Assembly: GCA_009777845.1 (NCBI GenBank)
Contig: WRLD01000002.1
Coordinates: 1 to 64,000, forward strand
DNA: 64,000 bases
Source of the DNA: Defluviitaleaceae bacterium
GTDB lineage: Bacteria > Bacillota > Clostridia > Lachnospirales > WQUN01
Direction: 5' to 3'
Positions within the stretch are counted from its first letter, which is position 1; each line of letters opens with the position of its first letter. Positions 1 through 64,000 of the stretch are shown here, piece by piece. The notes under the pieces were generated by a model. It saw nothing but the letters and a program-made list of their open reading frames with translations, did not search any database and was not told the origin of the DNA. The position numbers were made by a program, and so were the translations under genes.

Positions 1-2
1 TT

Positions 3-956
3 GACGGACAGGAAATCGAAATCCGATTTAGACCCATAGACGGCGAGGAAAGACCGTATATCTATGCGTATTCTAACCCCACTATGGTGGATTCGGACGG
101 TGACGGTATACCCGATAACCTAGACCCCGAGCCGTTAAAACCGCATGACGATAGGTTTATAATAGTTACCGACCCTAATTACAGACCACCGAATAGTGAA
201 GTAGACCAATCGGAGAAAGAAAGCAACGAAAGCCACGGAAACAAAACGCCTGACGAGCTTGATTCCTTAGCTACTTCCGAACTTAAAGAGTTTGAAAAAA
301 ATGCACAAACCAATGTAATTGGCGGTGCTTTACTTGCTTTGCCGAACGCAAAGAGAGGAATGGCTCACTTTTTGTCAAACACTGGCGAAACATTAAGCGT
401 TTCGATTCGCAATCTGTTAAATACACAAAATGGAGAAACTCATTTCCACAGAAACATGGACTTTTTCCTAAATGCTGCCGAGCAGATGGTTATGGACGGT
501 GGGGCTACTATTATTGCGACCGTAGACCCAGGTCCCTCACCTACTAATAACCGCTTTTGGGCATCGGGATATACACCATCGGGGATAATAATGGAAAACG
601 GAGGTACTATACAAGTTAAGTGGCCTCCTGACCCAGTTCTGTGGTTTGGGGCAGTAAGCGATTATGACTGGAAATATTTTGTCGGCAACTCGACATCTTC
701 TATCGTGGGCACTGTACGTAGGAATGGAGATGATTTTTTCGCCACAATCAGCTACTATTTGGACGACCAGTACAATTGGAAGCTCCAATTTGATGATGGG
801 GGCGGGCTTGCTAAAGATGGGGAAATGCGAGAATTGCATTTGCACGGGCGGGCGCGAGAATATCGTGTTGACGGCTCTGTCCATGAGATAGAAATTACTT
901 GGAGCAAGGGGCAACGCTTTACGAGCGAGAACGAGCCAGAGGTGACCCTGCCATGA
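3..956 (+). CDS. 3' part of a secreted/polymorphic-toxin-like protein with a Ca-binding repeat (5' end outside window)
   Basis: The reading frame is open from the first complete codon at position 3, so the gene starts upstream of the window and 317 C-terminal residues are visible. Near the visible N-terminus is an acidic DSDGDGIPD repeat followed by NLDPEP, the calcium-binding type (thrombospondin-3/dockerin-like DxDxDG) found in large exported bacterial proteins. A charged linker follows, then a region rich in Trp, Tyr and Asp containing DYDWKYF and DDQYNW, and a tail with LHLHGRAREY and TWSKGQRF. I associate this tail style with C-terminal domains of polymorphic toxins, but that is recollection, not a search result. 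The stop overlaps the next start as ATGA, and two membrane proteins follow, as expected if they were immunity proteins. An adhesin or other surface protein is the alternative. Function is unproven. Confidence 0.6.
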   Translation, partial: DGQEIEIRFRPIDGEERPYIYAYSNPTMVDSDGDGIPDNLDPEPLKPHDDRFIIVTDPNYRPPNSEVDQSEKESNESHGNKTPDELDSLATSELKEFEKNAQTNVIGGALLALPNAKRGMAHFLSNTGETLSVSIRNLLNTQNGETHFHRNMDFFLNAAEQMVMDGGATIIATVDPGPSPTNNRFWASGYTPSGIIMENGGTIQVKWPPDPVLWFGAVSDYDWKYFVGNSTSSIVGTVRRNGDDFFATISYYLDDQYNWKLQFDDGGGLAKDGEMRELHLHGRAREYRVDGSVHEIEITWSKGQRFTSENEPEVTLP

Positions 957-1693
957 TTTCTATGATTACAAGCCCACTAGGTATTCTTAGTATAATCTTC
1001 TTGATTTCATTTATAGCATTTTTAGTGACAAAAAACCCACGCAAAAAAGAGATGTTTGGCATGGGTATGGTTCTCACGCTTGGCATGTATTTACTCCTTA
1101 TTGTCATAGTTTTGGGTACATTTCCACAGCCAATAAAAATTCGGCGTTTTAAGAGTGAACAGCACATTGAGGCGATTACATCAGCATTTCGATTCCATTT
1201 ATTGCCCGAGGAAACGCTTTCTGTGACAAACTATACGCCCAGTTTTATGCAAGCCTCTGCGAGATTGAATATTGTGGTCGAGGGCATAAAATCGGAAGAA
1301 TCCCTTTTGTCACGATTAAATGGCGATTATGAGAGGTGGCATGACAATGAAATAACAAGGTATGAGAGGGAAGCCCCGCATTGGTGGCAGTCTGGTACTT
1401 TTAGTGCGTATTCTATTGCTTTAGACGGTCGAGATATTGATTCTACTGGATTTGGCTGTACTATGCTTTTGTTCCACTCAAAGGGGGCTATAAGTGCGGA
1501 GCTTTCCATTGCAGGGGAACGCTATACCCAAGAGTTTCGAGATGTGCTTGGTATTCTGAACACGCATTATCCGCTAGGTGTTAAAAAGTGGCTTAATCCT
1601 GTGTTTTCTGTGCCTGCAATTGTTGAAATAGCCTTGATTGTTTTCTTGAATCGCCGCAAAGCTGGGAAATGTTTCCATGAAAAAGCTAGGTAA
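953..1693 (+). CDS. Membrane protein, first of two paralogues after the toxin-like gene (candidate immunity protein)
   Basis: I chose ATG 953, which overlaps the preceding stop as ATGA and has AGAGGTGA about 10 bases upstream; a longer frame from 899 would run far into the previous gene. The 246-residue product has two hydrophobic segments near the N-terminus (about residues 5-24 and 37-57), a soluble central domain of about 150 residues, and a third hydrophobic segment near residues 218-236. It shares a pattern with the next gene: an N-terminal helix, RFKSEQHI-type and GIKSEESLLSR-type motifs, then EFRDV and KKWLNP before the last membrane segment. I do not recognise a named family. Tight coupling to the toxin-like gene suggests immunity or a partner protein in the envelope; this is inference. 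Confidence 0.7.
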   Translation: MISMITSPLGILSIIFLISFIAFLVTKNPRKKEMFGMGMVLTLGMYLLLIVIVLGTFPQPIKIRRFKSEQHIEAITSAFRFHLLPEETLSVTNYTPSFMQASARLNIVVEGIKSEESLLSRLNGDYERWHDNEITRYEREAPHWWQSGTFSAYSIALDGRDIDSTGFGCTMLLFHSKGAISAELSIAGERYTQEFRDVLGILNTHYPLGVKKWLNPVFSVPAIVEIALIVFLNRRKAGKCFHEKAR

Positions 1694-2336
1694 AGCACTA
1701 GACAACCTCGCCTATTTCTTCGCTATTATGCTTGGCGTGTTTATACTGCAAACAGCCTTCGATTCAATAGTAATGCCATTTCCTATTGAAAATCGTCAAA
1801 TTAAAAACGCTCGGCATATTCGGGAATTTGAAAAAGCGTTTCAATTTGAGTTGGCAGAGTGGGAAGCCCTCTACGTGTCGAATTACAACTCTGGACATTT
1901 GCAGGCTTATGTTTCGCTAAAGGTTGAGATTAAGGGGCTAAAATCGGAAGCGGATTTTCTCACGCGATTTTATGGGAGCTACGAGCCTTCCTCTGATTTT
2001 ATGTACGAGGACGAGCAAGGCTCTGATTTTAAAGCATATAAAATTGATGTAGTCCAGCTCAATTTACTCTCACGACCCGAGGACTTTTTCAGCTTTATGC
2101 TCTTTAGTAGCACAGGGGAAGATATTAGCGTAGAGCTTTCGATGTTGCCACTCAAAAATAGCGTTCCCGAGGAATTTCGGGACGTAATTCAGCTTTTAAA
2201 TAAGCGTTATATGCGAGGATTTCGGAAATGGCTACAGCCGATTTTTGTCGTGCCTACGCTTATTCAGTGGGGGTTGATTGCTTTTATTATTATTCGCAGA
2301 CATACCCACAAAACCCCACCACAAAAAACCAATTAA
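1677..2336 (+). CDS. Membrane protein, second paralogue (candidate immunity protein)
   Basis: A 219-residue product starting at ATG 1677, overlapping the end of the previous gene by 17 bases. It has one hydrophobic segment near the N-terminus (about residues 10-28), a central soluble domain, and a C-terminal hydrophobic segment followed by a basic tail (IIIRRHTHK). It is clearly related to its upstream neighbour: ARHIREFEKAFQF, GLKSEADFLTRF and EFRDVIQLLN match the corresponding stretches there, and KWLQPIF matches KWLNPVF. Tandem divergent copies behind one toxin-like gene are common for immunity genes. No family name is offered. argD follows after only 13 bases and may be read through. Confidence 0.7.
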   Translation: MKKLGKALDNLAYFFAIMLGVFILQTAFDSIVMPFPIENRQIKNARHIREFEKAFQFELAEWEALYVSNYNSGHLQAYVSLKVEIKGLKSEADFLTRFYGSYEPSSDFMYEDEQGSDFKAYKIDVVQLNLLSRPEDFFSFMLFSSTGEDISVELSMLPLKNSVPEEFRDVIQLLNKRYMRGFRKWLQPIFVVPTLIQWGLIAFIIIRRHTHKTPPQKTN

Positions 2337-2349
2337 AGGACTGATTTCA

Positions 2350-3552
2350 ATGAAAACCAAAACCCTATCCGAACTAAAACCAATCTACGACACGCACATC
2401 TCCGCCACCTACCTCCGCTATCCTGTCGCTTTTCACAGGGGCGGCGGCTGTCGGCTGTATTCGCCTGAGGGCAAGGAATATATCGACTTTGCCTCGGGTA
2501 TCGGGGTAAGCTCGGTCGGCCATTCTCACCCAAAATGGCTTAACGCCGTCAATCAGCAGGCCGCGTTGCTTACGCATGTTTCAAACCTGTACTACACCGA
2601 GCCAGGCGCGGTTTTGGCGGAGAAGCTGTGCCAAATTTCTGGCATGAAGGGCGTTTTCTTTAGCAATTCAGGCGCGGAATCCGTGGAGGGCGCAATCAAG
2701 GTGGCGCGGAAGTACAGCCACGACAAATACGGCGGCGGCCGCCACACCATTCTCACTCTGCAAAATTCGTTCCACGGGCGTACAATGGCGGCACTCACGG
2801 CTACAGGTCAGCCCGAGAAATTTCACAAGGACTACTTTTACCCATTCGTGCAGGGCTTCGAGTACGTTCCCGCCAATGATTTTGCCGCAATGGAAGCGTA
2901 TGACAAAGGCACGGTTTGCGCGGTTATTATCGAGCTTGTACAGGGCGAGGGCGGCGTGCTTCCGCTATGCGGCGAGTATGTGAAAAATGTCGCCGCGCTT
3001 TGCCAAAAAAACGACTGGCTGCTCATAGCGGACGAGGTGCAAACAGGAATAGGACGTGTCGGCCACTGGTTTGCATACCAAAATTATGGTATTATGCCAG
3101 ATGTAGTGCCTTTTGCTAAGGGAATTGCAGGGGGCTTGCCATTCGGCGGATTTTTGTTAGGCGAAAAGGTACGCAACACGCTCGGCGCGGGCGACCATGG
3201 CACAACCTACGGCGCGAATTTAGTTTGTGCCGCCGCCGCGCTTGCCGTGCTGGAAATTCTCGAACCAATCCTACCCTCCATAAAGGAAAAGGGCGAGTAC
3301 ATTTGCGAAAAAATACAAGCCATGAATTTGCCATGCGTAAAAGAAATACGTGCAAAGGGGCTTATGCTTGGTGTACAATTGCATGGCATAACGCCCGCCC
3401 ATGCGGTGACGGCGCTCTTGGAAAACGGACTTGTTGCGTTGTCTGCGGGCGCAGACGTTCTGCGGTTTTTGCCGCCGCTTGTTATTGAGAAAAAGGACAT
3501 TGATGATGGGCTTGCGATAATGGAAAAGACGCTAGACAAACTACAAAAATAA
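2350..3552 (+). CDS. argD: Acetylornithine aminotransferase (ArgD-type, class III PLP enzyme)
   Basis: A cytosolic PLP-dependent transaminase that converts N-acetylglutamate semialdehyde to N-acetylornithine in arginine synthesis; family members may also act on N-succinyl-diaminopimelate precursors. The 400-residue length is typical. Visible features are the glycine-rich SNSGAESVEGAIKVAR phosphate-binding region, the ADEVQTGIGR motif with the cofactor Asp, and the Schiff-base Lys257 in FAKGIAGG. ATG 2350 is chosen because AAAGGA lies about 11 bases upstream; a longer in-frame start at 2278 lies inside the preceding gene. It is the first of three arginine genes here (argD, argF, carB). argC, argJ, argB and carA are not in the window. 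Confidence 0.92.
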   Translation: MKTKTLSELKPIYDTHISATYLRYPVAFHRGGGCRLYSPEGKEYIDFASGIGVSSVGHSHPKWLNAVNQQAALLTHVSNLYYTEPGAVLAEKLCQISGMKGVFFSNSGAESVEGAIKVARKYSHDKYGGGRHTILTLQNSFHGRTMAALTATGQPEKFHKDYFYPFVQGFEYVPANDFAAMEAYDKGTVCAVIIELVQGEGGVLPLCGEYVKNVAALCQKNDWLLIADEVQTGIGRVGHWFAYQNYGIMPDVVPFAKGIAGGLPFGGFLLGEKVRNTLGAGDHGTTYGANLVCAAAALAVLEILEPILPSIKEKGEYICEKIQAMNLPCVKEIRAKGLMLGVQLHGITPAHAVTALLENGLVALSAGADVLRFLPPLVIEKKDIDDGLAIMEKTLDKLQK

Positions 3553-3555
3553 CGA

Positions 3556-3574
3556 GCCTTAAATACGTTAAGGC
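3556..3574. other. Hairpin after argD
   Basis: GCCTTAA (3556-3562) and TTAAGGC (3568-3574) form a 7-bp stem with a 5-base loop just after the argD stop. There is no T-tract, so it may be a processing or weak pause site rather than a true terminator. It abuts the first large repeat element. Confidence 0.35.
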
Positions 3575-3954
3575 ATGGAACGCGGATTTTCGCGGATTTA
3601 ACGGATTTTCGCGGATTTTTTCGGACGTTAATTAAAAATTAACGTGCCGTCCGTATTTCTGCTGTGCCTCATTCCCTCTGTGCCTCTGTGCCTCTGTGTG
3701 AAAAAATCTTTTAAACTAAAGGACGAGGCTTTACACTTTACCTAAGTTTTTTATTTATCAAAAAGATTTTTTCACACAGGAGTTCGCACAGAGGCACAAA
3801 GCAGAGGGAGCGTGGCACAGCAGGCAACGAAACGCAGATTTAATGGATTAAAAAAAACACGCCAGATAGAATCCGCGTAAATCCGCCAAATCCGCGAAAA
3901 TCCGCGTTCCATGCCTTTAAAATCCGCCAAATCCACGAAAATCCGCATTCCATA
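3570..3954. repeat. Large composite palindromic element M1 (A-B-A)
   Basis: Fills the argD to 57-aa-gene gap. The left arm reads GGCATGGAACGCGGATTTTC followed by repeated CGCGGATTT units; the right arm is its reverse complement, ending in the complement of the same sequence near 3916, with a second decayed right copy to about 3954. Between them is a B module (3659-3823). Element structure and arms recur about ten times in the window. No coding potential is seen. Confidence 0.85.
3659..3823. repeat. B module copy 1 (CACAGAGGCACAGAG palindrome)
   Basis: Begins CTGCTGTGCC and ends GGCACAGCAG. Inverted arms carry CCTCTGTG units followed by a run like TGTGAAAAAATCTTTT, and enclose a core containing TTTACACTTTACCTAAG. 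Core orientation is opposite to that of copies 4, 5 and 6 on the plus strand. Confidence 0.85.
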
Positions 3955-3983
3955 AATTTATAAAAAAAAATGGGGGTAACAAA

Positions 3984-4157
3984 ATGGACCCAAAATTAGT
4001 AGCAGTAGTTAAAGCGCTCTTACCCGACGGCACAGAGGTAACAAAAATTTACAAAGATGCCAGCGGAGAAATCAAGGTAGACATAATAATGCCAGGTATG
4101 GGCAATATGTCTGTTTCGCTTAAAAAAAATCATACGGGGTCATTGTATATTGAATAA
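3984..4157 (+). CDS. Small conserved-looking protein of unknown function (57 aa)
   Basis: ATG 3984 is preceded by GGGGGTAAC at a suitable distance and the frame runs 57 codons to TAA at 4155-4157. The product begins MDPKLVAVVKALLPDGTEV and continues with alternating charged and hydrophobic residues that look like a small beta-rich fold; no membrane segment or cysteine is present. It lies 26 bases upstream of argF and is probably co-transcribed with it. I do not recognise the family. Codon usage resembles the neighbours and the start has a real ribosome binding site, which favours a real gene. Confidence 0.6.
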   Translation: MDPKLVAVVKALLPDGTEVTKIYKDASGEIKVDIIMPGMGNMSVSLKKNHTGSLYIE

Positions 4158-4183
4158 AGTCGCCCCCAAGAAAGGACACCACC

Positions 4184-5098
4184 ATGAAAAAAAACCTATT
4201 AAAGCTCCTCGACCTCACCAAGGAGGAAATCCTAGAAATCCTAAGCCTTGCCGACCAAATGAAGTATAACCTGCGGCACGGCATAGCCCACCGCGAGCTA
4301 GAGGGCAAGACGCTTGCCATGATTTTTGAGAAAGCGTCCACGCGTACGCGCGTTTCGTTTGAAACAGGCATGTACCAGCTTGGGGGCTACGCGCTGTTTC
4401 TTTCCAGTGCAGATTTGCAAATAGGGCGCGGCGAGCCGATACAAGACACGGCGCGGGTTCTCGCTCGCTATGCGGACGGCATAATGATGCGTACCTTCGG
4501 GCAGAGCATAGTGGAAGATTTTGCCAAATGGGCGGACATTCCCGTCATAAACGGGCTTACCGACTTTGAACACCCATGCCAAATTTTGGCTGACCTTATG
4601 ACAATACGCGAATATCACGGCACGCTAGAGGGCTTAAAGGTCGCGTATATCGGCGACGGAAACAATGTGTGCAACTCGCTGATTGTAGGCTCGCTGATTT
4701 GCGGCATGAAAATAAGCGTAGCCACGCCTAAGGGCTACGAGCCGCACAAGGATATTTTGGAATTTGCGAAAAAGTATGATACATTTGAGCTTGTAAATTG
4801 TCCTACCCAAGCGGCGCAAAAGGCGGACGCTGTTTACACGGACGTGTGGGCGAGCATGGGAATGGAGGACGAAGCAAATAAACGCATAAAGGACTTTGAC
4901 GGCTTCCAAGTAAACGCCGAGCTTATGAAGCAAACCAACGCCAATTCTATAGTGCTTCATTGCTTGCCCGCACACCGCGAGGAGGAAATAACCGCCGAGG
5001 TCTTTGAACAGCACGCAAGCTCCATTTTTGACGAAGCGGAAAACAGACTGCACGCACAAAAGGCAGTCATGGCGTTGTTAATGAGAGGGGAAAAATAA
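4184..5098 (+). CDS. argF: Ornithine carbamoyltransferase
   Basis: Cytosolic enzyme joining ornithine and carbamoyl phosphate to give citrulline in arginine synthesis. The 304-residue length matches the family. The carbamoyl-phosphate motif STRTR is at residues 52-56, HPCQILADLMT supplies the second substrate-binding segment, and HCLPA (259-263) is the ornithine-site signature. AGAAAGGA precedes ATG 4184. The stop codon abuts the carB start with no spacer (TAAATG), so the enzyme that makes carbamoyl phosphate is translationally coupled to the one that uses it. A catabolic ArcB role is possible by sequence alone, but the context favours biosynthesis. Confidence 0.93.
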   Translation: MKKNLLKLLDLTKEEILEILSLADQMKYNLRHGIAHRELEGKTLAMIFEKASTRTRVSFETGMYQLGGYALFLSSADLQIGRGEPIQDTARVLARYADGIMMRTFGQSIVEDFAKWADIPVINGLTDFEHPCQILADLMTIREYHGTLEGLKVAYIGDGNNVCNSLIVGSLICGMKISVATPKGYEPHKDILEFAKKYDTFELVNCPTQAAQKADAVYTDVWASMGMEDEANKRIKDFDGFQVNAELMKQTNANSIVLHCLPAHREEEITAEVFEQHASSIFDEAENRLHAQKAVMALLMRGEK

Positions 5099-8000
5099 AT
5101 GCCGCACAGAACAGACATAAAAAAAGTTCTAATTATCGGCTCGGGGCCTATTGTAATCGGGCAGGCCTGCGAATTTGACTACTCTGGTACACAGGCTTGT
5201 CAAGCGTTAAAGAGCCTAGGCTACACGGTGGTGCTGGTAAATTCCAACCCTGCCACCATAATGACCGACCCCGACATAGCGCATATTACCTATATCGAGC
5301 CGCTTAACGTAAAACGCCTCACAGAAATTATTGCGAAGGAACGCCCTGACGCGCTGTTGCCTAACTGCGGAGGGCAGACCGCGTTAAACCTCGCAATAGA
5401 GCTGGAACGCGCAGGCGTTTTTGCGCAGTACAAGGTCGAGGTAATAGGCGTAAACTTTGCCGCGATTGAACGCGGCGAGGACAGAATCGCCTTTAAGGAA
5501 ATGATGACGGAATTAAATATAGAAATGCCGCGCTCCTCGCCTGCGTATTCCGTTGACGAGGCGGCAAGCATTGCCAAGCAGCTAGGCTATCCCTGCGTTG
5601 TACGTCCTGCGTATACCATGGGCGGCGCGGGCGGCGGAATTTGCCGTACGGAGGCGGAGCTTAGGGAGGTCGCTTCACGCGGCATAAACGCAAGCATTAT
5701 CAACCAAGTCTTAATCGAGGAAAGCGTTCTCGGGTGGGAAGAATTGGAGGTAGAGGTCGTTAGGGACGCTACTGGGCATTGTATCGCCATTTGCTTCATA
5801 GAAAATATTGACCCAATGGGTGTGCATACAGGCGATTCTATTTGCTGCGCGCCTATGCTTAACGTGAGTGACGAGGTCACGGCGCGGCTAAAGGACGCGG
5901 CGTTTAGAATAGTAAGCAAGGTGGGCGTAATCGGCGGCTGTAACTGCCAATTCTGCTACAATCCCAAGGACGGCCGTATCTGCGTAATAGAAATAAATCC
6001 GCGTACCTCTCGCTCGTCCGCGCTGGCTTCCAAGGCGACAGGCTTCCCGATTGCGCGTGTTTCCGCGCTTCTTGCGGCAGGGCTAAACCTACAGGACTTG
6101 CCCTACTGGCGCGGCGGCACTTTGGACAAGTACGAGTTTTTCGGTGATTACGTTGTGGTAAAATTTCCGCGCTGGGCGTTTGAAAAATTCCCAGGGGCTA
6201 AGGACATTTTAGGTACACAAATGAAAGCCGTGGGCGAGGTAATGAGTATCGGCAAAAACTACAAGGAAGCCATACAAAAGGCAGTACGCTCCTTGGAAAC
6301 AGGGCGTTCTGGGCTTGGCTTCGCCAAAAATTACTATTCGCTCACTAAGGAACAGCTTTTGGAAAAATTGCAATTCCCTACGGACGAAAGATTTTTTATG
6401 ATTTACGAAGCGTTACGCAAGGGCGCGACAGTGGACGAGCTTTTCGCGCTTACCGCTATTAAGCCGTTCTTTTTGAACCCCATGAAAGAGCTTGTAGAGC
6501 TAGAGGAAGAAATTCTCAAATACCGCACAAAGCCCCTGCCTAACGGCAAGCCAGTGGAACAGCCCAAGACACCGCCAGCGGGTAAATTTTTGCCCGATGA
6601 TTTGCTTGTACAAGCCAAAAAAGACGGCTTTTCCGACAAATATATTGCGTGGCTCTTGTATATCCCCGAAGCAGAACTCGCCGCACAGAGAGCCGCGCTT
6701 ATTAACAAGGGCTGGGAAGCTATACAGGTTTCTGGCGCGGAGGACGAGTTCTACTACTTTTCCACCTATTTGGCGGACAAGCCCCTACCCCACCCTGCAA
6801 GTATCAACAATAAGAAAGTAATGATACTCGGCGGCGGCCCAAACAGAATTGGACAGGGCATAGAGTTTGACTATTGCTGTGTACACGCCACATACGCATT
6901 GCGTGATATAGGCTACGAAACGGTAATGGTAAACTGCAACCCCGAAACAGTTAGTACCGATTATGATACAGCAAATAGACTATATTTTGAACCGCTTACC
7001 GTAGAAGATGTACTCGCGATTGTAAAATACGAGAAGCCCATGGGCGTGGTCGTACAGTTCGGCGGCCAAACGCCGCTAAATATCGCGCAACAGCTAAAAT
7101 CCCTCGGCGTTCCCATTTTAGGCACTTCGCCCGAAATAATAGCCACCGCCGAGGACCGCGACTTGTTCCGCGCTATGATGGAAAAATTAAACATACCCAT
7201 GCCAGAGAGCGGAATGGCAAAAACCGTGCAGGAAGCAGTGGATATAGCCAGCAAAATAGGCTTTCCGCTGATTGTACGCCCCTCGTACGTACTGGGCGGA
7301 CAGGGCATGGCGATTGTTTATAGGCTGGACGAATTAAAGGCATACATGGAGAACGCAATCGCCACCGCGGACGAGGAAATGGCACCTATTCTCATAGACC
7401 GTTTTCTCGAACGTGCCTTGGAATGTGAAGCGGACGCAATAAGTGACGGCGTAAATGTTTTTGTACCCGAAATAATCGAACACATAGAGTGTACTGGCGT
7501 TCATTCGGGCGACAGCGCGTGTACTATTCCGCATAATTCCATTTCACATGAGGCGTGTGCCACTATTTACGAATATACGCAAAAAATAGCGCAGGAGCTA
7601 GGCGTAGTGGGCTTAATGAACATTCAGTACGCCATAGAACACGGCAAGGTGTATATAATAGAAGCAAACCCTCGCGCTTCACGCACTGTGCCGCTTATTT
7701 CCAAGGTTTGCAACATACAAATGGCAAAGCTCGCCACGCGCGTAATGCTACAAGCGGCTACAGGCGAGGGCGGCTTAGATTTAAGCGCGTTAAAGCCGAC
7801 TAAGGTGAATTTTTTCGGCGTAAAGGAGTCCGTGTTTCCGTTTAATATGTTCCACGAGGTTGACCCTGTTCTCGGGCCGGAAATGCGTTCCACAGGCGAG
7901 GTCTTAGGCATGGCGAGTACGTTCGAGGCGGCGTTTGCCCTAGCGCAGGAAGCCGCAAAATGCCCCATTCCCAAGGTCGGCACGGTTCTTATTTCTTTCT

Positions 8001-8380
8001 CGGAAGCGTATATGCCCGAGCTGCCGAAAATCGCGCGCGACTTGCAGAGCCTAGGCTTTGGTCTAGTAGCCACAGAAAATACGCACGCCGAGCTACAGGC
8101 GGCAAGAATACCGTCGCGCCCCTTGCGTGAGCTGTTGGACATGGAAACCAACCAGCCCATAGCCGATTTAGTGATGGACGGCACAATTAACATGGTTGTC
8201 ACCACGCCAGGCGGCTCTGTACACGGCATGGGGCCGAGCATACGCCGCGCCGCCATTCGTAAGTCTATACCGATGTATACCACACCAGAAATGGCATATT
8301 GTGCCATTAAGGCGAATAGGGAACGGAGCAAGCAGGTGGCTAAGGTGAGGAGCTTGCAGGATTATCATGCGGGTGTGTAG
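5099..8380 (+). CDS. carB: Carbamoyl phosphate synthase large subunit
   Basis: The 1093-residue ammonia-dependent large subunit makes carbamoyl phosphate from bicarbonate, ATP and ammonia delivered by the small subunit. Two homologous halves are visible: the first starts with KKVLIIGSGPIVIGQACEFDYSG, written here as KKVLIIGSGP and IVIGQACEFDYSG, and the second, near residue 570, with KKVMILGGGPNRIGQGIEFDY in two parts, KKVMILGGGP and NRIGQGIEFDY. Each contains an ATP-grasp domain, with RPAYTMGGAGGG in the first and RPSYVLGGQGMA in the second. A C-terminal MGS-like allosteric domain of about 130 residues is present. carA is not adjacent, which is unusual because carAB normally travel together. 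ATG 5099 directly follows the argF stop. Confidence 0.95.
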   Translation: MPHRTDIKKVLIIGSGPIVIGQACEFDYSGTQACQALKSLGYTVVLVNSNPATIMTDPDIAHITYIEPLNVKRLTEIIAKERPDALLPNCGGQTALNLAIELERAGVFAQYKVEVIGVNFAAIERGEDRIAFKEMMTELNIEMPRSSPAYSVDEAASIAKQLGYPCVVRPAYTMGGAGGGICRTEAELREVASRGINASIINQVLIEESVLGWEELEVEVVRDATGHCIAICFIENIDPMGVHTGDSICCAPMLNVSDEVTARLKDAAFRIVSKVGVIGGCNCQFCYNPKDGRICVIEINPRTSRSSALASKATGFPIARVSALLAAGLNLQDLPYWRGGTLDKYEFFGDYVVVKFPRWAFEKFPGAKDILGTQMKAVGEVMSIGKNYKEAIQKAVRSLETGRSGLGFAKNYYSLTKEQLLEKLQFPTDERFFMIYEALRKGATVDELFALTAIKPFFLNPMKELVELEEEILKYRTKPLPNGKPVEQPKTPPAGKFLPDDLLVQAKKDGFSDKYIAWLLYIPEAELAAQRAALINKGWEAIQVSGAEDEFYYFSTYLADKPLPHPASINNKKVMILGGGPNRIGQGIEFDYCCVHATYALRDIGYETVMVNCNPETVSTDYDTANRLYFEPLTVEDVLAIVKYEKPMGVVVQFGGQTPLNIAQQLKSLGVPILGTSPEIIATAEDRDLFRAMMEKLNIPMPESGMAKTVQEAVDIASKIGFPLIVRPSYVLGGQGMAIVYRLDELKAYMENAIATADEEMAPILIDRFLERALECEADAISDGVNVFVPEIIEHIECTGVHSGDSACTIPHNSISHEACATIYEYTQKIAQELGVVGLMNIQYAIEHGKVYIIEANPRASRTVPLISKVCNIQMAKLATRVMLQAATGEGGLDLSALKPTKVNFFGVKESVFPFNMFHEVDPVLGPEMRSTGEVLGMASTFEAAFALAQEAAKCPIPKVGTVLISFSEAYMPELPKIARDLQSLGFGLVATENTHAELQAARIPSRPLRELLDMETNQPIADLVMDGTINMVVTTPGGSVHGMGPSIRRAAIRKSIPMYTTPEMAYCAIKANRERSKQVAKVRSLQDYHAGV

Positions 8381-8390
8381 GGGTTAAAAA

Positions 8391-8753
8391 GAAATGGAAC
8401 GCGGATTTTCGCGGATTTAACGGATTTTCGCGGATTTTTTCTTGCTTTTATTCAAAACTAACGATATGCGGATTACGTAGGTTTTTAAAGGCAATTAAAC
8501 GCGGATTTTAACGGATTTACGCAGATTTACGCGGATTTTATCCACGCAAATTATTAAACGGCGATATATTTTCCCACGAGCCAATCCGCGAAATCCGCGT
8601 AAATCCGTTAAATCCGTGTCCTATTACCTTTAACCTACATGGATAAAATCTGTATTCCACTGCCGTCAATTCACACGGAAAAAATCCGCGAAAATCCGCC
8701 AAATCCGCGAAAATCCGCGTTCCATGCCTTTAAAATCCGCGTTCCATGCTTGT
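8391..8753. repeat. Large palindromic element M2
   Basis: Occupies the carB to cellobiose phosphorylase gap. The left arm is ATGGAACGCGGATTTTCGCG at about 8391; the right arm, its reverse complement, ends with GCGTTCCATGCCTTT near 8733, followed by a second partial copy. The interior carries a module shared with 35.8, 36.1 and 61.4 kb, containing AAACGGCGATATATTTTC and ACGAGCCAATCCGCG. There is no B or C module in this copy and no coding sequence. Confidence 0.8.
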
Positions 8754-8794
8754 AAAAAATTATTTGCACCAGTTCCAAAATCGCTATTCCCAAC

Positions 8795-8824
8795 TTGACA
8801 CGACTATGCTATACTCACTCTAAT
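8795..8824 (+). promoter_or_regulatory. Candidate sigma-A promoter for cellobiose phosphorylase
   Basis: TTGACA at 8795-8800 and TCTAAT at 8819-8824 with an 18-base spacer, about 60 bases upstream of the start codon. The -35 is a perfect consensus; the -10 has five of six matches. An alternative TATACT at 8809 would be too close to this -35. Confidence 0.55.
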
Positions 8825-8884
8825 TGTAAAACTACATCAAATTACAAGCACCAAAAATAAAAATCCGAAATGGAGGCTTCAGTT

Positions 8885-11275
8885 ATGCAGTATGGGCATT
8901 TTGATTCTCAAAACAGAGAGTACGTAATCACAAAACCCAACACGCCCGCCCCTTGGGCAAACTACCTCGGCTCGCCGGCATACGGCGCGATTATCACAAA
9001 CAACGCAGGTGGTTACAGCTTTGTGAAAAGCGGAGCGGCGGGGCGCGTGCTTCGTTACCGCTTTAACGAATCTGACAAACCTGGGCGTTACGTCTACTTG
9101 CGCGACGAAAAGGACGGCGATTATTGGTCGGCATCATGGCAGCCAGTAGGCAAGCCGTTAGACCAGTACAAGTCCGAGTGCCGTCACGGCATGGGCTACA
9201 CAGAAATGAAAGCAGAGTACAAAAGCATAGCCTCCAAGGTAAAATATTACGTTCCCCAAGGCGTGGAATACGAGGTTTGGAACGTAACCGTTACCAACAA
9301 CGACAGCAAGCCGCGCGAAATTTCCGCGTACGGCTATGCTGAGTTTACATGCAGCGGCGAATACGAGCAAGACCAAGTAAACCTGCAATATTCGCAGTTT
9401 ATAACGCGTACGCATTTCAAAGACCCGCTCATACTGCAAACGCTTAATGAGAATTTTGCTACGTTTAACGGCTACAGCCCCGTTACGCGTTTCTTTGGGC
9501 TTGCAGGCGCGCGCGTGGCGAGCCATTGCGGCGACAAGGCGGCGTTTTTGGGCAAATACCGCGATTACAGCAATCCGCAGGGAATCGAAAACGGCAAGCT
9601 ATGCGGCACATTAAACTACAATTTGAACTCCTGCGGCGCGTTACAAACTGTACTAAAGCTCGCGGCTGGCGAAACCAAGTCGTTCTCGTTTATTCTCGGG
9701 CAAAAGGTAGAGCAGGAAGCGCGTGACGTGCTTGCGCGTTACGAAAATAACGCCACCGTAGATGCGGAAATTTCCGTACTTAAAAAATACTGGCACGGCA
9801 AAATAGACAACCTCAAGGTGCAAACGCCGAACGAGCATTTCAATAACATGCTTAATTCTTGGCATTCGTATCAGTGCTTTATCACGTTTATCTGGTCGCG
9901 CGCGGCGAGTCTGTCCTACTGCGGGCTTCGCAACGGCTACGGCTACCGCGACACCGTGCAAGACATACAGGGCATTATTCACCTCGACCCAGACGCGGCT
10001 CTCGACAAAATCAAATTCATGCTTTCGGCGCAGGTTCACCACGGCGGAGGCTTACCGCTTGTCAAATTTACCCACAACCCTGGGCATGAGGACAAACCCG
10101 AGGACGCAAGCTACGGCACGGCTACAGGCCACCCATCGTACCGCGCGGACGACATGCTGTGGATTTATCCCACTATTTGGAAATATATTTCGGAAACAGG
10201 CAATCTTGCATTGCTTGACGAGGTTGTACCCTATGCAGACCACGGCGAAGCCACCGTTTACATTCACCTCAAAAAAGCAATCGACTTTACCCTAAACCAT
10301 TTGGCAATCCACGATTTACCAGCAGGGCTTCACGCAGACTGGAACGATTGCTTGCGTATGGGCGCTAACGGCGTTTCGGTGTTTGTGGCGTTGCAGTTCT
10401 ACTATGCGTTTGAAATTATGCTGCGCTTTGCGGAACAAAGGAACGACAAGGAAACGCTCGCAGAGATGGGCGAATTAAAGGAACGCTACGGCAAAATTAT
10501 AGAAGAAAAATGCTGGGATACCGACCGTTTTGTTCGCGGAATAGCGGAAAACGGAAGCATTATCGGCGCGAGAAAAGACCCCGAAGCCAATTTGTGGCTT
10601 AATCCGCAAACATGGGCGGTGCTTTCGGGCTTTGCGGACGAGGAACGCGGAAAAGCCATTCTCGACCTTGTTTACAAGGAGCTTAACACAAAATACGGCG
10701 CGCGCCTTATGACACCGTCCTACGAAAAACACGCCTTTGACGGCGCGCTGGCGTTATTGTTCCCGCCCGCGACAAAGGAAAACGGCGCGATTTTCCTACA
10801 AACACAGGGCTGGCTAGTCTTGGCGGAAGCATTGCTCGGTCGCGGCGACCGCGCGTTTGAATACTATCTCGAATCCTGCCCCTCCGCACAAAACGACATA
10901 ACCGACATTCGCCTAATGGAACCATACGCATATTCGCAATTCACAGAAAGCACAGGCAGTCCTTTCGAGGGGCGTTCCCATGTTCACTGGCTTACAGGCA
11001 CGGCAAGCACTGTAATGGTAGGCTGTGTCGAGGGTATTTTGGGGCTTCGTCCAGACCTAAACGGCATAAAAATTTCGCCGTCGATTCCTGCCGAATGGAC
11101 AGGGTTTACCATGCAAAAGGTTTTCCGCGGCAAAAACTTAAACATCACCGTCAAAAATCCAAACGGAAAACAAGCAGGCTGTGTAAAACTTACGCTAAAC
11201 GGCAAGGAAATGGACGGCGGGTATATTCCTGCTGATGCGTTGCAGGGGGATAATGAGGTTGTTTTGGAGATGTAA
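8885..11275 (+). CDS. Cellobiose phosphorylase (GH94)
   Basis: Cytosolic enzyme that splits cellobiose with phosphate into glucose 1-phosphate and glucose, conserving energy during cellulose-derived sugar use. The 796-residue product starts MQYGHFDSQNREYVIT, as cellobiose phosphorylases usually do. The catalytic acid is Asp488 in HADWNDCLRMG; the (alpha/alpha)6 barrel segments around it and the C-terminal TEPYAYSQF-like region (MEPYAYSQFTES) are also present. ATG 8885 is preferred over 8870 because GGAGG (8872-8876) lies eight bases before it. No cellobiose transporter is adjacent; the orphan MsmK-type ATPase 2.5 kb downstream could power one elsewhere. Cellodextrin or other beta-glucoside specificity cannot be excluded. 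Confidence 0.92.
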   Translation: MQYGHFDSQNREYVITKPNTPAPWANYLGSPAYGAIITNNAGGYSFVKSGAAGRVLRYRFNESDKPGRYVYLRDEKDGDYWSASWQPVGKPLDQYKSECRHGMGYTEMKAEYKSIASKVKYYVPQGVEYEVWNVTVTNNDSKPREISAYGYAEFTCSGEYEQDQVNLQYSQFITRTHFKDPLILQTLNENFATFNGYSPVTRFFGLAGARVASHCGDKAAFLGKYRDYSNPQGIENGKLCGTLNYNLNSCGALQTVLKLAAGETKSFSFILGQKVEQEARDVLARYENNATVDAEISVLKKYWHGKIDNLKVQTPNEHFNNMLNSWHSYQCFITFIWSRAASLSYCGLRNGYGYRDTVQDIQGIIHLDPDAALDKIKFMLSAQVHHGGGLPLVKFTHNPGHEDKPEDASYGTATGHPSYRADDMLWIYPTIWKYISETGNLALLDEVVPYADHGEATVYIHLKKAIDFTLNHLAIHDLPAGLHADWNDCLRMGANGVSVFVALQFYYAFEIMLRFAEQRNDKETLAEMGELKERYGKIIEEKCWDTDRFVRGIAENGSIIGARKDPEANLWLNPQTWAVLSGFADEERGKAILDLVYKELNTKYGARLMTPSYEKHAFDGALALLFPPATKENGAIFLQTQGWLVLAEALLGRGDRAFEYYLESCPSAQNDITDIRLMEPYAYSQFTESTGSPFEGRSHVHWLTGTASTVMVGCVEGILGLRPDLNGIKISPSIPAEWTGFTMQKVFRGKNLNITVKNPNGKQAGCVKLTLNGKEMDGGYIPADALQGDNEVVLEM

Positions 11276-11303
11276 CAAATGCTCCAGTTGCAATAATGAT
11301 AAG

Positions 11304-11334
11304 ACCGCCGACTGGTATTGACAGTCGGCGGTTT
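11304..11334 (+). terminator. Hairpin downstream of cellobiose phosphorylase, possible terminator
   Basis: A perfect 11-bp stem, ACCGCCGACTG (11304-11314) with CAGTCGGCGGT (11322-11332), has a 7-base loop and only TTT after it. Position and stability suit a terminator, but the U-tract is weak. Confidence 0.5.
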
Positions 11335-11338
11335 GAGA

Positions 11339-11364
11339 AGCTGTGTTCATAGCCGAACACAGCT
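11339..11364. other. Second hairpin immediately before tRNA-Arg
   Basis: AGCTGTGTTC (11339-11348) pairs perfectly with GAACACAGCT (11355-11364) around a 6-base loop. It ends four bases before the tRNA, so it may take part in 5' processing of the tRNA transcript or in termination of the upstream gene. Confidence 0.45.
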
Positions 11365-11368
11365 GAAT

Positions 11369-11441
11369 GTGTCCGTAGCTCAGGGGATAGAGCGTTCGCC
11401 TCCGGAGCGAAAGGTCGCGCGTTCGATTCGCGCCGGACACG
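11369..11441 (+). tRNA. tRNA-Arg (anticodon CCG)
   Basis: A 73-base cloverleaf. The acceptor stem GTGTCCG pairs perfectly with CGGACAC; the D stem is GCTC/GAGC, the anticodon stem TTCGC/GCGAA with loop CTCCGGA, and the T stem GCGCG/CGCGC with loop TTCGATT. The anticodon CCG at 11402-11404 reads the arginine codon CGG. No CCA is encoded. The psd start lies 29 bases downstream, so the tRNA and psd may share a transcript. Confidence 0.97.
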
Positions 11442-11470
11442 TACATAAATTCTCAAAAACAGGGGGAAAT

Positions 11471-12424
11471 ATGAAACGCATACGAGTACGAACAAAACTT
11501 CCTAGGCTGCCCAAGCTACCCAACCGCAAAACAAAAAAAGCCCGCCAGCAAATTTGGATTTATAACAATGGCAAGCTCGAAATGGAGCAAATTTGCCCCG
11601 AGCGGCTAATGCGGCTTATTTACGAAAACCCCGTGGGCGGCGCGTCCTTGCTGTGGCTGGTCAAACGCAAGGCAGTAAGCAGGCTCTATGGGCTGTATTG
11701 CAAAACGCCGCTTTCCGCCAGAGGAATACAACGGTTCATAGCAAAATATGATATTGATATGACTGGCTGTGACGGCCAGTACAAGAACTTTTCGCAGTTT
11801 TTCGCGCGGGAAAAAGAGGGCGTTACGTTTCCGTCACAGGCGGCGTTGCTTGGCTCGCCCTGCGAGGGGCTGGTGAGCGTTGTTTCGGACATTCACCCCA
11901 CGCAGATTATCACCGCCAAGGGCGCGAAATTTTCGTTGGAGGAATTGTTCGCGGACACCGCGCTTGCACAGGAATATTCTGGTGGTACAATGGTGAGCAT
12001 AAGGCTTACGCCGTCCAATTATCACAGAATGCACTTTTTTGATGCGGGCGTTGTCACCGCCTCGCGGAAAATAAAGGGCGACCTATATTCGGTTAGCCCG
12101 CTCGCGCTTAACCGTGTCGTGCGGCTATATTGCCGCAACAAACGCGCCCTAATCAAGTTTTCCACGGAAAATTTCGGCGATGCGGTCATAGTGGAGGTAG
12201 GCGCGACATTTGTGGGAAGTATCGTGCATTGCTTCCAAGAGGGGCAGTATGTACAGCGCGGCGAAATAGCCAGCTATTTCAAGCCTGGCGGCTCGCTTGT
12301 GCTTGTGTTCTTTAAGAAAAACATGCTTGCGCCCGATGTCGATTTGCTTACGCGTACTACAGATAGTATCGAAACAAAAGTACCTATTGCAACTGTTCTA
12401 GGGAAGGCGAAGGCGAAATCATAA
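11471..12424 (+). CDS. psd: Phosphatidylserine decarboxylase proenzyme
   Basis: Converts phosphatidylserine to phosphatidylethanolamine at the membrane. The 317-residue proenzyme self-cleaves to form its pyruvoyl group; the cleavage site is GGS at residues 273-275 (PGGSLVLVFF), with Ser275 becoming the pyruvoyl residue. SNYHRMHFF is the conserved His-containing substrate segment. ATG 11471 has AGGGGGAAA just upstream; a longer frame would run backwards into the tRNA gene. pssA follows after 10 bases, so the two steps of PE synthesis are encoded together. Confidence 0.92.
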   Translation: MKRIRVRTKLPRLPKLPNRKTKKARQQIWIYNNGKLEMEQICPERLMRLIYENPVGGASLLWLVKRKAVSRLYGLYCKTPLSARGIQRFIAKYDIDMTGCDGQYKNFSQFFAREKEGVTFPSQAALLGSPCEGLVSVVSDIHPTQIITAKGAKFSLEELFADTALAQEYSGGTMVSIRLTPSNYHRMHFFDAGVVTASRKIKGDLYSVSPLALNRVVRLYCRNKRALIKFSTENFGDAVIVEVGATFVGSIVHCFQEGQYVQRGEIASYFKPGGSLVLVFFKKNMLAPDVDLLTRTTDSIETKVPIATVLGKAKAKS

Positions 12425-12434
12425 GGAGCTATAA

Positions 12435-13055
12435 ATGAGAAAAAAATTCGTGCGGGCGTTTCCCGCTTTACAGCATATAAATATCCCCAACACGATTACG
12501 TCCTTGGGCTTTGTGTTTGGTATTATTGCTTGCTATTTTCTTACACAAGCTAGATTACGCGAGGCGATTATTTTCCTCGCCCTAGCAAGCACTATGGACG
12601 GCATAGACGGCTTTGTCGCAACCAAGCTAAACCAACAAACCATCTTTGGGCAATACGTAGACACCTTGGTTGACTTTTTTACATGCGGAATTGTGCCTAT
12701 TTGGATGGTCTTTGATTTGCTAGTAGGCGACGCATTTTTTGACAATATTTTTATCGTGCTTGCGCTTATTTTTTATTGCCTGTGCGCCTTGTGGCGGCTT
12801 GCCTACTATAATATTATCGAAAACCACGCCCATTTTACAGGCTTGCCAGTGCCTGGCTCTATGATGATTGTCACCATGTCTATTTGGGGCGTGGTTACTT
12901 TTGAGCTGTCTGTATGGCCTAGCGTTGTTGCGTTTGTGGTGATTGGCGTGCTTATGATTTCGGGCATTACATTGGAAAAATACGGCCTATGGCAAAAAGC
13001 CCTTAGCGTAATGGGGCTTGTGTTTGTGGGGCTTGTGTTGTTTTTTACGCCTTAG
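12435..13055 (+). CDS. pssA: CDP-diacylglycerol-serine O-phosphatidyltransferase
   Basis: A 206-residue integral membrane enzyme making phosphatidylserine from CDP-diacylglycerol and serine, the substrate of the adjacent decarboxylase. About six hydrophobic segments are visible. The CDP-alcohol phosphotransferase signature is present as MDGIDGFVAT followed by FGQYVDTLVD, with the conserved aspartates and glycines in place. The usual AR of this motif reads AT, so the Arg is replaced by Thr. AAGGAG precedes ATG 12435. It ends only 11 bases before the convergent DJ-1 gene. Confidence 0.88.
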   Translation: MRKKFVRAFPALQHINIPNTITSLGFVFGIIACYFLTQARLREAIIFLALASTMDGIDGFVATKLNQQTIFGQYVDTLVDFFTCGIVPIWMVFDLLVGDAFFDNIFIVLALIFYCLCALWRLAYYNIIENHAHFTGLPVPGSMMIVTMSIWGVVTFELSVWPSVVAFVVIGVLMISGITLEKYGLWQKALSVMGLVFVGLVLFFTP

Positions 13056-13066
13056 GAAACGAAAAC

Positions 13067-13606
13067 CTAAACCCCCATTCCCTGCCCCACCCTAGCGGCT
13101 TCTTCCGCGCCCTTTAATATACGCAAAATCTCCAGAGCGAACCCAAACGACGAAGCGGGACACTTAGATGTAGTTATATTGCCGTCCGTAACTGTCGCGC
13201 TTCCGCCGACCCTTGCGGAGCGTAGCTCCGCCTCCAGTGTGGGGTAGCACACGGCTGTCTTGTCCGCCAAAAGCCCCAACATGCCAAGCACCGTAGGCGC
13301 GGCACAAATAGCGGCGATTTTGCCGCCGTTCGCATTATGCTTTTTAAGCAACTCCAAAAGCTCGTTATGCTCCTTGTAATTCCCAGTACCAGGCCCGCCT
13401 GGCAAAATCAACATCTCGTTTCCAAAGTCTACCTCGTCAAAAAGCAAATCCGCCGTCACAGTAATTTGCCGCGACCCAGTAACCTGCCTTTCGCCAGTAA
13501 GCGAAACGCTCGCGACATTCACACCGCCCCGCCGTAAAATATCAATTGTGGAAACCGCTTCTATTTCCTCAAATCCTGTGGTTAGAAAAACAATGGCTTC
13601 ATACAT
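13067..13606 (-). CDS. DJ-1/PfpI family protein
   Basis: A 179-residue class I glutamine amidotransferase-like protein of the DJ-1/YajL branch, implicated in stress response or deglycase/chaperone roles in the family. The nucleophile is Cys101 in AAICAAPTVLG at the nucleophile elbow; FLTTGFEEIEAVSTIDILRR is the family's N-terminal signature, given here as TTGFEEIEA and STIDILRR. The start at 13606 is preferred over a longer frame because AAGGAGT lies seven bases upstream. It is convergent with pssA and divergent from the ABC ATPase gene. The substrate is unknown. Confidence 0.88.
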   Translation of the reverse strand: MYEAIVFLTTGFEEIEAVSTIDILRRGGVNVASVSLTGERQVTGSRQITVTADLLFDEVDFGNEMLILPGGPGTGNYKEHNELLELLKKHNANGGKIAAICAAPTVLGMLGLLADKTAVCYPTLEAELRSARVGGSATVTDGNITTSKCPASSFGFALEILRILKGAEEAARVGQGMGV

Positions 13607-13734
13607 ATTTAACACTCCTTTATGACATCTCACAAAAAGACCGCCGCTTTTTTGACAAAACCGCTAATGCTTTTTTGCTATTTTTATTATATTATAACAG
13701 ACGTATCATAATAAAACTATCTCTGGAGGTAAAT

Positions 13735-14847
13735 ATGGCAGGCTTAGAGCTAAAAAACATTGTAAAAAAATATCCCAACGGGTTTGTTGCGGTTAAAGAC
13801 TTTAATATGAAAATCGCAGACAAGGAATTTATTATTTTCGTAGGGCCCTCGGGCTGCGGAAAAACCACCACGCTACGCATGATTGCAGGACTGGAAGAAA
13901 TTACCGAGGGCGAGCTATACATAGGCGATAGGCTTATGAATGATGTCGCGCCCAAGGACCGCGATATTGCCATGGTTTTCCAAAACTACGCGCTGTACCC
14001 TCACATGAGCGTACGCGACAATATGGCGTTTGGCTTAAAGCTCCGCAAAACCCCTAAGGCAGAAATCGACAAAAGAGTTCACGAGGCCGCTCGTATTCTC
14101 GATATTGAACATCTTCTCGACCGCAAGCCCAAGGCATTATCGGGCGGACAACGCCAGCGCGTGGCTATGGGACGCGCGATTGTACGCGAGCCTAAGGTTT
14201 TCCTCATGGACGAACCGCTCTCAAACCTTGATGCGAAGCTACGCGTACAAATGCGTATCGAAATCACCAAGCTGCACCAAAGACTGCAAACAACCTTTGT
14301 TTACGTAACCCACGACCAAACCGAAGCTATGACACTAGGCACGCGCATTGTTGTAATGAAGGACGGCATCGCACAGCAGGTAGATTCGCCTGTAAACCTT
14401 TACAATAAGCCCAAAAATATATTTGTGGCAGGCTTTATCGGCTCGCCGCAAATGAATATAGTGGAAGTAACCGTTGACCAACGCGGAAACGACGTATATC
14501 TCCTATTCGGCGACCACCCAATAAAGCTGCCCGAGGCGAAAGCACGCGCGGTTTCCGAGGGCAATTATCACGGAAAAACCGTGATGATGGGTATACGCCC
14601 CGAGGATATTAAGGACGAGGAAAACTTTATAAGCATGTCCAGCGATTCGCTTATTAAGGCGGACGTAGAAGTAACTGAGCTTCTCGGCGCGGAAATAAAC
14701 CTGTATCTAATTTGTGCAGGGCAACGCATGACCGCTAGTGTAAACCCACGCAGTACCGCCAAGGCAGGCGACACGATTACTCTCGCGCTAGATACACAGC
14801 GTATTCATGTGTTTGATAAGGATACCGAGCAGACTATTACTAATTAG
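13735..14847 (+). CDS. Sugar ABC transporter ATP-binding protein (MsmK/UgpC type)
   Basis: A 370-residue ATPase that energises carbohydrate importers (CUT1 family) from the cytoplasmic face. Walker A is GPSGCGKT at residues 37-44, the signature LSGGQ at 135-139, Walker B VFLMDEPLSNLD follows, and the switch His is in VTHDQ. A C-terminal MOBE-like regulatory domain of about 130 residues includes MMGIRPEDI. No permease or binding-protein gene is nearby, so it probably serves several importers in trans, as MsmK does in other Firmicutes. CTGGAGG precedes ATG 13735. The gene is followed after 11 bases by the IMPDH-like gene. Confidence 0.92.
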   Translation: MAGLELKNIVKKYPNGFVAVKDFNMKIADKEFIIFVGPSGCGKTTTLRMIAGLEEITEGELYIGDRLMNDVAPKDRDIAMVFQNYALYPHMSVRDNMAFGLKLRKTPKAEIDKRVHEAARILDIEHLLDRKPKALSGGQRQRVAMGRAIVREPKVFLMDEPLSNLDAKLRVQMRIEITKLHQRLQTTFVYVTHDQTEAMTLGTRIVVMKDGIAQQVDSPVNLYNKPKNIFVAGFIGSPQMNIVEVTVDQRGNDVYLLFGDHPIKLPEAKARAVSEGNYHGKTVMMGIRPEDIKDEENFISMSSDSLIKADVEVTELLGAEINLYLICAGQRMTASVNPRSTAKAGDTITLALDTQRIHVFDKDTEQTITN

Positions 14848-14858
14848 TGGAGTTGCGT

Positions 14859-16322
14859 ATGGGAAAAATAATCGGAAACGGTCTTACATTCGATGATGTT
14901 TTAATCGTGCCGGAGTTTTCTGACGTATCGCCTGCGATTGTAGACACTACTGTCAAGCTCGCCAAGGATATTGTCTTGAAAATTCCGTTCCTTTCGTCTG
15001 GAATGGACACGGTTACGGAAAGTAAAATGGCTATAGCTATGGCGCGTTGCGGCGGACTTGGAATTATTCATAGGCATATGCCAATCAACGCGCAGGCAAG
15101 CGAGGTAGACCGCGTAAAACGTAGCGAACACGGCGTTATTAGCGACCCGTTTTCTTTGTCGCCCAATCACTATGTTTACGAAGCCGATAAGCTAATGGGG
15201 AAATACCGTATTTCCGGCGTGCCAATCATAGAGCACGACAAGCTAGTGGGAATAATAACCAACCGCGACCTGCGCTTTGAAACAGATTACGGCAAAAAAA
15301 TCTACGAAGTGATGACCCGCGACAATTTAATCACTGCTCCCGTGGGTACAACGCTCGAAGAAGCCAAGCAAATTTTGACAAAGCACAAGGTAGAAAAGCT
15401 ACCCATAGTGGACGAAAACGGCAACCTAAAAGGGCTAATAACCATTAAGGATTTGAAAAAATCTATAAAATATCCAAATTCCGCAAAGGACAGCCAGGGG
15501 CGCTTGCTCGTGGGCGCGGCGGTGGGAATCAAGGACGACTTTATGGAGCGCGTCCACGCGTTAGCCAAGCGTAAGGTAGACGTACTCGCGCTGGAGGTCT
15601 TTCACGGCCACGCCAAGGACGTGCTTTCCGCCATACGCGAAATCAAAAACGATTTTCCCGAAATCGCGCTCATTGTCGGCAATGTGACTACGCCCGATGC
15701 CACGCTCAAGCTGATTGAGGCGGGCGCGGACATTGTCAAGGTGGGAATCGGCTCGTCCTCTGTTTCTACCAAGCGAATGATTGCAGGCATAGGCGTACCC
15801 CAAATAAGCGCGATTTTGCAATGCGCCGAGGCCGCCGCCACGAAGGGAATACCAATTATCGCAGACGGCGGTATCCGCTTTAGCGGCGATATAGCCAAGG
15901 CGCTTGCGGCAGGCGCGAGCGCGTGCATGATGGGAAATCTTTTCGCTGGCTGTGAAGAAAGCCCAGGCGTTACGGAGCTGTTCCACGGCAGGAAATATAA
16001 GGTATATCGCGGCGCGGAGTCCTCTATTTACGAAGAACCCGAATTTAGCCTTTTGGAGAACGAGGGCGAAAGCTCGGCCTCTACCAGTATAATAATCTCG
16101 CGCGGCGTAGAGGGGCGGATTACCTACAAGGGCAATCTCTCGGACGTTTTGCAGCAGCTTCTAGGCGGTCTTGCCGTAGGCATGAGCTATGCAGGCTGTG
16201 CCAACCTAGCGGAGCTGCACGAAAAGGCTCGCTTTGTGCAGGTTACACAGGCAGGTCTAAACGAAAGCCACCCGCACGATATACAAATAACTAGAGAATC
16301 GCCTAATTACACGTTGATGTGA
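14859..16322 (+). CDS. guaB: IMP dehydrogenase-like protein with Ser at the catalytic Cys position
   Basis: A 487-residue protein with the full IMPDH architecture: an N-terminal LTFDDVLIVP start, two CBS domains (about residues 95-210), the IMP-binding ADGGIRFSGD segment, and the flap with GVEGRITYKG and LGGLAVGMSYAG. The canonical reaction oxidises IMP to XMP through a thioimidate on Cys in GIGxGSxCTTR. Here that loop reads GIGSSSVSTKR, so Ser303 (codon TCT at 15765-15767) occupies the Cys position; YRGMGS is also altered to YRGAESS. Catalysis may be lost or changed, or a sequencing error may convert TGT to TCT. The start at 14859 has TGGAG upstream. The gene symbol denotes family, not proven activity. 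Confidence 0.85.
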   Translation: MGKIIGNGLTFDDVLIVPEFSDVSPAIVDTTVKLAKDIVLKIPFLSSGMDTVTESKMAIAMARCGGLGIIHRHMPINAQASEVDRVKRSEHGVISDPFSLSPNHYVYEADKLMGKYRISGVPIIEHDKLVGIITNRDLRFETDYGKKIYEVMTRDNLITAPVGTTLEEAKQILTKHKVEKLPIVDENGNLKGLITIKDLKKSIKYPNSAKDSQGRLLVGAAVGIKDDFMERVHALAKRKVDVLALEVFHGHAKDVLSAIREIKNDFPEIALIVGNVTTPDATLKLIEAGADIVKVGIGSSSVSTKRMIAGIGVPQISAILQCAEAAATKGIPIIADGGIRFSGDIAKALAAGASACMMGNLFAGCEESPGVTELFHGRKYKVYRGAESSIYEEPEFSLLENEGESSASTSIIISRGVEGRITYKGNLSDVLQQLLGGLAVGMSYAGCANLAELHEKARFVQVTQAGLNESHPHDIQITRESPNYTLM

Positions 16323-16337
16323 GGGCGGAGCTTTTTC

Positions 16338-17318
16338 GTGTGTGATTCTAAGACATCAAAGGCGGAGCTTTTAGCTCCGTGCGGCAATTTTAAGACATTA
16401 AAGGCGGCTGTGCAATCGGGGGCGGACGCTATTTATCTTGGTGCATCAAAATTTTCCGCAAGAGCCTTTGCGGAGAATTTTGATGTGCGGAAACAGGAGC
16501 AAGGGCAGAAACAAGAACAAGGGCAAGAGCAAAAACAAGGCTTGGCGGAAGCCATCAGCTTTGCAAACAGCCACGGCGTGAGGGCGTATGTGGCGATTAA
16601 CACCTTAGTCACCGACCGCGAAATGTCGGAGGCTATGTACATAGTAGAACACGCCTACGAAGCAGGCGCGGCGGCGTTTATTTTGCAGGATATAGGACTA
16701 GCCGCCGCTATGAAAAAACGCTACGGCAACATTGCCTTGCACGCAAGCACACAAACCACCGCAAAAACGCTAGACGATGTAAACGCATTACACCGCATGG
16801 GGTTTAGCCGAGTTGTGCTTGCGCGTGAGCTTTCACGAGAACAAATAAAAGAGATAGCCCGAAGCTGTCAAGCCGAGTTGGAAGTCTTTGTGCATGGCGC
16901 GTTGTGTTCCTCGTATTCGGGGCAATGTCTTATGAGTAGCTTTATAGGCGGTCGCAGCGCGAACCGCGGCAAATGCGCCCAGCCGTGCCGCTTGCCTTAT
17001 GCGGCGGCGGCTGCGCAAAAAAAGGGCGTTCTTCTTAGCCTAAAGGACTTATGCCTAATTGACCACGTTGCCGAGCTTTCGCAAATGGTCGCTTCCCTAA
17101 AAATCGAAGGCCGCATGAAGGGCGAGGACTACGTCCGCACAGTTGTCGGCGCGTACCGTGCCGTGTTGGACGGCAAGCAACTAAGCGAAAAACAAAGGGC
17201 GAAGCTGTTTAATATTTTTAACCGCGGCGGATATACGGACGGGTATTATACTGGCGAGCGTGACGAGATGTATATGGACGTACTGAAAAATCCGTATAAG
17301 AAACACGAAAGGAAATAA
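16338..17318 (+). CDS. U32 family peptidase-like protein, N-terminal module
   Basis: A 326-residue protein of the U32 collagenase-like/RNA-modification-associated family. KAELLAPCGNFKTLKAAV, GADAIYLGASKFSARAFA, the HGALCSSYSGQCLMSS segment and SLKIEGRMKG are family hallmarks; the cluster of cysteines (CSSYSGQC, GKCAQPC) probably binds a metal or FeS cluster. It starts at GTG 16338 with GGCGGAG seven bases upstream, 15 bases after the IMPDH-like gene. A low-complexity insert, KQEQGQKQEQGQEQKQG, replaces part of the usual helix after the third motif (about residues 54-70). The protein ends where clostridial U32 proteins normally continue; the missing C-terminal portion is the next gene. Confidence 0.85.
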   Translation: MCDSKTSKAELLAPCGNFKTLKAAVQSGADAIYLGASKFSARAFAENFDVRKQEQGQKQEQGQEQKQGLAEAISFANSHGVRAYVAINTLVTDREMSEAMYIVEHAYEAGAAAFILQDIGLAAAMKKRYGNIALHASTQTTAKTLDDVNALHRMGFSRVVLARELSREQIKEIARSCQAELEVFVHGALCSSYSGQCLMSSFIGGRSANRGKCAQPCRLPYAAAAAQKKGVLLSLKDLCLIDHVAELSQMVASLKIEGRMKGEDYVRTVVGAYRAVLDGKQLSEKQRAKLFNIFNRGGYTDGYYTGERDEMYMDVLKNPYKKHERK

Positions 17319-17320
17319 CC

Positions 17321-17896
17321 ATGTCAATTAAATTTGTCGCGACATGCCTAACCCACAAGCAAAAAATAACCTGCCAAAATATGGACATAGAAACCCCACA
17401 AAACTACGCTCGTTCTTACAGCGAAATTGCGGCGGGCTGTGTTACAGACTTTTCTGTGCATTGCTTCAATTCTGCCGCGCTTTTGGCACTAAAGGAGCTA
17501 GGCGTAAGCCGCGCCACCCTGCACCCCGAGCTTAACCTTGCACAAATCCGTGACATAAAAAAATGTATACCCACGGAAGTGGTAATTTACGGAAAAATAC
17601 CCATGATGTACCTAGGCAATCCGCTTAAAGCAATTAAGCCGCCGCGGCACACGAACAGCCTATTCAGCGGCATAATAACCGACCGAAAGGGCGCGAAATT
17701 CTACGTAAACAACGGCATAGTATACAACTCTGTGCCTATTTTTGCCGCAGACAAATTAAACCAAATCGAGAAAACAGGAATAACCCATGGGCGGTTTATT
17801 TTTACTACGGAAAGCGACGAGGAAGTGCGAGCGGTCGTCGGGGCGTATATGGCACAAAAGCCGTTGAAAATTCCGTTTACTCGGGGGTATTTGTAG
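17321..17896 (+). CDS. U32 family protein, separate C-terminal module
   Basis: A 191-residue product matching the C-terminal part of long clostridial U32 proteins: HCFNSAALLALKELGVSRAT, LHPELNLAQI, VVIYGKIPMM, TDRKGAKFYV and YNSVPIFAADKL are in the expected order. It begins at ATG 17321, two bases after the stop of the N-terminal module and in a different frame, with AAAGGA correctly placed. Both pieces look intact, so this is more likely a natural gene split (with loss of the middle DUF3656-like region) than a recent frameshift. The two products may assemble. Confidence 0.75.
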   Translation: MSIKFVATCLTHKQKITCQNMDIETPQNYARSYSEIAAGCVTDFSVHCFNSAALLALKELGVSRATLHPELNLAQIRDIKKCIPTEVVIYGKIPMMYLGNPLKAIKPPRHTNSLFSGIITDRKGAKFYVNNGIVYNSVPIFAADKLNQIEKTGITHGRFIFTTESDEEVRAVVGAYMAQKPLKIPFTRGYL

Positions 17897-17920
17897 ACAA
17901 CCGCAAATAACCTACAGCTC

Positions 17921-18180
17921 CACGACAAACGCACGAAGCCAAAATCTGTAAATTAAGCACGGATTTAAAGGCAATAGAACGCCAATTTAAGGGATTCAAG
18001 GGCTTCACACGGATTTAACGGATTTCCACGGATTCAGCGGATTGGCTCGTAGTAAAATCCACGAAAACCCGCTCCGTCCGATAAAATCCGCGTAAATCTG
18101 CGTGAATCCGCTAAATCCGCGTTTAATCGCCTTTAAAATCGAAGAAACTACACACTTCTGCCATTCGTGCGTTTGTCGTG
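17921..18180 (-). repeat. MITE-like element E1 with 17-bp terminal inverted repeats
   Basis: Bounded by CACGACAAACGCACGAA (17921-17937) and its exact reverse complement (18164-18180). The 226-base interior contains CGCGGATTT-type A repeats and ACGAGCCAATCCGC-like sequence. It is related in reverse orientation to the element at 47171-47437, sharing the ends and interior stretches such as GGATTTAGCGGATTCACGC. No transposase is present, consistent with a non-autonomous element. Confidence 0.75.
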
Positions 18181-18187
18181 GGGGTAT

Positions 18188-18337
18188 CTATACTCCCCAT
18201 AGCTCTAATTCCTCATTCGGCAATGGCTCAAAAAAACTTTCGGGCAATAGCGGTACATCAACAAAGCCAAGTGTGCGTTTTGTTTTTGTGTCCTCTGCCT
18301 GTTTTTGGGAATCCGTATCCTGTGTATTTTCTAGCAT
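18188..18337 (-). CDS. Small hypothetical protein (49 aa) after prepilin peptidase
   Basis: ATG at 18337 (minus) follows the prepilin peptidase stop by six bases and has GGGGGGTAGG upstream. The frame gives an acidic 49-residue peptide with a Lys/Thr-rich N-terminal half and the tail PLLPESFFEPLPNEELELWG. There is no membrane segment. I do not recognise it. The start context and close coupling to the upstream gene argue for translation; its shortness and the adjacent repeat element lower confidence. Confidence 0.45.
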   Translation of the reverse strand: MLENTQDTDSQKQAEDTKTKRTLGFVDVPLLPESFFEPLPNEELELWGV

Positions 18338-18343
18338 AATCGC

Positions 18344-19153
18344 CTACCCCCCAAACAAAACCCCCAAATACCACCCCAACACAGCCTCACCAAACCAAAA
18401 CGCCGCAAGCGTACCCACGCACAAAAACGGCCCAAAAGCCATGTACGAGCCGCGTTTTGACTTGCCCGAGGCGATTAAATACACCGCAAACGCCGCGCCG
18501 GAAAGGAACGCGAAAAAGTACGCCAACAGCATTAGCTCCCAGCCGATAAACAAGCCGACCATCGCCATTAGCTTCACGTCGCCGTAGCCGAAGCCGTCTT
18601 TTTTTAGTATAAGCAGGGAAAGCCTGTCGAATACCAAGAGCGGCAGACCGCCTGCCACAACGCCGAGCAGCGCGTTTTGCCAGGTTTGGGCAAGCGGAAA
18701 AAGCTCGGGGAAAAAATGACCGCCCGCTACCCAAACGACACCTGCTACCGCGCCCGCAAACACAAGCCCGTCTGGTATTTCCTGTATGTCTATGTCGATA
18801 AATGTAATCGCTAGCAGTATAAACATAAGAAACGCAACAGGAAAAGCCGTATAAGTGGCAGAAAAATGCACCGCCGACACAAAAAGCAGGCCGCAGACCA
18901 ATTCCACAAAAAGGTAACGAGGGCTTATCTTCTTTTTGCACGAACGGCATTTGCCGAACAAAAACAGCCAGCTAAAAATTGGAAACAGCTCCAAAACGCC
19001 TAGCCTTTTGTTGCAATAAGGGCAATGCGAGGGCGGGTCGATAATGGACAGCTTCTTGGGTACGCGGTAAATAATGACGTTCGCGAACGAGCCAAAGCAC
19101 AGCCCTGTCAAGAAGGCAATCACCATAAATGCAATTTGAACAATGTCGGGCAT
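18344..19153 (-). CDS. Prepilin peptidase (A24 family, PilD/ComC-like)
   Basis: A 269-residue polytopic membrane aspartic protease that cleaves type IV prepilin or competence pseudopilin leaders and usually N-methylates the new terminus. The N-terminal GSFANVIIYRVP, the cytoplasmic zinc-binding pairs HCPYCNKR and CRSCKKK, the first catalytic Asp in FIDIDIQEIPDGL and the second in GYGDVKLMAMVG are all visible, with about seven hydrophobic segments. AAGGAGT precedes the start at 19153. No pilin or ATPase gene is adjacent, so it acts on substrates encoded elsewhere. Confidence 0.92.
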   Translation of the reverse strand: MPDIVQIAFMVIAFLTGLCFGSFANVIIYRVPKKLSIIDPPSHCPYCNKRLGVLELFPIFSWLFLFGKCRSCKKKISPRYLFVELVCGLLFVSAVHFSATYTAFPVAFLMFILLAITFIDIDIQEIPDGLVFAGAVAGVVWVAGGHFFPELFPLAQTWQNALLGVVAGGLPLLVFDRLSLLILKKDGFGYGDVKLMAMVGLFIGWELMLLAYFFAFLSGAAFAVYLIASGKSKRGSYMAFGPFLCVGTLAAFWFGEAVLGWYLGVLFGG

Positions 19154-19323
19154 AAAAACAACTCCTTATTTCAAGTTTATTTTATGGAACGCGGATTTTT
19201 GCGGATTTTTGCGGATTTGGCGGATTTTAAAGGCATGGAACGCGGATTTTCGCGGATTTAACGGATTTTCGCGGATTCTATCTGGCGTGTTTATTAAAAT
19301 CCGTTAAATTTGCGTTTCATTGC

Positions 19324-19470
19324 CTGCTATGCCACGCTCCCTCTGTGCCTCTGTGTGAAAATCTTTTTGACAAATAATGAACGCAGGTAAAGCGTATAAC
19401 TTCCGCATCTTTAGTTAAAAGATTTTTTCACACAGAGGCACAGAGGCACAGAGGGCGAGAGGCACAGCAG
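19324..19470. repeat. B module copy 2
   Basis: Begins CTGCTATGCC and ends GGCACAGCAG, with inverted CTCTGTG-rich arms. The core contains GAACGCAGGTAAAGCGTATA. Relative to the neighbouring C module, this core lies in the orientation opposite to that in copies 5 and 6. Confidence 0.85.
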
Positions 19471-19525
19471 ACACGAAACGCGGATTAAAATATTGCGTTT
19501 GCTATGGGATATTTGCAGGTTTTTT

Positions 19526-19693
19526 GTAGGGGACGGATTTATCCGTCCCGAGGTACGCACGTTCTATAATTCGGGAAAGGTAACGTCCACCAAGCAGGCA
19601 GTAAGGTGTTGTCTAAGTGGTTTTCTTAGACAACACCGCACGCCGACCAACGCAGAGCGAGGTAATCTCGGGACGGATAAATCCGTCCCCTAC
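19526..19693. repeat. C module copy 1, with nested H hairpin
   Basis: A 168-bp version of the 111-bp C palindrome. Both ends are GTAGGGGACGGATTTATCC and its complement. The extra 57 bases include a hairpin, GGTGTTGTCTAAG paired with CTTAGACAACACC. Confidence 0.88.
19599..19631. repeat. Hairpin H1 nested in the C module
   Basis: GGTGTTGTCTAAG and CTTAGACAACACC form a 13-bp stem with a short loop; the same hairpin occurs at about 60990-61023, again inside a C module. It is absent from the 111-bp C copies. Confidence 0.75.
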
Positions 19694-19910
19694 AAAAACC
19701 GTTACCGTGTATTTTCCCACGAGCCAATCCGCCAAATCCGCGGAAATCCGTCAAATCCGTGTTCCGCTACCTTTAATTACATGGATAAAATTTCTATCCC
19801 ACTGCCGTCAATTTACATGGAAAGAATCCGCGAAAATCCGCCAAATCCGCGAAAATCCGCGTTCCATTTCTTTTTGCATAACGAATAAATCCGCACCCCA
19901 CGCCTTACAC

Positions 19911-20381
19911 CTATCTATTATTCACATTCTCAAAAAACAAATCATGGTTCTTCAACCGAAAATCCGCAAGCTCCGCATACCGCGTATCTGGAATACCCCA
20001 ACAGGTATACGGGTCAATGCTTATTCCGCCGCGCGGCGTAAACTTGCCCTGCACCTCAATAAATTTTGGCTTCATTAGCTCGCGCAGGTCTTTCAAAATT
20101 GTGTTTACGCAATTTTCGTGAAAATCGCCGTGGTTGCGGAAGCCGAATAGATACATTTTCAGCGATTTACTCTCCACCATTAGCTCGCTGGGAATGTAAT
20201 TTATATAAATCGCGGCGTAGTCTGGCTGGTTTGTAATCGGGCATAGGCTCGTAAACTCGGGGCAGTTAAATTTTACCATATAGTCAATGTCCATATGGCG
20301 GTTTTGGAACACCTCAAGTATTTCAGGGCAATATTGTGTGGGGTATTCGTTGTTTTTGCCTAAAAGCGATAAATTGTCCAT
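19911..20381 (-). CDS. queF: NADPH-dependent 7-cyano-7-deazaguanine reductase
   Basis: Reduces preQ0 to preQ1 in queuosine synthesis, a tRNA wobble modification. The 156-residue unimodular (YkvM-type) protein has the catalytic Cys in CPEFTSLCP followed by TNQPDYA, and the substrate motif [17 protein letters not shown]. The start at 20381 lies one base after the yhhQ stop (TAGcATG) with GGGGAAA upstream; a longer start at 20399 would overlap yhhQ. Together they suggest import of preQ0 or a similar precursor followed by reduction. No queC, queD or queE is nearby. Confidence 0.94.
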
Positions 20382-20382
20382 G

Positions 20383-21012
20383 CTAATTTCCCCTTTCATG
20401 GGTCGCGCCTATTTTGCAGTACCAAACGCCCAGGTACACCAAGGGCGTTTTCAGTAAATCCAACAGCATTTTAATACAAAATGTGGTGAGAATCATAGTG
20501 GCAAGCTCGCCTATTTCGTACACGCCAAAAAACGCAAGAAGCTGAAACATAGCGGTATCTACAAGCTGTGCGACAAAGGACGAGCCGTTGTTCCTTAGCC
20601 ACAAATGCTTTTCGCCTGTTTTTTTGCGTATTTGTTCAAATACGTAAATATTTAGGGTCTTGGAAACAAGAGATGTTACCATTCCTGCGACAATAATACG
20701 CGGCACAGAGCCAATAACAAGCCCGAACGCCTCTTGATGTGTCCAAAAATCCGCAGGGGGCAGAGCAATGGCAAACCGTATCAGCAAAACAGCCGTCACG
20801 TTTGCCGCAAAGCCGCCAAAAACAAGGGTTTGCGCCGCCTTTGGCCCCCATACCTCCGTCACCACATCTGTGATACAAAACGCAAGTAAAAACGCAAAAA
20901 CAGCCACGGGGAATACAAAACCAAAAATAGCCACGAGCTTAAACGCCAAAATATTTGCGACAACAAAGCATGTGGTAAATAGCATTGCCATTAACGTATA
21001 TTTTCTGTCCAT
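20383..21012 (-). CDS. yhhQ: Queuosine precursor transporter (YhhQ/VUT family)
   Basis: A 209-residue integral membrane protein with about six hydrophobic segments. [17 protein letters not shown] is the family's hallmark acidic segment, and [18 protein letters not shown] is typical of the later helices. YhhQ proteins take up preQ0/preQ1. The one-base spacing to queF supports a salvage role. It lies nine bases downstream of the tryptophanase-like gene, so no separate promoter or preQ1 riboswitch fits directly in front of it. Confidence 0.9.
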
Positions 21013-21021
21013 AGTAGCTCC

Positions 21022-22470
21022 TTATAGGCTCTCGCCGAAATCCGCGCGGAATTTTTTAATCAGCTTCTCGGGCCAGTTGCCGTCAGTTTTCAAGCGCCCG
21101 AAGAAAAAGCGAAGCACGCGCGGTTCTTCTTCAAAGATTAGGCCGCCGATTAGCTCTCGATTCTCATATAGCCATGCCAAGCGGTCGGCTACATATCGCA
21201 CCTGCGAAAGCGTAAACACGCGCTTGGGGAACGCAAGCCGCAACAGCTCCATATGCGCCAGTGTTTCACTGCCGTCTGGGTTGCGTTGCTCGGATAGCGT
21301 ACCGCGTTCCATGCCGCGTACGCCGCTCGCCAAGAAAAACGCCGCCGCCAACGCGCCCGCAGGGTATTGCTCCTGCGACAAATGACTACAAAATGCGCGC
21401 GCATCTATGTGACAGCCCAAGCCGCCAGGCGGCGTAACCACTGGCACGCCCTTTGTCAAAAGCTCGCGGCACAGCACCTCCACAAAAATAGGCGTTTGGC
21501 TAATAATATCTATATCCAGCGATTCCTGCAAGCCTATTGCCATGGCTTCCATTTCTCGCACGGACATACCGCCGTAGGTCAAAAAGCCCTCGTACAGCGG
21601 CACCATTTCGCGCATTTGCAAAAACATTTCCTTGTTGCTCGTTAAAATTCCGCCGCCTCGTGCCGCGCCTAGCTTACGCGCCGAAAAGTAAATTATATCC
21701 ATAAGCGAGCCTATTTCGCGCGTAATGTCAATAATTTCCTTGTCCTTAAATTCGCCGTCACGCTTTTTAATGAAATATAAATTGTCGGAAAGCAGGCTGG
21801 CATCGTACACTAGGGTAAGCCCCTCCGCGCGGCAAATTTTGGAAACCTCGCGCATGTTCTGCATAGAAACAGGCTGGCCGCCTACTAGGTTTGTCCCTGC
21901 TTCTATTCGCACAAAGCAAATATTTTCCCTGCCAAGCCGCGCGATTGCTTCGTTTAGCTTGTTTATATCCAAATTTCCCTTGAACGCAAGCTCGCTGTTT
22001 ATTTCCAAGCCCTCGTCAATAATAATTTCCTCTATTTGTCCGCCAAGCGTACAAATATGCGCCTTTGTCGTAGTAAAGTGGTAGTTCATAATCGCGGTCG
22101 AGCCGGGCGTAACCAGCAAGCGCGAAAGTATATGCTCGCACGCGCGCCCTTGGTGTGCAGGCAGGAAATATTCCATATTAAACATGTCCTGCAAAACGCT
22201 TTCGAGCCGATAAAAGGTTTCACTGCCTGCGTAGCTGTCGTCCGCCTGTAGCATAGCCGCGTACTGGTTCTCGCTCATTGCGTTCACGCCGCTGTCCGTT
22301 AGCATGTCGAGGAATATGTCCTTGTTGCGTAGCAAGAATGTGTTGTACCCTGCTTCCGCCATGCGCTTGGCGCGTTCCTCGATAGGAAGCAGGTACACGC
22401 GCTGTACCATGCGTACCTTGTGCATTTCTAGCGGAATGTTCTCACCTGAAAAAAATTTTACATCTGACAT
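21022..22470 (-). CDS. Tryptophanase/tyrosine phenol-lyase-like beta-eliminating lyase
   Basis: A 482-residue fold-type I PLP enzyme of the tryptophanase family. DMLTDSGVNAMSENQYAAML, AGSETFYRLE and LPAHQGRACEHIL match conserved blocks of tryptophan indole-lyase and tyrosine phenol-lyase. The Schiff-base segment reads YFSARKLGAARGGG instead of the usual SGKKD or SAKKD, so the Lys before the PLP Lys is Arg and the following Asp is Leu. Substrate is therefore uncertain. GGAG precedes ATG 22470. The gene overlaps the end of the HEPN gene by 13 bases and sits upstream of yhhQ-queF in an apparent operon. Confidence 0.82.
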   Translation of the reverse strand: MSDVKFFSGENIPLEMHKVRMVQRVYLLPIEERAKRMAEAGYNTFLLRNKDIFLDMLTDSGVNAMSENQYAAMLQADDSYAGSETFYRLESVLQDMFNMEYFLPAHQGRACEHILSRLLVTPGSTAIMNYHFTTTKAHICTLGGQIEEIIIDEGLEINSELAFKGNLDINKLNEAIARLGRENICFVRIEAGTNLVGGQPVSMQNMREVSKICRAEGLTLVYDASLLSDNLYFIKKRDGEFKDKEIIDITREIGSLMDIIYFSARKLGAARGGGILTSNKEMFLQMREMVPLYEGFLTYGGMSVREMEAMAIGLQESLDIDIISQTPIFVEVLCRELLTKGVPVVTPPGGLGCHIDARAFCSHLSQEQYPAGALAAAFFLASGVRGMERGTLSEQRNPDGSETLAHMELLRLAFPKRVFTLSQVRYVADRLAWLYENRELIGGLIFEEEPRVLRFFFGRLKTDGNWPEKLIKKFRADFGESL

Positions 22471-23708
22471 GGGGATTCTCCTTTATGTTTTGGATTAAGA
22501 ATATCTATAGGAAATCGTTTTTCGATTTCCCTTATTCTCGAATTTAAAGTATCCTCGATTATAGCTAAGCCTATATCATGCAAGAAACATAGTCTTAACA
22601 AGAACTCAATCTTCTTAAATGCCAAGCCATTTTCTTCATGGTTAAAATAATCTTCTGTCATAAATAAATGGGATATGAAATTTCTGTGTCTTACAGCTTT
22701 TTGGACAAATTTTTTTAGGTATGTTTGATTTTTTGATAACTTCACGTCATTTTCACGGGCAAAAATCTTTTGTGTGTAACAATTAAGGTTAATAGCAGAG
22801 AATATTTTTCTTTCAAGTGTCACTTTTCCTTTGGATTTTACCTTTTTCTTGTAGTGCGTGCCAATATACCCCTCCAAGCATTGAATAAGTATATTTACTC
22901 TCAATTCTTCAAACATATCACGTCCATCCAACGCCAACCTAAACATATTGAACACGTACGGATTTTTATTTTGCATAGCATACCATTTGTCATATGCACT
23001 AGAAAAGTCGTTAGAATTAGACAACTCCAAGTATTTCGGATATCCACGCTTAGAATGTGACGAAAACAGAATATCGTGATGCGTAGCGTATATAAATTCA
23101 GTATCTTCACCGCAAAAAACTCTCATTTCCTTTATTTGGGGAATGTGTCCTATCCACAAAGAATACATTTCGAGAAGGCTGTTAAAATGCTTTTTCATTT
23201 CACTAAAAGAGAGAGGGGCTGCAGACGTTATTTCAAAAATATCCCTGAGGGAGGTCTTAACGGTGATTGTGTCTGACATAATTTTATATTCGCGTACACC
23301 TGCACCAGCTCTGTATGTCCATACGGAGTTGTCGATTACACATGAAAGTTTATCAACCATACAAGTATCTTTATCGAGAATATGCACTCCTATGATTATA
23401 TTGCTCCACCAAATGCTTATTTTGTTCAAGGATAAAGATAAATGTACACGACAATCAAAAAGCGTAAACGGAATATTGTTGTTATCTATGCAATAAATGT
23501 ACTCGGATTTGCGTGCGTCCCCTAACCAAAAGTAGCGTGCAAAGCAAAGTCGAGATGTATCATCGAGATTTTCAATACTAACGTCAAAGCTGCTGGTTTT
23601 CAAGTCAATTTTGAAGTCAGCATCCAACCTGACATTCTTATTACTCACAATATTAAGAAGCGTACACCCTTGTATTTCTGTCAAATGGTTATATTCCGAT
23701 AAACTCAT
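22458..23708 (-). CDS. HEPN-domain protein, ApeA-like candidate defence RNase
   Basis: A 416-residue protein. The N-terminal half is beta-rich and holds no motif I can name. The C-terminal half is helical and contains RHRNFISH, in which Arg342 and His347 form the Rx4H motif of HEPN ribonucleases; LEGYIGTHY and FLLRLCFLHDIGL flank it in the pattern of ApeA-type HEPN proteins. The gene is visibly AT-rich: I count 16 G+C in the 60 bases 22681-22740, much lower than neighbours, suggesting recent transfer. GGAGTGAGGA precedes ATG 23708. It overlaps the tryptophanase-like gene by 13 bases. Family placement is from motif and layout only. Confidence 0.65.
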   Translation of the reverse strand: MSLSEYNHLTEIQGCTLLNIVSNKNVRLDADFKIDLKTSSFDVSIENLDDTSRLCFARYFWLGDARKSEYIYCIDNNNIPFTLFDCRVHLSLSLNKISIWWSNIIIGVHILDKDTCMVDKLSCVIDNSVWTYRAGAGVREYKIMSDTITVKTSLRDIFEITSAAPLSFSEMKKHFNSLLEMYSLWIGHIPQIKEMRVFCGEDTEFIYATHHDILFSSHSKRGYPKYLELSNSNDFSSAYDKWYAMQNKNPYVFNMFRLALDGRDMFEELRVNILIQCLEGYIGTHYKKKVKSKGKVTLERKIFSAINLNCYTQKIFARENDVKLSKNQTYLKKFVQKAVRHRNFISHLFMTEDYFNHEENGLAFKKIEFLLRLCFLHDIGLAIIEDTLNSRIREIEKRFPIDILNPKHKGESPCQM

Positions 23709-23787
23709 TAAATCCTCACTCCTTAATTCATGCCGTCTATAGCATCGGCACTATCGGTTGGTACAAAAAATCCGCTTCGCGTATTCT

Positions 23788-24804
23788 TCACACTTGTAAC
23801 TTCAAAAACTCATCATAATCACTCATAAAAAGCCTATCCTGTATTACCCTATACTTCTCAAATTCATTCTCGGCGTGTGCTTTTGCGATTTCGGCAGTGA
23901 TTGTTCCCAAATTGTCTAAAATTTCGTACTTGCTCGCTTTCAGTACCATGTCCAGTTGCTCCGCCCAGTCGGACATTGCCATAGGTATTTTACGCCTTGC
24001 CATGCCCTCTGCCAAGTCTAAATATCCCGAAACAATCAATTCTAGCTCGTGCATTTCTTGCTCCGTTAAATAATTCTTAGCGACAGAAACATCACTCTTT
24101 ACGATTTTTCCCTCAGGGGCTTTTTCCCATGTGCTAAGCCCCATGTGCTTCTTAGTGCTATCCGCACGCTTGTAAATCAGCTCCGCCGCCGTATGCTGAT
24201 GCACAGCCCAATGCAGCTTATTTTGAACCCTTGCGAAAAAACGCTTTGTGGTTTCGGCAGATTTATCATAATCCATTGAGGTCGCATAAATGTCAGTAAT
24301 TTTCTGATAAAAACGCCGCTCCGACAAGCGAATTTCACGAATTTCTTCGAGCAGGCGTTCAAAATAATCGTCGTCTAGGAACATGCCGTTTTCCATGCGC
24401 TTTTTGTCTACCAAATAGCCGCGCAACGCAAACTCACGCAAAACAATAGTAGCCCAACGCCTAAATTCGGTCGCTTTAGCGGAATTAACGCGATAACCAA
24501 CGGCAATAATCATATCAAGATTATAATGCTTAATGCTACGATTGACCGAACGGCTGCCCTCGGATTGAACTACTAAAAATTCCTTAGTAGTTGCCATTTC
24601 GTCTATTTCTGATTCGTCCACTATTTTTTTTATGTGGGTAATAACATTTTCTGTGCTTGTGCCAAAAAGCCTTGCTATCAGCTTTTGCGAGAGCCAGACC
24701 ATGCCGTCCTGTACCCGCACCTCTATGCCGTCGCCGCCCGTTTGGTATGCGAATGTCAAAAATTCGGCAGTCGTATTGCGAATTATTATTTCCTTTTTAC
24801 TCAT
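23788..24804 (-). CDS. RhuM family protein
   Basis: A 338-residue protein with the RhuM pattern: VRVQDGMVWLSQKLIARLFG at the N-terminus, EGSRSVNRSIKHYNLDMIIA, then GYRVNSAKATEFRRWA, and a long helical C-terminal half. RhuM proteins are found on genomic islands and near defence or mobile genes; their biochemical function is unclear. The start at 24804 is inside the rimO stop region, giving an 8-base ATGAGTAA overlap; a start 19 codons upstream would overlap rimO more. Its presence at the end of a housekeeping operon next to a HEPN gene hints at an inserted defence pair. Confidence 0.85.
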   Translation of the reverse strand: MSKKEIIIRNTTAEFLTFAYQTGGDGIEVRVQDGMVWLSQKLIARLFGTSTENVITHIKKIVDESEIDEMATTKEFLVVQSEGSRSVNRSIKHYNLDMIIAVGYRVNSAKATEFRRWATIVLREFALRGYLVDKKRMENGMFLDDDYFERLLEEIREIRLSERRFYQKITDIYATSMDYDKSAETTKRFFARVQNKLHWAVHQHTAAELIYKRADSTKKHMGLSTWEKAPEGKIVKSDVSVAKNYLTEQEMHELELIVSGYLDLAEGMARRKIPMAMSDWAEQLDMVLKASKYEILDNLGTITAEIAKAHAENEFEKYRVIQDRLFMSDYDEFLKLQV

Positions 24805-26095
24805 GCAAGCCCACACACCCCACCAAATCATAATCCACAGTATCACTAATCCGTACATCACAAATCTGCCCCACAGCCAAAGGCACTACCGAGGAAAAGC
24901 TAACGACCGCGTCCGCCTCGTAGGCATCATACTGTGTACGCCCTATATACTCACCCTGCACACAGCCGTCTACGATTACGGACAAAGTCTTACCCACGTA
25001 TTTGCGTTGCTTTTTGAAATGGATTTTTTGCTGTAGCTGCATTATTTTATTTAGGCGTTTTTGCTTTATTTCGTCACTTATTTGGTCGGGCATAAGCGCG
25101 GCGCGTGTTCCCTCCTCCTGCGAATACGGAAACGCGCCCATTCTGTCAAATTTCATTTCCTGTACAAAGTCGCACAGATTCTTGAAATCCTCCGCTGTTT
25201 CGCCTGGGAAGCCCACCATTACGGTGGTGCGAAGGGCTATGCCTGGCACTCTGTCGCGTAGCACGCGTATTAGCTGTTCCAGCTCGCGCCTTGCGCCCCT
25301 GCGCCCCATGCGGGAAAGAACGCTCGCCTCGCTATGCTGAATGGGCATGTCGAGGTATTTACACATTTGCGGAATTTCCGCCAACGCACTTATCAACGAG
25401 GGCGTTATATGCTCGGGGTATGCGTACATTAGGCGAATCCACTTCGCGCCAGAGGTGGCGGCAATGTCACGCAAAAGCTGTGGCAGATTTTCGTACCGTG
25501 CCGTGTCCTGTGCTACTAGAACAAGCTCGACCGCGCCTGCTTCTACCAGCAAGCGGCACTCGTCCAAGATTTCCTGCGAAGGGCGCGCCTTATACGCGCC
25601 GCGAATTGCGGGGATTGTGCAATAGGCGCAATGGTTGTCACAGCCGTCAGAAATTTTCACGTACGCTATATGCGGCACGTCCGAATCGTCACGCGCCATC
25701 AAACGCGGCAAGCCCACGTTTTTTGCCGTATTTTCGGGCTTGCCGACCAATCGCTCTATAATAGCCGCTATTTTTTCATATTCGCCCACGCCCACAAATG
25801 CGTCAGCCTCGGGAATGGTTTCCTTTATTTCGTCCTTGTAGCGTTCCGCCATACAGCCCACAATTACCAAGGCGCGGCAAGCACCGCTTTTTTTGTACTC
25901 GGCTAATTCAAAAATAGTGTCTATGCTTTCCTGTACCGCGTCTTTAATAAAGCCGCATGTATTTATAATAATTACAGCGGCTTGCTCTGGGTTGTTTATT
26001 ACCTCGTAGCCCTTGGCACGCAACGCGCCGACCATTGTTTCGCCGTCTACACGGTTTTTGTCACAGCCCAAGGAAAGTAAATAAATTTTAGCCAT
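24797..26095 (-). CDS. rimO: Ribosomal protein S12 methylthiotransferase
   Basis: A radical SAM enzyme that methylthiolates the conserved Asp of ribosomal protein S12. The 432-residue length is normal. The N-terminal UPF0004 domain has SLGCDKNRVDGE, INTCGF and VGCMAER, supplying the auxiliary-cluster cysteines; the radical SAM motif is CDNHCAYC; a C-terminal TRAM domain is present. SLGCDKNRVD distinguishes RimO from MiaB. It overlaps folD by eight bases (ATGGCTAA) and rhuM by eight bases. Confidence 0.94.
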   Translation of the reverse strand: MAKIYLLSLGCDKNRVDGETMVGALRAKGYEVINNPEQAAVIIINTCGFIKDAVQESIDTIFELAEYKKSGACRALVIVGCMAERYKDEIKETIPEADAFVGVGEYEKIAAIIERLVGKPENTAKNVGLPRLMARDDSDVPHIAYVKISDGCDNHCAYCTIPAIRGAYKARPSQEILDECRLLVEAGAVELVLVAQDTARYENLPQLLRDIAATSGAKWIRLMYAYPEHITPSLISALAEIPQMCKYLDMPIQHSEASVLSRMGRRGARRELEQLIRVLRDRVPGIALRTTVMVGFPGETAEDFKNLCDFVQEMKFDRMGAFPYSQEEGTRAALMPDQISDEIKQKRLNKIMQLQQKIHFKKQRKYVGKTLSVIVDGCVQGEYIGRTQYDAYEADAVVSFSSVVPLAVGQICDVRISDTVDYDLVGCVGLHE

Positions 26096-26912
26096 GTGTA
26101 AGCTCCCACGCTTTCAAACAATTTTCTATAAGAACGGCTACCGTCATAGGACCTACGCCGCCAGGCACAGGCGTAATATACGAGGCTATTTTGCTTACGC
26201 TTTCGTAGTCTACGTCGCCGCAGACCTTTTTCCCTGCCAAGCGCGACACGCCTACGTCTAGCACTACCGCGCCGCGCTTCACCATATCCGCCGTAATAAA
26301 TTTCGGGCTGCCGATTGCCGCCACCAGAATATCCGCGTTGCGGCATTCCTCAGCTAGATTTTCTGTACGGCTATGACAAATTGTCACTGTCGCATGTTCC
26401 GCCAAAAGCATAAGTGCAAGCGGCTTGCCTACTATATCGCTACGCCCCACGACCACGGCGCGCTTGCCTGCTATGCTTATTCCCTCACGCTTTAACAGCT
26501 TTATACAGCCCGCGGGCGTGCATGGCAGTATACGCCCAGTGCCGCTTACCGCCAAGCCTACATTTTGCGGGTGCAGGCAGTCCACGTCCTTTTTCGGTGA
26601 AAGCCGCTCCAAGATTTCGCCCTTGTTCAAATGTGCAGGAAAGGGCTGTTGGATAATCGCGCCTGTTATGCCGTCGTCGTCATTTATTTTGTCGATTAGG
26701 GCTAAAACCTCGCTTTGCGGCGAATCCTCGGGCAATTTAAACAGCTCAAAATCGAAGCCTACTTGCTCGCACGCCTTTTTTTTCATATTTATATACACAA
26801 TAGAAGCGGGATTGTCGCCGACTAATACTACCGCCAATTTACATTTTTTACCCGCGGCTCTGACCTCGTCAAGAATAGCCTGTGCGTGCATTTTTCCATT
26901 TATATCAGCCAT
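26088..26912 (-). CDS. folD: Methylenetetrahydrofolate dehydrogenase/cyclohydrolase
   Basis: A bifunctional cytosolic enzyme interconverting 5,10-methylene-, methenyl- and 10-formyl-tetrahydrofolate. In 274 residues it shows PASIVYINMKKKACEQVGF with the catalytic Lys, QQPFPAHLN, the nucleotide-binding VVGRSDIVGKPLALMLL and the C-terminal TPVPGGVGPMTVA. It overlaps ftsK by eight bases (ATGGCTGA) and rimO by eight bases, so the three are translationally coupled. Confidence 0.95.
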   Translation of the reverse strand: MADINGKMHAQAILDEVRAAGKKCKLAVVLVGDNPASIVYINMKKKACEQVGFDFELFKLPEDSPQSEVLALIDKINDDDGITGAIIQQPFPAHLNKGEILERLSPKKDVDCLHPQNVGLAVSGTGRILPCTPAGCIKLLKREGISIAGKRAVVVGRSDIVGKPLALMLLAEHATVTICHSRTENLAEECRNADILVAAIGSPKFITADMVKRGAVVLDVGVSRLAGKKVCGDVDYESVSKIASYITPVPGGVGPMTVAVLIENCLKAWELTHG

Positions 26913-29514
26913 ATAATTCTCTAAATTCCTCTCTTGTTATAGTCACCTTACGCGGCTTTACGCCGTCCTCTGGCCCTACTATTCCTCGCGCTTCCAGGTC
27001 GTCCATTAGGCGCGAGGCGCGGTTATAGCCTATTCTAAACTGCCGCTGTAGCATACTTGTGGAGCCTTTTCCCTTTGCCAGTAAAAAGTCTACTGCATCG
27101 TGGAAAAATTCGTCCAGCTCGCCCTCTAGCACGACCTTGCCTGGCATAGTAACGCGCTGTATCTCCTCGACAGAATGAACAACTGGCGCTTGCGCCTTTA
27201 AAAACGCTACAAGATTTTCTACTTCCTTATCGGAAATAAAGCCGCCCTGTACTCTAAGGGGCTTGCTTTGCCCCATGGGAAGAAAGAGCATGTCGCCCTT
27301 GCCGAGTAGCTTTTCCGCGCCGTACATGTCCAAGACCGTGCGGCTATCCGTGCCGCTGCTTACCGCAAACGCAAGCCGCGACGGAATATTCGCTTTAATC
27401 AGCCCTGTGATAACGTCTACGGACGGCCGCTGTGTCGCTAGAATTAAATGGATTCCTGCCGCGCGCGCCTTTTGTGCAAGCCGACAAATGGATTCCTCCA
27501 CCTCGCCCTTACACGTCATCATCAAGTCCGCAAGCTCGTCAATTATTATTACAATTAGCGGCAACTCCTCCGATTCCTCGTCCGCCATAACCTTATTGTA
27601 GCCCTTTAAGTCGCGGCAGCCAGTTTCCGCAAACATATTGTATCTATTTTCCATTTCGTTTACCGCCCAGCTCAAAGCGCCCGATGCCTTTTTTGGGTCG
27701 GTCACTACGGGAATAAGCAGGTGCGGTATTCCGTTGTATACGTTTAATTCCACGACCTTGGGGTCAATCATTAGCAGCTTTACCTCGTCTGGGCGCGCCT
27801 TGTAGAGCAAGCTCGCAATGAGGGTATTTATGCAAACGCTTTTACCGCTGCCAGTAGCCCCTGCGATTAGCAGGTGGGGCATACGCGCCACATCAGTAAT
27901 AATGGGGCTTCCTGCTATGTCCTTGCCCACCGCAAACGCCAGCTTGGACGGATAATTTATAAAACGCTCGTCCTCCAGTATTTCTCGTAAAAAAACGCCC
28001 TGCGGTTCTTTGTTTGGTATTTCTATGCCTACGGCAGACTTGCCTGGGACTGGGGCTTCAATCCGCAAGCCCTGCGCCGCAAGGCTTAACGCCAAATCGT
28101 TGCTTAAATTAGAAATGGAGCTGACCTTTACGCCAGGGCCTGGCGAAAGGTCGTACCGCGTAACCGTCGGGCCTACGCTTACCTCTATTACTCGTGCTTC
28201 TATACGGAAGCTACGCAAGGTTTCTTCGAGTATTCGTGAGTTTTCCAGTACATGCGTGCGTGATTCCGCGCTTATTATTGCGCGCTCGTTTTTGGCGAGC
28301 AGGTTAATGGACGGCATTTGATAATTTTCATAGGTTATGCCAAAGGAAATAGGCGCGACATTACGAGCAGGGGCAGGCGCAGGGGTATATTCCTCGTCGT
28401 CAATTTCGTCCTCGTAAAGCGGCTCGGTTTCCTGTGAATTTTCCACCAAGCCCCTTACCACTGGCTCGACAAAGTCGTTTTGCTGTAGCGGCAAAATAAC
28501 TGGCTCGTCCTCGTAGGGTTCTTCGTAGCCGTCCTCGTAGGGCGGTTCATTGTAATATGGGGCTTCGTGGGGCTGTTCCTCGTGGGCTGGTTCTTCGTAT
28601 TCGTCCTGCTTAGCAACACTCGCGCGCGGCGTAATAAGCGGAAGCGAGGTCTGCCGCCCTACCGCCTCGGAAACAGGCATACGCTCGGCAAACAGCGGAC
28701 TTTCACGCCTTTTGCTAGGCTTGCCGTCCGCGCTTTCGCCCACGAGGAGAATACCCACCGCAGGCTTTGGCTTTTCTTTCATAGGAACAATATCTATGCT
28801 GTCGCTTCTATTTTGTTCTCGCAGGACAATTACATTGTCGCGCGGCTCGTAGCCTTCCTCGTCCTCGTAGTCATAGGACTGCTCGTAGGACTGCTCGTAC
28901 TGGCGCGAATCCTCGTAATAGTGGTGTACACGCTTGGCAAATGTACCTACGAATTGCACAAACGAACGGCGCGAAATAAGCGTAACCAGAATAATCAACG
29001 CCGCAATCAACGCGATAATCGCGCCAAAGCCAAAGAGCGAGTACGTAGAGCCGCCAATAATCAGACCAAAAACACCGCCGCCTGTTTTCGCCTCATAAAC
29101 GTCCTTGAAAATGTTAATACTGTTGTCGCGCCTGCCTGGAATCGCGAAAATAAAAATATGTAGCAGGGATAAACTAACCCAGTACGCGGCAACTATTTTA
29201 ACAACAGGTACACGAAATTCACGCAAAATGAGCTTGCACACTGCCACCGCCAAAATAACGACAGGCAACGCAAACGCGCCCACGCCAAAAAAGCCAACCA
29301 GCAGGCTTCGCAGCGTTCCGCCGACCGGCCCCATAGAGTCGTTCAAAAAGATGGCAAGAAGTAGCAAAATGCCAACAGCGGCAACTGCGAGATATTTTAC
29401 CTCGTTGTATAGGGAATCGTCCTGTGGTGGGGGTGGTGGTGGTTCGGTAGGTTTTTTGGGTCTTGGGGCGGGCTTTGGGGTGGGCTTTTTGTCGGTGGAG
29501 GTTTTTCTTGGCAT
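26905..29514 (-). CDS. ftsK: DNA translocase FtsK/SpoIIIE
   Basis: A membrane-anchored DNA pump for chromosome segregation at division or, in spore formers, into the forespore. The 869-residue product has a proline-rich N-terminus, four hydrophobic segments (about residues 40-195), a long acidic linker rich in Glu, Pro and Tyr (about 200-400), the RecA-like motor with Walker A GATGSGKSV and IIIDELADLMM, and a C-terminal gamma winged-helix domain (LQRQFRIGYNRASRLMDDLE). The start at 29514 has only a weak GGTCGTG. It is the first gene of the ftsK-folD-rimO-rhuM set. Confidence 0.95.
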   Translation of the reverse strand: MPRKTSTDKKPTPKPAPRPKKPTEPPPPPPQDDSLYNEVKYLAVAAVGILLLLAIFLNDSMGPVGGTLRSLLVGFFGVGAFALPVVILAVAVCKLILREFRVPVVKIVAAYWVSLSLLHIFIFAIPGRRDNSINIFKDVYEAKTGGGVFGLIIGGSTYSLFGFGAIIALIAALIILVTLISRRSFVQFVGTFAKRVHHYYEDSRQYEQSYEQSYDYEDEEGYEPRDNVIVLREQNRSDSIDIVPMKEKPKPAVGILLVGESADGKPSKRRESPLFAERMPVSEAVGRQTSLPLITPRASVAKQDEYEEPAHEEQPHEAPYYNEPPYEDGYEEPYEDEPVILPLQQNDFVEPVVRGLVENSQETEPLYEDEIDDEEYTPAPAPARNVAPISFGITYENYQMPSINLLAKNERAIISAESRTHVLENSRILEETLRSFRIEARVIEVSVGPTVTRYDLSPGPGVKVSSISNLSNDLALSLAAQGLRIEAPVPGKSAVGIEIPNKEPQGVFLREILEDERFINYPSKLAFAVGKDIAGSPIITDVARMPHLLIAGATGSGKSVCINTLIASLLYKARPDEVKLLMIDPKVVELNVYNGIPHLLIPVVTDPKKASGALSWAVNEMENRYNMFAETGCRDLKGYNKVMADEESEELPLIVIIIDELADLMMTCKGEVEESICRLAQKARAAGIHLILATQRPSVDVITGLIKANIPSRLAFAVSSGTDSRTVLDMYGAEKLLGKGDMLFLPMGQSKPLRVQGGFISDKEVENLVAFLKAQAPVVHSVEEIQRVTMPGKVVLEGELDEFFHDAVDFLLAKGKGSTSMLQRQFRIGYNRASRLMDDLEARGIVGPEDGVKPRKVTITREEFRELYG

Positions 29515-29577
29515 GGGTTCACGACCTTTTTTTGGTGGTTTTTGGGTGGTTTTTGGTGATGTATTTAAGACTGCCGA

Positions 29578-29606
29578 ATTATAGCATTAAGTGGATTAAG
29601 TTTCAA
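29578..29606 (-). promoter_or_regulatory. Candidate sigma-A promoter for ftsK
   Basis: On the minus strand, TTGAAA (29601-29606) and TATAAT (29578-29583) are separated by 17 bases, about 64 bases upstream of the ftsK start. The -10 is perfect and the -35 has five of six matches. Confidence 0.65.
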
Positions 29607-29806
29607 CTAACGAAATGCGGATTTAAAAGAAATGGAACGCGGATTTTCGCGGATTTGGCGGATTTTCGCGGATTTTTTCCGTGTGAATTGACGGTAGTGG
29701 GATAGAAGTTTTATCCATGTAAATTAAAGGTAGTGGAACACGGATTTGGCGGATTTTCGCGGATTCGGCGGATTGGCTCGTGGGAAAATACACGGTAACG
29801 GTTTTT

Positions 29807-29917
29807 GTAGGGGACGGATTTATCCGTCCCGAGATTACCTCGCTCTGCGTTAATGCACGTTACCCGCCCCAAATTGACGAACGTGCGTACCTCGGGACGG
29901 ATAAATCCGTCCCCTAC
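29807..29917. repeat. C module copy 2
   Basis: A 111-bp palindrome with GTAGGGGACGGATTTATCC ends. In the A-C-B reading the core places CGCTCTGCGTT first, the same orientation as in the 168-bp copies. Confidence 0.88.
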
Positions 29918-29971
29918 AAAAAACCTGCAAATTCCCACAACAACCGCAATATTTAAATCCGCGTTCCGTGT

Positions 29972-30135
29972 CTGCTGTGCCACGTTCCCTCTGCTTTGTG
30001 CCTCTGTGCGAATTACTGTGTGAAAAAATCTTTTAACTGAGGAATGGAAGTTATACGCTTTACCTACGTTCATTATTTGTCAAAAAGATTTTTCACACAG
30101 AGGCACAGAGGCACAGAGGGCGAGAGGCACAGCAG
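29972..30135. repeat. B module copy 3
   Basis: Begins CTGCTGTGCC and ends GGCACAGCAG. The core reads TATACGCTTTACCTACGTTC on the plus strand, the reverse of copies 5 and 6, although the outer flanks run the same way. Confidence 0.85.
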
Positions 30136-30335
30136 AAATACGGACGGCACGTTAATTTTTAATTACACGGATTTAAAAACACGTCCGAAAAAATCCGCGA
30201 AAATCCGTTAAATCCACGCTCCATTTCCTTTTAAACACCACCCATGTATACTATTTGTACCATTTTATGAAATCTTTCGGTTGCTTCCGCAAAAAAGGTT
30301 CTAATAGTATTATTTTTGGAGTACAAAATACAAAA

Positions 30336-30356
30336 TAGACTTGATTTACAAGTCTA
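30336..30356. promoter_or_regulatory. Inverted repeat upstream of the Xre gene, candidate operator
   Basis: TAGACTTG (30336-30343) and CAAGTCTA (30349-30356) form a perfect 8-bp dyad with a 5-base spacer, ending 17 bases before the start codon. Position and spacing suit autoregulation by the helix-turn-helix product. Confidence 0.5.
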
Positions 30357-30373
30357 ACACAAGGGGAATTTTT

Positions 30374-30775
30374 ATGGACAGAGCAAAAACCAAAAGCCGC
30401 AAAAACGAGCTAGACAAAATTATTGGGAAAAACATTCGCGCCGAACGCGAAAAGCGAAGCATGTCGCGAGAGGAGCTTGCGGAAACCCTAGACCTCACCA
30501 TTTCGCACATGGGGCTTATCGAAAGGGGCGAGCGCGGCGCAACAGCCGTAACGCTAGAAAAACTTTCAAATACGTTCAATATACAAATAGACGGCTTGTT
30601 TAAAGCAAAAGACCGCACCTCAGAAAGAGCAAGCACCGCCCTTGGCGGCAGAGAAAAGGACGACTCCGCCGCCATAAGCCGAAGCAAAATCGCGGCAATG
30701 ACAGCAAACCTAACCAAGGAACAGCTCGATTTAGTTATTCAACTAATCAAGGGCTTGTCGCGTTTACGCGATTAG
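30374..30775 (+). CDS. Xre-family helix-turn-helix regulator
   Basis: A 133-residue DNA-binding protein. The HTH spans roughly residues 15-70: IGKNIRAEREKRSMSREELA, written in parts IGKNIRAERE and SMSREELAETL, then LTISHMGLIERGERGA and the closing VTLEKLSNTFNI. The C-terminal 50 residues are polar with a short helix ending LIQLIKGLSRLRD, possibly for dimerisation. ATG 30374 follows AAGGGGAA. An 8-bp dyad directly upstream could be its operator. It precedes the Rpn nuclease gene by 66 bases, but a regulatory link is not shown. Confidence 0.88.
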   Translation: MDRAKTKSRKNELDKIIGKNIRAEREKRSMSREELAETLDLTISHMGLIERGERGATAVTLEKLSNTFNIQIDGLFKAKDRTSERASTALGGREKDDSAAISRSKIAAMTANLTKEQLDLVIQLIKGLSRLRD

Positions 30776-30841
30776 GCGTACGCCTATTGAACCTATTCGT
30801 ATATTCATTTATAATAAAAAAGGCAGGGGGGCGTTAGGCTA

Positions 30842-31708
30842 ATGTTAGATACAAGGGCTAGAAACAAAGGAAAAAAACTTGAATATACATTCAAAAGCGA
30901 CGTGTTGTTCAAAATGCTGTTTGTAAAGCACCCTCATTTGCTTAAAAGACTGGTCGCCGTATTGCTCACAATTCCAGTCGATACAATCAGCGAATTTATT
31001 ATCACCAATACCGACATGCCGCCCGAGGAAATAGGCAAAAAATTCTGTCGGCTTGATATAAATATGATTGTTGACGGAAAAAGGGTAAACCTTGAAATCC
31101 AGGTCGAGGACGAGGGCAATTACCCCGAGCGCGCATTGTTCCATTTCGCAAGGATTTATTCGTCCGCCTTGCCCGCTGGTGATAACTATTCATTGCTTCC
31201 GCGTACAATAATAATTAGCATACTCGATTTTTCACTGTTTGCTTGCGAGGACGTTCATTCGGAGTTTCAAGTGCTTGAGGTCAACCGCCATACACCGCTT
31301 ACCGACAAGCTGAGCTTGCATTTTTTCGAGCTGCCAAAAATGCCGGAGCTTAGCTCCGTAAATCTCAACAGCGAAAAGGATTTATGGCTTGCCTTATTTA
31401 ACGCCGAAACGGAAGAAGAACTCGAAGAATTATCAAAAACAGGAGGTGCGGTAATGAGTGAAGCAGTGCAAGCGTACCACGGTATTACTGACACAGAGGA
31501 ATTTAGAAATCGGGAATGGATGAGGGTAAAAATTCAGCATGATACGGCGCAGGCTTTATATAACGCCACACGAAAGGGCGTGGAAGCAATGCTATTGTCT
31601 GCTATAAAGAACAATGTCCCTGCCGAGGCTATTGAGGCTATGCGTAAAAGCTCGGGAATCATCACCGAGGCTCGGCTTGCCGAATTGCAGGAGCAGGTGC
31701 AGGGATAA
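30842..31708 (+). CDS. Rpn family recombination-promoting nuclease/PD-(D/E)XK transposase-like protein
   Basis: A 288-residue protein of the PDDEXK-2 (Rpn/YhgA-like) family. The N-terminal FKSDVLFKMLF, the nuclease core with Asp in CRLDINMIV followed by VNLEIQVED, and ALFHFARIYSSAL are typical; the core matches D-x(n)-ExQ rather than ExK. A helical, charged C-terminal region (SEKDLWLALFNAETEEELEE-like, here in parts) follows. Such proteins spread as multicopy genes and can promote recA-independent recombination. ATG 30842 is preceded by AGGGGGGCG. The 3' end overlaps the convergent manA gene by 47 bases. Confidence 0.85.
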   Translation: MLDTRARNKGKKLEYTFKSDVLFKMLFVKHPHLLKRLVAVLLTIPVDTISEFIITNTDMPPEEIGKKFCRLDINMIVDGKRVNLEIQVEDEGNYPERALFHFARIYSSALPAGDNYSLLPRTIIISILDFSLFACEDVHSEFQVLEVNRHTPLTDKLSLHFFELPKMPELSSVNLNSEKDLWLALFNAETEEELEELSKTGGAVMSEAVQAYHGITDTEEFRNREWMRVKIQHDTAQALYNATRKGVEAMLLSAIKNNVPAEAIEAMRKSSGIITEARLAELQEQVQG

Positions 31709-32570
31709 CCTCCAAAACCGTAACCCCCTCCGCACGCGGCACGACCGCCAGCTCGCCCATGCCTGCGGGGATAAACACTGCGCGCGGCGCGGCAATTTGC
31801 AGGTCGCTTGCCGCAGTTTTAAACGAGGCAGAGCCATCTACGCACACAAAAACCGAAAACGCGCGAGGATTAGCCGTAAAATTCTTAGGCTCGCTAAGGG
31901 TGTGCTTTTCTACTGAAAAATGCTCCAAGCAATCGCCGAAAACCCCATTTTTGGGGTTTTTTATTACTGCTAGCGCGTCCTCTATATGAAGCTGGCGCGG
32001 CTTGCCCTCTGTGTCGAGCCGTCCGAAGTCGTACAGGCGGTAGGTTATGTCGGAATTTTGCTGTATTTCTGCCACTACTGTACCTGCCGTAAGCGCGTGA
32101 ACTAGCCCTGCGGGGATATTTACAATATCGCCGCGCTGTACCCTTAGGCGGTTTAGGCGGCTTTCGATTTCGCCGCCTAGATTATGGGCGTTCAAGCCCT
32201 GCAAATCCCCTACCCCCACAATCAAATGCCCGTCATGCGGCGGCTCGATAATATACCAACACTCGCTCTTTCCTGTATCGCCGCCGCCCTTTTTGGCGGC
32301 GTAGTCGTCGTCGGGGTGTACTTGCACGGATAGCGTGTCCCGCGCCTCGATAAATTTTACAAGCAAAGGCAATTTACTTGGGGCTTCCGCAAAATCCGTG
32401 CCCAAAACAGCGGCAGGGTCTTTTGTTATAAATTCGTCAAACGCCATTCCCGAAAACGCCCCATTGTCAATAATTCCCATTTCGTTGGGACGGCAGGTTA
32501 TTTCCCACACCTCGCGCCCCCATAGCATGGTCTTGACAATCGGGCGGAATGTAATCGGCTCTAGCTTCAT
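31662..32570 (-). CDS. manA: Mannose-6-phosphate isomerase, class I
   Basis: A zinc-dependent cupin enzyme interconverting mannose 6-phosphate and fructose 6-phosphate. In 302 residues the zinc ligands lie in SVQVHPDDDYA, with KSECWYII following and then GLVHALTAGTVVAEIQQNSD; RLYDFGR is also characteristic. The start overlaps the HIT gene stop as ATGA. The last 47 bases overlap the 3' end of the rpn gene on the other strand. It closes a four-gene set pncB-pfkB-HIT-manA. Confidence 0.92.
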   Translation of the reverse strand: MKLEPITFRPIVKTMLWGREVWEITCRPNEMGIIDNGAFSGMAFDEFITKDPAAVLGTDFAEAPSKLPLLVKFIEARDTLSVQVHPDDDYAAKKGGGDTGKSECWYIIEPPHDGHLIVGVGDLQGLNAHNLGGEIESRLNRLRVQRGDIVNIPAGLVHALTAGTVVAEIQQNSDITYRLYDFGRLDTEGKPRQLHIEDALAVIKNPKNGVFGDCLEHFSVEKHTLSEPKNFTANPRAFSVFVCVDGSASFKTAASDLQIAAPRAVFIPAGMGELAVVPRAEGVTVLEVIPAPAPAIRQAEPR

Positions 32571-32971
32571 AGCTTCAATTTCTCTTGAATTTCCAAAAAT
32601 TGCTCGTGGGGCGGGTCGGTGGACGGAAAGCTCATTTTTACGCTATCGCCCTCAAAGCGCGGAATAATATGAAGATGATAATGGAAAATTTCCTGCCCTG
32701 CGGTCTTGCCATTGTTTTGCAAAAAATTTATGCCGTCTGGGCGTAGCGTTTTTTGCATTTTTTCCGCAATTTTTTTGGCGAGCGGCATTAGCTCTTTAAG
32801 CTCTTGTTCGCACACGCCGAAAATATTTTCGGCGTGTGATTTGGTTAGCAAAAGAACCGAGCCTTGTACCGCAGGAAAGCGATTTAGAATGGCGATAAAG
32901 CGGTCGTCCTCGTATATTTTGTATGACGGAATTTCGCCTGCTATAATCTTGCAAAAAAGGCAATCACTCAT
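32567..32971 (-). CDS. HIT family nucleotide-binding hydrolase
   Basis: A 134-residue HIT/HINT-type protein acting on nucleoside phosphoramidates or dinucleoside polyphosphates. CLFCKIIAGEIPS is the N-terminal signature with a CxxC pair, and the catalytic triad is HYHLHIIPR. The start at 32971 is set by the MSDCLFCK beginning and an ATGA overlap with the PfkB kinase stop; a longer frame would lie within that gene. Physiological substrate unknown. Confidence 0.92.
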   Translation of the reverse strand: MSDCLFCKIIAGEIPSYKIYEDDRFIAILNRFPAVQGSVLLLTKSHAENIFGVCEQELKELMPLAKKIAEKMQKTLRPDGINFLQNNGKTAGQEIFHYHLHIIPRFEGDSVKMSFPSTDPPHEQFLEIQEKLKL

Positions 32972-34083
32972 ACCCTGCCCTCGCTCCAGTCCTTCGCAAA
33001 TGTTATCACCTGGTCGAAGGTGGGGCTTTTGGCGTTGCGTACATAGTAGCCCGAGGTGCAAACGCCTAGGGTAAGCGAGGCGAGCGGGTCTAAGCCCAGT
33101 GCCTGTGCAAGGCAGAAGCCTGCGTTGAGATTGTCGCCTGCGCCTGTGGTGAGTACGGGCTTTTGACAAAATGGGCCGTCCGTGTAAAAATATTCGCCGC
33201 CAATCGCACAGCACGCGCTACGCACAGGGTGAACCATAAGGCAATAAATACCAAGCGCGCCATACACCGCCATAACAACGGCTTGCAAGTCGCCCTTGGC
33301 GTACTCAACGCCCAAAACGTCCGCTATTTCGTATACTTCCTTTTCGTTAAGCCCTAGAATTGTGCGGAATTTCTTCTCAAAGCCGCCGATTAGCTTCATG
33401 GCGCGCGAAATGTCCTCCTTGGTGCGTTTTTCGGGGTCGGCGAGGTCAAAAAATGCGAGCGGCTTTTCTGCTTTTTCGGGCAACAAGGGGAACACCTCGT
33501 CTATAATTCCCTGCCAAATTTCGCTCATATGAGGAAGCATAGTCCAGTTTTCCATGCCAAAAAGCTGACATTCCGCCACTAGCTCCGCTATTTTTTCCGC
33601 ACCGCCCATGCCCTTCTTGAACACGTCCCAGGTCAAGCACGACAAGCAAGCGTGCTTGCCGAGCATGATTTTTCCGTCCTCAAATTCCATTGCATCCGTA
33701 TGCCCTGCATCACACAGGCTGTATACGACCTCGGCTTTTTCCGCCATGGGGCGAAAAACAGGGTGAATGTCAGGCACGCCGAGTGCGCCCACGTACGACA
33801 GCCTTACGCCGTATTCCAATAGCGCGTTGGACAAAATCGGCCCGTTGCCGCCTAGCTTTGTTTGAACTGTAACCATTTCCACGTTGGTGCTAAGCCCTGC
33901 CGCCTTGGACATTCTTTCGCCGTACTCGCCTATTGTGCGTATACGCGAAAAGCTGGCGAAGTCCTGCCGCTTGTCTACGAGATGTACAATTTCGTCAACA
34001 AAGCCGTCTAGCCCCACGAGCATTTTTAGGCTAAAGCCCCTTTTTTGTTCTAGCTTTGCGGATAATTCCTTTACATGCTGCAT
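32968..34083 (-). CDS. PfkB/ribokinase family carbohydrate kinase
   Basis: A 371-residue sugar or nucleoside kinase. The C-terminal PfkB signature TTGAGDNLNAGFCLA holds the catalytic Asp and anion hole. The N-terminal MLVGLDGFVDEIVHLVDK and QTKLGGNGPILSNAL suit substrate binding. The substrate is not evident; the neighbouring manA might suggest a hexose, but that is inference. GGAG precedes ATG 34083. It starts 14 bases after pncB ends and overlaps the HIT gene by four bases. Confidence 0.85.
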   Translation of the reverse strand: MQHVKELSAKLEQKRGFSLKMLVGLDGFVDEIVHLVDKRQDFASFSRIRTIGEYGERMSKAAGLSTNVEMVTVQTKLGGNGPILSNALLEYGVRLSYVGALGVPDIHPVFRPMAEKAEVVYSLCDAGHTDAMEFEDGKIMLGKHACLSCLTWDVFKKGMGGAEKIAELVAECQLFGMENWTMLPHMSEIWQGIIDEVFPLLPEKAEKPLAFFDLADPEKRTKEDISRAMKLIGGFEKKFRTILGLNEKEVYEIADVLGVEYAKGDLQAVVMAVYGALGIYCLMVHPVRSACCAIGGEYFYTDGPFCQKPVLTTGAGDNLNAGFCLAQALGLDPLASLTLGVCTSGYYVRNAKSPTFDQVITFAKDWSEGRV

Positions 34084-34097
34084 GTTTTACACGCTCC

Positions 34098-35546
34098 TTA
34101 ATTTATCTTTTCTAGCATTTCCTTTTTTAGCCTATACAGCTTCTGCGAAAGGTCAATGGGCATAATTTGCGGATTGACTAGCCGCTTATGCTCGTCCCAG
34201 AGTGTGCCGCGCTCCTTGGCGGCGTATTCGCAAATTTCCTTTATGGTTAGTGCTTTGTGTACGCATTTGCCGTTCACAAAAACTGGCTGTAACAGCTCGC
34301 GTATGGTATAATCACCTGCGTAAAGCTGCATTTTTTTCCATGTGGCAATCGGGTCGAAAATTGTCAAATGCTCCTTTTCGTCAAAAAACTCGTTCGCTAG
34401 AGTAATTAAATCGGCTTTCATTTTTCCCGAGGCGACATCATACAGCCGCAGTAGCTTTTTTATGCCTGGGTTGGTAATTTTCAAGGGGTCCTCGGAAATT
34501 TTTATTTTGTTTAGCCATTCGCCGCCTCTTTTTAAGGCGCATAGCTTATAAACGCCGCCAAATGCGGGCGTTTCCTTGGACGTAATCAAATGCGTTCCCA
34601 CGCCCCAGTGCGAAATTTCCGCGCCTTGGGCTTTCAGCTCGGAAATCAAATGCTCGTCCAGGTCGTTTGTCGCGCTTATGCCTGCGTCCGCAAAGCCCGC
34701 ATCGTCAAGCATTTTCCTTGCGCGCTTGGATAAATAAGCCAAATCGCCGCTGTCTAGGCGTATGCCGTAATTTGTCAGCTCTACGCCGCTTTCGCGAAGC
34801 TCGCGGAAAACCGTAATCGCGTTGGGTACGCCCGAATTAAGCGTATCGTAGGTGTCCACAAGTAGCACACATGCTTTGGGGTACAAATTGGCATAATAAC
34901 GAAAGGCCTCCAGCTCGGAATCGAAGCTCATTATCCACGAATGTGCGTGAGTGCCGCGCAGGGGAATGTCAAACAGCTGCCCCGCAAGCACATTGCTTGT
35001 ACCGCAACAGCCGCCAATCATAGCGGCCCGCGCGCCGTAAAGCCCTGCATCTGGGCCTTGGGCGCGGCGCAGCCCAAACTCCAGCACGCTATCGCCCCTC
35101 GCCGCCCAACAAACACGCGCCGCCTTTGTCGCAATCAGACTTTGGTGGTTGATTATGTTAAGCAACGCGGTTTCGATTAGCTGTGCCTCGATAAGCGGCG
35201 CGATTACCTGCACGAGCGGCTCGCCCGGGAAAACGACCGTACCCTCCGCCACAGCGTTAATGCTTCCCGTGAATTTAAAGCGCTTTAAGTACGCCAAAAA
35301 TTCCTCACTAAATGTATTTGTGGAACGCAGATACGAGATTGCCTCGTCGTCAAAAACAAGCTCGTTTATATAGTCCACAAGCTGTTCCAGCCCTGCAAAA
35401 ACGGCATAGCCGTTGCCGCAAGGGTTTTCGCGGTAAAACATGTCAAACACAGCCTCTGGCCTTTGGGCTGTCTTAATTTCCGCGGTATAATACGCCTGCA
35501 TCATTGTAAGCTCGTAAAAATCGGTTAAAAGGGTTAGATTACGCAT
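34098..35546 (-). CDS. pncB: Nicotinate phosphoribosyltransferase
   Basis: Makes nicotinate mononucleotide from nicotinate and PRPP in NAD salvage. The 482-residue product begins MRNLTLLTDFYELTMMQAYY, and shows FGLRRAQGPDAGLYGARAA, the GTHAHSWIMSF segment with the phosphorylatable His region, and TYDTLNSGVPNAI. The start at 35546 (GGAACC upstream) is chosen because an upstream extension of 69 codons translates repeat DNA. It heads the pncB-pfkB-HIT-manA set. Confidence 0.92.
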   Translation of the reverse strand: MRNLTLLTDFYELTMMQAYYTAEIKTAQRPEAVFDMFYRENPCGNGYAVFAGLEQLVDYINELVFDDEAISYLRSTNTFSEEFLAYLKRFKFTGSINAVAEGTVVFPGEPLVQVIAPLIEAQLIETALLNIINHQSLIATKAARVCWAARGDSVLEFGLRRAQGPDAGLYGARAAMIGGCCGTSNVLAGQLFDIPLRGTHAHSWIMSFDSELEAFRYYANLYPKACVLLVDTYDTLNSGVPNAITVFRELRESGVELTNYGIRLDSGDLAYLSKRARKMLDDAGFADAGISATNDLDEHLISELKAQGAEISHWGVGTHLITSKETPAFGGVYKLCALKRGGEWLNKIKISEDPLKITNPGIKKLLRLYDVASGKMKADLITLANEFFDEKEHLTIFDPIATWKKMQLYAGDYTIRELLQPVFVNGKCVHKALTIKEICEYAAKERGTLWDEHKRLVNPQIMPIDLSQKLYRLKKEMLEKIN

Positions 35547-35663
35547 TTTGGGTTCCTTTTTTGTCTTAATAATGGCTACGTTTGGTAGACTTATAGAATA
35601 TATCATACTTGTGTGGATAGGGCAATCGGGTGAGGGATTTTCGTGGATTTGGTGGGTTTTAAG

Positions 35664-36260
35664 GGCATGGAACGCGGATTTTCGCGGATTTGGCGGATTT
35701 TCGCGGATTTTTTCGGGGTAAGTTGACGGCAGTGGGATAGAAGTTTTATCCATGTAAATTAAAGGTTGTGGAACGCGGATTTGGCGGATTTACGCGGATT
35801 GGGCGGATTGGCTCGTGGGAAAATATATTGCCGTTTAGTAAATTTACGTGGACAAAATCCGCGTAATCTGCGTAAATCCGCTTAAATCCGCGTTTAATTA
35901 TCCTTTAAATCCGCGTTCATTGTCTGCCGTGCCTCGCTCCCTCTGTGCCTCTGTGCCTCTGTGCGAACTCCTGTGTGAAATGATTTTGACAAATAAATGA
36001 ACGTGGGTAAAGTGTAGGGCTTCGTTTTTTAGGTTAAAAGATTTTTTTCACACAGAGGCACAGAGGGAGCGAGGCATAGCAGGAAAGAAACGTAGATTTA
36101 ATGATATATAACACGGATTTGCACGGATTGGGCGGATTGGCTCGTGAGAAAATATATTGCCGTTTAGTAATTTACGTGGACAAAATCCGCGAAAATCCGT
36201 TAAATCCGCGAAAATCCGCGTTCCATTGCCTTTAAATCCGCGTTCTATTACCTTTTTTAT
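35664..36260. repeat. Large composite palindromic element M5 (A-B-A)
   Basis: Lies between divergent pncB and yihY. The left A arm begins GGCATGGAACGCGGATTTTC and the right arm ends with its complement near 36226. The interior has two inverted copies of a module containing GCCGTTTAGTAA and GGATTGGCTCGTG (about 35805-35860 and 36127-36182) around a B module at 35924-36082. No coding sequence. Confidence 0.83.
35924..36082. repeat. B module copy 4
   Basis: Begins CTGCCGTGCC and ends GGCATAGCAG. The core has AATGAACGTGGGTAAAGTGT on the plus strand, the same orientation as copies 5 and 6. Confidence 0.82.
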
Positions 36261-36288
36261 AGTATGCAAAAGCAACAAGGAGGCACAA

Positions 36289-37083
36289 ATGAAAAAGCTC
36301 GGGATTTTTATTTTTAATTTGGTTATAAAATGCAGTCACGACCAGGTCTTTGACAGGGCAGCTGGGCTTACGCTTAGGGTGTTGCTTGCGTTTTTCCCAT
36401 TTTTGATTTTTTTGATGACACTTATGGGCTTTTTGGAAATAGCCGTCGAGCCGATTTTGGCGGCACTTTACGACACGTTTCCCGCCGAAATATCAAAAAT
36501 GCTCGCCACCTTTATCATGGAAATTTCTGAAACACGGAGCGGCGGTTTGTTGTCGGCGGCTCTGTTTTTTAGCGTGTACAACACGCTAAACGGCTTTAGG
36601 GCGGTTGTTCGCTGTATAAATTTTGCTTACGGCATTAGGGAACGGCGCGGCGGGCTTTCGCAAATAGCGGTAAGCCTTATGCTTATGCTGATTTTTTCCG
36701 CCGCGCTTATTTTTATGCTTGCTATTTCTGTTTTTGGGAAGCAATACTCGGCGTTTTGGGTTTTCGCAAAGCAGGGCTTGGCGTTTGTGGTCTTGTTTCT
36801 TCTGACCTCGCTAATTTACAAGCTCGCCTGCGAAAAATCGCTCGGCGCGAGATATATTTTCCACGGCGCGGCATTCACCGTGACGGCGTGGCTCATTATC
36901 GGCACAACCTTTGGCTATTTTACGCGGAGCTTTACGCGCTTTCCTATGATTTACGGCAGTATCGCAGGCGTTTTTTTGCTGATTATTTGGCTTAACGCGG
37001 TGGGCGTTGTGCTGTTGATTGGTAATGAAATCAATGTAATGGTTGGTGAGTTTTCGGAGGGGGTTGGGAATGGAGATAAATAA
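36289..37083 (+). CDS. YihY/BrkB family membrane protein
   Basis: A 264-residue polytopic membrane protein with six hydrophobic segments. DRAAGLTLRVLLAFFPFL and the later FTRFPMIYGSIAGVFLLIIWL are family hallmarks, followed by NEIN near the C-terminus. The family was once called RNase BN, but that activity is not supported; function is unknown, possibly transport or envelope stress. AAGGAGG stands nine bases before ATG 36289. A longer upstream frame would translate repeat sequence. Confidence 0.9.
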   Translation: MKKLGIFIFNLVIKCSHDQVFDRAAGLTLRVLLAFFPFLIFLMTLMGFLEIAVEPILAALYDTFPAEISKMLATFIMEISETRSGGLLSAALFFSVYNTLNGFRAVVRCINFAYGIRERRGGLSQIAVSLMLMLIFSAALIFMLAISVFGKQYSAFWVFAKQGLAFVVLFLLTSLIYKLACEKSLGARYIFHGAAFTVTAWLIIGTTFGYFTRSFTRFPMIYGSIAGVFLLIIWLNAVGVVLLIGNEINVMVGEFSEGVGNGDK

Positions 37084-37086
37084 TGG

Positions 37087-37114
37087 TTGAATTTTTTTCG
37101 GTTTTGGGTATAGT
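37087..37114 (+). promoter_or_regulatory. Candidate promoter for hfq
   Basis: TTGAAT (37087-37092) and TATAGT (37109-37114) with a 16-base spacer, about 43 bases before the hfq start and just after the yihY stop. Each box has five of six consensus bases. Confidence 0.45.
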
Positions 37115-37156
37115 TACGATAAGCTATAAACAACACGCCAAAAGGAGATGACCAAA

Positions 37157-37375
37157 ATGGCAAATTATCAAGACCAGCTTTTGAGTGCAGTACGGAAGGA
37201 CAGTATGCCTTGCACGATTTATCTTACCAGCGGCTTCCAGCTGCGGGGGATTATTCGCAATTTTGATGCGTATGTAATACTTTTGGAGAGCGACGGCAAG
37301 CAACAAATGGTATACAAGCACGCCATATCTACCATTGTTCCGCTCAAGTCTATTCCAAGCCCAAGCATGGATTGA
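37157..37375 (+). CDS. hfq: RNA chaperone Hfq
   Basis: A 72-residue Sm-like hexameric RNA chaperone. The N-terminal YQDQLLSAVRKD, the Sm1 stretch IYLTSGFQLRGIIRNFDAY (residues about 21-39) and the Sm2 motif with YKHAISTIVP are all in place. ATG 37157 is preferred over 37148 because AAAGGAG ends only one base before the earlier ATG. The Met gamma-lyase-family gene follows after three bases. The short acidic-free C-terminus is normal for Firmicutes. Confidence 0.95.
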   Translation: MANYQDQLLSAVRKDSMPCTIYLTSGFQLRGIIRNFDAYVILLESDGKQQMVYKHAISTIVPLKSIPSPSMD

Positions 37376-37378
37376 GCC

Positions 37379-38638
37379 ATGTACGAATATCTGACCAACC
37401 ACATGGGAATAAAGCCCCATGTGGCTTCGCTTGTTGCGGAAACGGAAAAGGAGCTGTCGGCGGCGTTTGCGAGGGCGGACGAGGTTTGTGCCGTAAATCA
37501 AATGCGCGTGCTAAAAGCTATGCAGGAAGCGCGCCTAAGCGAGTCGCATTTTGGCGATTCTACTGGCTACGGCTACCATGACGAGGGGCGCGCCGTGTTG
37601 GAAAAAATTTACGCTAACCTTTTTCATGCCGAGGCCGCCCTTGTTCGTCCGCAGTTAATTTCTGGGACACACGCGCTTGCCGCCGCGCTTTTTGGCAATT
37701 TGCGACCGCGTGATGTGTTATATTCGCCTGCGGGCAAGCCGTACGATACCCTGGAATCGGTGATAGGAATACGTGCCGCTTCTGGTTCGCTTGCAGAATA
37801 TGGAGTTTCCTATCGACAAACAGAGCTTATTGACGGCGAACGATTCGACTACGAAGCCATAGGCGCGGAGCTGGAAAACGCGCCGAAAATGGTAGCTCTG
37901 CAACGCTCCAAGGGCTATTCGTGGCGAAAATCCTTTACCGTCAAGGAGCTTGGCGAGCTGATTGCATTTATAAGGAAGAAATCGCCGCAGACAATCATTC
38001 TTGTTGACAATTGCTACGGCGAATTTGTGGACGAACACGAGCCGACCGAGGCGGATTTGCTCGCAGGCTCGCTTATAAAAAACCCAGGCGGCGGAATTTC
38101 GGCGGGCGGCGGCTATATCGTGGGCAAGCGCGAGCTTGTCGAGCGTTCCGCGGAACGGCTTACCGCGCCTGGGCTTGGCAGTGCGGTCGGCCCTGCGTTT
38201 GGCATGAGCCGCAATCTGTTACAGGGGCTTTTCCTCGCACCGCAAACCGTAGCCGCCGCCGTAAAGGGCGCGATTTTGGCGGCGGCGGTGTTTTCCAAGG
38301 CGGGCTTTGAAACAAATCCGCGTACATTTGACGAACGCTCCGACATTGTGCAGGCCATTAGGCTAAATACCGCCGAGAACGTACTTGCGTTCTGCAAGGG
38401 CGTACAAAAAGCCGCGCCAGTGGACTGCTTTGTTACGCCCGAGCCGTGGCAAATGCCTGGCTATTCCCACGGCGTAGTAATGGCTGGCGGCACGTTTATA
38501 CAAGGCTCGTCTATCGAGCTAAGCGCGGACGCGCCGATGCGCGAGCCGTACATTGTGTATTTTCAGGGCGGACTAACCGCGGCACATTCGCGTGCGGGGG
38601 TTGTTTTTGCACTACAGGAGCTTGATAATGCAGTATAA
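37379..38638 (+). CDS. Methionine gamma-lyase family protein (aluminium-resistance type PLP enzyme)
   Basis: A 419-residue fold-type I PLP enzyme of the clostridial family annotated as aluminium resistance or Met gamma-lyase-like. FGDSTGYGYHDEGR, RPQLISGTHALAAALFG, the cofactor Asp in IILVDNCYGEF and LIKNPGGGISAGGGYIVG are characteristic; the Schiff-base Lys is in IKNPGGG. It probably performs C-S lyase chemistry, though the substrate is unknown. The gene starts three bases after hfq, an association I know from other Clostridia, and overlaps ogt by 11 bases. Confidence 0.87.
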   Translation: MYEYLTNHMGIKPHVASLVAETEKELSAAFARADEVCAVNQMRVLKAMQEARLSESHFGDSTGYGYHDEGRAVLEKIYANLFHAEAALVRPQLISGTHALAAALFGNLRPRDVLYSPAGKPYDTLESVIGIRAASGSLAEYGVSYRQTELIDGERFDYEAIGAELENAPKMVALQRSKGYSWRKSFTVKELGELIAFIRKKSPQTIILVDNCYGEFVDEHEPTEADLLAGSLIKNPGGGISAGGGYIVGKRELVERSAERLTAPGLGSAVGPAFGMSRNLLQGLFLAPQTVAAAVKGAILAAAVFSKAGFETNPRTFDERSDIVQAIRLNTAENVLAFCKGVQKAAPVDCFVTPEPWQMPGYSHGVVMAGGTFIQGSSIELSADAPMREPYIVYFQGGLTAAHSRAGVVFALQELDNAV

Positions 38639-39062
38639 CTCGCCTTTGGGCAGGCTATTTATTTACGCGAATGGCGGTTTTATCACGCATATCGTTATGA
38701 GGTCGCTTCCTCTTGATTGCGGCGACACGAACGTCTTATTGCAATGCAAACAAGAGCTAAACGCATATTTTGCGAGGCAGCTACGCGAATTTACCGTACC
38801 AATCAAGGCGAGCGGCACGGCTTTTAGGGCGCGTTGCTGGCAAGAATTGCAAAAAATCCCTTACGGCGAAACAATTTCCTACGGCGAGCTAGCCAAAAGA
38901 ATTTCACAGCCCACGGCGGCTCGCGCGGTAGGCGGCGCGATACATCATAATCCGATTAGCATAATTATTCCGTGCCACCGCGTTATCGGCGCGAGTGGCG
39001 GCTTGACTGGTTATGCGGGCGGGCTTGATATGAAGCGTGGGTTGTTGGATATTGAAAGGTAA
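38628..39062 (+). CDS. ogt: Methylated-DNA-protein cysteine methyltransferase
   Basis: A suicide DNA-repair protein that takes the alkyl group from O6-alkylguanine. In 144 residues the active Cys is in IIPCHRVIG, and the helix-turn-helix segment IPYGETISYGELAKRI binds DNA. The start at 38628 (GGAG upstream) overlaps the previous gene by 11 bases; a longer frame would go deeper into it. Standalone protein without an Ada domain. Confidence 0.94.
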   Translation: MQYNSPLGRLFIYANGGFITHIVMRSLPLDCGDTNVLLQCKQELNAYFARQLREFTVPIKASGTAFRARCWQELQKIPYGETISYGELAKRISQPTAARAVGGAIHHNPISIIIPCHRVIGASGGLTGYAGGLDMKRGLLDIER

Positions 39063-39065
39063 TAT

Positions 39066-39094
39066 TTGCAACTTAGCTCTTACTATGTTAGACT
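39066..39094 (+). promoter_or_regulatory. Candidate promoter for tig
   Basis: TTGCAA (39066-39071) and TAGACT (39089-39094), 17-base spacer, 55 bases before the tig start. The -35 matches five of six and the -10 four of six consensus positions. Confidence 0.4.
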
Positions 39095-39148
39095 TAACCT
39101 CGCATCTTTTTTTATATAAAAAAAACATAATATGGGAGTGCAAAATCT

Positions 39149-40540
39149 ATGGCTAAAGCGAAAAAAGAAAAAACACCAATAGTGCCGTCAATTGTGACAT
39201 CAATCACCACGGAACAGCTAGAAAACCGCAGGATTAAGCTAACAATAAAAACAAGCCCCGAGTCCTTTCGCGAGGGCTTGCAGCTGGCATATTCAAAAAA
39301 CAAGCACCGCTTTAATGTGCCTGGCTTCCGCAAGGGCAAGGCTCCGCGTAAGGTAATCGAGCAGTCCTATGGGCGTGATGTTTTTTACGAGGACGCGGTG
39401 GATTATAATCTTAATGAGGTTTGCGAAACCGCGTTTGAACAGCAAGGCCTCGACCCTGCACATATGCCCAAAATCGAGCTAGGCGAATCTAGCGAGGCAG
39501 AGGGTGCTGTTGTTTACATGACTGTGACCCTGCGGCCAGAGGGCGAAATAAGCGACTACTACGGGCTTACTTGCCCCAAAAGCGATACCCAAGCCACAGA
39601 GGACGATATTCAAAACGCCCTGCAAGCCGAGCAGAAAAAAAACGCGCGTATGGAGAGCGTAGACCGCCCTGCGGAAATGGGAGATACTGCCATAATCAAC
39701 TTTAAGGGCTATATAGACGGCGTAGCGTTTGACGGCGGCTCGGCAGAGGACCACTCGCTAAAGCTCGGCTCGGGGCAGTTTATCCCTGGCTTCGAGGAGC
39801 AAATCGTGGGGCATGTAGTGGGCGACGACATCAAGGTCGAGGTCACATTCCCCGAGGATTATCACAGCGAAAATTTTGCTGGAAAGGCCGCCACCTTTGA
39901 AGTAGAAATTTTGGACATACAAGCCACCGAGCTGCCCGAAATAAACGACCAATTCGCGGACGATGTTTCAGAATTTGAAACCTTGGCGGAATACCGCGAG
40001 GATTTAGCCAAAAAAATATCGGAATATAAAAAGAATACGGCGGATAGCCAAAAATCGGAATATTTGCTGAAAAAACTGCACGCCCTGTGCAAGGTGGACA
40101 TTCCCGAAGAAATGTATGCCGAGCGTACGAACGACCTAATCCGCGACTTTACGCATAGCATGTCCTCGCGCGGTATCGACTTAAAAATGTACATGCAGTA
40201 CACGGGCTTGACCCAGGAGCTAATAGTAAACGACCTGAAAGACCAAGCAAAAAAGGACGTACTCAACATGGTTGTACTTGAATCCATTGCGAAAAAGGAA
40301 AAAATGACCGCGACGGAGGAAGAACTAGAGAAAAAGGCATGTGACATTTTCGGCAAGGAAGCCGAGGAAGTAAAGGAAATACTCGGAAAAATGTCATATT
40401 CACGCAAAAATGAATTGAAACGCTTGGTTATCACCGAAAAGGCAATGGAGCTTGTTTTGGAGAAAGCGGTGGAAACTGATGATGAGCAGTATGAAATTGA
40501 TTTAGATGAAAATATAGCCGATTTAGACGAGGAACAATAG
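39149..40540 (+). CDS. tig: Trigger factor
   Basis: A ribosome-bound chaperone and peptidyl-prolyl isomerase. The 463-residue protein has the ribosome-docking GFRKGKAPR in the N-terminal domain, an FKBP-like PPIase domain (about residues 165-260, with FIPGFEEQIVGH), and a helical C-terminal arm ending in an acidic tail. GGGAG precedes ATG 39149. The TAG stop lies within the first bases of palindromic element D1. clpP and clpX follow, a common order. Confidence 0.95.
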   Translation: MAKAKKEKTPIVPSIVTSITTEQLENRRIKLTIKTSPESFREGLQLAYSKNKHRFNVPGFRKGKAPRKVIEQSYGRDVFYEDAVDYNLNEVCETAFEQQGLDPAHMPKIELGESSEAEGAVVYMTVTLRPEGEISDYYGLTCPKSDTQATEDDIQNALQAEQKKNARMESVDRPAEMGDTAIINFKGYIDGVAFDGGSAEDHSLKLGSGQFIPGFEEQIVGHVVGDDIKVEVTFPEDYHSENFAGKAATFEVEILDIQATELPEINDQFADDVSEFETLAEYREDLAKKISEYKKNTADSQKSEYLLKKLHALCKVDIPEEMYAERTNDLIRDFTHSMSSRGIDLKMYMQYTGLTQELIVNDLKDQAKKDVLNMVVLESIAKKEKMTATEEELEKKACDIFGKEAEEVKEILGKMSYSRKNELKRLVITEKAMELVLEKAVETDDEQYEIDLDENIADLDEEQ

Positions 40541-40697
40541 TTGTTTAAGCTAAAAACGGCACTGTGCTTGCGGTCTTTTTGCCGCAATACTTCGTCGCAA
40601 AAAACCTTGCGTGCCGCTAGCACGCGGCGGTTTTTGCTCCTCGTCTTGCGACAAAAATCCTCGCAATCCCAGCACCGTTTTCAACTTAAACAACTAT
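40537..40697. repeat. Palindromic element D1 overlapping the tig stop codon
   Basis: Ends are ATAGTTGTTTAAGCTAAAAA at the left and its near-complement, GTTTTCAACTTAAACAACTA, at the right. The 161-bp element contains the tig TAG stop in its first four bases. The roughly 115-base interior holds small hairpins such as GCGTGC/GCACGC and GCGG/CCGC. A 50-bp version without the interior is at 47081-47130. Confidence 0.75.
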
Positions 40698-40718
40698 AGA
40701 AGAATAGGAGAATTTCTT

Positions 40719-41309
40719 ATGGCAAACCTAGTACCGTATGTAATTGAACAAACAAGCAGGGGCGAACGCTCGTACGACATTTATTCGCGTCTGCTAAAGG
40801 ACAGGATTATCTTTCTCGGAGATGAGGTTTCCGACGTAAGCGCAAGCCTTATTGTGGCACAGCTTTTGTTCCTAGAGTCGGAGGACCCCGACAAGGATAT
40901 TAGCCTGTACATCAACAGCCCCGGCGGCTCGATTACCGCTGGCATGGCTATTTTTGACACTATGAACCATGTGAAATGTGATGTTTCCACCATTTGTGTG
41001 GGAATGGCGGCGAGCATGGGCGCGTTTTTGCTTGCGGGCGGCGAGAAGGGCAAGCGGTTTGCGCTTCCCAACGCGGAGGTAATGATACATCAGCCCTCTG
41101 GCGGCGCGAGAGGTCAAGCCACGGATATTCAAATTCACGCCGAGCGTATTATTCAAATGAAACGTAAGCTAAACCAAATTTTGGCGGCTAATACTGGTCA
41201 GCCAGTGGAAAAGGTTACCGCCGACTCGGAGCGCGACAATTTCCTAACAGCGGAAGAAGCGTTGGCGTATGGGCTAATAGACAAAATTATTGTCCGAAAG
41301 GAGCAATAA
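40719..41309 (+). CDS. clpP: ATP-dependent Clp protease proteolytic subunit
   Basis: The 196-residue serine peptidase forms the tetradecameric chamber that works with ClpX. The catalytic Ser is in [11 protein letters not shown], His in MIHQPSGG and Asp in the DSERDNFL region. [19 protein letters not shown] is the usual handle-adjacent segment. AGGAG precedes ATG 40719; a longer frame would run into repeat element D1. clpX follows after three bases. Confidence 0.96.
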
Positions 41310-41312
41310 GCC

Positions 41313-42623
41313 ATGGCGAGCAAATTTGATTCGAGGAACATCGCGAGATGTTCATTCTGCGGAAAGCTGCAAGACCAGGTAGGGAAAATTATCGCTGGCC
41401 CGAATGTATATATATGCGACCAGTGCGTGGACTCGTGCTGTGGAATTTTGGAAGAAAACACAGAGGAGCAGTCGCATTTTGACGAGGAATCCACACTGCC
41501 TAAGCCCAAGGAAATAAGGGCGTTCTTGGACGAATACGTCATAGGGCAGGACAGGGCAAAGGTCGCGCTAAGCGTAGCGGTGTACAACCACTACAAGCGC
41601 ATAACTATGCAGCCGCTGGCGGGTGACGATACAGACGTAGAGGTACAAAAAAGCAACGTGCTTTTAATAGGGCCTACGGGCGTAGGCAAAACTCACCTTG
41701 CACAGACCCTAGCGCGTATTTTGAACGTACCCATTGCAATTGCGGACGCGACAAGCCTTACCGAGGCGGGCTACGTAGGCGAGGACGTAGAAAATATCCT
41801 GCTAAAGCTAATCCAAAACGCAGATTATGACATAGAACGCGCCCAGCAGGGCATAGTCTATATAGACGAAATGGACAAAATTTCACGCCGTTCCGACAAC
41901 CCTTCTATTACAAGGGACGTAAGCGGCGAGGGCGTTCAGCAGGCATTGTTAAAAATTATCGAGGGCACAGTCGCTTCTGTACCGCCGCAGGGCGGACGAA
42001 AGCACCCCCACCAAGATTTTATCCAAATCGACACGACCAACATTCTTTTCATATGCGGCGGCGCGTTCAGCGGCTTGGAAAAAATCATAGAACAGCGCAT
42101 GAACCAAAAGGTAATCGGCTTCGGCGCGGAAGTAAAAACGAAGTCGGAAAAAGTGCAGGAGGACATACTGCGGCATGTTCAGCCCAGCGACCTGCACCGC
42201 TACGGTCTTATTCCCGAGGTAATCGGGCGTTTGCCCGTAGTCGTTACGCTAAACAGCCTTGACGAGGACGCGCTGGTGTCCATTCTAAGCGAACCCAAAA
42301 ACGCGCTTACCAAGCAATACCAATATTTGCTCGGGCTAGATAATGTAATCCTCGAATTTGAACAGGACGCACTCCGTGCAATCGCCGAAAAAGCCTTAAA
42401 ACGCGAAACAGGCGCGAGGGGCTTGCGCGCGATTGTCGAAAACATGCTAACAAACACCATGTACGACGTACCCAGCGACGAAACAATCGAACGCTGCGTT
42501 ATCACACGCGAAACGGTAGAGGACGACAAGCCGCCGCGGCTTGTTATCAATGCGGAACGCCAGCCGCTTTATCGTAAGCCGCGTAGGCGTAGGGCTAGTG
42601 GGAAAAGGGCTTCGGCGGGTTAG
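41313..42623 (+). CDS. clpX: ATP-dependent Clp protease ATP-binding subunit ClpX
   Basis: The 436-residue AAA+ unfoldase feeds substrates to ClpP. The N-terminal zinc-binding domain has CSFCGK and CDQCVDSC; Walker A is GPTGVGKTH; Walker B is VYIDEMDKI; and the IGF loop for ClpP docking appears as KVIGFGAEV. The C-terminus ends in a basic tail, [11 protein letters not shown]. The TAG stop is the first part of a GGGGC/GCCCC hairpin. Confidence 0.96.
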
Positions 42624-42639
42624 GGGCGTAGCCCCTTTT
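42622..42639 (+). terminator. Short hairpin at the clpX stop, possible terminator
   Basis: AGGGGC (42622-42627), loop GTA, GCCCCT (42631-42636), then TTT. The stem begins within the TAG stop codon. It is also the first part of the F1 repeat. Confidence 0.5.
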
Positions 42640-42685
42640 CTCCGACTGTGTTATGGTGGGAATGTCATCTCGAAGCCTTGAGAGC
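42623..42685 (+). repeat. F repeat copy 1 (intergenic)
   Basis: GGGGCGTAGCCCC, TCCGACTGT, GGTGGGAATGTC and CGAAGCCTTGA occur in this order. The same order occurs, in frame, inside the rsmF-like gene at 53304-53396, and its second half occurs inverted at 47144-47171. Confidence 0.65.
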
Positions 42686-42716
42686 GTACTGGCACATAAA
42701 AAAAGGAGGATTCCCC

Positions 42717-43028
42717 ATGCTACTTGTAACTACACCAACTATCCCGAACAAGGAATTTGAGGTATTGGGGCTTGTACAGGGCAACGTGGTACGAGCAAAA
42801 CACATAGGAAGAGATATTGCCGCAGGGTTCAAGAATATAGTCGGCGGAGAAATACGCGGCTATACGGAGCTTATGAACGATGCGCGAAAGGTGGCTACCG
42901 AACGTATGATTAACGCCGCCGCCGCACTAAACGCCGATGCTATAGTGGCTGTACGCTATGAAACGTGTAGCATTATGGCGAGCTGTAGCGAGGTAATGGC
43001 GTATGGTACAGCGGTTAAGTTTATATAG
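42717..43028 (+). CDS. YbjQ/UPF0145 family protein
   Basis: A 103-residue protein of the YbjQ family, which forms pentamers and is sometimes labelled heavy-metal-binding. It opens MLLVTTPTIPNKEFEVLGLV and has VRAKHIGRDI, IRGYTELMNDARKVATERM and ADAIVAVRYET, the family's conserved blocks. Function is not established. AAAGGAGG precedes ATG 42717. The TAG stop runs into a GGGGC/GCCCC hairpin. Confidence 0.9.
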   Translation: MLLVTTPTIPNKEFEVLGLVQGNVVRAKHIGRDIAAGFKNIVGGEIRGYTELMNDARKVATERMINAAAALNADAIVAVRYETCSIMASCSEVMAYGTAVKFI

Positions 43029-43045
43029 GGGGCATTGCCCCTTTT
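43029..43045 (+). terminator. Short hairpin at the ybjQ stop, possible terminator
   Basis: GGGGC (43029-43033), loop ATT, GCCCC (43037-43041), TTTT. It follows immediately on the TAG stop, like the hairpin after clpX. Confidence 0.5.
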
Positions 43046-43060
43046 CATTTCTGAAAGTTT

Positions 43061-43105
43061 AAAACACCCCTTTTGCGGAAATAATTCCGCAAAAGGGGTG
43101 TTTTT
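43061..43105. terminator. Strong 20-bp hairpin, terminator that also contains the next gene's SD
   Basis: AAAACACCCCTTTTGCGGAA (43061-43080) pairs perfectly with 43085-43104 around an ATAA loop and ends in TTTTT, so it looks like a rho-independent terminator for the ybjQ transcript. The 3' arm contains AAAAGGGGTG, which is also the only Shine-Dalgarno-like sequence for the ATG at 43106. Confidence 0.8.
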
Positions 43106-43261
43106 ATGTTCAACCGAATGAAAACAAAAATTTTGGTAATCATAATTCTAATGGCTGTGGCGGTGACAATGGCTATTGCAATTTTTCTCTTTCTTCCGCA
43201 GAAAGAAGAACGAGAATTTGGCGGAATTTTTGTAAATAAGGAGGAAATCTGCCACCTATGA
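43106..43261 (+). CDS. Small single-pass membrane protein upstream of spoVAA (51 aa)
   Basis: ATG 43106 to TGA 43259-43261. The product starts with MFNRMKTK, then a hydrophobic stretch LVIIILMAVAVTMAIAIFLF in the pattern of one membrane helix, and a charged tail ending NKEEICHL. The stop overlaps the spoVAA start as ATGA, strongly suggesting coupled translation. The only SD-like sequence (AAAAGGGG) lies in the 3' arm of a perfect 20-bp hairpin, so translation may depend on the hairpin being open or on transcription starting inside it. I do not recognise the family. Confidence 0.6.
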   Translation: MFNRMKTKILVIIILMAVAVTMAIAIFLFLPQKEEREFGGIFVNKEEICHL

Positions 43262-43881
43262 CGATTTATATCAAGCCCAAAAAGAAAGCCATTCTGGCGG
43301 ACAAGTTCCAGATTTTGATTAAGGACGTGGCTGATGTCGTCGCTAAGGGCGACGAGGGCGAAAAAATAGGGCAGTTAAAACTTGTTACTATTAAGCATGA
43401 TGCCGAAAAAACCAAAAACTACGCCATAAGCGTGACCGACATAATAAAAAAAATCACACAGGCGTACCCCAACGCCGCGGTAAACAACGTGGGCGAGCTG
43501 GATACGTGGGTGCATTGCACGTTCGGCAAGGCTAAGGACAAGCCGCTGTTTATGTGGCTGCGCGTGTGCGTGGTTTCGCTTATTTTGATGGTCGGGGCGG
43601 CTACTGCGATTATGGCGTTTCACACGGACGGGCAAATCCCTAAGGTGTTTGAGCGGTACTACAGCATGTTATACGGCACGGAAAGCAAAAATCCGCCAAT
43701 TATCGCCATTCCGTACTGTATCGGGCTTGCGTTGGGAATAGTTGTCTTTTACAACCATTTTATGGGAAAGAAAATATCGGACGACCCTACGCCTATTGAA
43801 GTAGAAATCGAGCAGTACAATACGCAGGTGACGGAGGCGGTAATAGAGATGATTGAGAAGCAGGAACAACAAAATGCCTGA
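43258..43881 (+). CDS. spoVAA: Stage V sporulation protein AA
   Basis: A 207-residue component of the SpoVA system that moves dipicolinic acid into the forespore and out on germination. The N-terminal cytosolic domain (MTIYIKPKKKAILAD...) is followed by two hydrophobic segments (about residues 98-120 and 150-168); IPYCIGLALGIVVFYNHF and DPTPIEVEIEQYN are diagnostic. It shares ATGA with the small upstream gene, and its end overlaps spoVAB by eight bases. Confidence 0.9.
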   Translation: MTIYIKPKKKAILADKFQILIKDVADVVAKGDEGEKIGQLKLVTIKHDAEKTKNYAISVTDIIKKITQAYPNAAVNNVGELDTWVHCTFGKAKDKPLFMWLRVCVVSLILMVGAATAIMAFHTDGQIPKVFERYYSMLYGTESKNPPIIAIPYCIGLALGIVVFYNHFMGKKISDDPTPIEVEIEQYNTQVTEAVIEMIEKQEQQNA

Positions 43882-44311
43882 GCTATTGGCGCATATTCTG
43901 TCGATTATTATCGGCTTAGCCTCGGGAATGATTATTTCGGGGGCGGTGTTTGCGTTTGTTACGGCGGTGGGCGTAGTGCCGCATTTGGCGCGAAAAACTC
44001 GCACGCACGACCATGTTAGGCTTTACGAATCGGCAATTTCCATAGGCGGCATTTTTGGAACAATCGGCGGCTTTGTCAAGCTGCGTATTCCGTTTGGAAT
44101 GGTTTTCGCGCCGTTTATCGGCTTGTTCGCAGGCATTTTTTACGGCTGTCTGGCTATGGCGCTTGCGGAGGTTATCGGCGTTTTTCCTATTCTTACACGG
44201 CGCGGTCATTTGAAAAAGGGCGTTTTTGTGTTTGTTCTCGCCATTGCAGTGGGGAAATTGTGCGGTTCGCTTATGTATTTTTTGATTAAGGGGTTTTATG
44301 TCCCTAGTTAA
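43874..44311 (+). CDS. spoVAB: Stage V sporulation protein AB
   Basis: A 145-residue membrane protein with four to five hydrophobic segments. ISGAVFAFVTAVGVVPHLA, GGFVKLRIPFGMVFAP and MALAEVIGVFPILTRR match SpoVAB. ATG 43874 sits inside the spoVAA end with only a weak AGGA ahead of it, consistent with coupled translation. The next spoVA gene is 484 bases away because three tandem C repeats intervene. Confidence 0.9.
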   Translation: MPELLAHILSIIIGLASGMIISGAVFAFVTAVGVVPHLARKTRTHDHVRLYESAISIGGIFGTIGGFVKLRIPFGMVFAPFIGLFAGIFYGCLAMALAEVIGVFPILTRRGHLKKGVFVFVLAIAVGKLCGSLMYFLIKGFYVPS

Positions 44312-44316
44312 TTATT

Positions 44317-44745
44317 GTAGGGGACGGATTTATCCGTCCCGAGGTATGCACGTTCGTCAATTTGGGGTGGGTAACGTCCATTAACGCAGAGCGAGGTAAC
44401 CTCGGGACGGATAAATCCGTCCCCTACGAAACCTTGCAAATTTTGCCGCTCGTGCGTTTGGCGTGACGGTTATTTGTAGGGGACGGATTTATCCGTCCCG
44501 AGGTATGCACGTTCGTCAATTTGAGGCGGATAACGTCCATTAGCGTAAAGCGAGGTAATCTCGGGACGGATAAATCCGTCCCCTACGAAACCTTGCAAAT
44601 TTTGCCGCTTGTGCGTTTGGCGTGACGGTTATTTGTAGGGGACGGATTTATCCGTCCCGAGGTATGCACGTTCGTCAATTTGGGGTGGGTAACGTCCATT
44701 AACGCAGAGCGAGGTAGCCTCGGGACGGATAAATCCGTCCCCTAC
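44317..44745. repeat. Tandem array of three C modules with 159-bp period, inside the spoVA operon
   Basis: Three 111-bp palindromes at 44317-44427, 44476-44586 and 44635-44745 are separated by near-identical 48-base linkers containing ACCTTGCAAATTTTGCCGCT and GTGCGTTTGGCGTGACGG. Each palindrome has GTAGGGGACGGATTTATCC ends. The exact 159-base period shows recent tandem duplication. Core orientation is the same in all three, with GCACGTTC first. Confidence 0.93.
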
Positions 44746-44795
44746 GAAACCTTGCAAATAAAGGGTTTTACACACCTAATTAAGAGAGGTAAATT

Positions 44796-45245
44796 ATGGA
44801 AACATCAAAAAGTCAAGCAGTTCAAGACTACGAAAAATTAGTACGTGAAATTTCGCCTAAAAGCGCGGTTTTGTACAATAGCGTTAAGGCGTTTTTTGTG
44901 GGCGGCACTATTTGCGCCGCTGCACAGCTGCTTTACAATTTCTTTGAGGGTCGCGGATTTTCCCGTGACGATACAGGGCTTTTGGTGGCGGCGGTGTTGA
45001 TTGCGGCGGCGGTGTTGCTTACCGCGTTGCGTATTTATGACAGGCTCGCCAAGTTTGCTGGCGCGGGTACGATTGTGCCGATTACTGGCTTCGCCAACTC
45101 CATAGCCGCGCCTGCGATTGAACACAAAAAAGAGGGCATGATTTTGGGGCTAGGCGCGAAAATGTTCGTAATCGCTGGGCCTGTTATTGTTTACGGAACG
45201 GTTACCTCGGTAATTGTTGGGCTAATATATTATTTTATGAAGTAG
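44796..45245 (+). CDS. spoVAC: Stage V sporulation protein AC
   Basis: A 149-residue membrane protein, the mechanosensitive-channel-like subunit of the SpoVA system. YNSVKAFFVGGTICAAAQ, RIYDRLAKFAGAGTIVPITG and FANSIAAPAIEHKKEGMILG, then FVIAGPVIVYGT, are diagnostic. AAGAGAGG precedes ATG 44796. The operon is interrupted upstream by the C-repeat array. Confidence 0.94.
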   Translation: METSKSQAVQDYEKLVREISPKSAVLYNSVKAFFVGGTICAAAQLLYNFFEGRGFSRDDTGLLVAAVLIAAAVLLTALRIYDRLAKFAGAGTIVPITGFANSIAAPAIEHKKEGMILGLGAKMFVIAGPVIVYGTVTSVIVGLIYYFMK

Positions 45246-45254
45246 GTGCAGAAT

Positions 45255-46280
45255 ATGAAGCATTTCGGCGAATCAAGCGTAAAATTTGCGAATCCGCCCT
45301 CTATTTTGGGCGCGGCGGCAATCGTAGGCCCCAAGGAGGGCGAGGGGCCGTTGGCAAAATATTTTGACAAGGTGTCGCACGACATTTTGTTTGGCAAGGA
45401 TACATGGGAACAGGCAGAAAGCGAGCTAATGCGACAAACCATAGAAACAGCTGTAAGAAAAGCGGGCTTGCCTATGAAAGCCATAAACTACATTTTAGCA
45501 GGCGATTTGCTCAACCAAAACAGCGGCTCGATTTACGGCGCGCGTTCGTTTGAACGCCCATTTTTCGGGCTTTTTGGTGCTTGCTCCGCCATGGGAATGG
45601 GCTTGACGCTCGGCGCAATGCTTATTGACGGCGGCTTTGCGGAAAACGTAGTAGCCAACGCTTCCAGTCATTTTTGCGGCGCGGAAAAGACGTTCCGTTT
45701 TCCGCTGGAGCTAGGCACACAGCGTACGCCGACCGCTTCGTGGACGGTGACGGGCGACGGCGCGGCGGTTATTTCCGCGAACGGAAAAGGCCCGTACATC
45801 ACCGCCGCCACAACTGGCGCAATCGTAGACCTGGGGCAAAAGGACGTGAACAACATGGGCGCGGCAATGGCGCCCGCCGCCGCCGACGTAATCGCCAAGC
45901 ATTTTGGCGACCTCAGCTTGGCGAATGACTACTATGACGTAATCGCCACAGGCGATTTGGGCAAATATGGAAACAAGCTGCTCGTACAGCTTTTGCAAAA
46001 ACAGGGCTTGCATTTCGGCGATTCGCTCACCGACTGCGGTATGCTCATTTATGATGCCGAGCGGCAGGACGTACACGCAGGCGGCAGCGGTTGCGGCTGT
46101 TGCGCCGCCGTTTTGGCAGGTTATTTTCTAAATAAAATTCGCAGCGGAGAAATGAAAAAGCTACTATTTGTACCGACTGGGGCGTTGCATAGTGTGGTGA
46201 CAATTCAACAAGGGGAAACCATTCCTGCGACTGCTCACGCTGTCGCAATAGAAGCGGCTTTGCCGCATTTCTCCGAGTAA
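45255..46280 (+). CDS. spoVAD: Stage V sporulation protein AD
   Basis: A 341-residue thiolase-fold protein that binds dipicolinic acid as part of the SpoVA system. ILGAAAIVGPKEGEGPLA, YDKVSHDILFGKDTWEQAE-like sequence near the start, FGLFGACSAMGMGL with the thiolase-like Cys, and HAGGSGCGCCAAVLAGYF are conserved. ATG 45255 has AGGTG eight bases upstream; an in-frame GTG at 45246 is less likely. It is close to spoVAC (9 bases) but 245 bases from spoVAE because of a repeat. Confidence 0.94.
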   Translation: MKHFGESSVKFANPPSILGAAAIVGPKEGEGPLAKYFDKVSHDILFGKDTWEQAESELMRQTIETAVRKAGLPMKAINYILAGDLLNQNSGSIYGARSFERPFFGLFGACSAMGMGLTLGAMLIDGGFAENVVANASSHFCGAEKTFRFPLELGTQRTPTASWTVTGDGAAVISANGKGPYITAATTGAIVDLGQKDVNNMGAAMAPAAADVIAKHFGDLSLANDYYDVIATGDLGKYGNKLLVQLLQKQGLHFGDSLTDCGMLIYDAERQDVHAGGSGCGCCAAVLAGYFLNKIRSGEMKKLLFVPTGALHSVVTIQQGETIPATAHAVAIEAALPHFSE

Positions 46281-46321
46281 GGGCTTGTTCGTCAATAGCT
46301 GTAAAACATGGTTAATGGATT

Positions 46322-46484
46322 TTAAAGGCATGGAACGCGGATTTTCGCGGATTTAACGGATTTTCGCGGATTTTTTCTTACGACAATTAACGGCACTGGA
46401 ACGCACATTTTACGGATTTTATGAATTTCCGCCAGATAGAATCCGCGCAAATCCGCCAAATCCGCGCAAATCCGCGTTCCATGT
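46322..46484. repeat. Compact palindromic element M6 between spoVAD and spoVAE
   Basis: The left arm GGCATGGAACGCGGATTTTC and right arm ending GCGTTCCATG bound about 160 bases made almost only of A-type repeats; no B or C module. It is the smallest copy of the element family. Confidence 0.8.
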
Positions 46485-46525
46485 ACTAATTCATGCGTTT
46501 GTCGTAAAAGAAAGGAAGTACAATA

Positions 46526-46885
46526 ATGAACATTATTTTCTGGTCATTTATAATAGGCGGCTTGATGTGTGTACTCGGGCAAATTCTAATAGACCTAACA
46601 AAGCTAAGCCCTGCGAAAATCCTTGTATTTTTTGTGGTAGCTGGCTGTATTTTGGGTGGTTTAGGAATTTACGAGCGTTTAGTAGACTTCGCAGGGGCAG
46701 GCGCAACAGTGCCTTTGCCTGGCTTCGGTAATCTGCTCGCCCGCGGCGTAAAACGCGCCGTAGACGAACGCGGCCTAATCGGCGTAATAACAGGCGGCTT
46801 TACCGCCATGGCAGGCGGCATGACCGTGGCTATTGTGTTTGGGTACTTGGCGGCGTTGGTTAGTTCTTCGGGTATGAAGGATTAG
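46526..46885 (+). CDS. spoVAE: Stage V sporulation protein AE
   Basis: A 119-residue membrane protein with four hydrophobic segments. GLMCVLGQILIDLTKLSPAK, YERLVDFAGAGATVPLPGFG and GGFTAMAGGMTVAIVFGYL are characteristic of SpoVAE/SpoVAEB. AAAGGAAG stands in front of ATG 46526. This appears to be the last spoVA gene here; no spoVAF or gerA-type gene follows. The TAG stop leads into a GGGGAG/CTCCCC palindrome at 46885-46900. Confidence 0.93.
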   Translation: MNIIFWSFIIGGLMCVLGQILIDLTKLSPAKILVFFVVAGCILGGLGIYERLVDFAGAGATVPLPGFGNLLARGVKRAVDERGLIGVITGGFTAMAGGMTVAIVFGYLAALVSSSGMKD

Positions 46886-46900
46886 GGGAGCAAGCTCCCC
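46885..46900. other. Stop-anchored palindrome after spoVAE
   Basis: GGGGAGCAAGCTCCCC starts on the G of the TAG stop. There is no T-tract, so termination is doubtful. It resembles the stop-linked hairpins after clpX and ybjQ. Confidence 0.5.
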
Positions 46901-46918
46901 CTACCCCACCCCATTCCC

Positions 46919-47079
46919 CACGACAGCCACACAAAGCCCAAAAGACATAAATAAAACACGGATTTAACGGATTCACGCAGATTTACGCGGATTCTCCCTC
47001 GAGCCAATCCGCGTAAATCCGTGAAAATCCGCCAAATCCGTGTTTAATTTACACATTTCGGCTTCGTCCGTTTGTCGTG
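46919..47079 (+). repeat. MITE-like element E2
   Basis: Diverged left end CACGACAGCCACACAAAGCC and right end TTCGTCCGTTTGTCGTG match the 17-bp terminal repeats of E1 and E3. The interior is A-type repeat with ACGGATTTAACGGATTCACG and GAGCCAATCCGCG. About 161 bp. Confidence 0.6.
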
Positions 47080-47080
47080 C

Positions 47081-47130
47081 TATAGCTGTTTAAGCTAAAA
47101 ACAACACCGTTTTCAACTTAAACAGCTATA
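47081..47130. repeat. Palindromic element D2 (50 bp)
   Basis: TATAGCTGTTTAAGCTAAAA pairs with the complement-type right end, TTTCAACTTAAACAGCTATA, with 20 of 22 arm positions matching. It is the minimal form of the element at 40537-40697. Confidence 0.8.
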
Positions 47131-47143
47131 GGTATTACATCAA

Positions 47144-47171
47144 GCTGTCAAGGCTTCGGGACGACATTCCC
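47144..47171 (-). repeat. F repeat copy 2 (partial, inverted)
   Basis: GCTGTCAAGGCTTCGGGACG and ACATTCCC are the complement of the second half of the F repeats at 42.6 and 53.3 kb. It abuts the left end of E3. A related ACGACATTCCCAC fragment is at about 47440. Confidence 0.6.
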
Positions 47172-47437
47172 ACGACAAACGCACGAATGGCAAAAGCGTG
47201 TAGCTTCTTCAGCTTTAAAAGCGATTAAACGCGGATTTAGCGGATTCACGCAGATTTACGCGGATTCTGTCGGACTTATCGGAATTGTCGGATTTTCGTG
47301 GATTTTACAACGAGCCAATCCGCGTAATCCGTGAAAATCCGTTAAATCCGTGTGAATCCCTTGAATCCCTTAAATCCGCATTCCATTGCCTTTAAATCCT
47401 TGTTTAATTTACACATTTTCGCTTCGTGCGTTTGTCG
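47171..47437 (+). repeat. MITE-like element E3 with 17-bp terminal inverted repeats
   Basis: Starts CACGACAAACGCACGAA and ends TTCGTGCGTTTGTCG (last two bases differ). The 267-bp copy shares its interior with E1 in the opposite orientation, including a stretch with GGATTTAGCGGATTCACGC and TACAACGAGCCAATCCGCG. Confidence 0.75.
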
Positions 47438-47479
47438 GGACGACATTCCCACAATCGCCCCGTCGGCGAAAAGGGGAAG

Positions 47480-49414
47480 CTACTCCCCTACCCCACCAAC
47501 AACCAACAACCCCCATTCCCCAACCCTCTCATGCAGAATCTCCGCCGCTTCGCTAGAGATATACGGAGTCCTATACGAAAAATTGCGGCTCCATGTTTCC
47601 CTAAACCTCTCATTCATCGAATAAGAAAAATGCGCGTTCATAGGCTGTGCCGCCGCCGTGTTTGCCACCCAGTTCTTCTCCTCCTGCCCCGAAAGCATTC
47701 TATCCAAATTCGCGCGGCTGCCTCGCACCATTCCGTCGGCGATTATGTCCAACGCCTCGTTAATCTGCGCGCGCGAGGTAATCCTCGCTTCGGCGACATA
47801 GCTATTATTGTTATATCGCGAGCCGCCGATATAAAAAGTAAGACTTAGGCTGTCCACCGATTCGGGGAAGCCAAGAATAAGAAACGGCGCGGTTACGACC
47901 TCCTTACGTCCAAAAAATTCCTTCATGCCCGAGCTTTTTACAAAGTCGCTGGGCATCTCATATTGCCGCGATACAATGCTTCCGTTTTGCAGGATATAGT
48001 TGATATACAAGGTGTGGCTCTGCCAATATCTTCCTTGTATTGTCCATTTTGAATACTTATGAAAATCTGGGCGCACTTGCAGTGTCGCTCTTTCCTGCAA
48101 AATAGAACGGTGGGCGGCTTGGGTAGCGGAGATAAATTCGGGCGAGCTTAACGCAAGCCGCTTCATTTCCTCGCTAGACTGCCATACACGCTCGCTAGTT
48201 ACGTACACGCCTGCTATTTGGCTTTCGGACGGCACGCGGTTTATATAAAAGCCAAGCCCATAGCTTGTAATCAGCAATACGGCGGCATACAGCCCCAGAA
48301 GCACGGCGAAAAAGTGCGGAAGCTGTCTAATTTTCCCCAGTACCGTGAACGACTTTTCCGCAAGCATTTGTGCGATAAAGTAGCCGACAATAAAGCCCAG
48401 TGCCGCGCCTAAATGCAGCATAAACAGGTTGCCGTGCATGGCGTACAAAATCGCGGCAATAATCACGCCGCCTATACACGATACGACAAAAATAAGCACG
48501 TTTTTCACAGGGGTAAATATTACGGAATCGCCAGTAAGCTCGGGCTTACGTCTACAGCTTATGAGGAACGCGCCCGCGAGCATTAGCGCGCCGATAATGA
48601 GATAGGACACCACTGGGAAAAGCAGGGGAACAAAGGGAATACCGCTAATCAGCCCTTCCCCCCAAAGCGCAGGGTGGTGTGCAATCGCGAATTTTTCAAA
48701 CACATTTTCCGAAAAAATTTCCCGTAGCCCAAATACATAGTTTCGCGCGATTAGCTCAACCGCGCCAAGCAGAATGACAGGCACAAACGGCAGAAGCGCG
48801 ACAAGCAAAAGCCCAATCACGCCATGCCCCACCATAGCAAACCCAAGCCACGCCATAGCAAAATAGAACACGCTCGTTATTACCAGGCGAGCAAACAGTA
48901 CCACAACGCCGATGAAAACATTAGCCGCAGTGATGTGAATTGTAAGCCCTTGAATTTCATCTGGCGATATACTGTTGGAGTTATAATTCGCAAGCACGCT
49001 ATCCTTTAGTACCTCGATAGACGGAATTTGTATCGCAAACAAGATACAAAAGCACAGAATCGGAATTACGCTCAAGAGGATTCCTGCAAGCGCATTTGTA
49101 CAAATAAGCCGTTTTTTGCTAATAGGCATGGAATAAAAGGACGTGGCGGTTCTCCTTTTGAAAAAACAGCCGAAGGTACAAAACGCCGCAATAATAGGAG
49201 TACCAACTGTAACAAATATCATGCCAACGTCACGCATAGTCATAATGCGCGTCATGTAGTGGTACGGATTGTTCCAGCTCCCAAAGCTATAGTTCATGTT
49301 CGTTACAGAGTTGCCAAACGGCAGAACAACGCACAAAACATACAATAATAACGACAAAGCGGGTACTGCCCAAAACCGCTTCAAATGCTCAATTAACAAC
49401 GCTCTGCTAATCAT
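47480..49414 (-). CDS. ABC-2 type transporter permease (large YtrC/D-like membrane protein)
   Basis: A 644-residue membrane protein with about a dozen hydrophobic segments: six in the first 300 residues, more between 300 and 400, then a roughly 230-residue soluble C-terminal region. The start MISRALLIEHLKRFW and the segment FFKRRTATSFYSMPISKKRL resemble permeases that pair with YtrB-type ATPases. It starts directly after the ATPase stop with GGTGGAGG upstream. The substrate is unknown; family systems respond to cell-wall antibiotics or acetoin, which is not shown here. The C-terminus runs close to repeat DNA. Confidence 0.8.
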   Translation of the reverse strand: MISRALLIEHLKRFWAVPALSLLLYVLCVVLPFGNSVTNMNYSFGSWNNPYHYMTRIMTMRDVGMIFVTVGTPIIAAFCTFGCFFKRRTATSFYSMPISKKRLICTNALAGILLSVIPILCFCILFAIQIPSIEVLKDSVLANYNSNSISPDEIQGLTIHITAANVFIGVVVLFARLVITSVFYFAMAWLGFAMVGHGVIGLLLVALLPFVPVILLGAVELIARNYVFGLREIFSENVFEKFAIAHHPALWGEGLISGIPFVPLLFPVVSYLIIGALMLAGAFLISCRRKPELTGDSVIFTPVKNVLIFVVSCIGGVIIAAILYAMHGNLFMLHLGAALGFIVGYFIAQMLAEKSFTVLGKIRQLPHFFAVLLGLYAAVLLITSYGLGFYINRVPSESQIAGVYVTSERVWQSSEEMKRLALSSPEFISATQAAHRSILQERATLQVRPDFHKYSKWTIQGRYWQSHTLYINYILQNGSIVSRQYEMPSDFVKSSGMKEFFGRKEVVTAPFLILGFPESVDSLSLTFYIGGSRYNNNSYVAEARITSRAQINEALDIIADGMVRGSRANLDRMLSGQEEKNWVANTAAAQPMNAHFSYSMNERFRETWSRNFSYRTPYISSEAAEILHERVGEWGLLVVGGVGE

Positions 49415-50152
49415 TTATGCCTCCACCTTTCCTGTGTTTTCGTGCAAATGTATAAAAATTTCGTCAAGTGACGGCGGCGTATGCTCAAAAACTGACTTCA
49501 TTTCTTCCTTTAGCGTGTCCAAGTCGCGCTCCAGTAGCATTCTGCCCTTTTTGATAATGCCCACCGTGTCACAAATTCCGTCCATTTCCTTCAAATTGTG
49601 ACTGGAAATAAGTACCGTCATTTGTCGGTCTGCCACGTCCTCTATTATTCTGTTGAAAATACGCGAACGCACAATGGGGTCTAGCCCGTCGATAGGTTCG
49701 TCCAATAGCAGAACGTCTGGCATAGCCGAAAGCGTAAGCGCGAGCGCGGCCTGCTTCTGCATACCCTTGGAAAACCGCCCCACGCGCCGCTTTGTGTCAA
49801 GCTCCATAAGCCCTACAAGCTCGTTAAAGCGCGCCGTGTTCCAGTTTTTGTGCAGCCGTCTGTAAAATTTGCTTAGCATATTCAAATTGTACTGCGGAAA
49901 GAAGTACAAATCGTCCGCTACATAGCCGACACGCTCTTTTACTTTTTCGTTGTCGTAGGTTTCCTGCTCGTCTATTAAAATTTTTCCGCTGTCTACGCGA
50001 AAAATGCCCGCCAGAATTTTTATTAGCGTGGTTTTTCCTGCGCCGTTCAAGCCCACAAGCCCGTAAATCGAGCCGCGATTTACGTTCACGTTCAACTGAT
50101 TAAGCGCGGCATAGTCGTCAAAGTTTTTTACCGCGTTTTCTACTCTAATCAT
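49415..50152 (-). CDS. ABC transporter ATP-binding protein (YtrB-like)
   Basis: A 245-residue ATPase: Walker A is GLNGAGKTTLIK, the signature region reads VGRFSKGMQKQAALAL, Walker B is DVLLLDEPIDGLDP, and the switch His lies in SSHNLKEM. The signature LSGGQ is replaced by FSKGM, as is common in YtrB/BcrA-like ATPases. It shares ATGA with the GntR regulator upstream and abuts the permease downstream. Confidence 0.93.
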   Translation of the reverse strand: MIRVENAVKNFDDYAALNQLNVNVNRGSIYGLVGLNGAGKTTLIKILAGIFRVDSGKILIDEQETYDNEKVKERVGYVADDLYFFPQYNLNMLSKFYRRLHKNWNTARFNELVGLMELDTKRRVGRFSKGMQKQAALALTLSAMPDVLLLDEPIDGLDPIVRSRIFNRIIEDVADRQMTVLISSHNLKEMDGICDTVGIIKKGRMLLERDLDTLKEEMKSVFEHTPPSLDEIFIHLHENTGKVEA

Positions 50153-50511
50153 ATCATTTCCACCCTTTCGATAATTCTCGGCTTGCTTTCGCCGCGGAAA
50201 ATAAGCTCTCGCACCGTACCCACTAACGAGTCATACAACGCGCCTATTTCCTTGCCTGTGTCGCTCTTTGGCGGCGCGGCGATAAAGCTGCCCTGCCCGA
50301 TAATCGTGTAGAAGTAGCTCTGCTCCTCTAGCTCGCGGTACGCCTTTTGTACCGTGTTTGGGTTTACACCTAGCTCCTTAGCCATATCGCGTATGGACGG
50401 CACTCGCGATTCTTCCTTCAAATCGCCCGCGATTATTAGCCGCTTGAAGTTTTCGATAATTTGTTCGTAAATGGGCTTGCGGTTTTTAAAGTCCACATTG
50501 AACATTTGCAT
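50149..50511 (-). CDS. GntR family transcriptional regulator (YtrA subfamily)
   Basis: A 120-residue repressor with a winged helix-turn-helix and a short C-terminal dimerisation helix. PIYEQIIENFKRLIIAGDL, SRVPSIRDMAKELGVNPNTV and QKAYRELEEQSYFYTIIGQG are typical of YtrA. It is the first gene of the regulator-ATPase-permease set and probably represses it. GGAGG sits seven bases before ATG 50511, and a consensus promoter with flanking 6-bp dyad lies upstream. Confidence 0.93.
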   Translation of the reverse strand: MQMFNVDFKNRKPIYEQIIENFKRLIIAGDLKEESRVPSIRDMAKELGVNPNTVQKAYRELEEQSYFYTIIGQGSFIAAPPKSDTGKEIGALYDSLVGTVRELIFRGESKPRIIERVEMI

Positions 50512-50527
50512 TTCCTGACCTCCTTGT

Positions 50528-50558
50528 TATAGCTGTGTTATGTGTATTATATGCTATA
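50528..50558. promoter_or_regulatory. Dyad around the -10 of the GntR operon, candidate operator
   Basis: TATAGC (50528-50533) and GCTATA (50553-50558) form an inverted pair 19 bases apart that brackets the -10 of the regulator's promoter, a placement suited to repression by the GntR product. Confidence 0.4.
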
Positions 50559-50573
50559 GTACGCAGTTGTCAA
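50546..50573 (-). promoter_or_regulatory. Consensus sigma-A promoter for the GntR-ABC operon
   Basis: On the minus strand TTGACA (50568-50573) and TATAAT (50546-50551) are both perfect, with a 16-base spacer. The start codon lies about 35 bases from the -10. Confidence 0.8.
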
Positions 50574-50590
50574 GAGTTTTTTACTTCTCC

Positions 50591-50619
50591 TTGCTTCCTA
50601 CAAACCACTATTGTATAAT
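50591..50619 (+). promoter_or_regulatory. Candidate promoter for thrS
   Basis: TTGCTT (50591-50596) and TATAAT (50614-50619), 17-base spacer. The start codon is only 40 bases from the -10, leaving no room for a T-box leader. Confidence 0.65.
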
Positions 50620-50658
50620 TCACAAAGTCGAATAAACAACAACAAAGGAGTTTTTAAT

Positions 50659-52365
50659 ATGCACGAGAATGACCTAAACACATTAAGGCACACGACCTCA
50701 CATATTCTTGCACAGGCGGTAAAACGGCTGTTTCCAAGCGTAAAGCTGGCAATCGGCCCCGCAATCGGCGACGGGTTTTATTATGATTTTGAAACGGAAA
50801 CGCCCTTTACGCCCGCCGACCTGGAAGCGATTGAGAAAGAAATGAAAAAAATTATCAAGGAAAATCTGCCGATTGAGCGGTTTACGCTTCCGCGTGACGA
50901 GGCGCTGGCATACGTGGACAAGCAGGGCGAGCCTTACAAACGCGAGCTTTTGGCGGATATAGAGGACGCGTCCTTTTACAAGCAGGGCGAATTTGTTGAC
51001 CTATGCGCAGGGCCGCATATGCCGCGTACGCGTGATGTTAAGGCGTTTAAGCTAACGTCCGTGGCGGGCGCGTACTGGCGCGGCGACGAAAAAAACAAAA
51101 TGCTTTCGCGTATTTACGGCACGGCATTTTTTACCAAGGACGAGCTGGCACAGCATTTGGAACGCATAGAGGAAGCAAAAAAACGCGACCACCGCAAGCT
51201 AGGCAAGGAAATGAAGCTGTTCGCCTTTTTGGACGAGGGGCCGGGCTTTCCGTTTTATTACCCCAAGGGCATTTCGCTGAAAAACAGGCTGATTGAATAC
51301 TGGCGGAAAATCCATAAACGCTACGGCTATCAGGAAATTTCTACGCCGATTATTCTCGATGCCGAGCTATGGAAGCGTTCGGGTCATTATGAAAAATACC
51401 GCGACAATATGTACAGCACCACCATGGACGAAATCGACTACTTTGTAAAGCCTATGAACTGCCCTGGCGGTATGCTTTTGTACGCCACAGAGCTGCACTC
51501 GTACAAGGAATTTCCGCTTAGAATGGCGGAGCTTGGAATTATTCACCGCGCGGAAAAATCTGGCGCGTTGCATGGGCTTGCGAGGGCGCGGCTTTTTACG
51601 CAGGACGATGCGCATATTTTTATGACGGCAGACCAAGCGCAGGACGAGATTATCAGCATAATCAAGCTGTACGAGGAAGTCTACGCGGCGTTTGGGCTTG
51701 ACGATTTTACGTTCGAGCTGTCTACGCGCCCCGAAAACAGCATAGGCACGGCCGAGGACTGGGAAACGTCCACCAACGCGCTACGCCTTTCCCTAGAAAA
51801 GCTAGGCCGCGAATACCAATTGAACGAGGGCGACGGCGCGTTTTACGGCCCGAAAATAGACTTCCATATCAAGGACAGCATGGGGCGTAGCTTCCAGTGC
51901 GGAACAATACAATTTGATATGCAAATGCCAGAACGATTTGATTTAAGCTATGTCGGCGCGGACGGCGCGAAGCACCGCCCCGTAATGGTTCACCGCGCTT
52001 GCTTTGGCAGTATCGAGCGGTTTTTGGCTATTCTGATTGAGCATTGCGCAGGTTGGTTTCCGTTTTGGCTTACGCCCGTGCAAATTATGGTTATTCCCAT
52101 AGCCGAACGCCATCACGAGGCCGCCAAAAGCCTGCTCGCACAGCTAGAGGCCGCCGACCTACGCGCCGAAGCCGATTTGCGTAACGAAAAAATGGGCTTC
52201 AAAATTCGCGAGGCACAGCTACAAAAAGTACCAGTAATGCTGATACTAGGCGACAACGAGGTCGCGGAAAACAAGGTGTCTGTGCGTAGCCGCGCGAACG
52301 GCGACGAGGGACAGCAGGATATAGCGGAGCTTATAGAGAAATTGAGAGCGGAGTCACAGATTTGA
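50659..52365 (+). CDS. thrS: Threonyl-tRNA synthetase lacking the N-terminal TGS domain
   Basis: A class II synthetase of 568 residues. The product starts directly at the editing domain (LRHTTSHILAQAVKRLFP with the zinc-type HxxxH), then the class II core with motif 2 region RMAELGIIHRAEKSGALHGL and motif 3 near the C-terminus, and the anticodon-binding domain (VMVIPIAERHHEAAKSLLA-like). Most bacterial ThrS have about 640 residues with a TGS domain of about 60 residues first; that domain is missing here. ATG 50659 has AAAGGAG upstream. The stop overlaps the next gene's TTG start. Confidence 0.94.
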   Translation: MHENDLNTLRHTTSHILAQAVKRLFPSVKLAIGPAIGDGFYYDFETETPFTPADLEAIEKEMKKIIKENLPIERFTLPRDEALAYVDKQGEPYKRELLADIEDASFYKQGEFVDLCAGPHMPRTRDVKAFKLTSVAGAYWRGDEKNKMLSRIYGTAFFTKDELAQHLERIEEAKKRDHRKLGKEMKLFAFLDEGPGFPFYYPKGISLKNRLIEYWRKIHKRYGYQEISTPIILDAELWKRSGHYEKYRDNMYSTTMDEIDYFVKPMNCPGGMLLYATELHSYKEFPLRMAELGIIHRAEKSGALHGLARARLFTQDDAHIFMTADQAQDEIISIIKLYEEVYAAFGLDDFTFELSTRPENSIGTAEDWETSTNALRLSLEKLGREYQLNEGDGAFYGPKIDFHIKDSMGRSFQCGTIQFDMQMPERFDLSYVGADGAKHRPVMVHRACFGSIERFLAILIEHCAGWFPFWLTPVQIMVIPIAERHHEAAKSLLAQLEAADLRAEADLRNEKMGFKIREAQLQKVPVMLILGDNEVAENKVSVRSRANGDEGQQDIAELIEKLRAESQI

Positions 52366-53828
52366 ATTTGCCTGAGAGCTTTTTAGATAGCATGAGGGGA
52401 ATGCTTAGTGCGGGGGAGTTTTTGGAGCTTTGTGGGGCTTATGAGAGGCCGTCTGTGCGTGGGTTGCGTGTGAATCTATTGAAAATTGGCGGTTGCACCG
52501 CTGGCATTTTCGGCGGCGGCTTCGCCGACCTTTCCCTCACGCCAGTACCTTGGTGTAAAACAGGCTTTATTTACGATTCGGGAATAAACGACAAGGGCGC
52601 TGCGGATTTTATTTCCAAAAAATCCCAAAGCCCTGCAAAAAGCGTAGACTACCATGCAGGGCTGTTTTACATTCAAGAGCCTAGCGCGATGTGTCCTGCC
52701 GAAGCGTTGGACGTACAACGCGGTCATAGGGTTTTAGACCTATGCGCCGCGCCAGGCGGAAAATCGGTACAAATTGCGGGGCATTTGCAGGGCGAGGGCT
52801 TGCTTGTGTCCAACGATTCCAGCCCGTCACGTTGCCGCGCCTTGGTGAAAAACCTAGAGCGCGCGGGCGTGACAAACGCGCTAGTCCTCACGGAACAGCC
52901 CATGAATTTGGGGCGATTTAGCGGATTTTTTGACAGAATTTTGGTGGATGCGCCGTGTTCTGGCGAGGGAATGTTTCGGCGCGAGCCTGACGCGATTAAG
53001 GCGTACACGTCAAACAAGCCAGAGGCCTGTGCCGCCGTGCAAAAGGAAATACTGCGGCACGCGGCGAAGCTACTGAAGCCAGACGGCAAAATGGTATATT
53101 CTACCTGCACATTTAATACTACCGAGAATGAGGACGTAATCGCGGATTTTTTGGAGAAGCATGGGGATTTTTCGCTTGTAGAGATAGGAAATTCGGTCAC
53201 GGATTGTGTGGGGGTAAGGAATGGGCGTGGTGGGCTTTCGCGGGCTGTGAGAATTTTTCCGCATGAAAAGGGCGAGGGGCATTTTGTTGCGTTACTCTCT
53301 CGTGGGGCTTCGCCCCTTTTTTCTGACTGTTCCGTTGATGTTTTGCGTACAACGCAAAATATCAACTTGGTGGGAATATCGCCCCGAAGCCTTGACATCT
53401 CCCGAACACGCGAAAAATTCCCAGAATTTACCGCTTTCTGCGACGAATTTTTAAACCTAGATTTTCCAACACACGGCGAGTTTGTAAAAAACGGCGACTG
53501 TTTGTATTTTCAAGCTGTGCCGCTTGATTTGCGTGGGTTGCGTGTGGCACGTAGCGGTTGGTACTTGGGCGATTGCCTAAAGGGGCGTTTTGTGCCTAGC
53601 CAAGCCCTAGCCATGGGCTTGCGGAAGGAGCAAGCGCGGTTTTCTGTCGAGCTGTCCGAAGCCGAATCGCAAAAATATTTGCGTGGCGAGTCTTGGCTTG
53701 TCGGCGGCGAATATTCGGGCAAGCCGTGGATTTTGGTCTGCCACAAGGGCTTTCCCTTGGGCTGGGCAAGAATTGTACAACAACGGCTAAAAAATAATTT
53801 GCCAGTGGGCTGGGCGGTGAAGCACTAA
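52362..53828 (+). CDS. 16S rRNA m5C methyltransferase (RsmF/NOL1-NOP2-Sun type) with in-frame repeat insertion
   Basis: A 488-residue SAM-dependent RNA cytosine-5 methyltransferase. The SAM-binding LDLCAAPGGKSVQIAG, the catalytic VDAPCSGEGMFRREPDA and YSTCTFNTTENEDVIADF hold the two active-site cysteines. The C-terminal third resembles the RsmF RNA-binding domain (LPVGWAV). TTG 52362 is the start, with GGAG eight bases upstream and overlap with the thrS stop. Residues about 314-345 (ALLSRGASPLFSDC onward, ending SPRSLDISR) are encoded by an F repeat also found between genes at 42.6 kb, so a repeat has become coding sequence. Exact rRNA target unknown. Confidence 0.88.
   Translation: MNLPESFLDSMRGMLSAGEFLELCGAYERPSVRGLRVNLLKIGGCTAGIFGGGFADLSLTPVPWCKTGFIYDSGINDKGAADFISKKSQSPAKSVDYHAGLFYIQEPSAMCPAEALDVQRGHRVLDLCAAPGGKSVQIAGHLQGEGLLVSNDSSPSRCRALVKNLERAGVTNALVLTEQPMNLGRFSGFFDRILVDAPCSGEGMFRREPDAIKAYTSNKPEACAAVQKEILRHAAKLLKPDGKMVYSTCTFNTTENEDVIADFLEKHGDFSLVEIGNSVTDCVGVRNGRGGLSRAVRIFPHEKGEGHFVALLSRGASPLFSDCSVDVLRTTQNINLVGISPRSLDISRTREKFPEFTAFCDEFLNLDFPTHGEFVKNGDCLYFQAVPLDLRGLRVARSGWYLGDCLKGRFVPSQALAMGLRKEQARFSVELSEAESQKYLRGESWLVGGEYSGKPWILVCHKGFPLGWARIVQQRLKNNLPVGWAVKH
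53304..53396 (+). repeat. F repeat copy 3, inside the RsmF-like coding sequence
   Basis: GGGGCTTCGCCCC, TTCTGACTGT, GGTGGGAATATC and CGAAGCCTTGACA are in the same order as F1 (42623-42685). An additional hairpin, GTTGATGTTTTGCGT with ACGCAAAATATCAAC, is inserted between the halves. The reading frame stays open throughout. Confidence 0.75.
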
Positions 53829-53914
53829 GGTCAACATACCCTTGTAGGGGACGGATTTATCCGTCCCGAGGTCGCCGCGTTCGTTAATTAAGGACGGAAA
53901 TGGCAGGACGGATT

Positions 53915-54025
53915 GTAGGGGACGGATTTATCCGTCCCGAGGTATGCACGTTCATCAATTCGGGGCGGGTAACGTCCATTAACGCAGAGCGAGGCAACCT
54001 CGGGACGGATAAATCCGTCCCCTAC
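53915..54025. repeat. C module copy 7
   Basis: A 111-bp palindrome. GCACGTTCATCAATTC comes first and CGCAGAGCGAGG last, the reverse of copies 1, 2 and 9 when the flanks are aligned. Confidence 0.88.
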
Positions 54026-54080
54026 AAAAAACCTGCAAAGCCCCTACAACAAACGCAATATTTTAATCTACGTTTCGCTC

Positions 54081-54236
54081 CTGCTGTGCCTCGCTCCCTC
54101 TGTGCCTCTGTGCCTCTGTGTGAAAAAATCTTTTTGACAAATAATGAACGTAGGTAAAGCGTAAAGCCTCATTATTTAGTTTAAAAGAATTTTTCACACA
54201 GAGGCACAGAGGCACAGAGGGAGCGTGGCACAGCAG
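54081..54236. repeat. B module copy 5
   Basis: Begins CTGCTGTGCC and ends GGCACAGCAG. The core has GAACGTAGGTAAAGCGTAAA on the plus strand. Confidence 0.85.
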
Positions 54237-54395
54237 GCAATGAAACGCAGATTTAACGGATTCAAAAGCACGCCCGAAAAAATCCGCGAAAATCCGTTAA
54301 ATCCGCGTAAATCCGCGTTCCATGCTTTTACTTTAATTCACGCTCAAGTTATAGTACAGGTCTGCTCTGAATATAACTAATTGACAGTGCAGATT

Positions 54396-54430
54396 CACAC
54401 ATGAAAAATCGCCGAAGGCGAGTCAAAAAA
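54396..54430 (+). repeat. G hairpin repeat copy 1, 5' of uppP
   Basis: GAAAAATCGCCGAAGGCGAG is followed by an A-run: a 5-bp stem TCGCC/GGCGA with a GAA loop. The same sequence precedes the VOC gene at 55264-55297. On the minus strand it would look like a short terminator. Confidence 0.6.
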
Positions 54431-54442
54431 AGGTGGTACGAC

Positions 54443-55246
54443 ATGAACATTCTCGAAGCAATAATTCTAGGCATAGTACAGGGAATTGCGGAGTTTTTGC
54501 CCATAAGCTCATCGGGGCATCTTATTCTCATGCAGAACGTCCTAGGCATAAGCATAGACGAGGCGCATCTTTTTACGTTTGATATAGTTGTACATTTAGG
54601 CTCATTGGTGGCGATACTTGTTGTATTTTGGTCTGATATTTGGAAGCTAATCAAGAACCCTTTTTGCAAAATGACCGCGCTTTTAGCTATCGGCACTGTT
54701 CCTGCGGTTATTTCGGGGCTGTTTTTGCAAGACATAATCGTAAGCTATTTGCGTAGCGGTATCTGGCTCGCCGCCGCGTTTACGGTCACGGGCTTTCTTA
54801 TGCTCCTTGCGGACAGCTTTCCGCAGGGTACAAAGTCGGAGGACGATATTTCCTATCTTGACGCGCTTTTTGTCGGCTTGTGTCAAGCGTTGGCGTTGCC
54901 GCCTGGGATTTCACGCTCGGGGACGACCATTACTGGCGCGCTTTCACGCAAAATCAACCGCGAAGCCGCGGCGCGGTATTCGTTTTTGCTGGCAATTATC
55001 GCGATTGGCGGCGCAGGGCTTTTGGACGGCATAAAATTTGTACGCGGCGGCGGAGCGGCACTTGAAACAATCGGCGCAGTGCCGTTGTTGATTGGGTTTA
55101 TTACGTCGCTTGTTGTCGGTTTTTTGTCAATAAAACTCTTATTACAGCTTATTAAGGCTTGCAAACTCAAATATTTCGCGTACTATTTATGGGTTTTGGC
55201 AGGAATAATCACAGTGGATTATTTTATTTTGAAAATAATATTCTAG
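54443..55246 (+). CDS. uppP: Undecaprenyl-diphosphatase (BacA/UppP)
   Basis: A 267-residue polytopic membrane phosphatase that recycles undecaprenyl pyrophosphate for cell-wall synthesis and confers bacitracin tolerance. The catalytic motifs are GIAEFLPISSSGHL near the N-terminus and LALPPGISRSGTTI near residue 160. About seven to eight hydrophobic segments are visible. AAAGGTGG precedes ATG 54443; a longer in-frame start lies in the G hairpin repeat. Confidence 0.95.
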   Translation: MNILEAIILGIVQGIAEFLPISSSGHLILMQNVLGISIDEAHLFTFDIVVHLGSLVAILVVFWSDIWKLIKNPFCKMTALLAIGTVPAVISGLFLQDIIVSYLRSGIWLAAAFTVTGFLMLLADSFPQGTKSEDDISYLDALFVGLCQALALPPGISRSGTTITGALSRKINREAAARYSFLLAIIAIGGAGLLDGIKFVRGGGAALETIGAVPLLIGFITSLVVGFLSIKLLLQLIKACKLKYFAYYLWVLAGIITVDYFILKIIF

Positions 55247-55263
55247 GTGGTAGTGTAAAGTCG

Positions 55264-55297
55264 CACACGAAAAATCGCCGAAGGCGAGCCAAAAAAA
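55264..55297 (+). repeat. G hairpin repeat copy 2, 5' of the VOC gene
   Basis: ACACGAAAAATCGCCGAAGG then CGAGCC and an A-run; matches the copy before uppP apart from single-base differences. Confidence 0.6.
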
Positions 55298-55311
55298 TCG
55301 GAGGCAACAAA

Positions 55312-55707
55312 ATGACAACACCAAGGTTTATTCAAAACATCACAGGTTTTACACTATTCGTTCCATCAGTCGAAGAAACAACTGAATGGTACGAGAAGCA
55401 TTTAGGTTTTCAATGCGAGGGTTATGGCGAACATGCAATGATAAAGGTATCAGATACTAATTATATCTTTCACCTATTGCGTAGTGACGACAACGGCTTG
55501 TCAAGAATAACAGGAAATAACGCTACTTGTTTTCTTTTTGTTGAGGGTCTTGAAGCAATGCGTGAAAAAATATTAAATACAGGGTGGGATAAAGTGTCCG
55601 AAATAATAGAAGAAGGCTGGGGAACTAAATTGTTTTATGTTAATGATTTGAATGGGTTTGAGCTTCGTATTTGCGAATGGAATACCGATTCTAAAGGAGA
55701 GATTTAA
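55312..55707 (+). CDS. VOC (glyoxalase/bleomycin resistance) superfamily protein
   Basis: A 131-residue protein with two beta-alpha-beta-beta-beta halves typical of the vicinal oxygen chelate fold: FTLFVPSVEETTEWYEKHLG in the first and CFLFVEGLEAMREKI then FYVNDLNGFELRICEW in the second. Candidate metal ligands are few, so the activity is unknown. GGAGG precedes ATG 55312. The gene is somewhat more AT-rich than its neighbours. Its stop overlaps the next start as TAATG. Confidence 0.85.
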   Translation: MTTPRFIQNITGFTLFVPSVEETTEWYEKHLGFQCEGYGEHAMIKVSDTNYIFHLLRSDDNGLSRITGNNATCFLFVEGLEAMREKILNTGWDKVSEIIEEGWGTKLFYVNDLNGFELRICEWNTDSKGEI

Positions 55708-55970
55708 TGCTACGTATGTACGATTTACGCCAGAAAGAAATAGTAAACATCAACGACGGCGCGAGGTACGGCTTTGTTAGCGATTTGGAAATAGACACAA
55801 CAGACGGCAAAACCGCCGCGCTGATTGTACCCGGCCCAGGGCGAGTGCTAGGCGTTTTCGGGCGTGACCAGGAGTACCGCATACCGTGGGAAAGCATAAA
55901 CAAAATAGGCGAGGATATAATTCTCGTAGACTGCACTACCGAAAAAATTTTATCGAGCAGTGATACATAA
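55707..55970 (+). CDS. YlmC/YmxH family sporulation protein (PRC-barrel)
   Basis: An 87-residue PRC-barrel protein. MYDLRQKEIVNINDGARYGF, VSDLEIDTTDGKTAALIVPG and YRIPWESINKIGEDIILVD are typical of YlmC/YmxH. Sporulation-linked in Firmicutes, with no known biochemical activity. Its ATG overlaps the VOC gene stop (TAATG), with GGAGAG upstream. Confidence 0.9.
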   Translation: MLRMYDLRQKEIVNINDGARYGFVSDLEIDTTDGKTAALIVPGPGRVLGVFGRDQEYRIPWESINKIGEDIILVDCTTEKILSSSDT

Positions 55971-56014
55971 GCGGCAAGCCACCAACGTATATATAAAAAA
56001 AAGAGGAGCAGAAC

Positions 56015-56392
56015 ATGTCTTTTTCAAAAACACAAATTAAACACCTATCCATAGGTGTCTTGATGGCATATGCCATTACGGGGATTGTTTTCCTCGGGTT
56101 CGCAATGCTTATTACATACACAAGCATGAGCGAACGTAGCCTGCCCACGATTGTGGCGGTTACAACTGTACTGTCGGTGATGGTCGCAGGGTTTGATGCG
56201 GCGCGCGGCGCGACAAGCCGCGGCTGGCTGTGGGGAATGGCGGCGGGCTTTGCTTATATTGCGATTATGGCGGTCGTCATGTTCGTGTTCCTGCCGACAT
56301 TTTCGGTAGACGGCAGGACGCTAATCGTTAGCGTTTTGGGAATAATCGGCGGCGGCTTAGGCGGAGTTTTGGGGATAAATGTGAAGAAGTAA
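56015..56392 (+). CDS. TIGR04086 family membrane protein
   Basis: A 125-residue membrane protein with four hydrophobic segments, of the YrzE/TIGR04086 type found in Clostridia and Bacilli. GVLMAYAITGIVFLGFAML begins the first helix and LGIIGGGLGGVLGINVKK closes the protein. AGAGGAG precedes ATG 56015. Function unknown. Confidence 0.82.
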   Translation: MSFSKTQIKHLSIGVLMAYAITGIVFLGFAMLITYTSMSERSLPTIVAVTTVLSVMVAGFDAARGATSRGWLWGMAAGFAYIAIMAVVMFVFLPTFSVDGRTLIVSVLGIIGGGLGGVLGINVKK

Positions 56393-56400
56393 GGCGCGGC

Positions 56401-56753
56401 ACGCGGATTTTAAAGGCATGGCACGCGGATTTTCGCGGATTTGGCGGATTTTCGCGGATTCGTTCGTACGTGTTTTTAAATCCGTCCGCCACGATATACG
56501 CGCGTTTGTCAATTTGGGGTGGGGTAAATGTCGGGACGAATTGTAGGGGACGGATTTATCCGTCCCGAGGTCGCCACGTTCGTTAATTAGGGACGGACAA
56601 CGTCCAACCAATTTACAGCGTGCAAACCTCGGGACGGATAAATCCGTCCCCTACAAAAAACTGGTAACGGAGGAACACGGATTCAAAAACACGCCCGAAA
56701 AAATCCGCGAAAATCCGTTAAATCCGCGAAAATCCGCGTTCCATGCCTTTAAA
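56401..56753. repeat. Composite element M8 (A-C-A)
   Basis: Left arm GGCATGGCACGCGGATTTTC, C module 56543-56654, right A arm ending GCGTTCCATGCCTTT near 56750. The element lies between convergent genes. Confidence 0.83.
56543..56654. repeat. C module copy 8
   Basis: A 112-bp palindrome with GTAGGGGACGGATTTATCC ends. The core differs from other copies in part (CGCCACGTTCGTTAATTAGG), resembling the half copy at 53844. Confidence 0.86.
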
Positions 56754-56766
56754 AAAAATCCGCACT

Positions 56767-57243
56767 CTATCTTTTTAATGCCCTCAACATCTTCTCATTA
56801 GGCTCAATTATCACCAATATCCTCCTGCCGCCCTGTACGGCAACTAGCGCGTATGTGTCCGCGCCGTGTACGCCGCTGGAATAGTCGCGCCGTTCCTGTG
56901 CCGCGCCAAACGCCGCCGCGTGTTTGCTGTCGTTTAGCTGTGCCATTGCTTCTATTTGCCGCATGTTTACGCTAAACACACGCTTGCGGCGTAGCTGGTC
57001 GTAAATGATGTCAATGTCCAGCTCGCCATTAGTGAAGGCATACTCGTACTCCACGTTTAAATAGCCAATCAAAAACCTTGCGCCAAAAAACAACCCAAGC
57101 ACCACGAGCATTGCGAAATGGCTAAGCACAACAAACGAAGCCGCGCCAATAACGCCCACGAGTACCCATATGCACGCCTTGATTATTGTGTCTTTTAGTG
57201 TCGGCACGCGCTTTACTATTTGTTCATTAAATACATCGCCCAT
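56767..57243 (-). CDS. DUF6106-like membrane protein
   Basis: A 158-residue protein: two hydrophobic segments (about residues 20-60) followed by a soluble domain beginning LNVEYEYAFTNGELDIDIIY and containing RKRVFSVNMRQIEAMAQ. The layout matches a family of clostridial proteins I know as DUF6106; function unknown. The start at 57243 has GGGTG upstream and follows the nitroreductase stop by five bases. Confidence 0.72.
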   Translation of the reverse strand: MGDVFNEQIVKRVPTLKDTIIKACIWVLVGVIGAASFVVLSHFAMLVVLGLFFGARFLIGYLNVEYEYAFTNGELDIDIIYDQLRRKRVFSVNMRQIEAMAQLNDSKHAAAFGAAQERRDYSSGVHGADTYALVAVQGGRRILVIIEPNEKMLRALKR

Positions 57244-57248
57244 GGCCG

Positions 57249-57794
57249 TCACCCTATATAGGTTACTTTGTTTTTGTCAAGCTCGTGCGGAGCCTTGCCA
57301 GTGTTGATTTGCCCTACGCCCACAGACATGCCGAAGCTGTAGCCGTCTGGGAATTTGAGCCGCTTGGCAAATTCTGGATTGTGGTCGATAGCGTAGCGCG
57401 CCATGCCGCAGATAACCGAGCCAAGCCCCATAGAATGTGCCGCCAACGCAATATTTTGGCTAACTATGCCGCAATCCAGCGGCGCGGCCTCGCTCTCGTC
57501 CTTGGCAATAAAAATCATGCACGGTGCATTGTAAAACACCCTGCCGCCCCTGTCGAGCATACGTTTGTGCCACTCCGCATCATGCTTAATAAACTCCATG
57601 ACGGCCTCGTCCATTTCCATGATGAGGCTGTCGTCCGTCACCACGATTATATGCCACGGCTGCAAATTCATTGCGCTAGGCGCGGCAAGCGCGGCATTAA
57701 CTAGCCGCTCTATTTGCGTGGGTTCGAGCGGTTCTGGCTTAAAATCGCGGCATGTGTTCCGTTCCATTATTGCTTTTAGGGTTTCGTTGCTCAT
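57249..57794 (-). CDS. Nitroreductase family protein
   Basis: A 181-residue FMN-dependent NAD(P)H oxidoreductase. RNTCRDFKPEPLEPTQIERL gives the FMN-phosphate Arg residues, APSAMNLQPWHIIVVTD the second site, and LAAHSMGLGSVICGM the C-terminal FMN contact. Substrate unknown. GGAGG-like AGGAGGAC precedes ATG 57794. Confidence 0.9.
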   Translation of the reverse strand: MSNETLKAIMERNTCRDFKPEPLEPTQIERLVNAALAAPSAMNLQPWHIIVVTDDSLIMEMDEAVMEFIKHDAEWHKRMLDRGGRVFYNAPCMIFIAKDESEAAPLDCGIVSQNIALAAHSMGLGSVICGMARYAIDHNPEFAKRLKFPDGYSFGMSVGVGQINTGKAPHELDKNKVTYIG

Positions 57795-57859
57795 AAGAAA
57801 GTCCTCCTTGGTTTGTTTTTTCGGTTTGTTTCATATGCGTGGCATTTTTGTGGCTCGAT

Positions 57860-58035
57860 TTATGGAACGCGGATTTCCGCGGATTTGGCGGATTTTCGCG
57901 GATTCTTTCCCGCGTTCATTCAAAACTAACGAAATGTGAATTGCGTAGGTTTTTAATTACGCGGATTTTAAAGAACACGCCAGACAGAATCCGCGAAAAT
58001 CCGTTAAATCCGCGTAAATCCGCGTTCCATGCCTT
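57860..58035. repeat. Compact palindromic element M9
   Basis: Left arm ATGGAACGCGGATTTCCGCG and right arm ending GCGTTCCATGCCTTT bound about 175 bases of A-type repeats, without B or C modules. Confidence 0.8.
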
Positions 58036-58037
58036 TT

Positions 58038-59210
58038 TTAACTTCTCACCGCCGCACAAAAAACCTGCACGGCTTGCTCCAGCTCCTCAAGCGAAAGATA
58101 ACTCGGCGCGAAACGCAGGTTTGAATCCGCAGGCTCATTATTGTACGGAAAGGTCGCGCCCGCTTCCGTTAGCAAAACGCCCGCTTCCTTACATAGCTGT
58201 TGCACGCGCCTTGCGCGGTTGGGGATTTCTACAGATATAAAATATCCGCCCCTCGGCGCGACAAATGTCGCGTCAGTGCCTTTGAGCTTTTCGGTAAAAT
58301 AGTCGATAGCAAGCTCGAATTTCGGGCGTAAAATATCGGCGTGTAACGCCATATGCGCTTCTATGCCTTTCAGGTCTTTGAAGTACCGCGCGTGCCTGAG
58401 CTGGTTTATTTTGTCGGGGCCTATGGTCTGCACGCCTAGCCGTTTACGCAGAATGGCTTGGTTTTCGCCAGCCGCCGCGACACAGGCTACACCGCCGCCC
58501 GCTATGCTTATTTTGGAAAAAGATGTAAACATGAACGGACGGGCTTCGTGACCGTTCTTTTTACATTCGTGCAAAATATTTAGAATTTTCGGGCGTTCCC
58601 CGCTAAATTGGTGAATGGTGTACGCATCGTCCCACATTATTTTAAACGCAGGGTTTGCCGTTTTCATTGCCGCCAAACGGCTTACGGTTTGGTCGCTGTA
58701 AATAAAGCCCTGCGGATTGGAAAACACTGGCACGCACCACATTCCCACCACATCTGGGTCGCGGACGAGTTCCTCCACCTCGTCCATGTCAATGCCGTGC
58801 GTGGGGTTCGTTTTTACGGTAAGCATTTTTATGCCAAAGTATTCACAAATAGCAAAATGGCGGTCGTAGCCTGGCGCGGGGCAAATAAATTTCGGATTGT
58901 TCCATTGCCTGGACAAAACCATTGTACTTATGCAGTCGAACATCATATTTAAGCTGGAATTTCCGCCTACGATTATTTCGCCTGCTTCTACATCTAAAAG
59001 CTCTGCGAAAATACGCTTCATTTCGGGCAAGCCGTCGTTGCCGCCATAGTTTCTTACGTCTGTTCCGTCCTCGGCGTAGGGGCTGGGGCTGAGCGGCATG
59101 TTAAATAATTTATTGCTAAGGGCGAGCTGCTCCGCGCAAGGCTTTCCGCGGGTTGCGTCTATGCTTAGGTTGCGTGCTTTAAGCAGCTCAAATTCCTCTT
59201 GTACGTTCAC
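58038..59210 (-). CDS. Aspartate aminotransferase-like class I PLP enzyme (PF12897 type)
   Basis: A 390-residue fold-type I aminotransferase. GNDGLPEMKRIFAELL, VGGNSSLNMMFDCIST, the Asp in IMWDDAYTIHQF and the Schiff-base Lys in FTSFSKISIAGGGVAC are diagnostic of the bacterial 'type Ic' aspartate aminotransferases. GTG 59210 is used as start, with GGAG nine bases upstream. Likely role: aspartate or alanine synthesis. Substrate not proven. Confidence 0.88.
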   Translation of the reverse strand: MNVQEEFELLKARNLSIDATRGKPCAEQLALSNKLFNMPLSPSPYAEDGTDVRNYGGNDGLPEMKRIFAELLDVEAGEIIVGGNSSLNMMFDCISTMVLSRQWNNPKFICPAPGYDRHFAICEYFGIKMLTVKTNPTHGIDMDEVEELVRDPDVVGMWCVPVFSNPQGFIYSDQTVSRLAAMKTANPAFKIMWDDAYTIHQFSGERPKILNILHECKKNGHEARPFMFTSFSKISIAGGGVACVAAAGENQAILRKRLGVQTIGPDKINQLRHARYFKDLKGIEAHMALHADILRPKFELAIDYFTEKLKGTDATFVAPRGGYFISVEIPNRARRVQQLCKEAGVLLTEAGATFPYNNEPADSNLRFAPSYLSLEELEQAVQVFCAAVRS

Positions 59211-59318
59211 ACATAATCACTCCGTATTTGTATTGTGTTAAATTTTCCGTTGAAAGTATATCATAAAACAAACAAGTCTGTTAGAATAAAATTCACAAAA
59301 TTTTTGGAGGTTATTATC

Positions 59319-60746
59319 ATGGTACGCACGAGATACGCACCAAGCCCCACAGGCTTTATGCACATAGGCAATTTACGCTCGGCTTTATTTGAATATCTAG
59401 CGGCGCGGAAAAACGGCGGCTCGTTTATTTTGCGGATAGAAGATACCGACCAAGAACGCCTTGTCGAGGGCGCGACCGAGGCGATTATCGAAACAATGAA
59501 AACCATGGGGCTTAGCTTTGACGAAGGGCCGACGATTGGCGGCGAGTACGGCCCGTATATCCAGAGCGAACGCAAGGCGGACTATTTGCCGCACGCCAAA
59601 CGCTTGGTCGAGAAAGGACAAGCCTACTATTGCTTTTGCACAAAGGAACGGCTAGACACGCTCGCAGACAGCGGAGGATTCAAAAAATACGACAGACACT
59701 GCAAAAGCCTTACCGCACAGGAAATACAAGCCCGCCTAGACAACGGCGAGCCATACGTAATACGCCAGTTTATACCCGAGGGAAGCACCTCCTTTGTTGA
59801 TGAGGTTTTCGGCGAAATTACTATAGAAAACAAGGAAATGGAGGACCAGGTTTTAATCAAATCTGACGGTATGCCTACCTACAATTTTGCTAATGTAATA
59901 GACGACCACGCCATGCACATAACGCACGTCATGCGCGGCAGTGAGTACCTCTCGTCTACGCCAAAGTACAAGCTATTGTACGAGGCGTTAGGCTGGGAAG
60001 TGCCACTATTTGTACACCTGCCCTTGCTGCAAAATGACAAGGGGCAGAAAATTTCCAAGCGTAACGGCGACGCTTCCGTTGCCCAGTTATTGGAAATGGG
60101 CTTCTTGCCGCGCGCTATAATAAACTACGCCGCGTTGCTTGGCTGGAGTCCGCCCGACAATAGAGAGGTTTACGAGCTTGCGGAAATAGAAAAAATATTC
60201 GACATAAAAAATATAAGCAAATCGCCGTCTGCCGTTGACCTAACTAAGCTAAAATGGTTCAACGCCGAGCATATCAAGGCCATGCCGTTTGACGAATATT
60301 ACGAAATGGCGTTGCCGCATTTAAAAAACGCCGTAAAAACGGCGGGCGCGGACTATGCCCTGCTCGCGAAAATAACGCAATCTCGCGTAAGCGTGGTAAG
60401 CGAATGCGGCGAGCTGGTAGACTTTATTGACTGTCTGCCAGAATATGACATTGAGCTGTACACTCATAAAAAAATGAAAACCGATACCACCGTAGCCAAG
60501 CAAGCCCTACAGGCGGCAATCGGCGCGTTGGACGGGCTGGACGAATGGACACATGACGGGCTGTCCGCCGCTCTCGCACAGGCCGCCGAAGCAAACGGAC
60601 TAACCAAGGGGCAGGTCTTGTGGTCGGTACGCACGGCTACATCTGGCAAAGCGACAACGCCCTGCGGAGCTACTGAGATATGCGAGATTTTAGGGAAACA
60701 AGAAACCCTGCGACGTTTGGACGTGGGGGTAAGTAAGGTTTCGTAG
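59319..60746 (+). CDS. gltX: Glutamyl-tRNA synthetase
   Basis: A 475-residue class I synthetase. The HIGH motif lies in RYAPSPTGFMHIGNLRSALF and the KMSKS-like motif is GQKISKRNGDAS. The zinc-type Cys pattern YYCFCTKE is partly present. TTGGAGG precedes ATG 59319. Many Clostridia use one non-discriminating GluRS for tRNA-Gln as well; not decidable from this window. The gene is transcribed away from the aminotransferase. Confidence 0.95.
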   Translation: MVRTRYAPSPTGFMHIGNLRSALFEYLAARKNGGSFILRIEDTDQERLVEGATEAIIETMKTMGLSFDEGPTIGGEYGPYIQSERKADYLPHAKRLVEKGQAYYCFCTKERLDTLADSGGFKKYDRHCKSLTAQEIQARLDNGEPYVIRQFIPEGSTSFVDEVFGEITIENKEMEDQVLIKSDGMPTYNFANVIDDHAMHITHVMRGSEYLSSTPKYKLLYEALGWEVPLFVHLPLLQNDKGQKISKRNGDASVAQLLEMGFLPRAIINYAALLGWSPPDNREVYELAEIEKIFDIKNISKSPSAVDLTKLKWFNAEHIKAMPFDEYYEMALPHLKNAVKTAGADYALLAKITQSRVSVVSECGELVDFIDCLPEYDIELYTHKKMKTDTTVAKQALQAAIGALDGLDEWTHDGLSAALAQAAEANGLTKGQVLWSVRTATSGKATTPCGATEICEILGKQETLRRLDVGVSKVS

Positions 60747-60935
60747 TTATTTTTTAAGGGCATGGAACGCGGATTTCCGCGGATTTGGCGGATTTTCGCG
60801 GATTTTTTCCGTGTAAATTGACGGCAGTGGAATACAGATTTTATCCATGTAATTAGAGGTAATGGGACACGGATTTGACGGATTTTCGCGGATTTGGCGG
60901 ATTGGCTCGTGGGAAAATACACGGTAACGGTTTTT

Positions 60936-61103
60936 GTAGGGGGCGGATTTATCCGCCCCGAGGTTAGCACGCTCTGCGTTGGTCGGCGTGCGGTGTTGTC
61001 TAAGAAAACCGCTTAGACAACACCTTACTGCCTGCTTAATGGACGTTACCTGCCCCGAATTATAGAACGTGCGTACCTCGGGACGGATAAATCCGTCCCC
61101 TAC
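60936..61103. repeat. C module copy 9, with nested H hairpin
   Basis: A 168-bp version; the left arm has GTAGGGGGCGGATTTATCC, so the usual GACGG is GGCGG with a matching change in the inverted part. The H hairpin is at about 60990-61023. Confidence 0.87.
60990..61023. repeat. Hairpin H2 nested in the C module
   Basis: GGTGTTGTCTAAG and CTTAGACAACACC stem with a short loop, the second copy of the hairpin at 19599-19631. Confidence 0.75.
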
Positions 61104-61158
61104 AAAAACCTTGCAAATCCCCCACAACAAACGCAATGTTTAAACCTGCGTTTCGTGT

Positions 61159-61297
61159 CTGCTGTGTCACGCTCCCTCTGTGCCTCTGTGTGAAAATCTT
61201 TTTGACAAATAATGAACGTAGGTAAAGCGTATAACTTCCATATCTTTAGTTAAAAGATTTTTTCACACAGAGGCACAGAGGGAGCGTGGCACGACAG
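61159..61297. repeat. B module copy 6
   Basis: Begins CTGCTGTGTC and ends GGCACGACAG. The core is GAACGTAGGTAAAGCGTATA on the plus strand, the reverse of copy 3 although both lie in A-C-B order. Confidence 0.83.
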
Positions 61298-61593
61298 ACA
61301 ATAGAATTAGATTTTAAAGATAATTAAACACGGATTTACACGGATTACGCGGATTTTGTCCACGTAAACCACTAAACGGCGATATATTTTCCCACGAGCC
61401 AATCCGCGTAAATCTGCGTAAATCCGTTAAATCCGTGTCTACTGCCCTTAAAAAACCTACGTACTCCGCATTCCGTCAGCTCTGAATAAACGCACGAAAA
61501 AATCCGCGTAAATCCGCCAAATCCGCGAAAATCCGCGTTCCATTGCCTTCAAAATCCCCATTCTATCACAATTCACAAACCGAGGTGTCATAA

Positions 61594-64000
61594 ATGAAAT
61601 CCAAAAATACCATTTTTATTTTCCCACTACTACTCACAGGCTTCCTGCTCCGCTTGCTTGTGTTCCTCAAAATCGACTACTCCTTCGGCTTCGATGTGGG
61701 TACGTTTCAGTTTTGGGCTAGGGCGCTTGCCGCCGAGGGCTTTTCTGGCTTTTACAGCAACGATTATCTAACCGACTATCCGCCTGCATATCTATATGTT
61801 TTACGCATAATAGGCATTTTCGGCGAAAGCCGATGGTTTAATTTCCTTACGTTTTTACCCGCTATGTTGGCAGATTTAGGCATTGGCTACGCGCTTTACC
61901 GAATGGCGAGCAAGCGGTTTTCGCAGAAGGCCGCGCTATTTACCGCCGCCGCGTGGATTTTTAACCCCGCCATTATTCTCATTTCCAGCGTGTGGGGGCA
62001 GGTCGAGGCGGTTTATCTGCTCATTCTGCTAGTGTCGCTCGGCTTTTTACGCGAAAAAAAGCTACTGCCTGCGTACGTGCTTTATGGCTTGGCAATTTTA
62101 ACCAAGCCGCAGTCGCTTTTTGTCGCGCCTGTTTACCTATATTCCGCCTACGAATATCTCGACATTGACTTTAACTGGAAAAAAGCGGCGCGGCTCGCCG
62201 CATATATAGGCGCGGCGGCGTTGGGCATGGTGCTTGTTGCTCTGCCGTTTGGGCTAATGACTACCATATCCGAAATGCGTAACGGAATGGCAATGTACAA
62301 TCATTCCACGGTAAACGCGTTTAATTTTTGGGCGATTTTCGGCAATTTTCAGTCACTGGACACACGGCTGCTGGGCGTAAAACACGCCGTGTGGGGCATG
62401 GCGATTGTGGGCGCGATTGTTTGGGCTTCCATGGTGGCTCTGCATACCAACCGCACGCGGCACAACGGCAGATATTTTTATTTAATCGTCGCCGCGCTTT
62501 TTATTGTTATTTTTACATTTTCCATCAAAATGCACGAGCGTTATTTATTTCCCGGGCTATTGTTTATTTTGGCGTATTATGCGGACAACCGCGACCGCAG
62601 GGAGTTTATTTTGTACTGCTCGCTGTCGGCGGTGTTTTTTATCAACTGCTTGGAAATCTTGCGGTGGGCGAATATAGACGGCTTCGAGCTTGACAAGTGT
62701 TCAATCCAAGTAATTCCGTATGTTACGGTTGTTTTGGGGCTTGCGACAATCGGCTTGGTTATGCGTAGTCTGTTTTTTAATATGAAGAAAAAACGACCCA
62801 AACGCAAGCAAAATCTTGAGCTTGAGCCTAAGCCAAAGGATACGCTAAAAAATCCGCCGCCCATGAGAAAGCGCGACTACGCACTGCTCGGGCTGTTAAT
62901 CGCGGTGTACAGCGTGCTTGCGTTTGTGCGGCTGGGCGATACGCAAGCCCCGCAGACTACGTGGCTTGCGGACGAAGGCACAGAGGCAGTCTTTTTTGAC
63001 CTCGGCGAAAGCACGCAAATTTCCAAGGTACAATATTTGCTAGGTGCGGACACAAACAACTGGAACAGGCTTGAATTGTATTACGCCGCAGACAGCGGAG
63101 AATATGAGAGCTTTTATGAAATGGAGGGCAAATATCCGTTCGAGTGGCAATTTGAGGACGTGGACGTACGCGCGCAGAATATTAAGCTAGTGGCGAGCGT
63201 GAACACGCGCATACAGGAAATCGCGTTCCGTGGTGAGGGCGGCGAGGTTTTGCCAATTGTTTCCACTACGGCAAGCCCAAGGGACGGCGCGGCTATGCCA
63301 ATTGCTTCCACCGCGTCAAAGCTAACGGACGAACAGCACCTTCTGCCCGAAATGCGTACCTTTATGAATAGCGTATATTTTGACGAGGTTTTTTACCCTC
63401 GCACAGGCTACGAGCTTCTGCACGGCTTGGAGCCTAACGAGAAAACGCACCCGCCCTTAGGCAAGCTCTTTATTGCGGCGAGTATTCGGCTTTTCGGAAT
63501 GACACCGTTTGCGTGGCGGCTTCCAGGCACGCTGTTTGGCATTTTTATGCTGCCGCTATTGTACGCCCTTGCGCGAAAATTGCTTAAATCTAACAATTTT
63601 GCCTTTTTTGCGACATTTATATTTACCTTTGATTTTATGCTCTTTTCCCAAACGCGAATGACAACCATTGACAGCTATGTCACTTTTTTCATACTGGCGA
63701 TGTACTTTCTTATGTATTGCTACATTAGCGGACTGGAAAAAAATTCCTTCGGCAGGTCTATTCTTATACTCACGCTTTGCGGCACGGCTATGGGGCTTGC
63801 GATTGCCTCAAAATGGCAGGGAATATACGGCGCGTTTGGCTTGCCTGTTTTGTTTTTCCCTGCGTTGTATAAGCTATATTTGCGTGACAAGAAGCCGGCG
63901 ATTAAAACGCTTGCCCTGTGCTTTGTTATTTTTGTGGCGATGCCGCTCGCCATTTACGTATTGTCGTATATTCCGTATATAAGGGCTGTGGACGGCAATT
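61594..64000 (+). CDS. Two-module GT-C/PMT (GT39-like) membrane glycosyltransferase, 3' end outside window
   Basis: ATG 61594 has GAGGTG about 9 bases upstream and the frame stays open to the window end (802 codons visible). Residues 1 to about 395 form a multi-helix GT-C-like module with WGQVEAVYLL, LTKPQSLFVAP and KMHERYLFPGLL, resembling bacterial mannosyltransferases. A basic linker (about 397-427) leads to one helix and a soluble discoidin-like beta domain (about 440-550, with TWLADEGTEAVFFDLGES). From about 590 a protein O-mannosyltransferase-type module begins: VYFDEVFYPRTGYELLHG with the acidic catalytic pair, EKTHPPLGK and ASKWQGIYG. Likely uses a polyprenyl-phosphate sugar donor outside the membrane to glycosylate envelope proteins or polymers. 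Acceptor unknown. Confidence 0.82.
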   Translation, partial: MKSKNTIFIFPLLLTGFLLRLLVFLKIDYSFGFDVGTFQFWARALAAEGFSGFYSNDYLTDYPPAYLYVLRIIGIFGESRWFNFLTFLPAMLADLGIGYALYRMASKRFSQKAALFTAAAWIFNPAIILISSVWGQVEAVYLLILLVSLGFLREKKLLPAYVLYGLAILTKPQSLFVAPVYLYSAYEYLDIDFNWKKAARLAAYIGAAALGMVLVALPFGLMTTISEMRNGMAMYNHSTVNAFNFWAIFGNFQSLDTRLLGVKHAVWGMAIVGAIVWASMVALHTNRTRHNGRYFYLIVAALFIVIFTFSIKMHERYLFPGLLFILAYYADNRDRREFILYCSLSAVFFINCLEILRWANIDGFELDKCSIQVIPYVTVVLGLATIGLVMRSLFFNMKKKRPKRKQNLELEPKPKDTLKNPPPMRKRDYALLGLLIAVYSVLAFVRLGDTQAPQTTWLADEGTEAVFFDLGESTQISKVQYLLGADTNNWNRLELYYAADSGEYESFYEMEGKYPFEWQFEDVDVRAQNIKLVASVNTRIQEIAFRGEGGEVLPIVSTTASPRDGAAMPIASTASKLTDEQHLLPEMRTFMNSVYFDEVFYPRTGYELLHGLEPNEKTHPPLGKLFIAASIRLFGMTPFAWRLPGTLFGIFMLPLLYALARKLLKSNNFAFFATFIFTFDFMLFSQTRMTTIDSYVTFFILAMYFLMYCYISGLEKNSFGRSILILTLCGTAMGLAIASKWQGIYGAFGLPVLFFPALYKLYLRDKKPAIKTLALCFVIFVAMPLAIYVLSYIPYIRAVDGN

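Follow-up and report, generated by a model that had tools for sequence, protein, structure and literature searches.

Known ApeA systems and the locus under study

ApeA is an antiphage system that consists of a single protein, in which an N-terminal ApeA_NTD1 domain (Pfam PF18862) is followed by a C-terminal HEPN_Apea domain (PF18739); the system is listed in PADLOC as Cas13-ApeA and belongs to the ApeA/BMEI1217 family of Anantharaman et al. 2013. The ApeA/BMEI1217 HEPN family and ApeA-NTD1 are described in PMC3710099, where some of the family's HEPN proteins are embedded in R-M operons and RhuM-like genes adjoin PrrC-type HEPN systems. ApeA is included among the antiphage systems listed in PMC7699616 and PMC13405049, and HEPN domains are homodimeric RNases (PMC13405049).

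The gene analyzed here occupies positions 22458-23708 on the reverse strand of the window, the whole 64-kb stretch of DNA examined. Its product shares with ApeA the single-protein organization, the order of NTD1 and C-terminal HEPN, and two motifs, Q-x2-E in helix 1 of the HEPN domain and R-x4-H. It departs from ApeA in being just 13-19% identical to ten comparator proteins, in a motif context of RHRNFISH where members mostly carry xTRNYxTH, and in a shorter distance from the conserved E to the conserved R than most members have. We assign the product to the ApeA/BMEI1217 HEPN family with ApeA-NTD1, as a divergent member, with a probability of roughly 0.87. It is a divergent but otherwise ordinary and rare member of a family already known since 2013/2020, adding a deep branch to that family and opening no long-standing question.

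Domain architecture and family assignment

The reading frame is intact, encoding 416 amino acids with no internal stop, and a plausible ribosome-binding site is present. In a Pfam protein scan, ApeA_NTD1 matched residues 44-127 with 24.3 bits (E 2.6e-5; cut-off 25.5) and HEPN_Apea matched residues 274-381 with 23.7 bits (E 7.1e-5; cut-off 24.4), both about 1 bit under the curated cut-offs and in the domain order typical of ApeA. HEPN_Apea exceeded its cut-off in a six-frame search of the genome (26.9 bits) and in a homologue of 45% identity (35.1 bits), which additionally matched PADLOC Cas13-ApeA with 35.8 bits; ApeA_NTD1 was not detected by Pfam in this homologue. The NCBIfam scan of the window protein gave no match, and PADLOC returned only a weak match to PDC-S58, a category of ApeA-like single-gene candidates. 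Its profile PDLC05048 covered residues 232-296 of the window protein, weakly and partially, with 15.2 bits, compared with 31 bits for the homologue and 126 and 190 bits for two bona fide ApeA comparators.

Ten ApeA proteins served as comparators: six come from plasmids, and four, which score above the ApeA_NTD1 cut-off, come from the same order. They were aligned separately from the window protein and its homologue. Profile-profile comparison of this pair with the ten proteins gave a probability of 97.4% and an E-value of 9.7e-12 over residues 68-385, spanning both domains. The N-terminal domain is recognized by a thin margin, combining the 24.3 bits obtained against 25.5 with profile-profile coverage that begins at residue 68. 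The first-pass annotation had likened the protein layout to that of ApeA-type effectors and proposed a profile search against ApeA and HEPN families; with both domains matched in such a search, the likeness is upheld. Surveys of antiphage HEPN proteins undercount, because Pfam cut-offs just miss divergent members of this kind.

Residues 340-347 read RHRNFISH, with R342 and H347 as the R and H of the motif; the codons of R342-N-F-I-S-H347 lie at 22668-22685 on the reverse strand, counted from the ORF start at 23708. A bare R-x4-H is no evidence, because 52% of composition shuffles of the protein contain one and a second copy occurs at R372; it is the conservation of the motif that counts. In the joint alignment (n=12), the only invariant positions are L28, L83, Q276, E279, R342 and H347. 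Q276 and E279 are the Q-x2-E pair of HEPN helix 1 (Q276-C-L-E279, codons 22872-22883 on the reverse strand; family motif QALE/QGLE), and R342 and H347 form the R-x4-H, each pair being kept in 12 of 12 ApeA proteins. The ApeA-type assignment is therefore drawn from this conservation pattern and not from the bare motif, and the earlier reading of RHRNFISH near the C-terminus as a HEPN motif holds. The conserved E and R are separated by 63 residues in the window protein, by 80-109 in most members and by 51 and 64 in two others.

AlphaFold2 models reached a mean pLDDT of 33.4 with the alignment of window protein and homologue, and 33.7 for the homologue alone, and are not usable. No ApeA chain was found in the PDB by sequence, and the PDB profile matches, to antibody chains and a repeat protein, were discarded as noise.

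Relatives and distribution

The search for relatives covered three overlapping genome sets, from the order (392 genomes), the class (391) and the phylum (399). It extended to 16 genomes from the family of the homologue, and to the GTDB contig collection, IMG/VR, phages and plasmids. The distribution is sporadic. These searches yielded one full-length relative, which is also the only other one in the set of 392 from the order: a protein of some 469 amino acids from a Defluviitaleaceae MAG (WRAX01000011.1; locus L005, 5986-7395), 45% identical over its full length. It carries the same HRNFISHLF motif as the window protein, and its stretch from the conserved E to the conserved R is 46 residues longer. 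When collections were scanned with the window protein or with the two-sequence alignment, one locus was recovered, again in this MAG, and the sweeps of class and phylum with the two-sequence profile returned the window genome only. None of 37 other genomes in the family of the window genome has the gene; tblastn of phages and plasmids with the window protein gave no relatives, nor did a viral scan queried by two comparator ApeA proteins.

A weak match in genome G143 (E 2e-4) was not taken for a relative; it covers only residues 74-180 and lies in a frame of 1307 residues. A congener in the same genus, G022, encodes a different ApeA_NTD1 protein (66.3 bits; locus L012, 973-3095), adjoining what appear by eye to be a nucleotidyltransferase and small HEPN pair.

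Insertion site and base composition

The base composition of the gene is foreign to its surroundings. The count of 16 G+C letters in 60 at 22681-22740, noted in the first-pass annotation, is correct, and no other 1251-bp stretch of the window is as poor in G+C as the ORF, at 34.9% GC (GC3 36%) against about 51% for the neighbouring tryptophanase, rimO, folD and ftsK. Low G+C had been read there as a sign of transfer, a reading backed by this composition and by the absence of the gene from the rest of the family.

The native flank on one side is a tryptophanase-like beta-eliminating lyase (21022-22470, reverse strand), kept at 83-88% identity in eight congeners, none of which holds the HEPN gene; in two of the eight it is cut short by the end of a contig. 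The gene upstream of tryptophanase is one beginning MGIIFEKYR in five congeners, which we take by eye to be a putative GH5-like glycosidase, and another gene in a sixth; in those congeners that were displayed, the match to the window starts with the tryptophanase ATG or shortly ahead of it. The native flank on the other side is rimO (24797-26095, reverse strand). In congeners the order ftsK-folD-rimO continues into a pgsA-like gene, whereas in the window genome rimO is followed directly by a RhuM-family gene and then the HEPN gene, with the pgsA-like gene placed on a different contig. The RhuM gene (23788-24804, reverse strand; PF13310; likely start ATG at 24804) is absent from that place in congeners. 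Because the congeners differ on both flanks, in the upstream neighbour of tryptophanase and in the gene after rimO, the RhuM and HEPN genes occupy a junction that separates two blocks of native genes. Apart from RhuM, the surroundings consist of housekeeping genes and do not form a defence island; the insert marks a point at which genes of defence type came to lie among core genes.

At the junction (22458-22482, reverse strand), the HEPN ORF ends in codons for KGESPCQM that run across the ribosome-binding site (AAAGGAG) and opening codons of tryptophanase, the pattern to be expected when a frame of foreign origin is set directly against a native gene. The two genes overlap by 13 bp, which confirms one half of the earlier description "fused by overlap"; a gene fusion is ruled out by the two overlapping ORFs and by the same tryptophanase start in congeners, and the proteins are separate. 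Contrary to the earlier proposal, the HEPN gene does not head the gene run, since RhuM, rimO, folD and ftsK precede it on the same strand. A recent horizontal transfer probably brought the HEPN gene, with or next to RhuM, to its position between rimO and the tryptophanase-like gene. An assembly product of the MAG is possible in principle, and is less likely because genes are tightly packed on both sides of the junction.

Alternative explanations

The run of genes does lead to yhhQ (TIGR00697) and queF (TIGR03139), which follow tryptophanase as the second and third genes downstream of HEPN, as the first-pass annotation observed; tryptophanase, yhhQ and queF form one run at 19911-22470. The shared strand, the 13-bp overlap and this proximity could suggest that the HEPN protein is tied functionally to these genes, for instance as an RNase with queuosine tRNAs as its substrates. 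The order is not conserved, however: HEPN is absent in all congeners holding tryptophanase, which have other genes upstream of it, and tblastn gave no match to yhhQ or queF within the approximately 1.5 kb read downstream of it. In addition, the HEPN homologue is a lone gene between speE-like and spoVT-like genes, and the HEPN frame runs into the tryptophanase leader as an insertion would. A functional link is hardly credible on these grounds, and the HEPN gene most likely came to lie next to tRNA-modification genes by chance. The RhuM gene is a candidate partner, regulator or second toxin, lying 79 bp upstream on the same strand in the same non-native junction and belonging to a PADLOC candidate single-gene defence family (PDC-S05), and RhuM-like genes beside PrrC-type HEPN systems offer a precedent (PMC3710099). 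Annotation or ORF inspection found no RhuM beside the near homologue, the plasmid ApeA genes or the relatives' ApeA genes, which argues against a general RhuM-ApeA pair, and the GC of RhuM, 43% against 35% for HEPN, suggests that the two may have separate histories. It is thus improbable that the ApeA-type protein works in a two-gene unit with RhuM instead of alone. We regard it as improbable, too, that a divergent ApeA lineage, marked by RHRNFISH and so far represented in two Clostridia genomes, is paired here with RhuM and differs in target or trigger from characterized ApeA.

A HEPN protein devoid of RNase activity, or a decaying remnant, would be consistent with the short inter-helix segment of 63 residues and with the Pfam scores under cut-off. 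Set against these are the intact ORF with its plausible ribosome-binding site and the four conserved polar residues, all kept across a divergence that leaves 45% identity to the homologue, and either of these readings is unlikely.

Proposed mode of action

For a divergent, intact ApeA-type protein, RNase activity, dimerization and a phage trigger may be expected from the family. The NTD1 domain would sense something produced in the course of phage infection. Pairing of two C-terminal HEPN domains would bring their R342/H347 motifs together into an RNase site that needs no metal, and the enzyme, once activated, would cut RNA and stop the growth of the infected cell, as in abortive infection. 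Antiphage action by RNA cleavage is the probable role of the protein, while a trigger of the kind reported for ApeA, a deoxydinucleotide, is a tentative suggestion.

Repeats around the locus

A repeat of about 380-500 bp occurs at 19358-19874 (forward), at 29625-30092 (inverted) and also at 60762-61124, containing GCGGATTT short-repeat stretches and GGGACGGAT..ATCCGTCCC palindromes. The inverted pair flanks the queF-to-ftsK block, with complementarity up to 97%, and a PD-(D/E)XK family transposase-like gene (PF12784) lies just past the right-hand copy, at 30842-31708. A 381-base repeat query gave 209 matches, often partial, in the 2.98-Mb genome, an unusually abundant interspersed repeat.

Follow-up and report, generated by a model that had tools for sequence, protein, structure and literature searches.

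A probable cluster of three tandem REPINs between spoVAB and spoVAC in a Defluviitaleaceae bacterium

Background

The spoVA operon of a Defluviitaleaceae bacterium is interrupted between spoVAB and spoVAC by a tandem array of palindromes, which raises the question of whether the array is a device that regulates the operon or a mobile element that landed in it. We examined the array in a window of 64,000 nucleotides (the whole stretch of DNA analysed), in the genome from which the window comes (the single genome of its species in the analysis) and in 95 related genomes, 9 of which are congeners. We consider it very probable that three REPINs in tandem landed in the spoVA operon and make up the array, with a mild effect on the RNA at most. 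REPINs are non-autonomous elements whose spread is attributed to RAYT (TnpA_REP) transposases. An apparent operon-specific regulator thereby becomes a mobile-element insertion.

The spoVA operon and its counterparts in congeners

The genes of the operon are arranged as follows, with the Pfam model and E value in brackets:

43258-43881, plus strand: spoVAA (PF12164, E 6e-16)
43877-44311, plus strand: spoVAB (PF13782, E 1.5e-35), with its stop codon TAA at 44309-44311
44796-45245, plus strand: spoVAC (PF03862, E 3e-41)
45246-46280, plus strand: spoVAD (PF07451, E 2e-141)
46526-46885, plus strand: spoVAE, of the SpoVAC/SpoVAEb family (PF03862, E 2.5e-34)

Directly upstream of spoVAA is a 51-residue membrane-like reading frame (43106-43261), which overlaps the start of spoVAA by 4 bases.

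Matches to spoVAD were recovered in 7 of the 9 congeners, one of them having two, and these define a set of 8 operon copies for comparison. In six of the 8 copies the spoVAB stop is separated from the spoVAC start by 10-19 nt, in agreement with the remark in an earlier, sequence-only reading of this DNA that spoVA genes are usually tightly packed, whereas the corresponding gap here is 484 nt. The two wider congener gaps, measured to the first usable aligned start, are of about 99 nt (G002) and 173 nt (G003). The array is absent from the spoVAB-spoVAC interval in all 8 congener copies, and the loci around them yielded no GTAG hairpin. The view that palindromes in tandem split the operon is thus upheld, as the operon is compact in most congeners and split here. 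Inspection by eye of the congener gaps, the spoVAD-spoVAE gap of G002 excepted, revealed what looks like another hairpin element with CGGGGC...GCCCCG ends in both spoVA gaps of G003, and an element of this type also in the spoVAD-spoVAE gap of G005 (loci L051 and L048 for G003 and G005). Because an apparently different hairpin element is seen there, the spoVA gaps appear to be sites at which unrelated insertions have been tolerated repeatedly.

Anatomy of the array

The array begins directly downstream of spoVAB and comprises the following features, named in accordance with the interpretation developed below:

44317-44427: REPIN 1, 111 bp, with the REP GTAG-GGGACGGATTTATCCGTCCC at 44317-44340 (plus strand) and an inverted REP at 44404-44427 (minus strand)
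44428-44475: linker 1, 48 nt, repeated along with the REPIN
44476-44586: REPIN 2, 111 bp, 104/111 identical to REPIN 1, with REPs at 44476-44499 (plus strand) and 44563-44586 (minus strand)
44587-44634: linker 2, 48 nt, agreeing with linker 1 at 47/48 positions
44635-44745: REPIN 3, 111 bp, 110/111 identical to REPIN 1, with REPs at 44635-44658 (plus strand) and 44722-44745 (minus strand)
44746-44759: third linker, truncated to its initial 14 nt

The sequence-only reading had described a perfect 159-bp tandem array with identical 48-base linkers. The period is indeed exact, since the three 111-bp modules (a copy number read from a draft assembly of 67 contigs) are spaced 159 and 159 bp from start to start, and the linkers do lie between spoVAB and spoVAC, but the copies differ in sequence, with modules 2 and 3 sharing only 103/111 positions, and just two linkers are full-length, these being near-identical rather than identical. 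Tandem Repeats Finder (TRF) scored the array at 827, with 94% matches and 0% indels. Each module is built of GTAG followed by GGGACGGAT-TT-ATCCGTCCC, a spacer, and an inverted counterpart that closes in CTAC; the first GTAG lies 5 nt past the spoVAB stop codon. Allowing up to 3 mismatches, the half-site yields 33 matches in the window against 0.01 expected in shuffled sequences, which excludes a chance origin of these copies; the matches represent 17 places, 16 of which score on both strands owing to the near-palindromic core.

An imperfect direct repeat of 25 nt (44287-44311 and 44759-44783), of weak significance, flanks the array. As 12 of 5000 shuffles and 17 of 1258 windows at the same offset reach such a repeat, we do not claim it as a target duplication.

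GTAG-tagged hairpins elsewhere in the genome

To characterize the family we used a sample of 391,935 non-N bases of the genome, window included, in which 73 half-sites form 32 inverted pairs with GTAG outside and a spacer between, 13 of the pairs being exactly 111 bp long. Twenty of these pairs were aligned, the alignment set being one selected for GTAG. The tag was also evaluated without such selection: GTAG lies on one side of 59 of the 61 sites located by the core alone, and among hairpins with 8 bp or more it stands directly before 74, which makes it the commonest real tetramer in this position (masked N runs aside), followed by TAGG (73), CTCG (70) and CCTC (59), which border the same elements. 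The inner 6-bp stem is perfect at 72 of 74 sampled sites when any loop is allowed, compared with a mean of 33 and a maximum of 41 for shuffled arms, and the loop is TT at 72 of 74; the perfectly paired stems are of 10 different kinds. Moreover, 13 of the 32 REPINs have unlike cores at their two ends, yet each end is self-complementary in all 13, indicating that what is conserved is the individual GTAG hairpin and not a long arm-to-arm pairing. Outside GTAG/CTAC the flanks are unlike between many copies and form patchworks of other repeats. Six REPIN clusters, with 9 gaps of less than 400 bp, are present in the sample, the spoVA array included.

With respect to their setting, 53 of the 73 half-sites fall outside the greedily called ORFs, distributed over codirectional (32), divergent (9) and convergent (6) gaps and edges (6), and the other 20 are inside these mechanically called ORFs; the gene pairs available in the sample number 212 codirectional, 35 divergent and 42 convergent. 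No clear preference of REPINs for the 3' ends of genes emerges from these 73 half-sites. The elements thus display the features of GTAG-tagged REPs, namely the tag itself, a compensated short stem with a small loop and a high copy number at dispersed, mainly intergenic places, as well as the defining REPIN arrangement of two inverted REPs with GTAG outside and a spacer.

Relationship to known REP families

The text of Di Nocera et al. 2013 (PMC3733652) describes GTAG REP families with stems mostly of 6-9 bp and many TY loops, their inverted dimers (HH dimers), both homo- and heterodimers, REPs located within genes, dimer clusters in which the adjoining DNA is repeated as well, and a bias of REPs to unidirectional and convergent gaps. 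Near-identical REPINs in tandem clusters that include their flanks are described for P. fluorescens in the text of Bertels & Rainey 2011 (PMC3116915), and REPs, BIMEs and TnpA_REP in that of PMC8266576, according to which E. coli BIMEs combine a REP, an inverted REP and a linker and frequently occur as several tandem copies in a row; related text is found in PMC12306157, PMC6006769 and PMC13059800. The elements reported here resemble the REPINs and HH dimers of PMC3116915 and PMC3733652, as set out in those texts, in having GTAG outside, a 9-bp stem and mostly a TT loop, and likewise in their inverted pairs, homo- and heterodimers, flank-including tandem clusters and hundreds of copies. They are also comparable to the E. 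coli BIMEs in the text of PMC8266576, with a REP and an inverted REP accompanied by a linker in tandem, but unlike the E. coli REPs with a bulge in the stem they are perfect palindromes, as are the group 3 REPs of that source. Their cores were matched to no published REP family in the text of these papers. They further differ from published REPINs and HH dimers in their host, a spore-former, and from the gap bias reported in the text of PMC3733652 in that no clear 3'-end preference is seen in our sample. The words 'Clostridi' and 'Firmicutes' do not occur in the main text of PMC3733652, a literature search joining RAYT, REPIN and Firmicutes found nothing, and among the matches listed for literature with GTAGGGG palindromes there was no REP family by title. 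The kind of element is nevertheless already known as REP/REPIN, and the array fits it in each tested feature save an exact match between the RAYT and the REPs.

Distribution among genomes

An exact 20-mer of the family occurs 527 times in the genome carrying the window as against 0 times in the 95 relatives, 9 congeners among them. The looser pattern GTAGGGGN6TTN6CCC matches 731 times in this genome, a count that is no test of GTAG conservation as the pattern itself contains GTAG, compared with 0-5 matches per relative. Its reversed-pattern control gave 0 matches in this genome, while in the relatives the pattern roughly equals that control, 18 of the 95 having 1-5 matches and the others 0; the congeners have 0-2 each. 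Some of the matches in G016, G030 and G069 are paired hairpins with other cores. An expansion of the GTAG REP family appears to have taken place in this single species. Further afield, an exact 24-mer was found, among the matches listed, in two Atribacterota MAGs, one unclassified MAG and one Clostridia MAG, and in five stretches on 4 IMG/VR contigs, and the looser pattern matches 99 times in the Atribacterota genome G097, with several paired cores, and 30 times in G098. No RAYT was detected by tblastn with three RAYTs on the IMG/VR stretches carrying the 24-mer.

One of the IMG/VR contigs, 3300006226_000937 (L115, L119), catalogued as viral, bears REPs of the window type with a partly similar spacer, and has BLAST matches to the GCGGATTT arrays of the window described below. 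Given these two features it may derive from the genome of a near relative.

A RAYT-type transposase and its hairpins

A search with the Pfam Y1_Tnp model found nothing and had suggested that the genome lacks a RAYT, a conclusion overturned by an NCBIfam model and by a profile (A2) of 8 related RAYTs, the protein of this genome among them. The NCBIfam model NF047646 recovers two stretches, with E 6e-12 for the better and 3e-10 for the other; neither reaches the curated cut-off, the better one having 46 bits against the required 80. At E <= 0.01 profile A2 has a match in this genome only, that is in 1 of the 10 genomes of the genus, three of the congeners in this search being 71-80% complete. 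The same profile matches the solved TnpArep structure 4er8 with E 5e-12. The protein therefore resembles RAYT/TnpA_REP (NF047646; PDB 4er8) in its matches to the family, in having the HxH motif and the tyrosine among the invariant columns, and in the GTAG hairpins of its locus; it departs from that family in falling below the NCBIfam cut-off and in the hairpins within its own reading frame, with a core unlike that of the dispersed REPs. Congener G006 matches the broader RAYT model NF047646 (E 2.5e-9) outside this subfamily, and that locus (L136), one of the 23 comparison loci below, has no GTAG-GGG hairpin.

We then compared loci of the subfamily, defined by tblastn at E <= 0.001 with the RAYT of this genome and two Atribacterota RAYTs, with other Y1-transposase loci. 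Counting over whole loci, GTAG-GGG hairpins are present at 8 of 11 subfamily loci, a set in which 3 loci are the tblastn queries themselves and in which the 8 positives include two from this genome and two from genomes picked for the REP motif, compared with 0 of 23 other loci. For loci found by protein similarity alone the count is 4 of 7, or 5 of 7 if GTAG-GGACG in L129 is included. Some of the 23 other loci match NF047646 as well as or better than our protein does, so that membership in the RAYT model alone is no predictor of hairpins. Judging from these sequence comparisons, the GTAG-GGG hairpins go with the RAYT subfamily and not with the RAYT model as a whole. One Atribacterota MAG has a RAYT (P0001) with GTAG-GGGTCGGATTTATCCGACCC and GTAG-GGGTTCGATTTATCGAACCC on its flanks, and these have the same 20-nt architecture as the window REPs.

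In this genome the RAYT reading frame itself holds GTAG-GGGCG hairpins in frame (peptide VGAISNRP). The core of the RAYT locus, GTAGGGGCGNNNTCCNNNCGCCC, occurs at 8 sites, all on the two contigs with RAYT matches, and is other than that of the dispersed REPs, the hairpin GTAG-GGGCGATTTCCAATCGCCC standing against the dispersed-type GTAG-GGGACGGATTTATCCGTCCC. Since its hairpins have another core, this RAYT can be proposed only as a candidate mobiliser of the spoVA REPINs, and the actual mobiliser could be a RAYT that has been lost or is unassembled. On one contig, L140, a stretch of RAYT and a REPIN of the window type occur together, which argues against contamination. REP hairpins lie within several long reading frames, the RAYT included, at positions 5161 and 6507-6999 of L139 and 328, 1162 and 1402 of L140; by eye, the hairpin-bearing neighbours of the RAYT are putative type I restriction subunits.

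Effect on the operon and alternative explanations

The direct grounds for the REPIN interpretation are the GTAG tag, the compensated hairpin of 20 nt, the inverted pairing, the hundreds of dispersed copies, the absence from this gap in the examined congeners and the RAYT gene. According to it, a RAYT-type transposase would have inserted a copy of a REPIN between spoVAB and spoVAC, after which the REPIN and its flank would have been duplicated up to three. For tandem REPINs the variation in copy number between strains that had been suggested is plausible. RNA folding predicts -69 to -74 kcal/mol for each module (z -10 to -12) and -260 for the whole 484-nt gap (z -15), and a transcribed module would accordingly form a very stable hairpin that is no intrinsic terminator: in a reading of the sequence a T-run is absent after all three modules, and the only terminator-like matches near the array, at 44289 and 44450, are not modules. 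In E. coli, REPs affect the ends of mRNAs as well as translation close to stop codons. A post-transcriptional effect of the array is possible; the hairpin might give mild protection to the spoVAA-spoVAB transcript at its 3' end, and the array might uncouple translation of spoVAC from that of spoVAB, with a slight shift in subunit ratio and no dedicated switch. Any effect on the operon is likely to be mild at most and confined to such RNA-level protection and uncoupling. As the sampled REPINs are without clear 3'-end preference, we see no indication that a regulatory or RNA role has been selected for.

The alternative of a selected regulatory array, acting as attenuator, insulator or forespore promoter region to set the ratio of SpoVAA/AB to SpoVAC/AD/AE, draws on the facts that the array separates AA-AB from AC-AD-AE, can adopt a very stable RNA structure and begins 5 nt past the spoVAB stop. 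We regard it as improbable, because the same family is found at hundreds of other sites, GTAG hairpins are missing from the loci surrounding the 8 operon copies in congeners, and the apparent other hairpin element noted by eye in the same gap of G003 suggests that the site tolerates insertions and is not a conserved device. The proposal that the array attenuates transcription finds no support in modules that lack a T-run and belong to a dispersed family. Nor was a forespore (sigma-G) promoter, which had been envisaged before spoVAC, seen in the gap: with a sigma-G-type consensus no site scored at least 9/11 in 44312-44795, the 4 matches of the scan lying elsewhere, and a single weak sigma-70-like match (9/12) is located at 44767 in a region that has 9 such matches against 5.6 expected.

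An inflation of one or two REPINs to three in the draft assembly would be understandable for so repetitive an element in a 67-contig draft, the more so as modules 1 and 3 are one base apart; yet module 2 is unlike the others at 7-8 positions, the linkers are one base apart with the third truncated, and the sample has other REPIN clusters, so that we hold such an artefact to be improbable. A MITE with terminal inverted repeats of about 29 bp, moved by a DDE transposase, is highly improbable: the inverted arms of module 1 are perfect over 29 nt and the copy number of the family is high, but flanking direct duplications of 2-10 bp were found at 0 of 32 elements, and the ends vary independently while each remains self-complementary, which points to a hairpin being what is recognised at either end. 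The REPIN interpretation may also be extended to a recent, isolated invasion of a spore-former, in which the only RAYT of the subfamily in the genus, as searched in 10 genomes, carries its own REP hairpins in its frame, 731 REP matches accompany an independent GCGGATTT family, and a core sporulation operon is split with a measurable effect on the subunit ratio of the DPA channel; taken as a whole, this fuller scenario is rather unlikely. The contrast within the genus, of 731 REP matches and a RAYT with 0-2 matches and no RAYT of the subfamily, is usable for studying how REPINs invade a genome and whether host operons are perturbed.

Other repeats in the window

A second element interrupts the operon between spoVAD and spoVAE:

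46329-46483: M6, an inverted array of GCGGATTT decamers, with arms at 46329-46388 and 46424-46483

The sequence-only reading had placed M6 correctly but took it for another element of the same kind, whereas it is a GCGGATTT-decamer hairpin of a different family, with arms of 60 nt each that are 83% complementary. The GCGGATTT hairpin pattern has 364 matches in this genome versus 0-1 in each of the 9 congeners, and the GCGGATTT arrays are, as far as sequence counts can tell, a second species-specific hairpin family. A search of the window with Rfam at gathering scores returned one tRNA and nothing more. Further inverted arrays of GCGGATTT decamers are present at 46948-47051 in the window and elsewhere throughout the genome, and short arrays with 8-bp units (CTGTGCCT, CACAGAGG and GTGCCTCT) occur in the window at 3662, 19431, 30096, 35929 and 54084.
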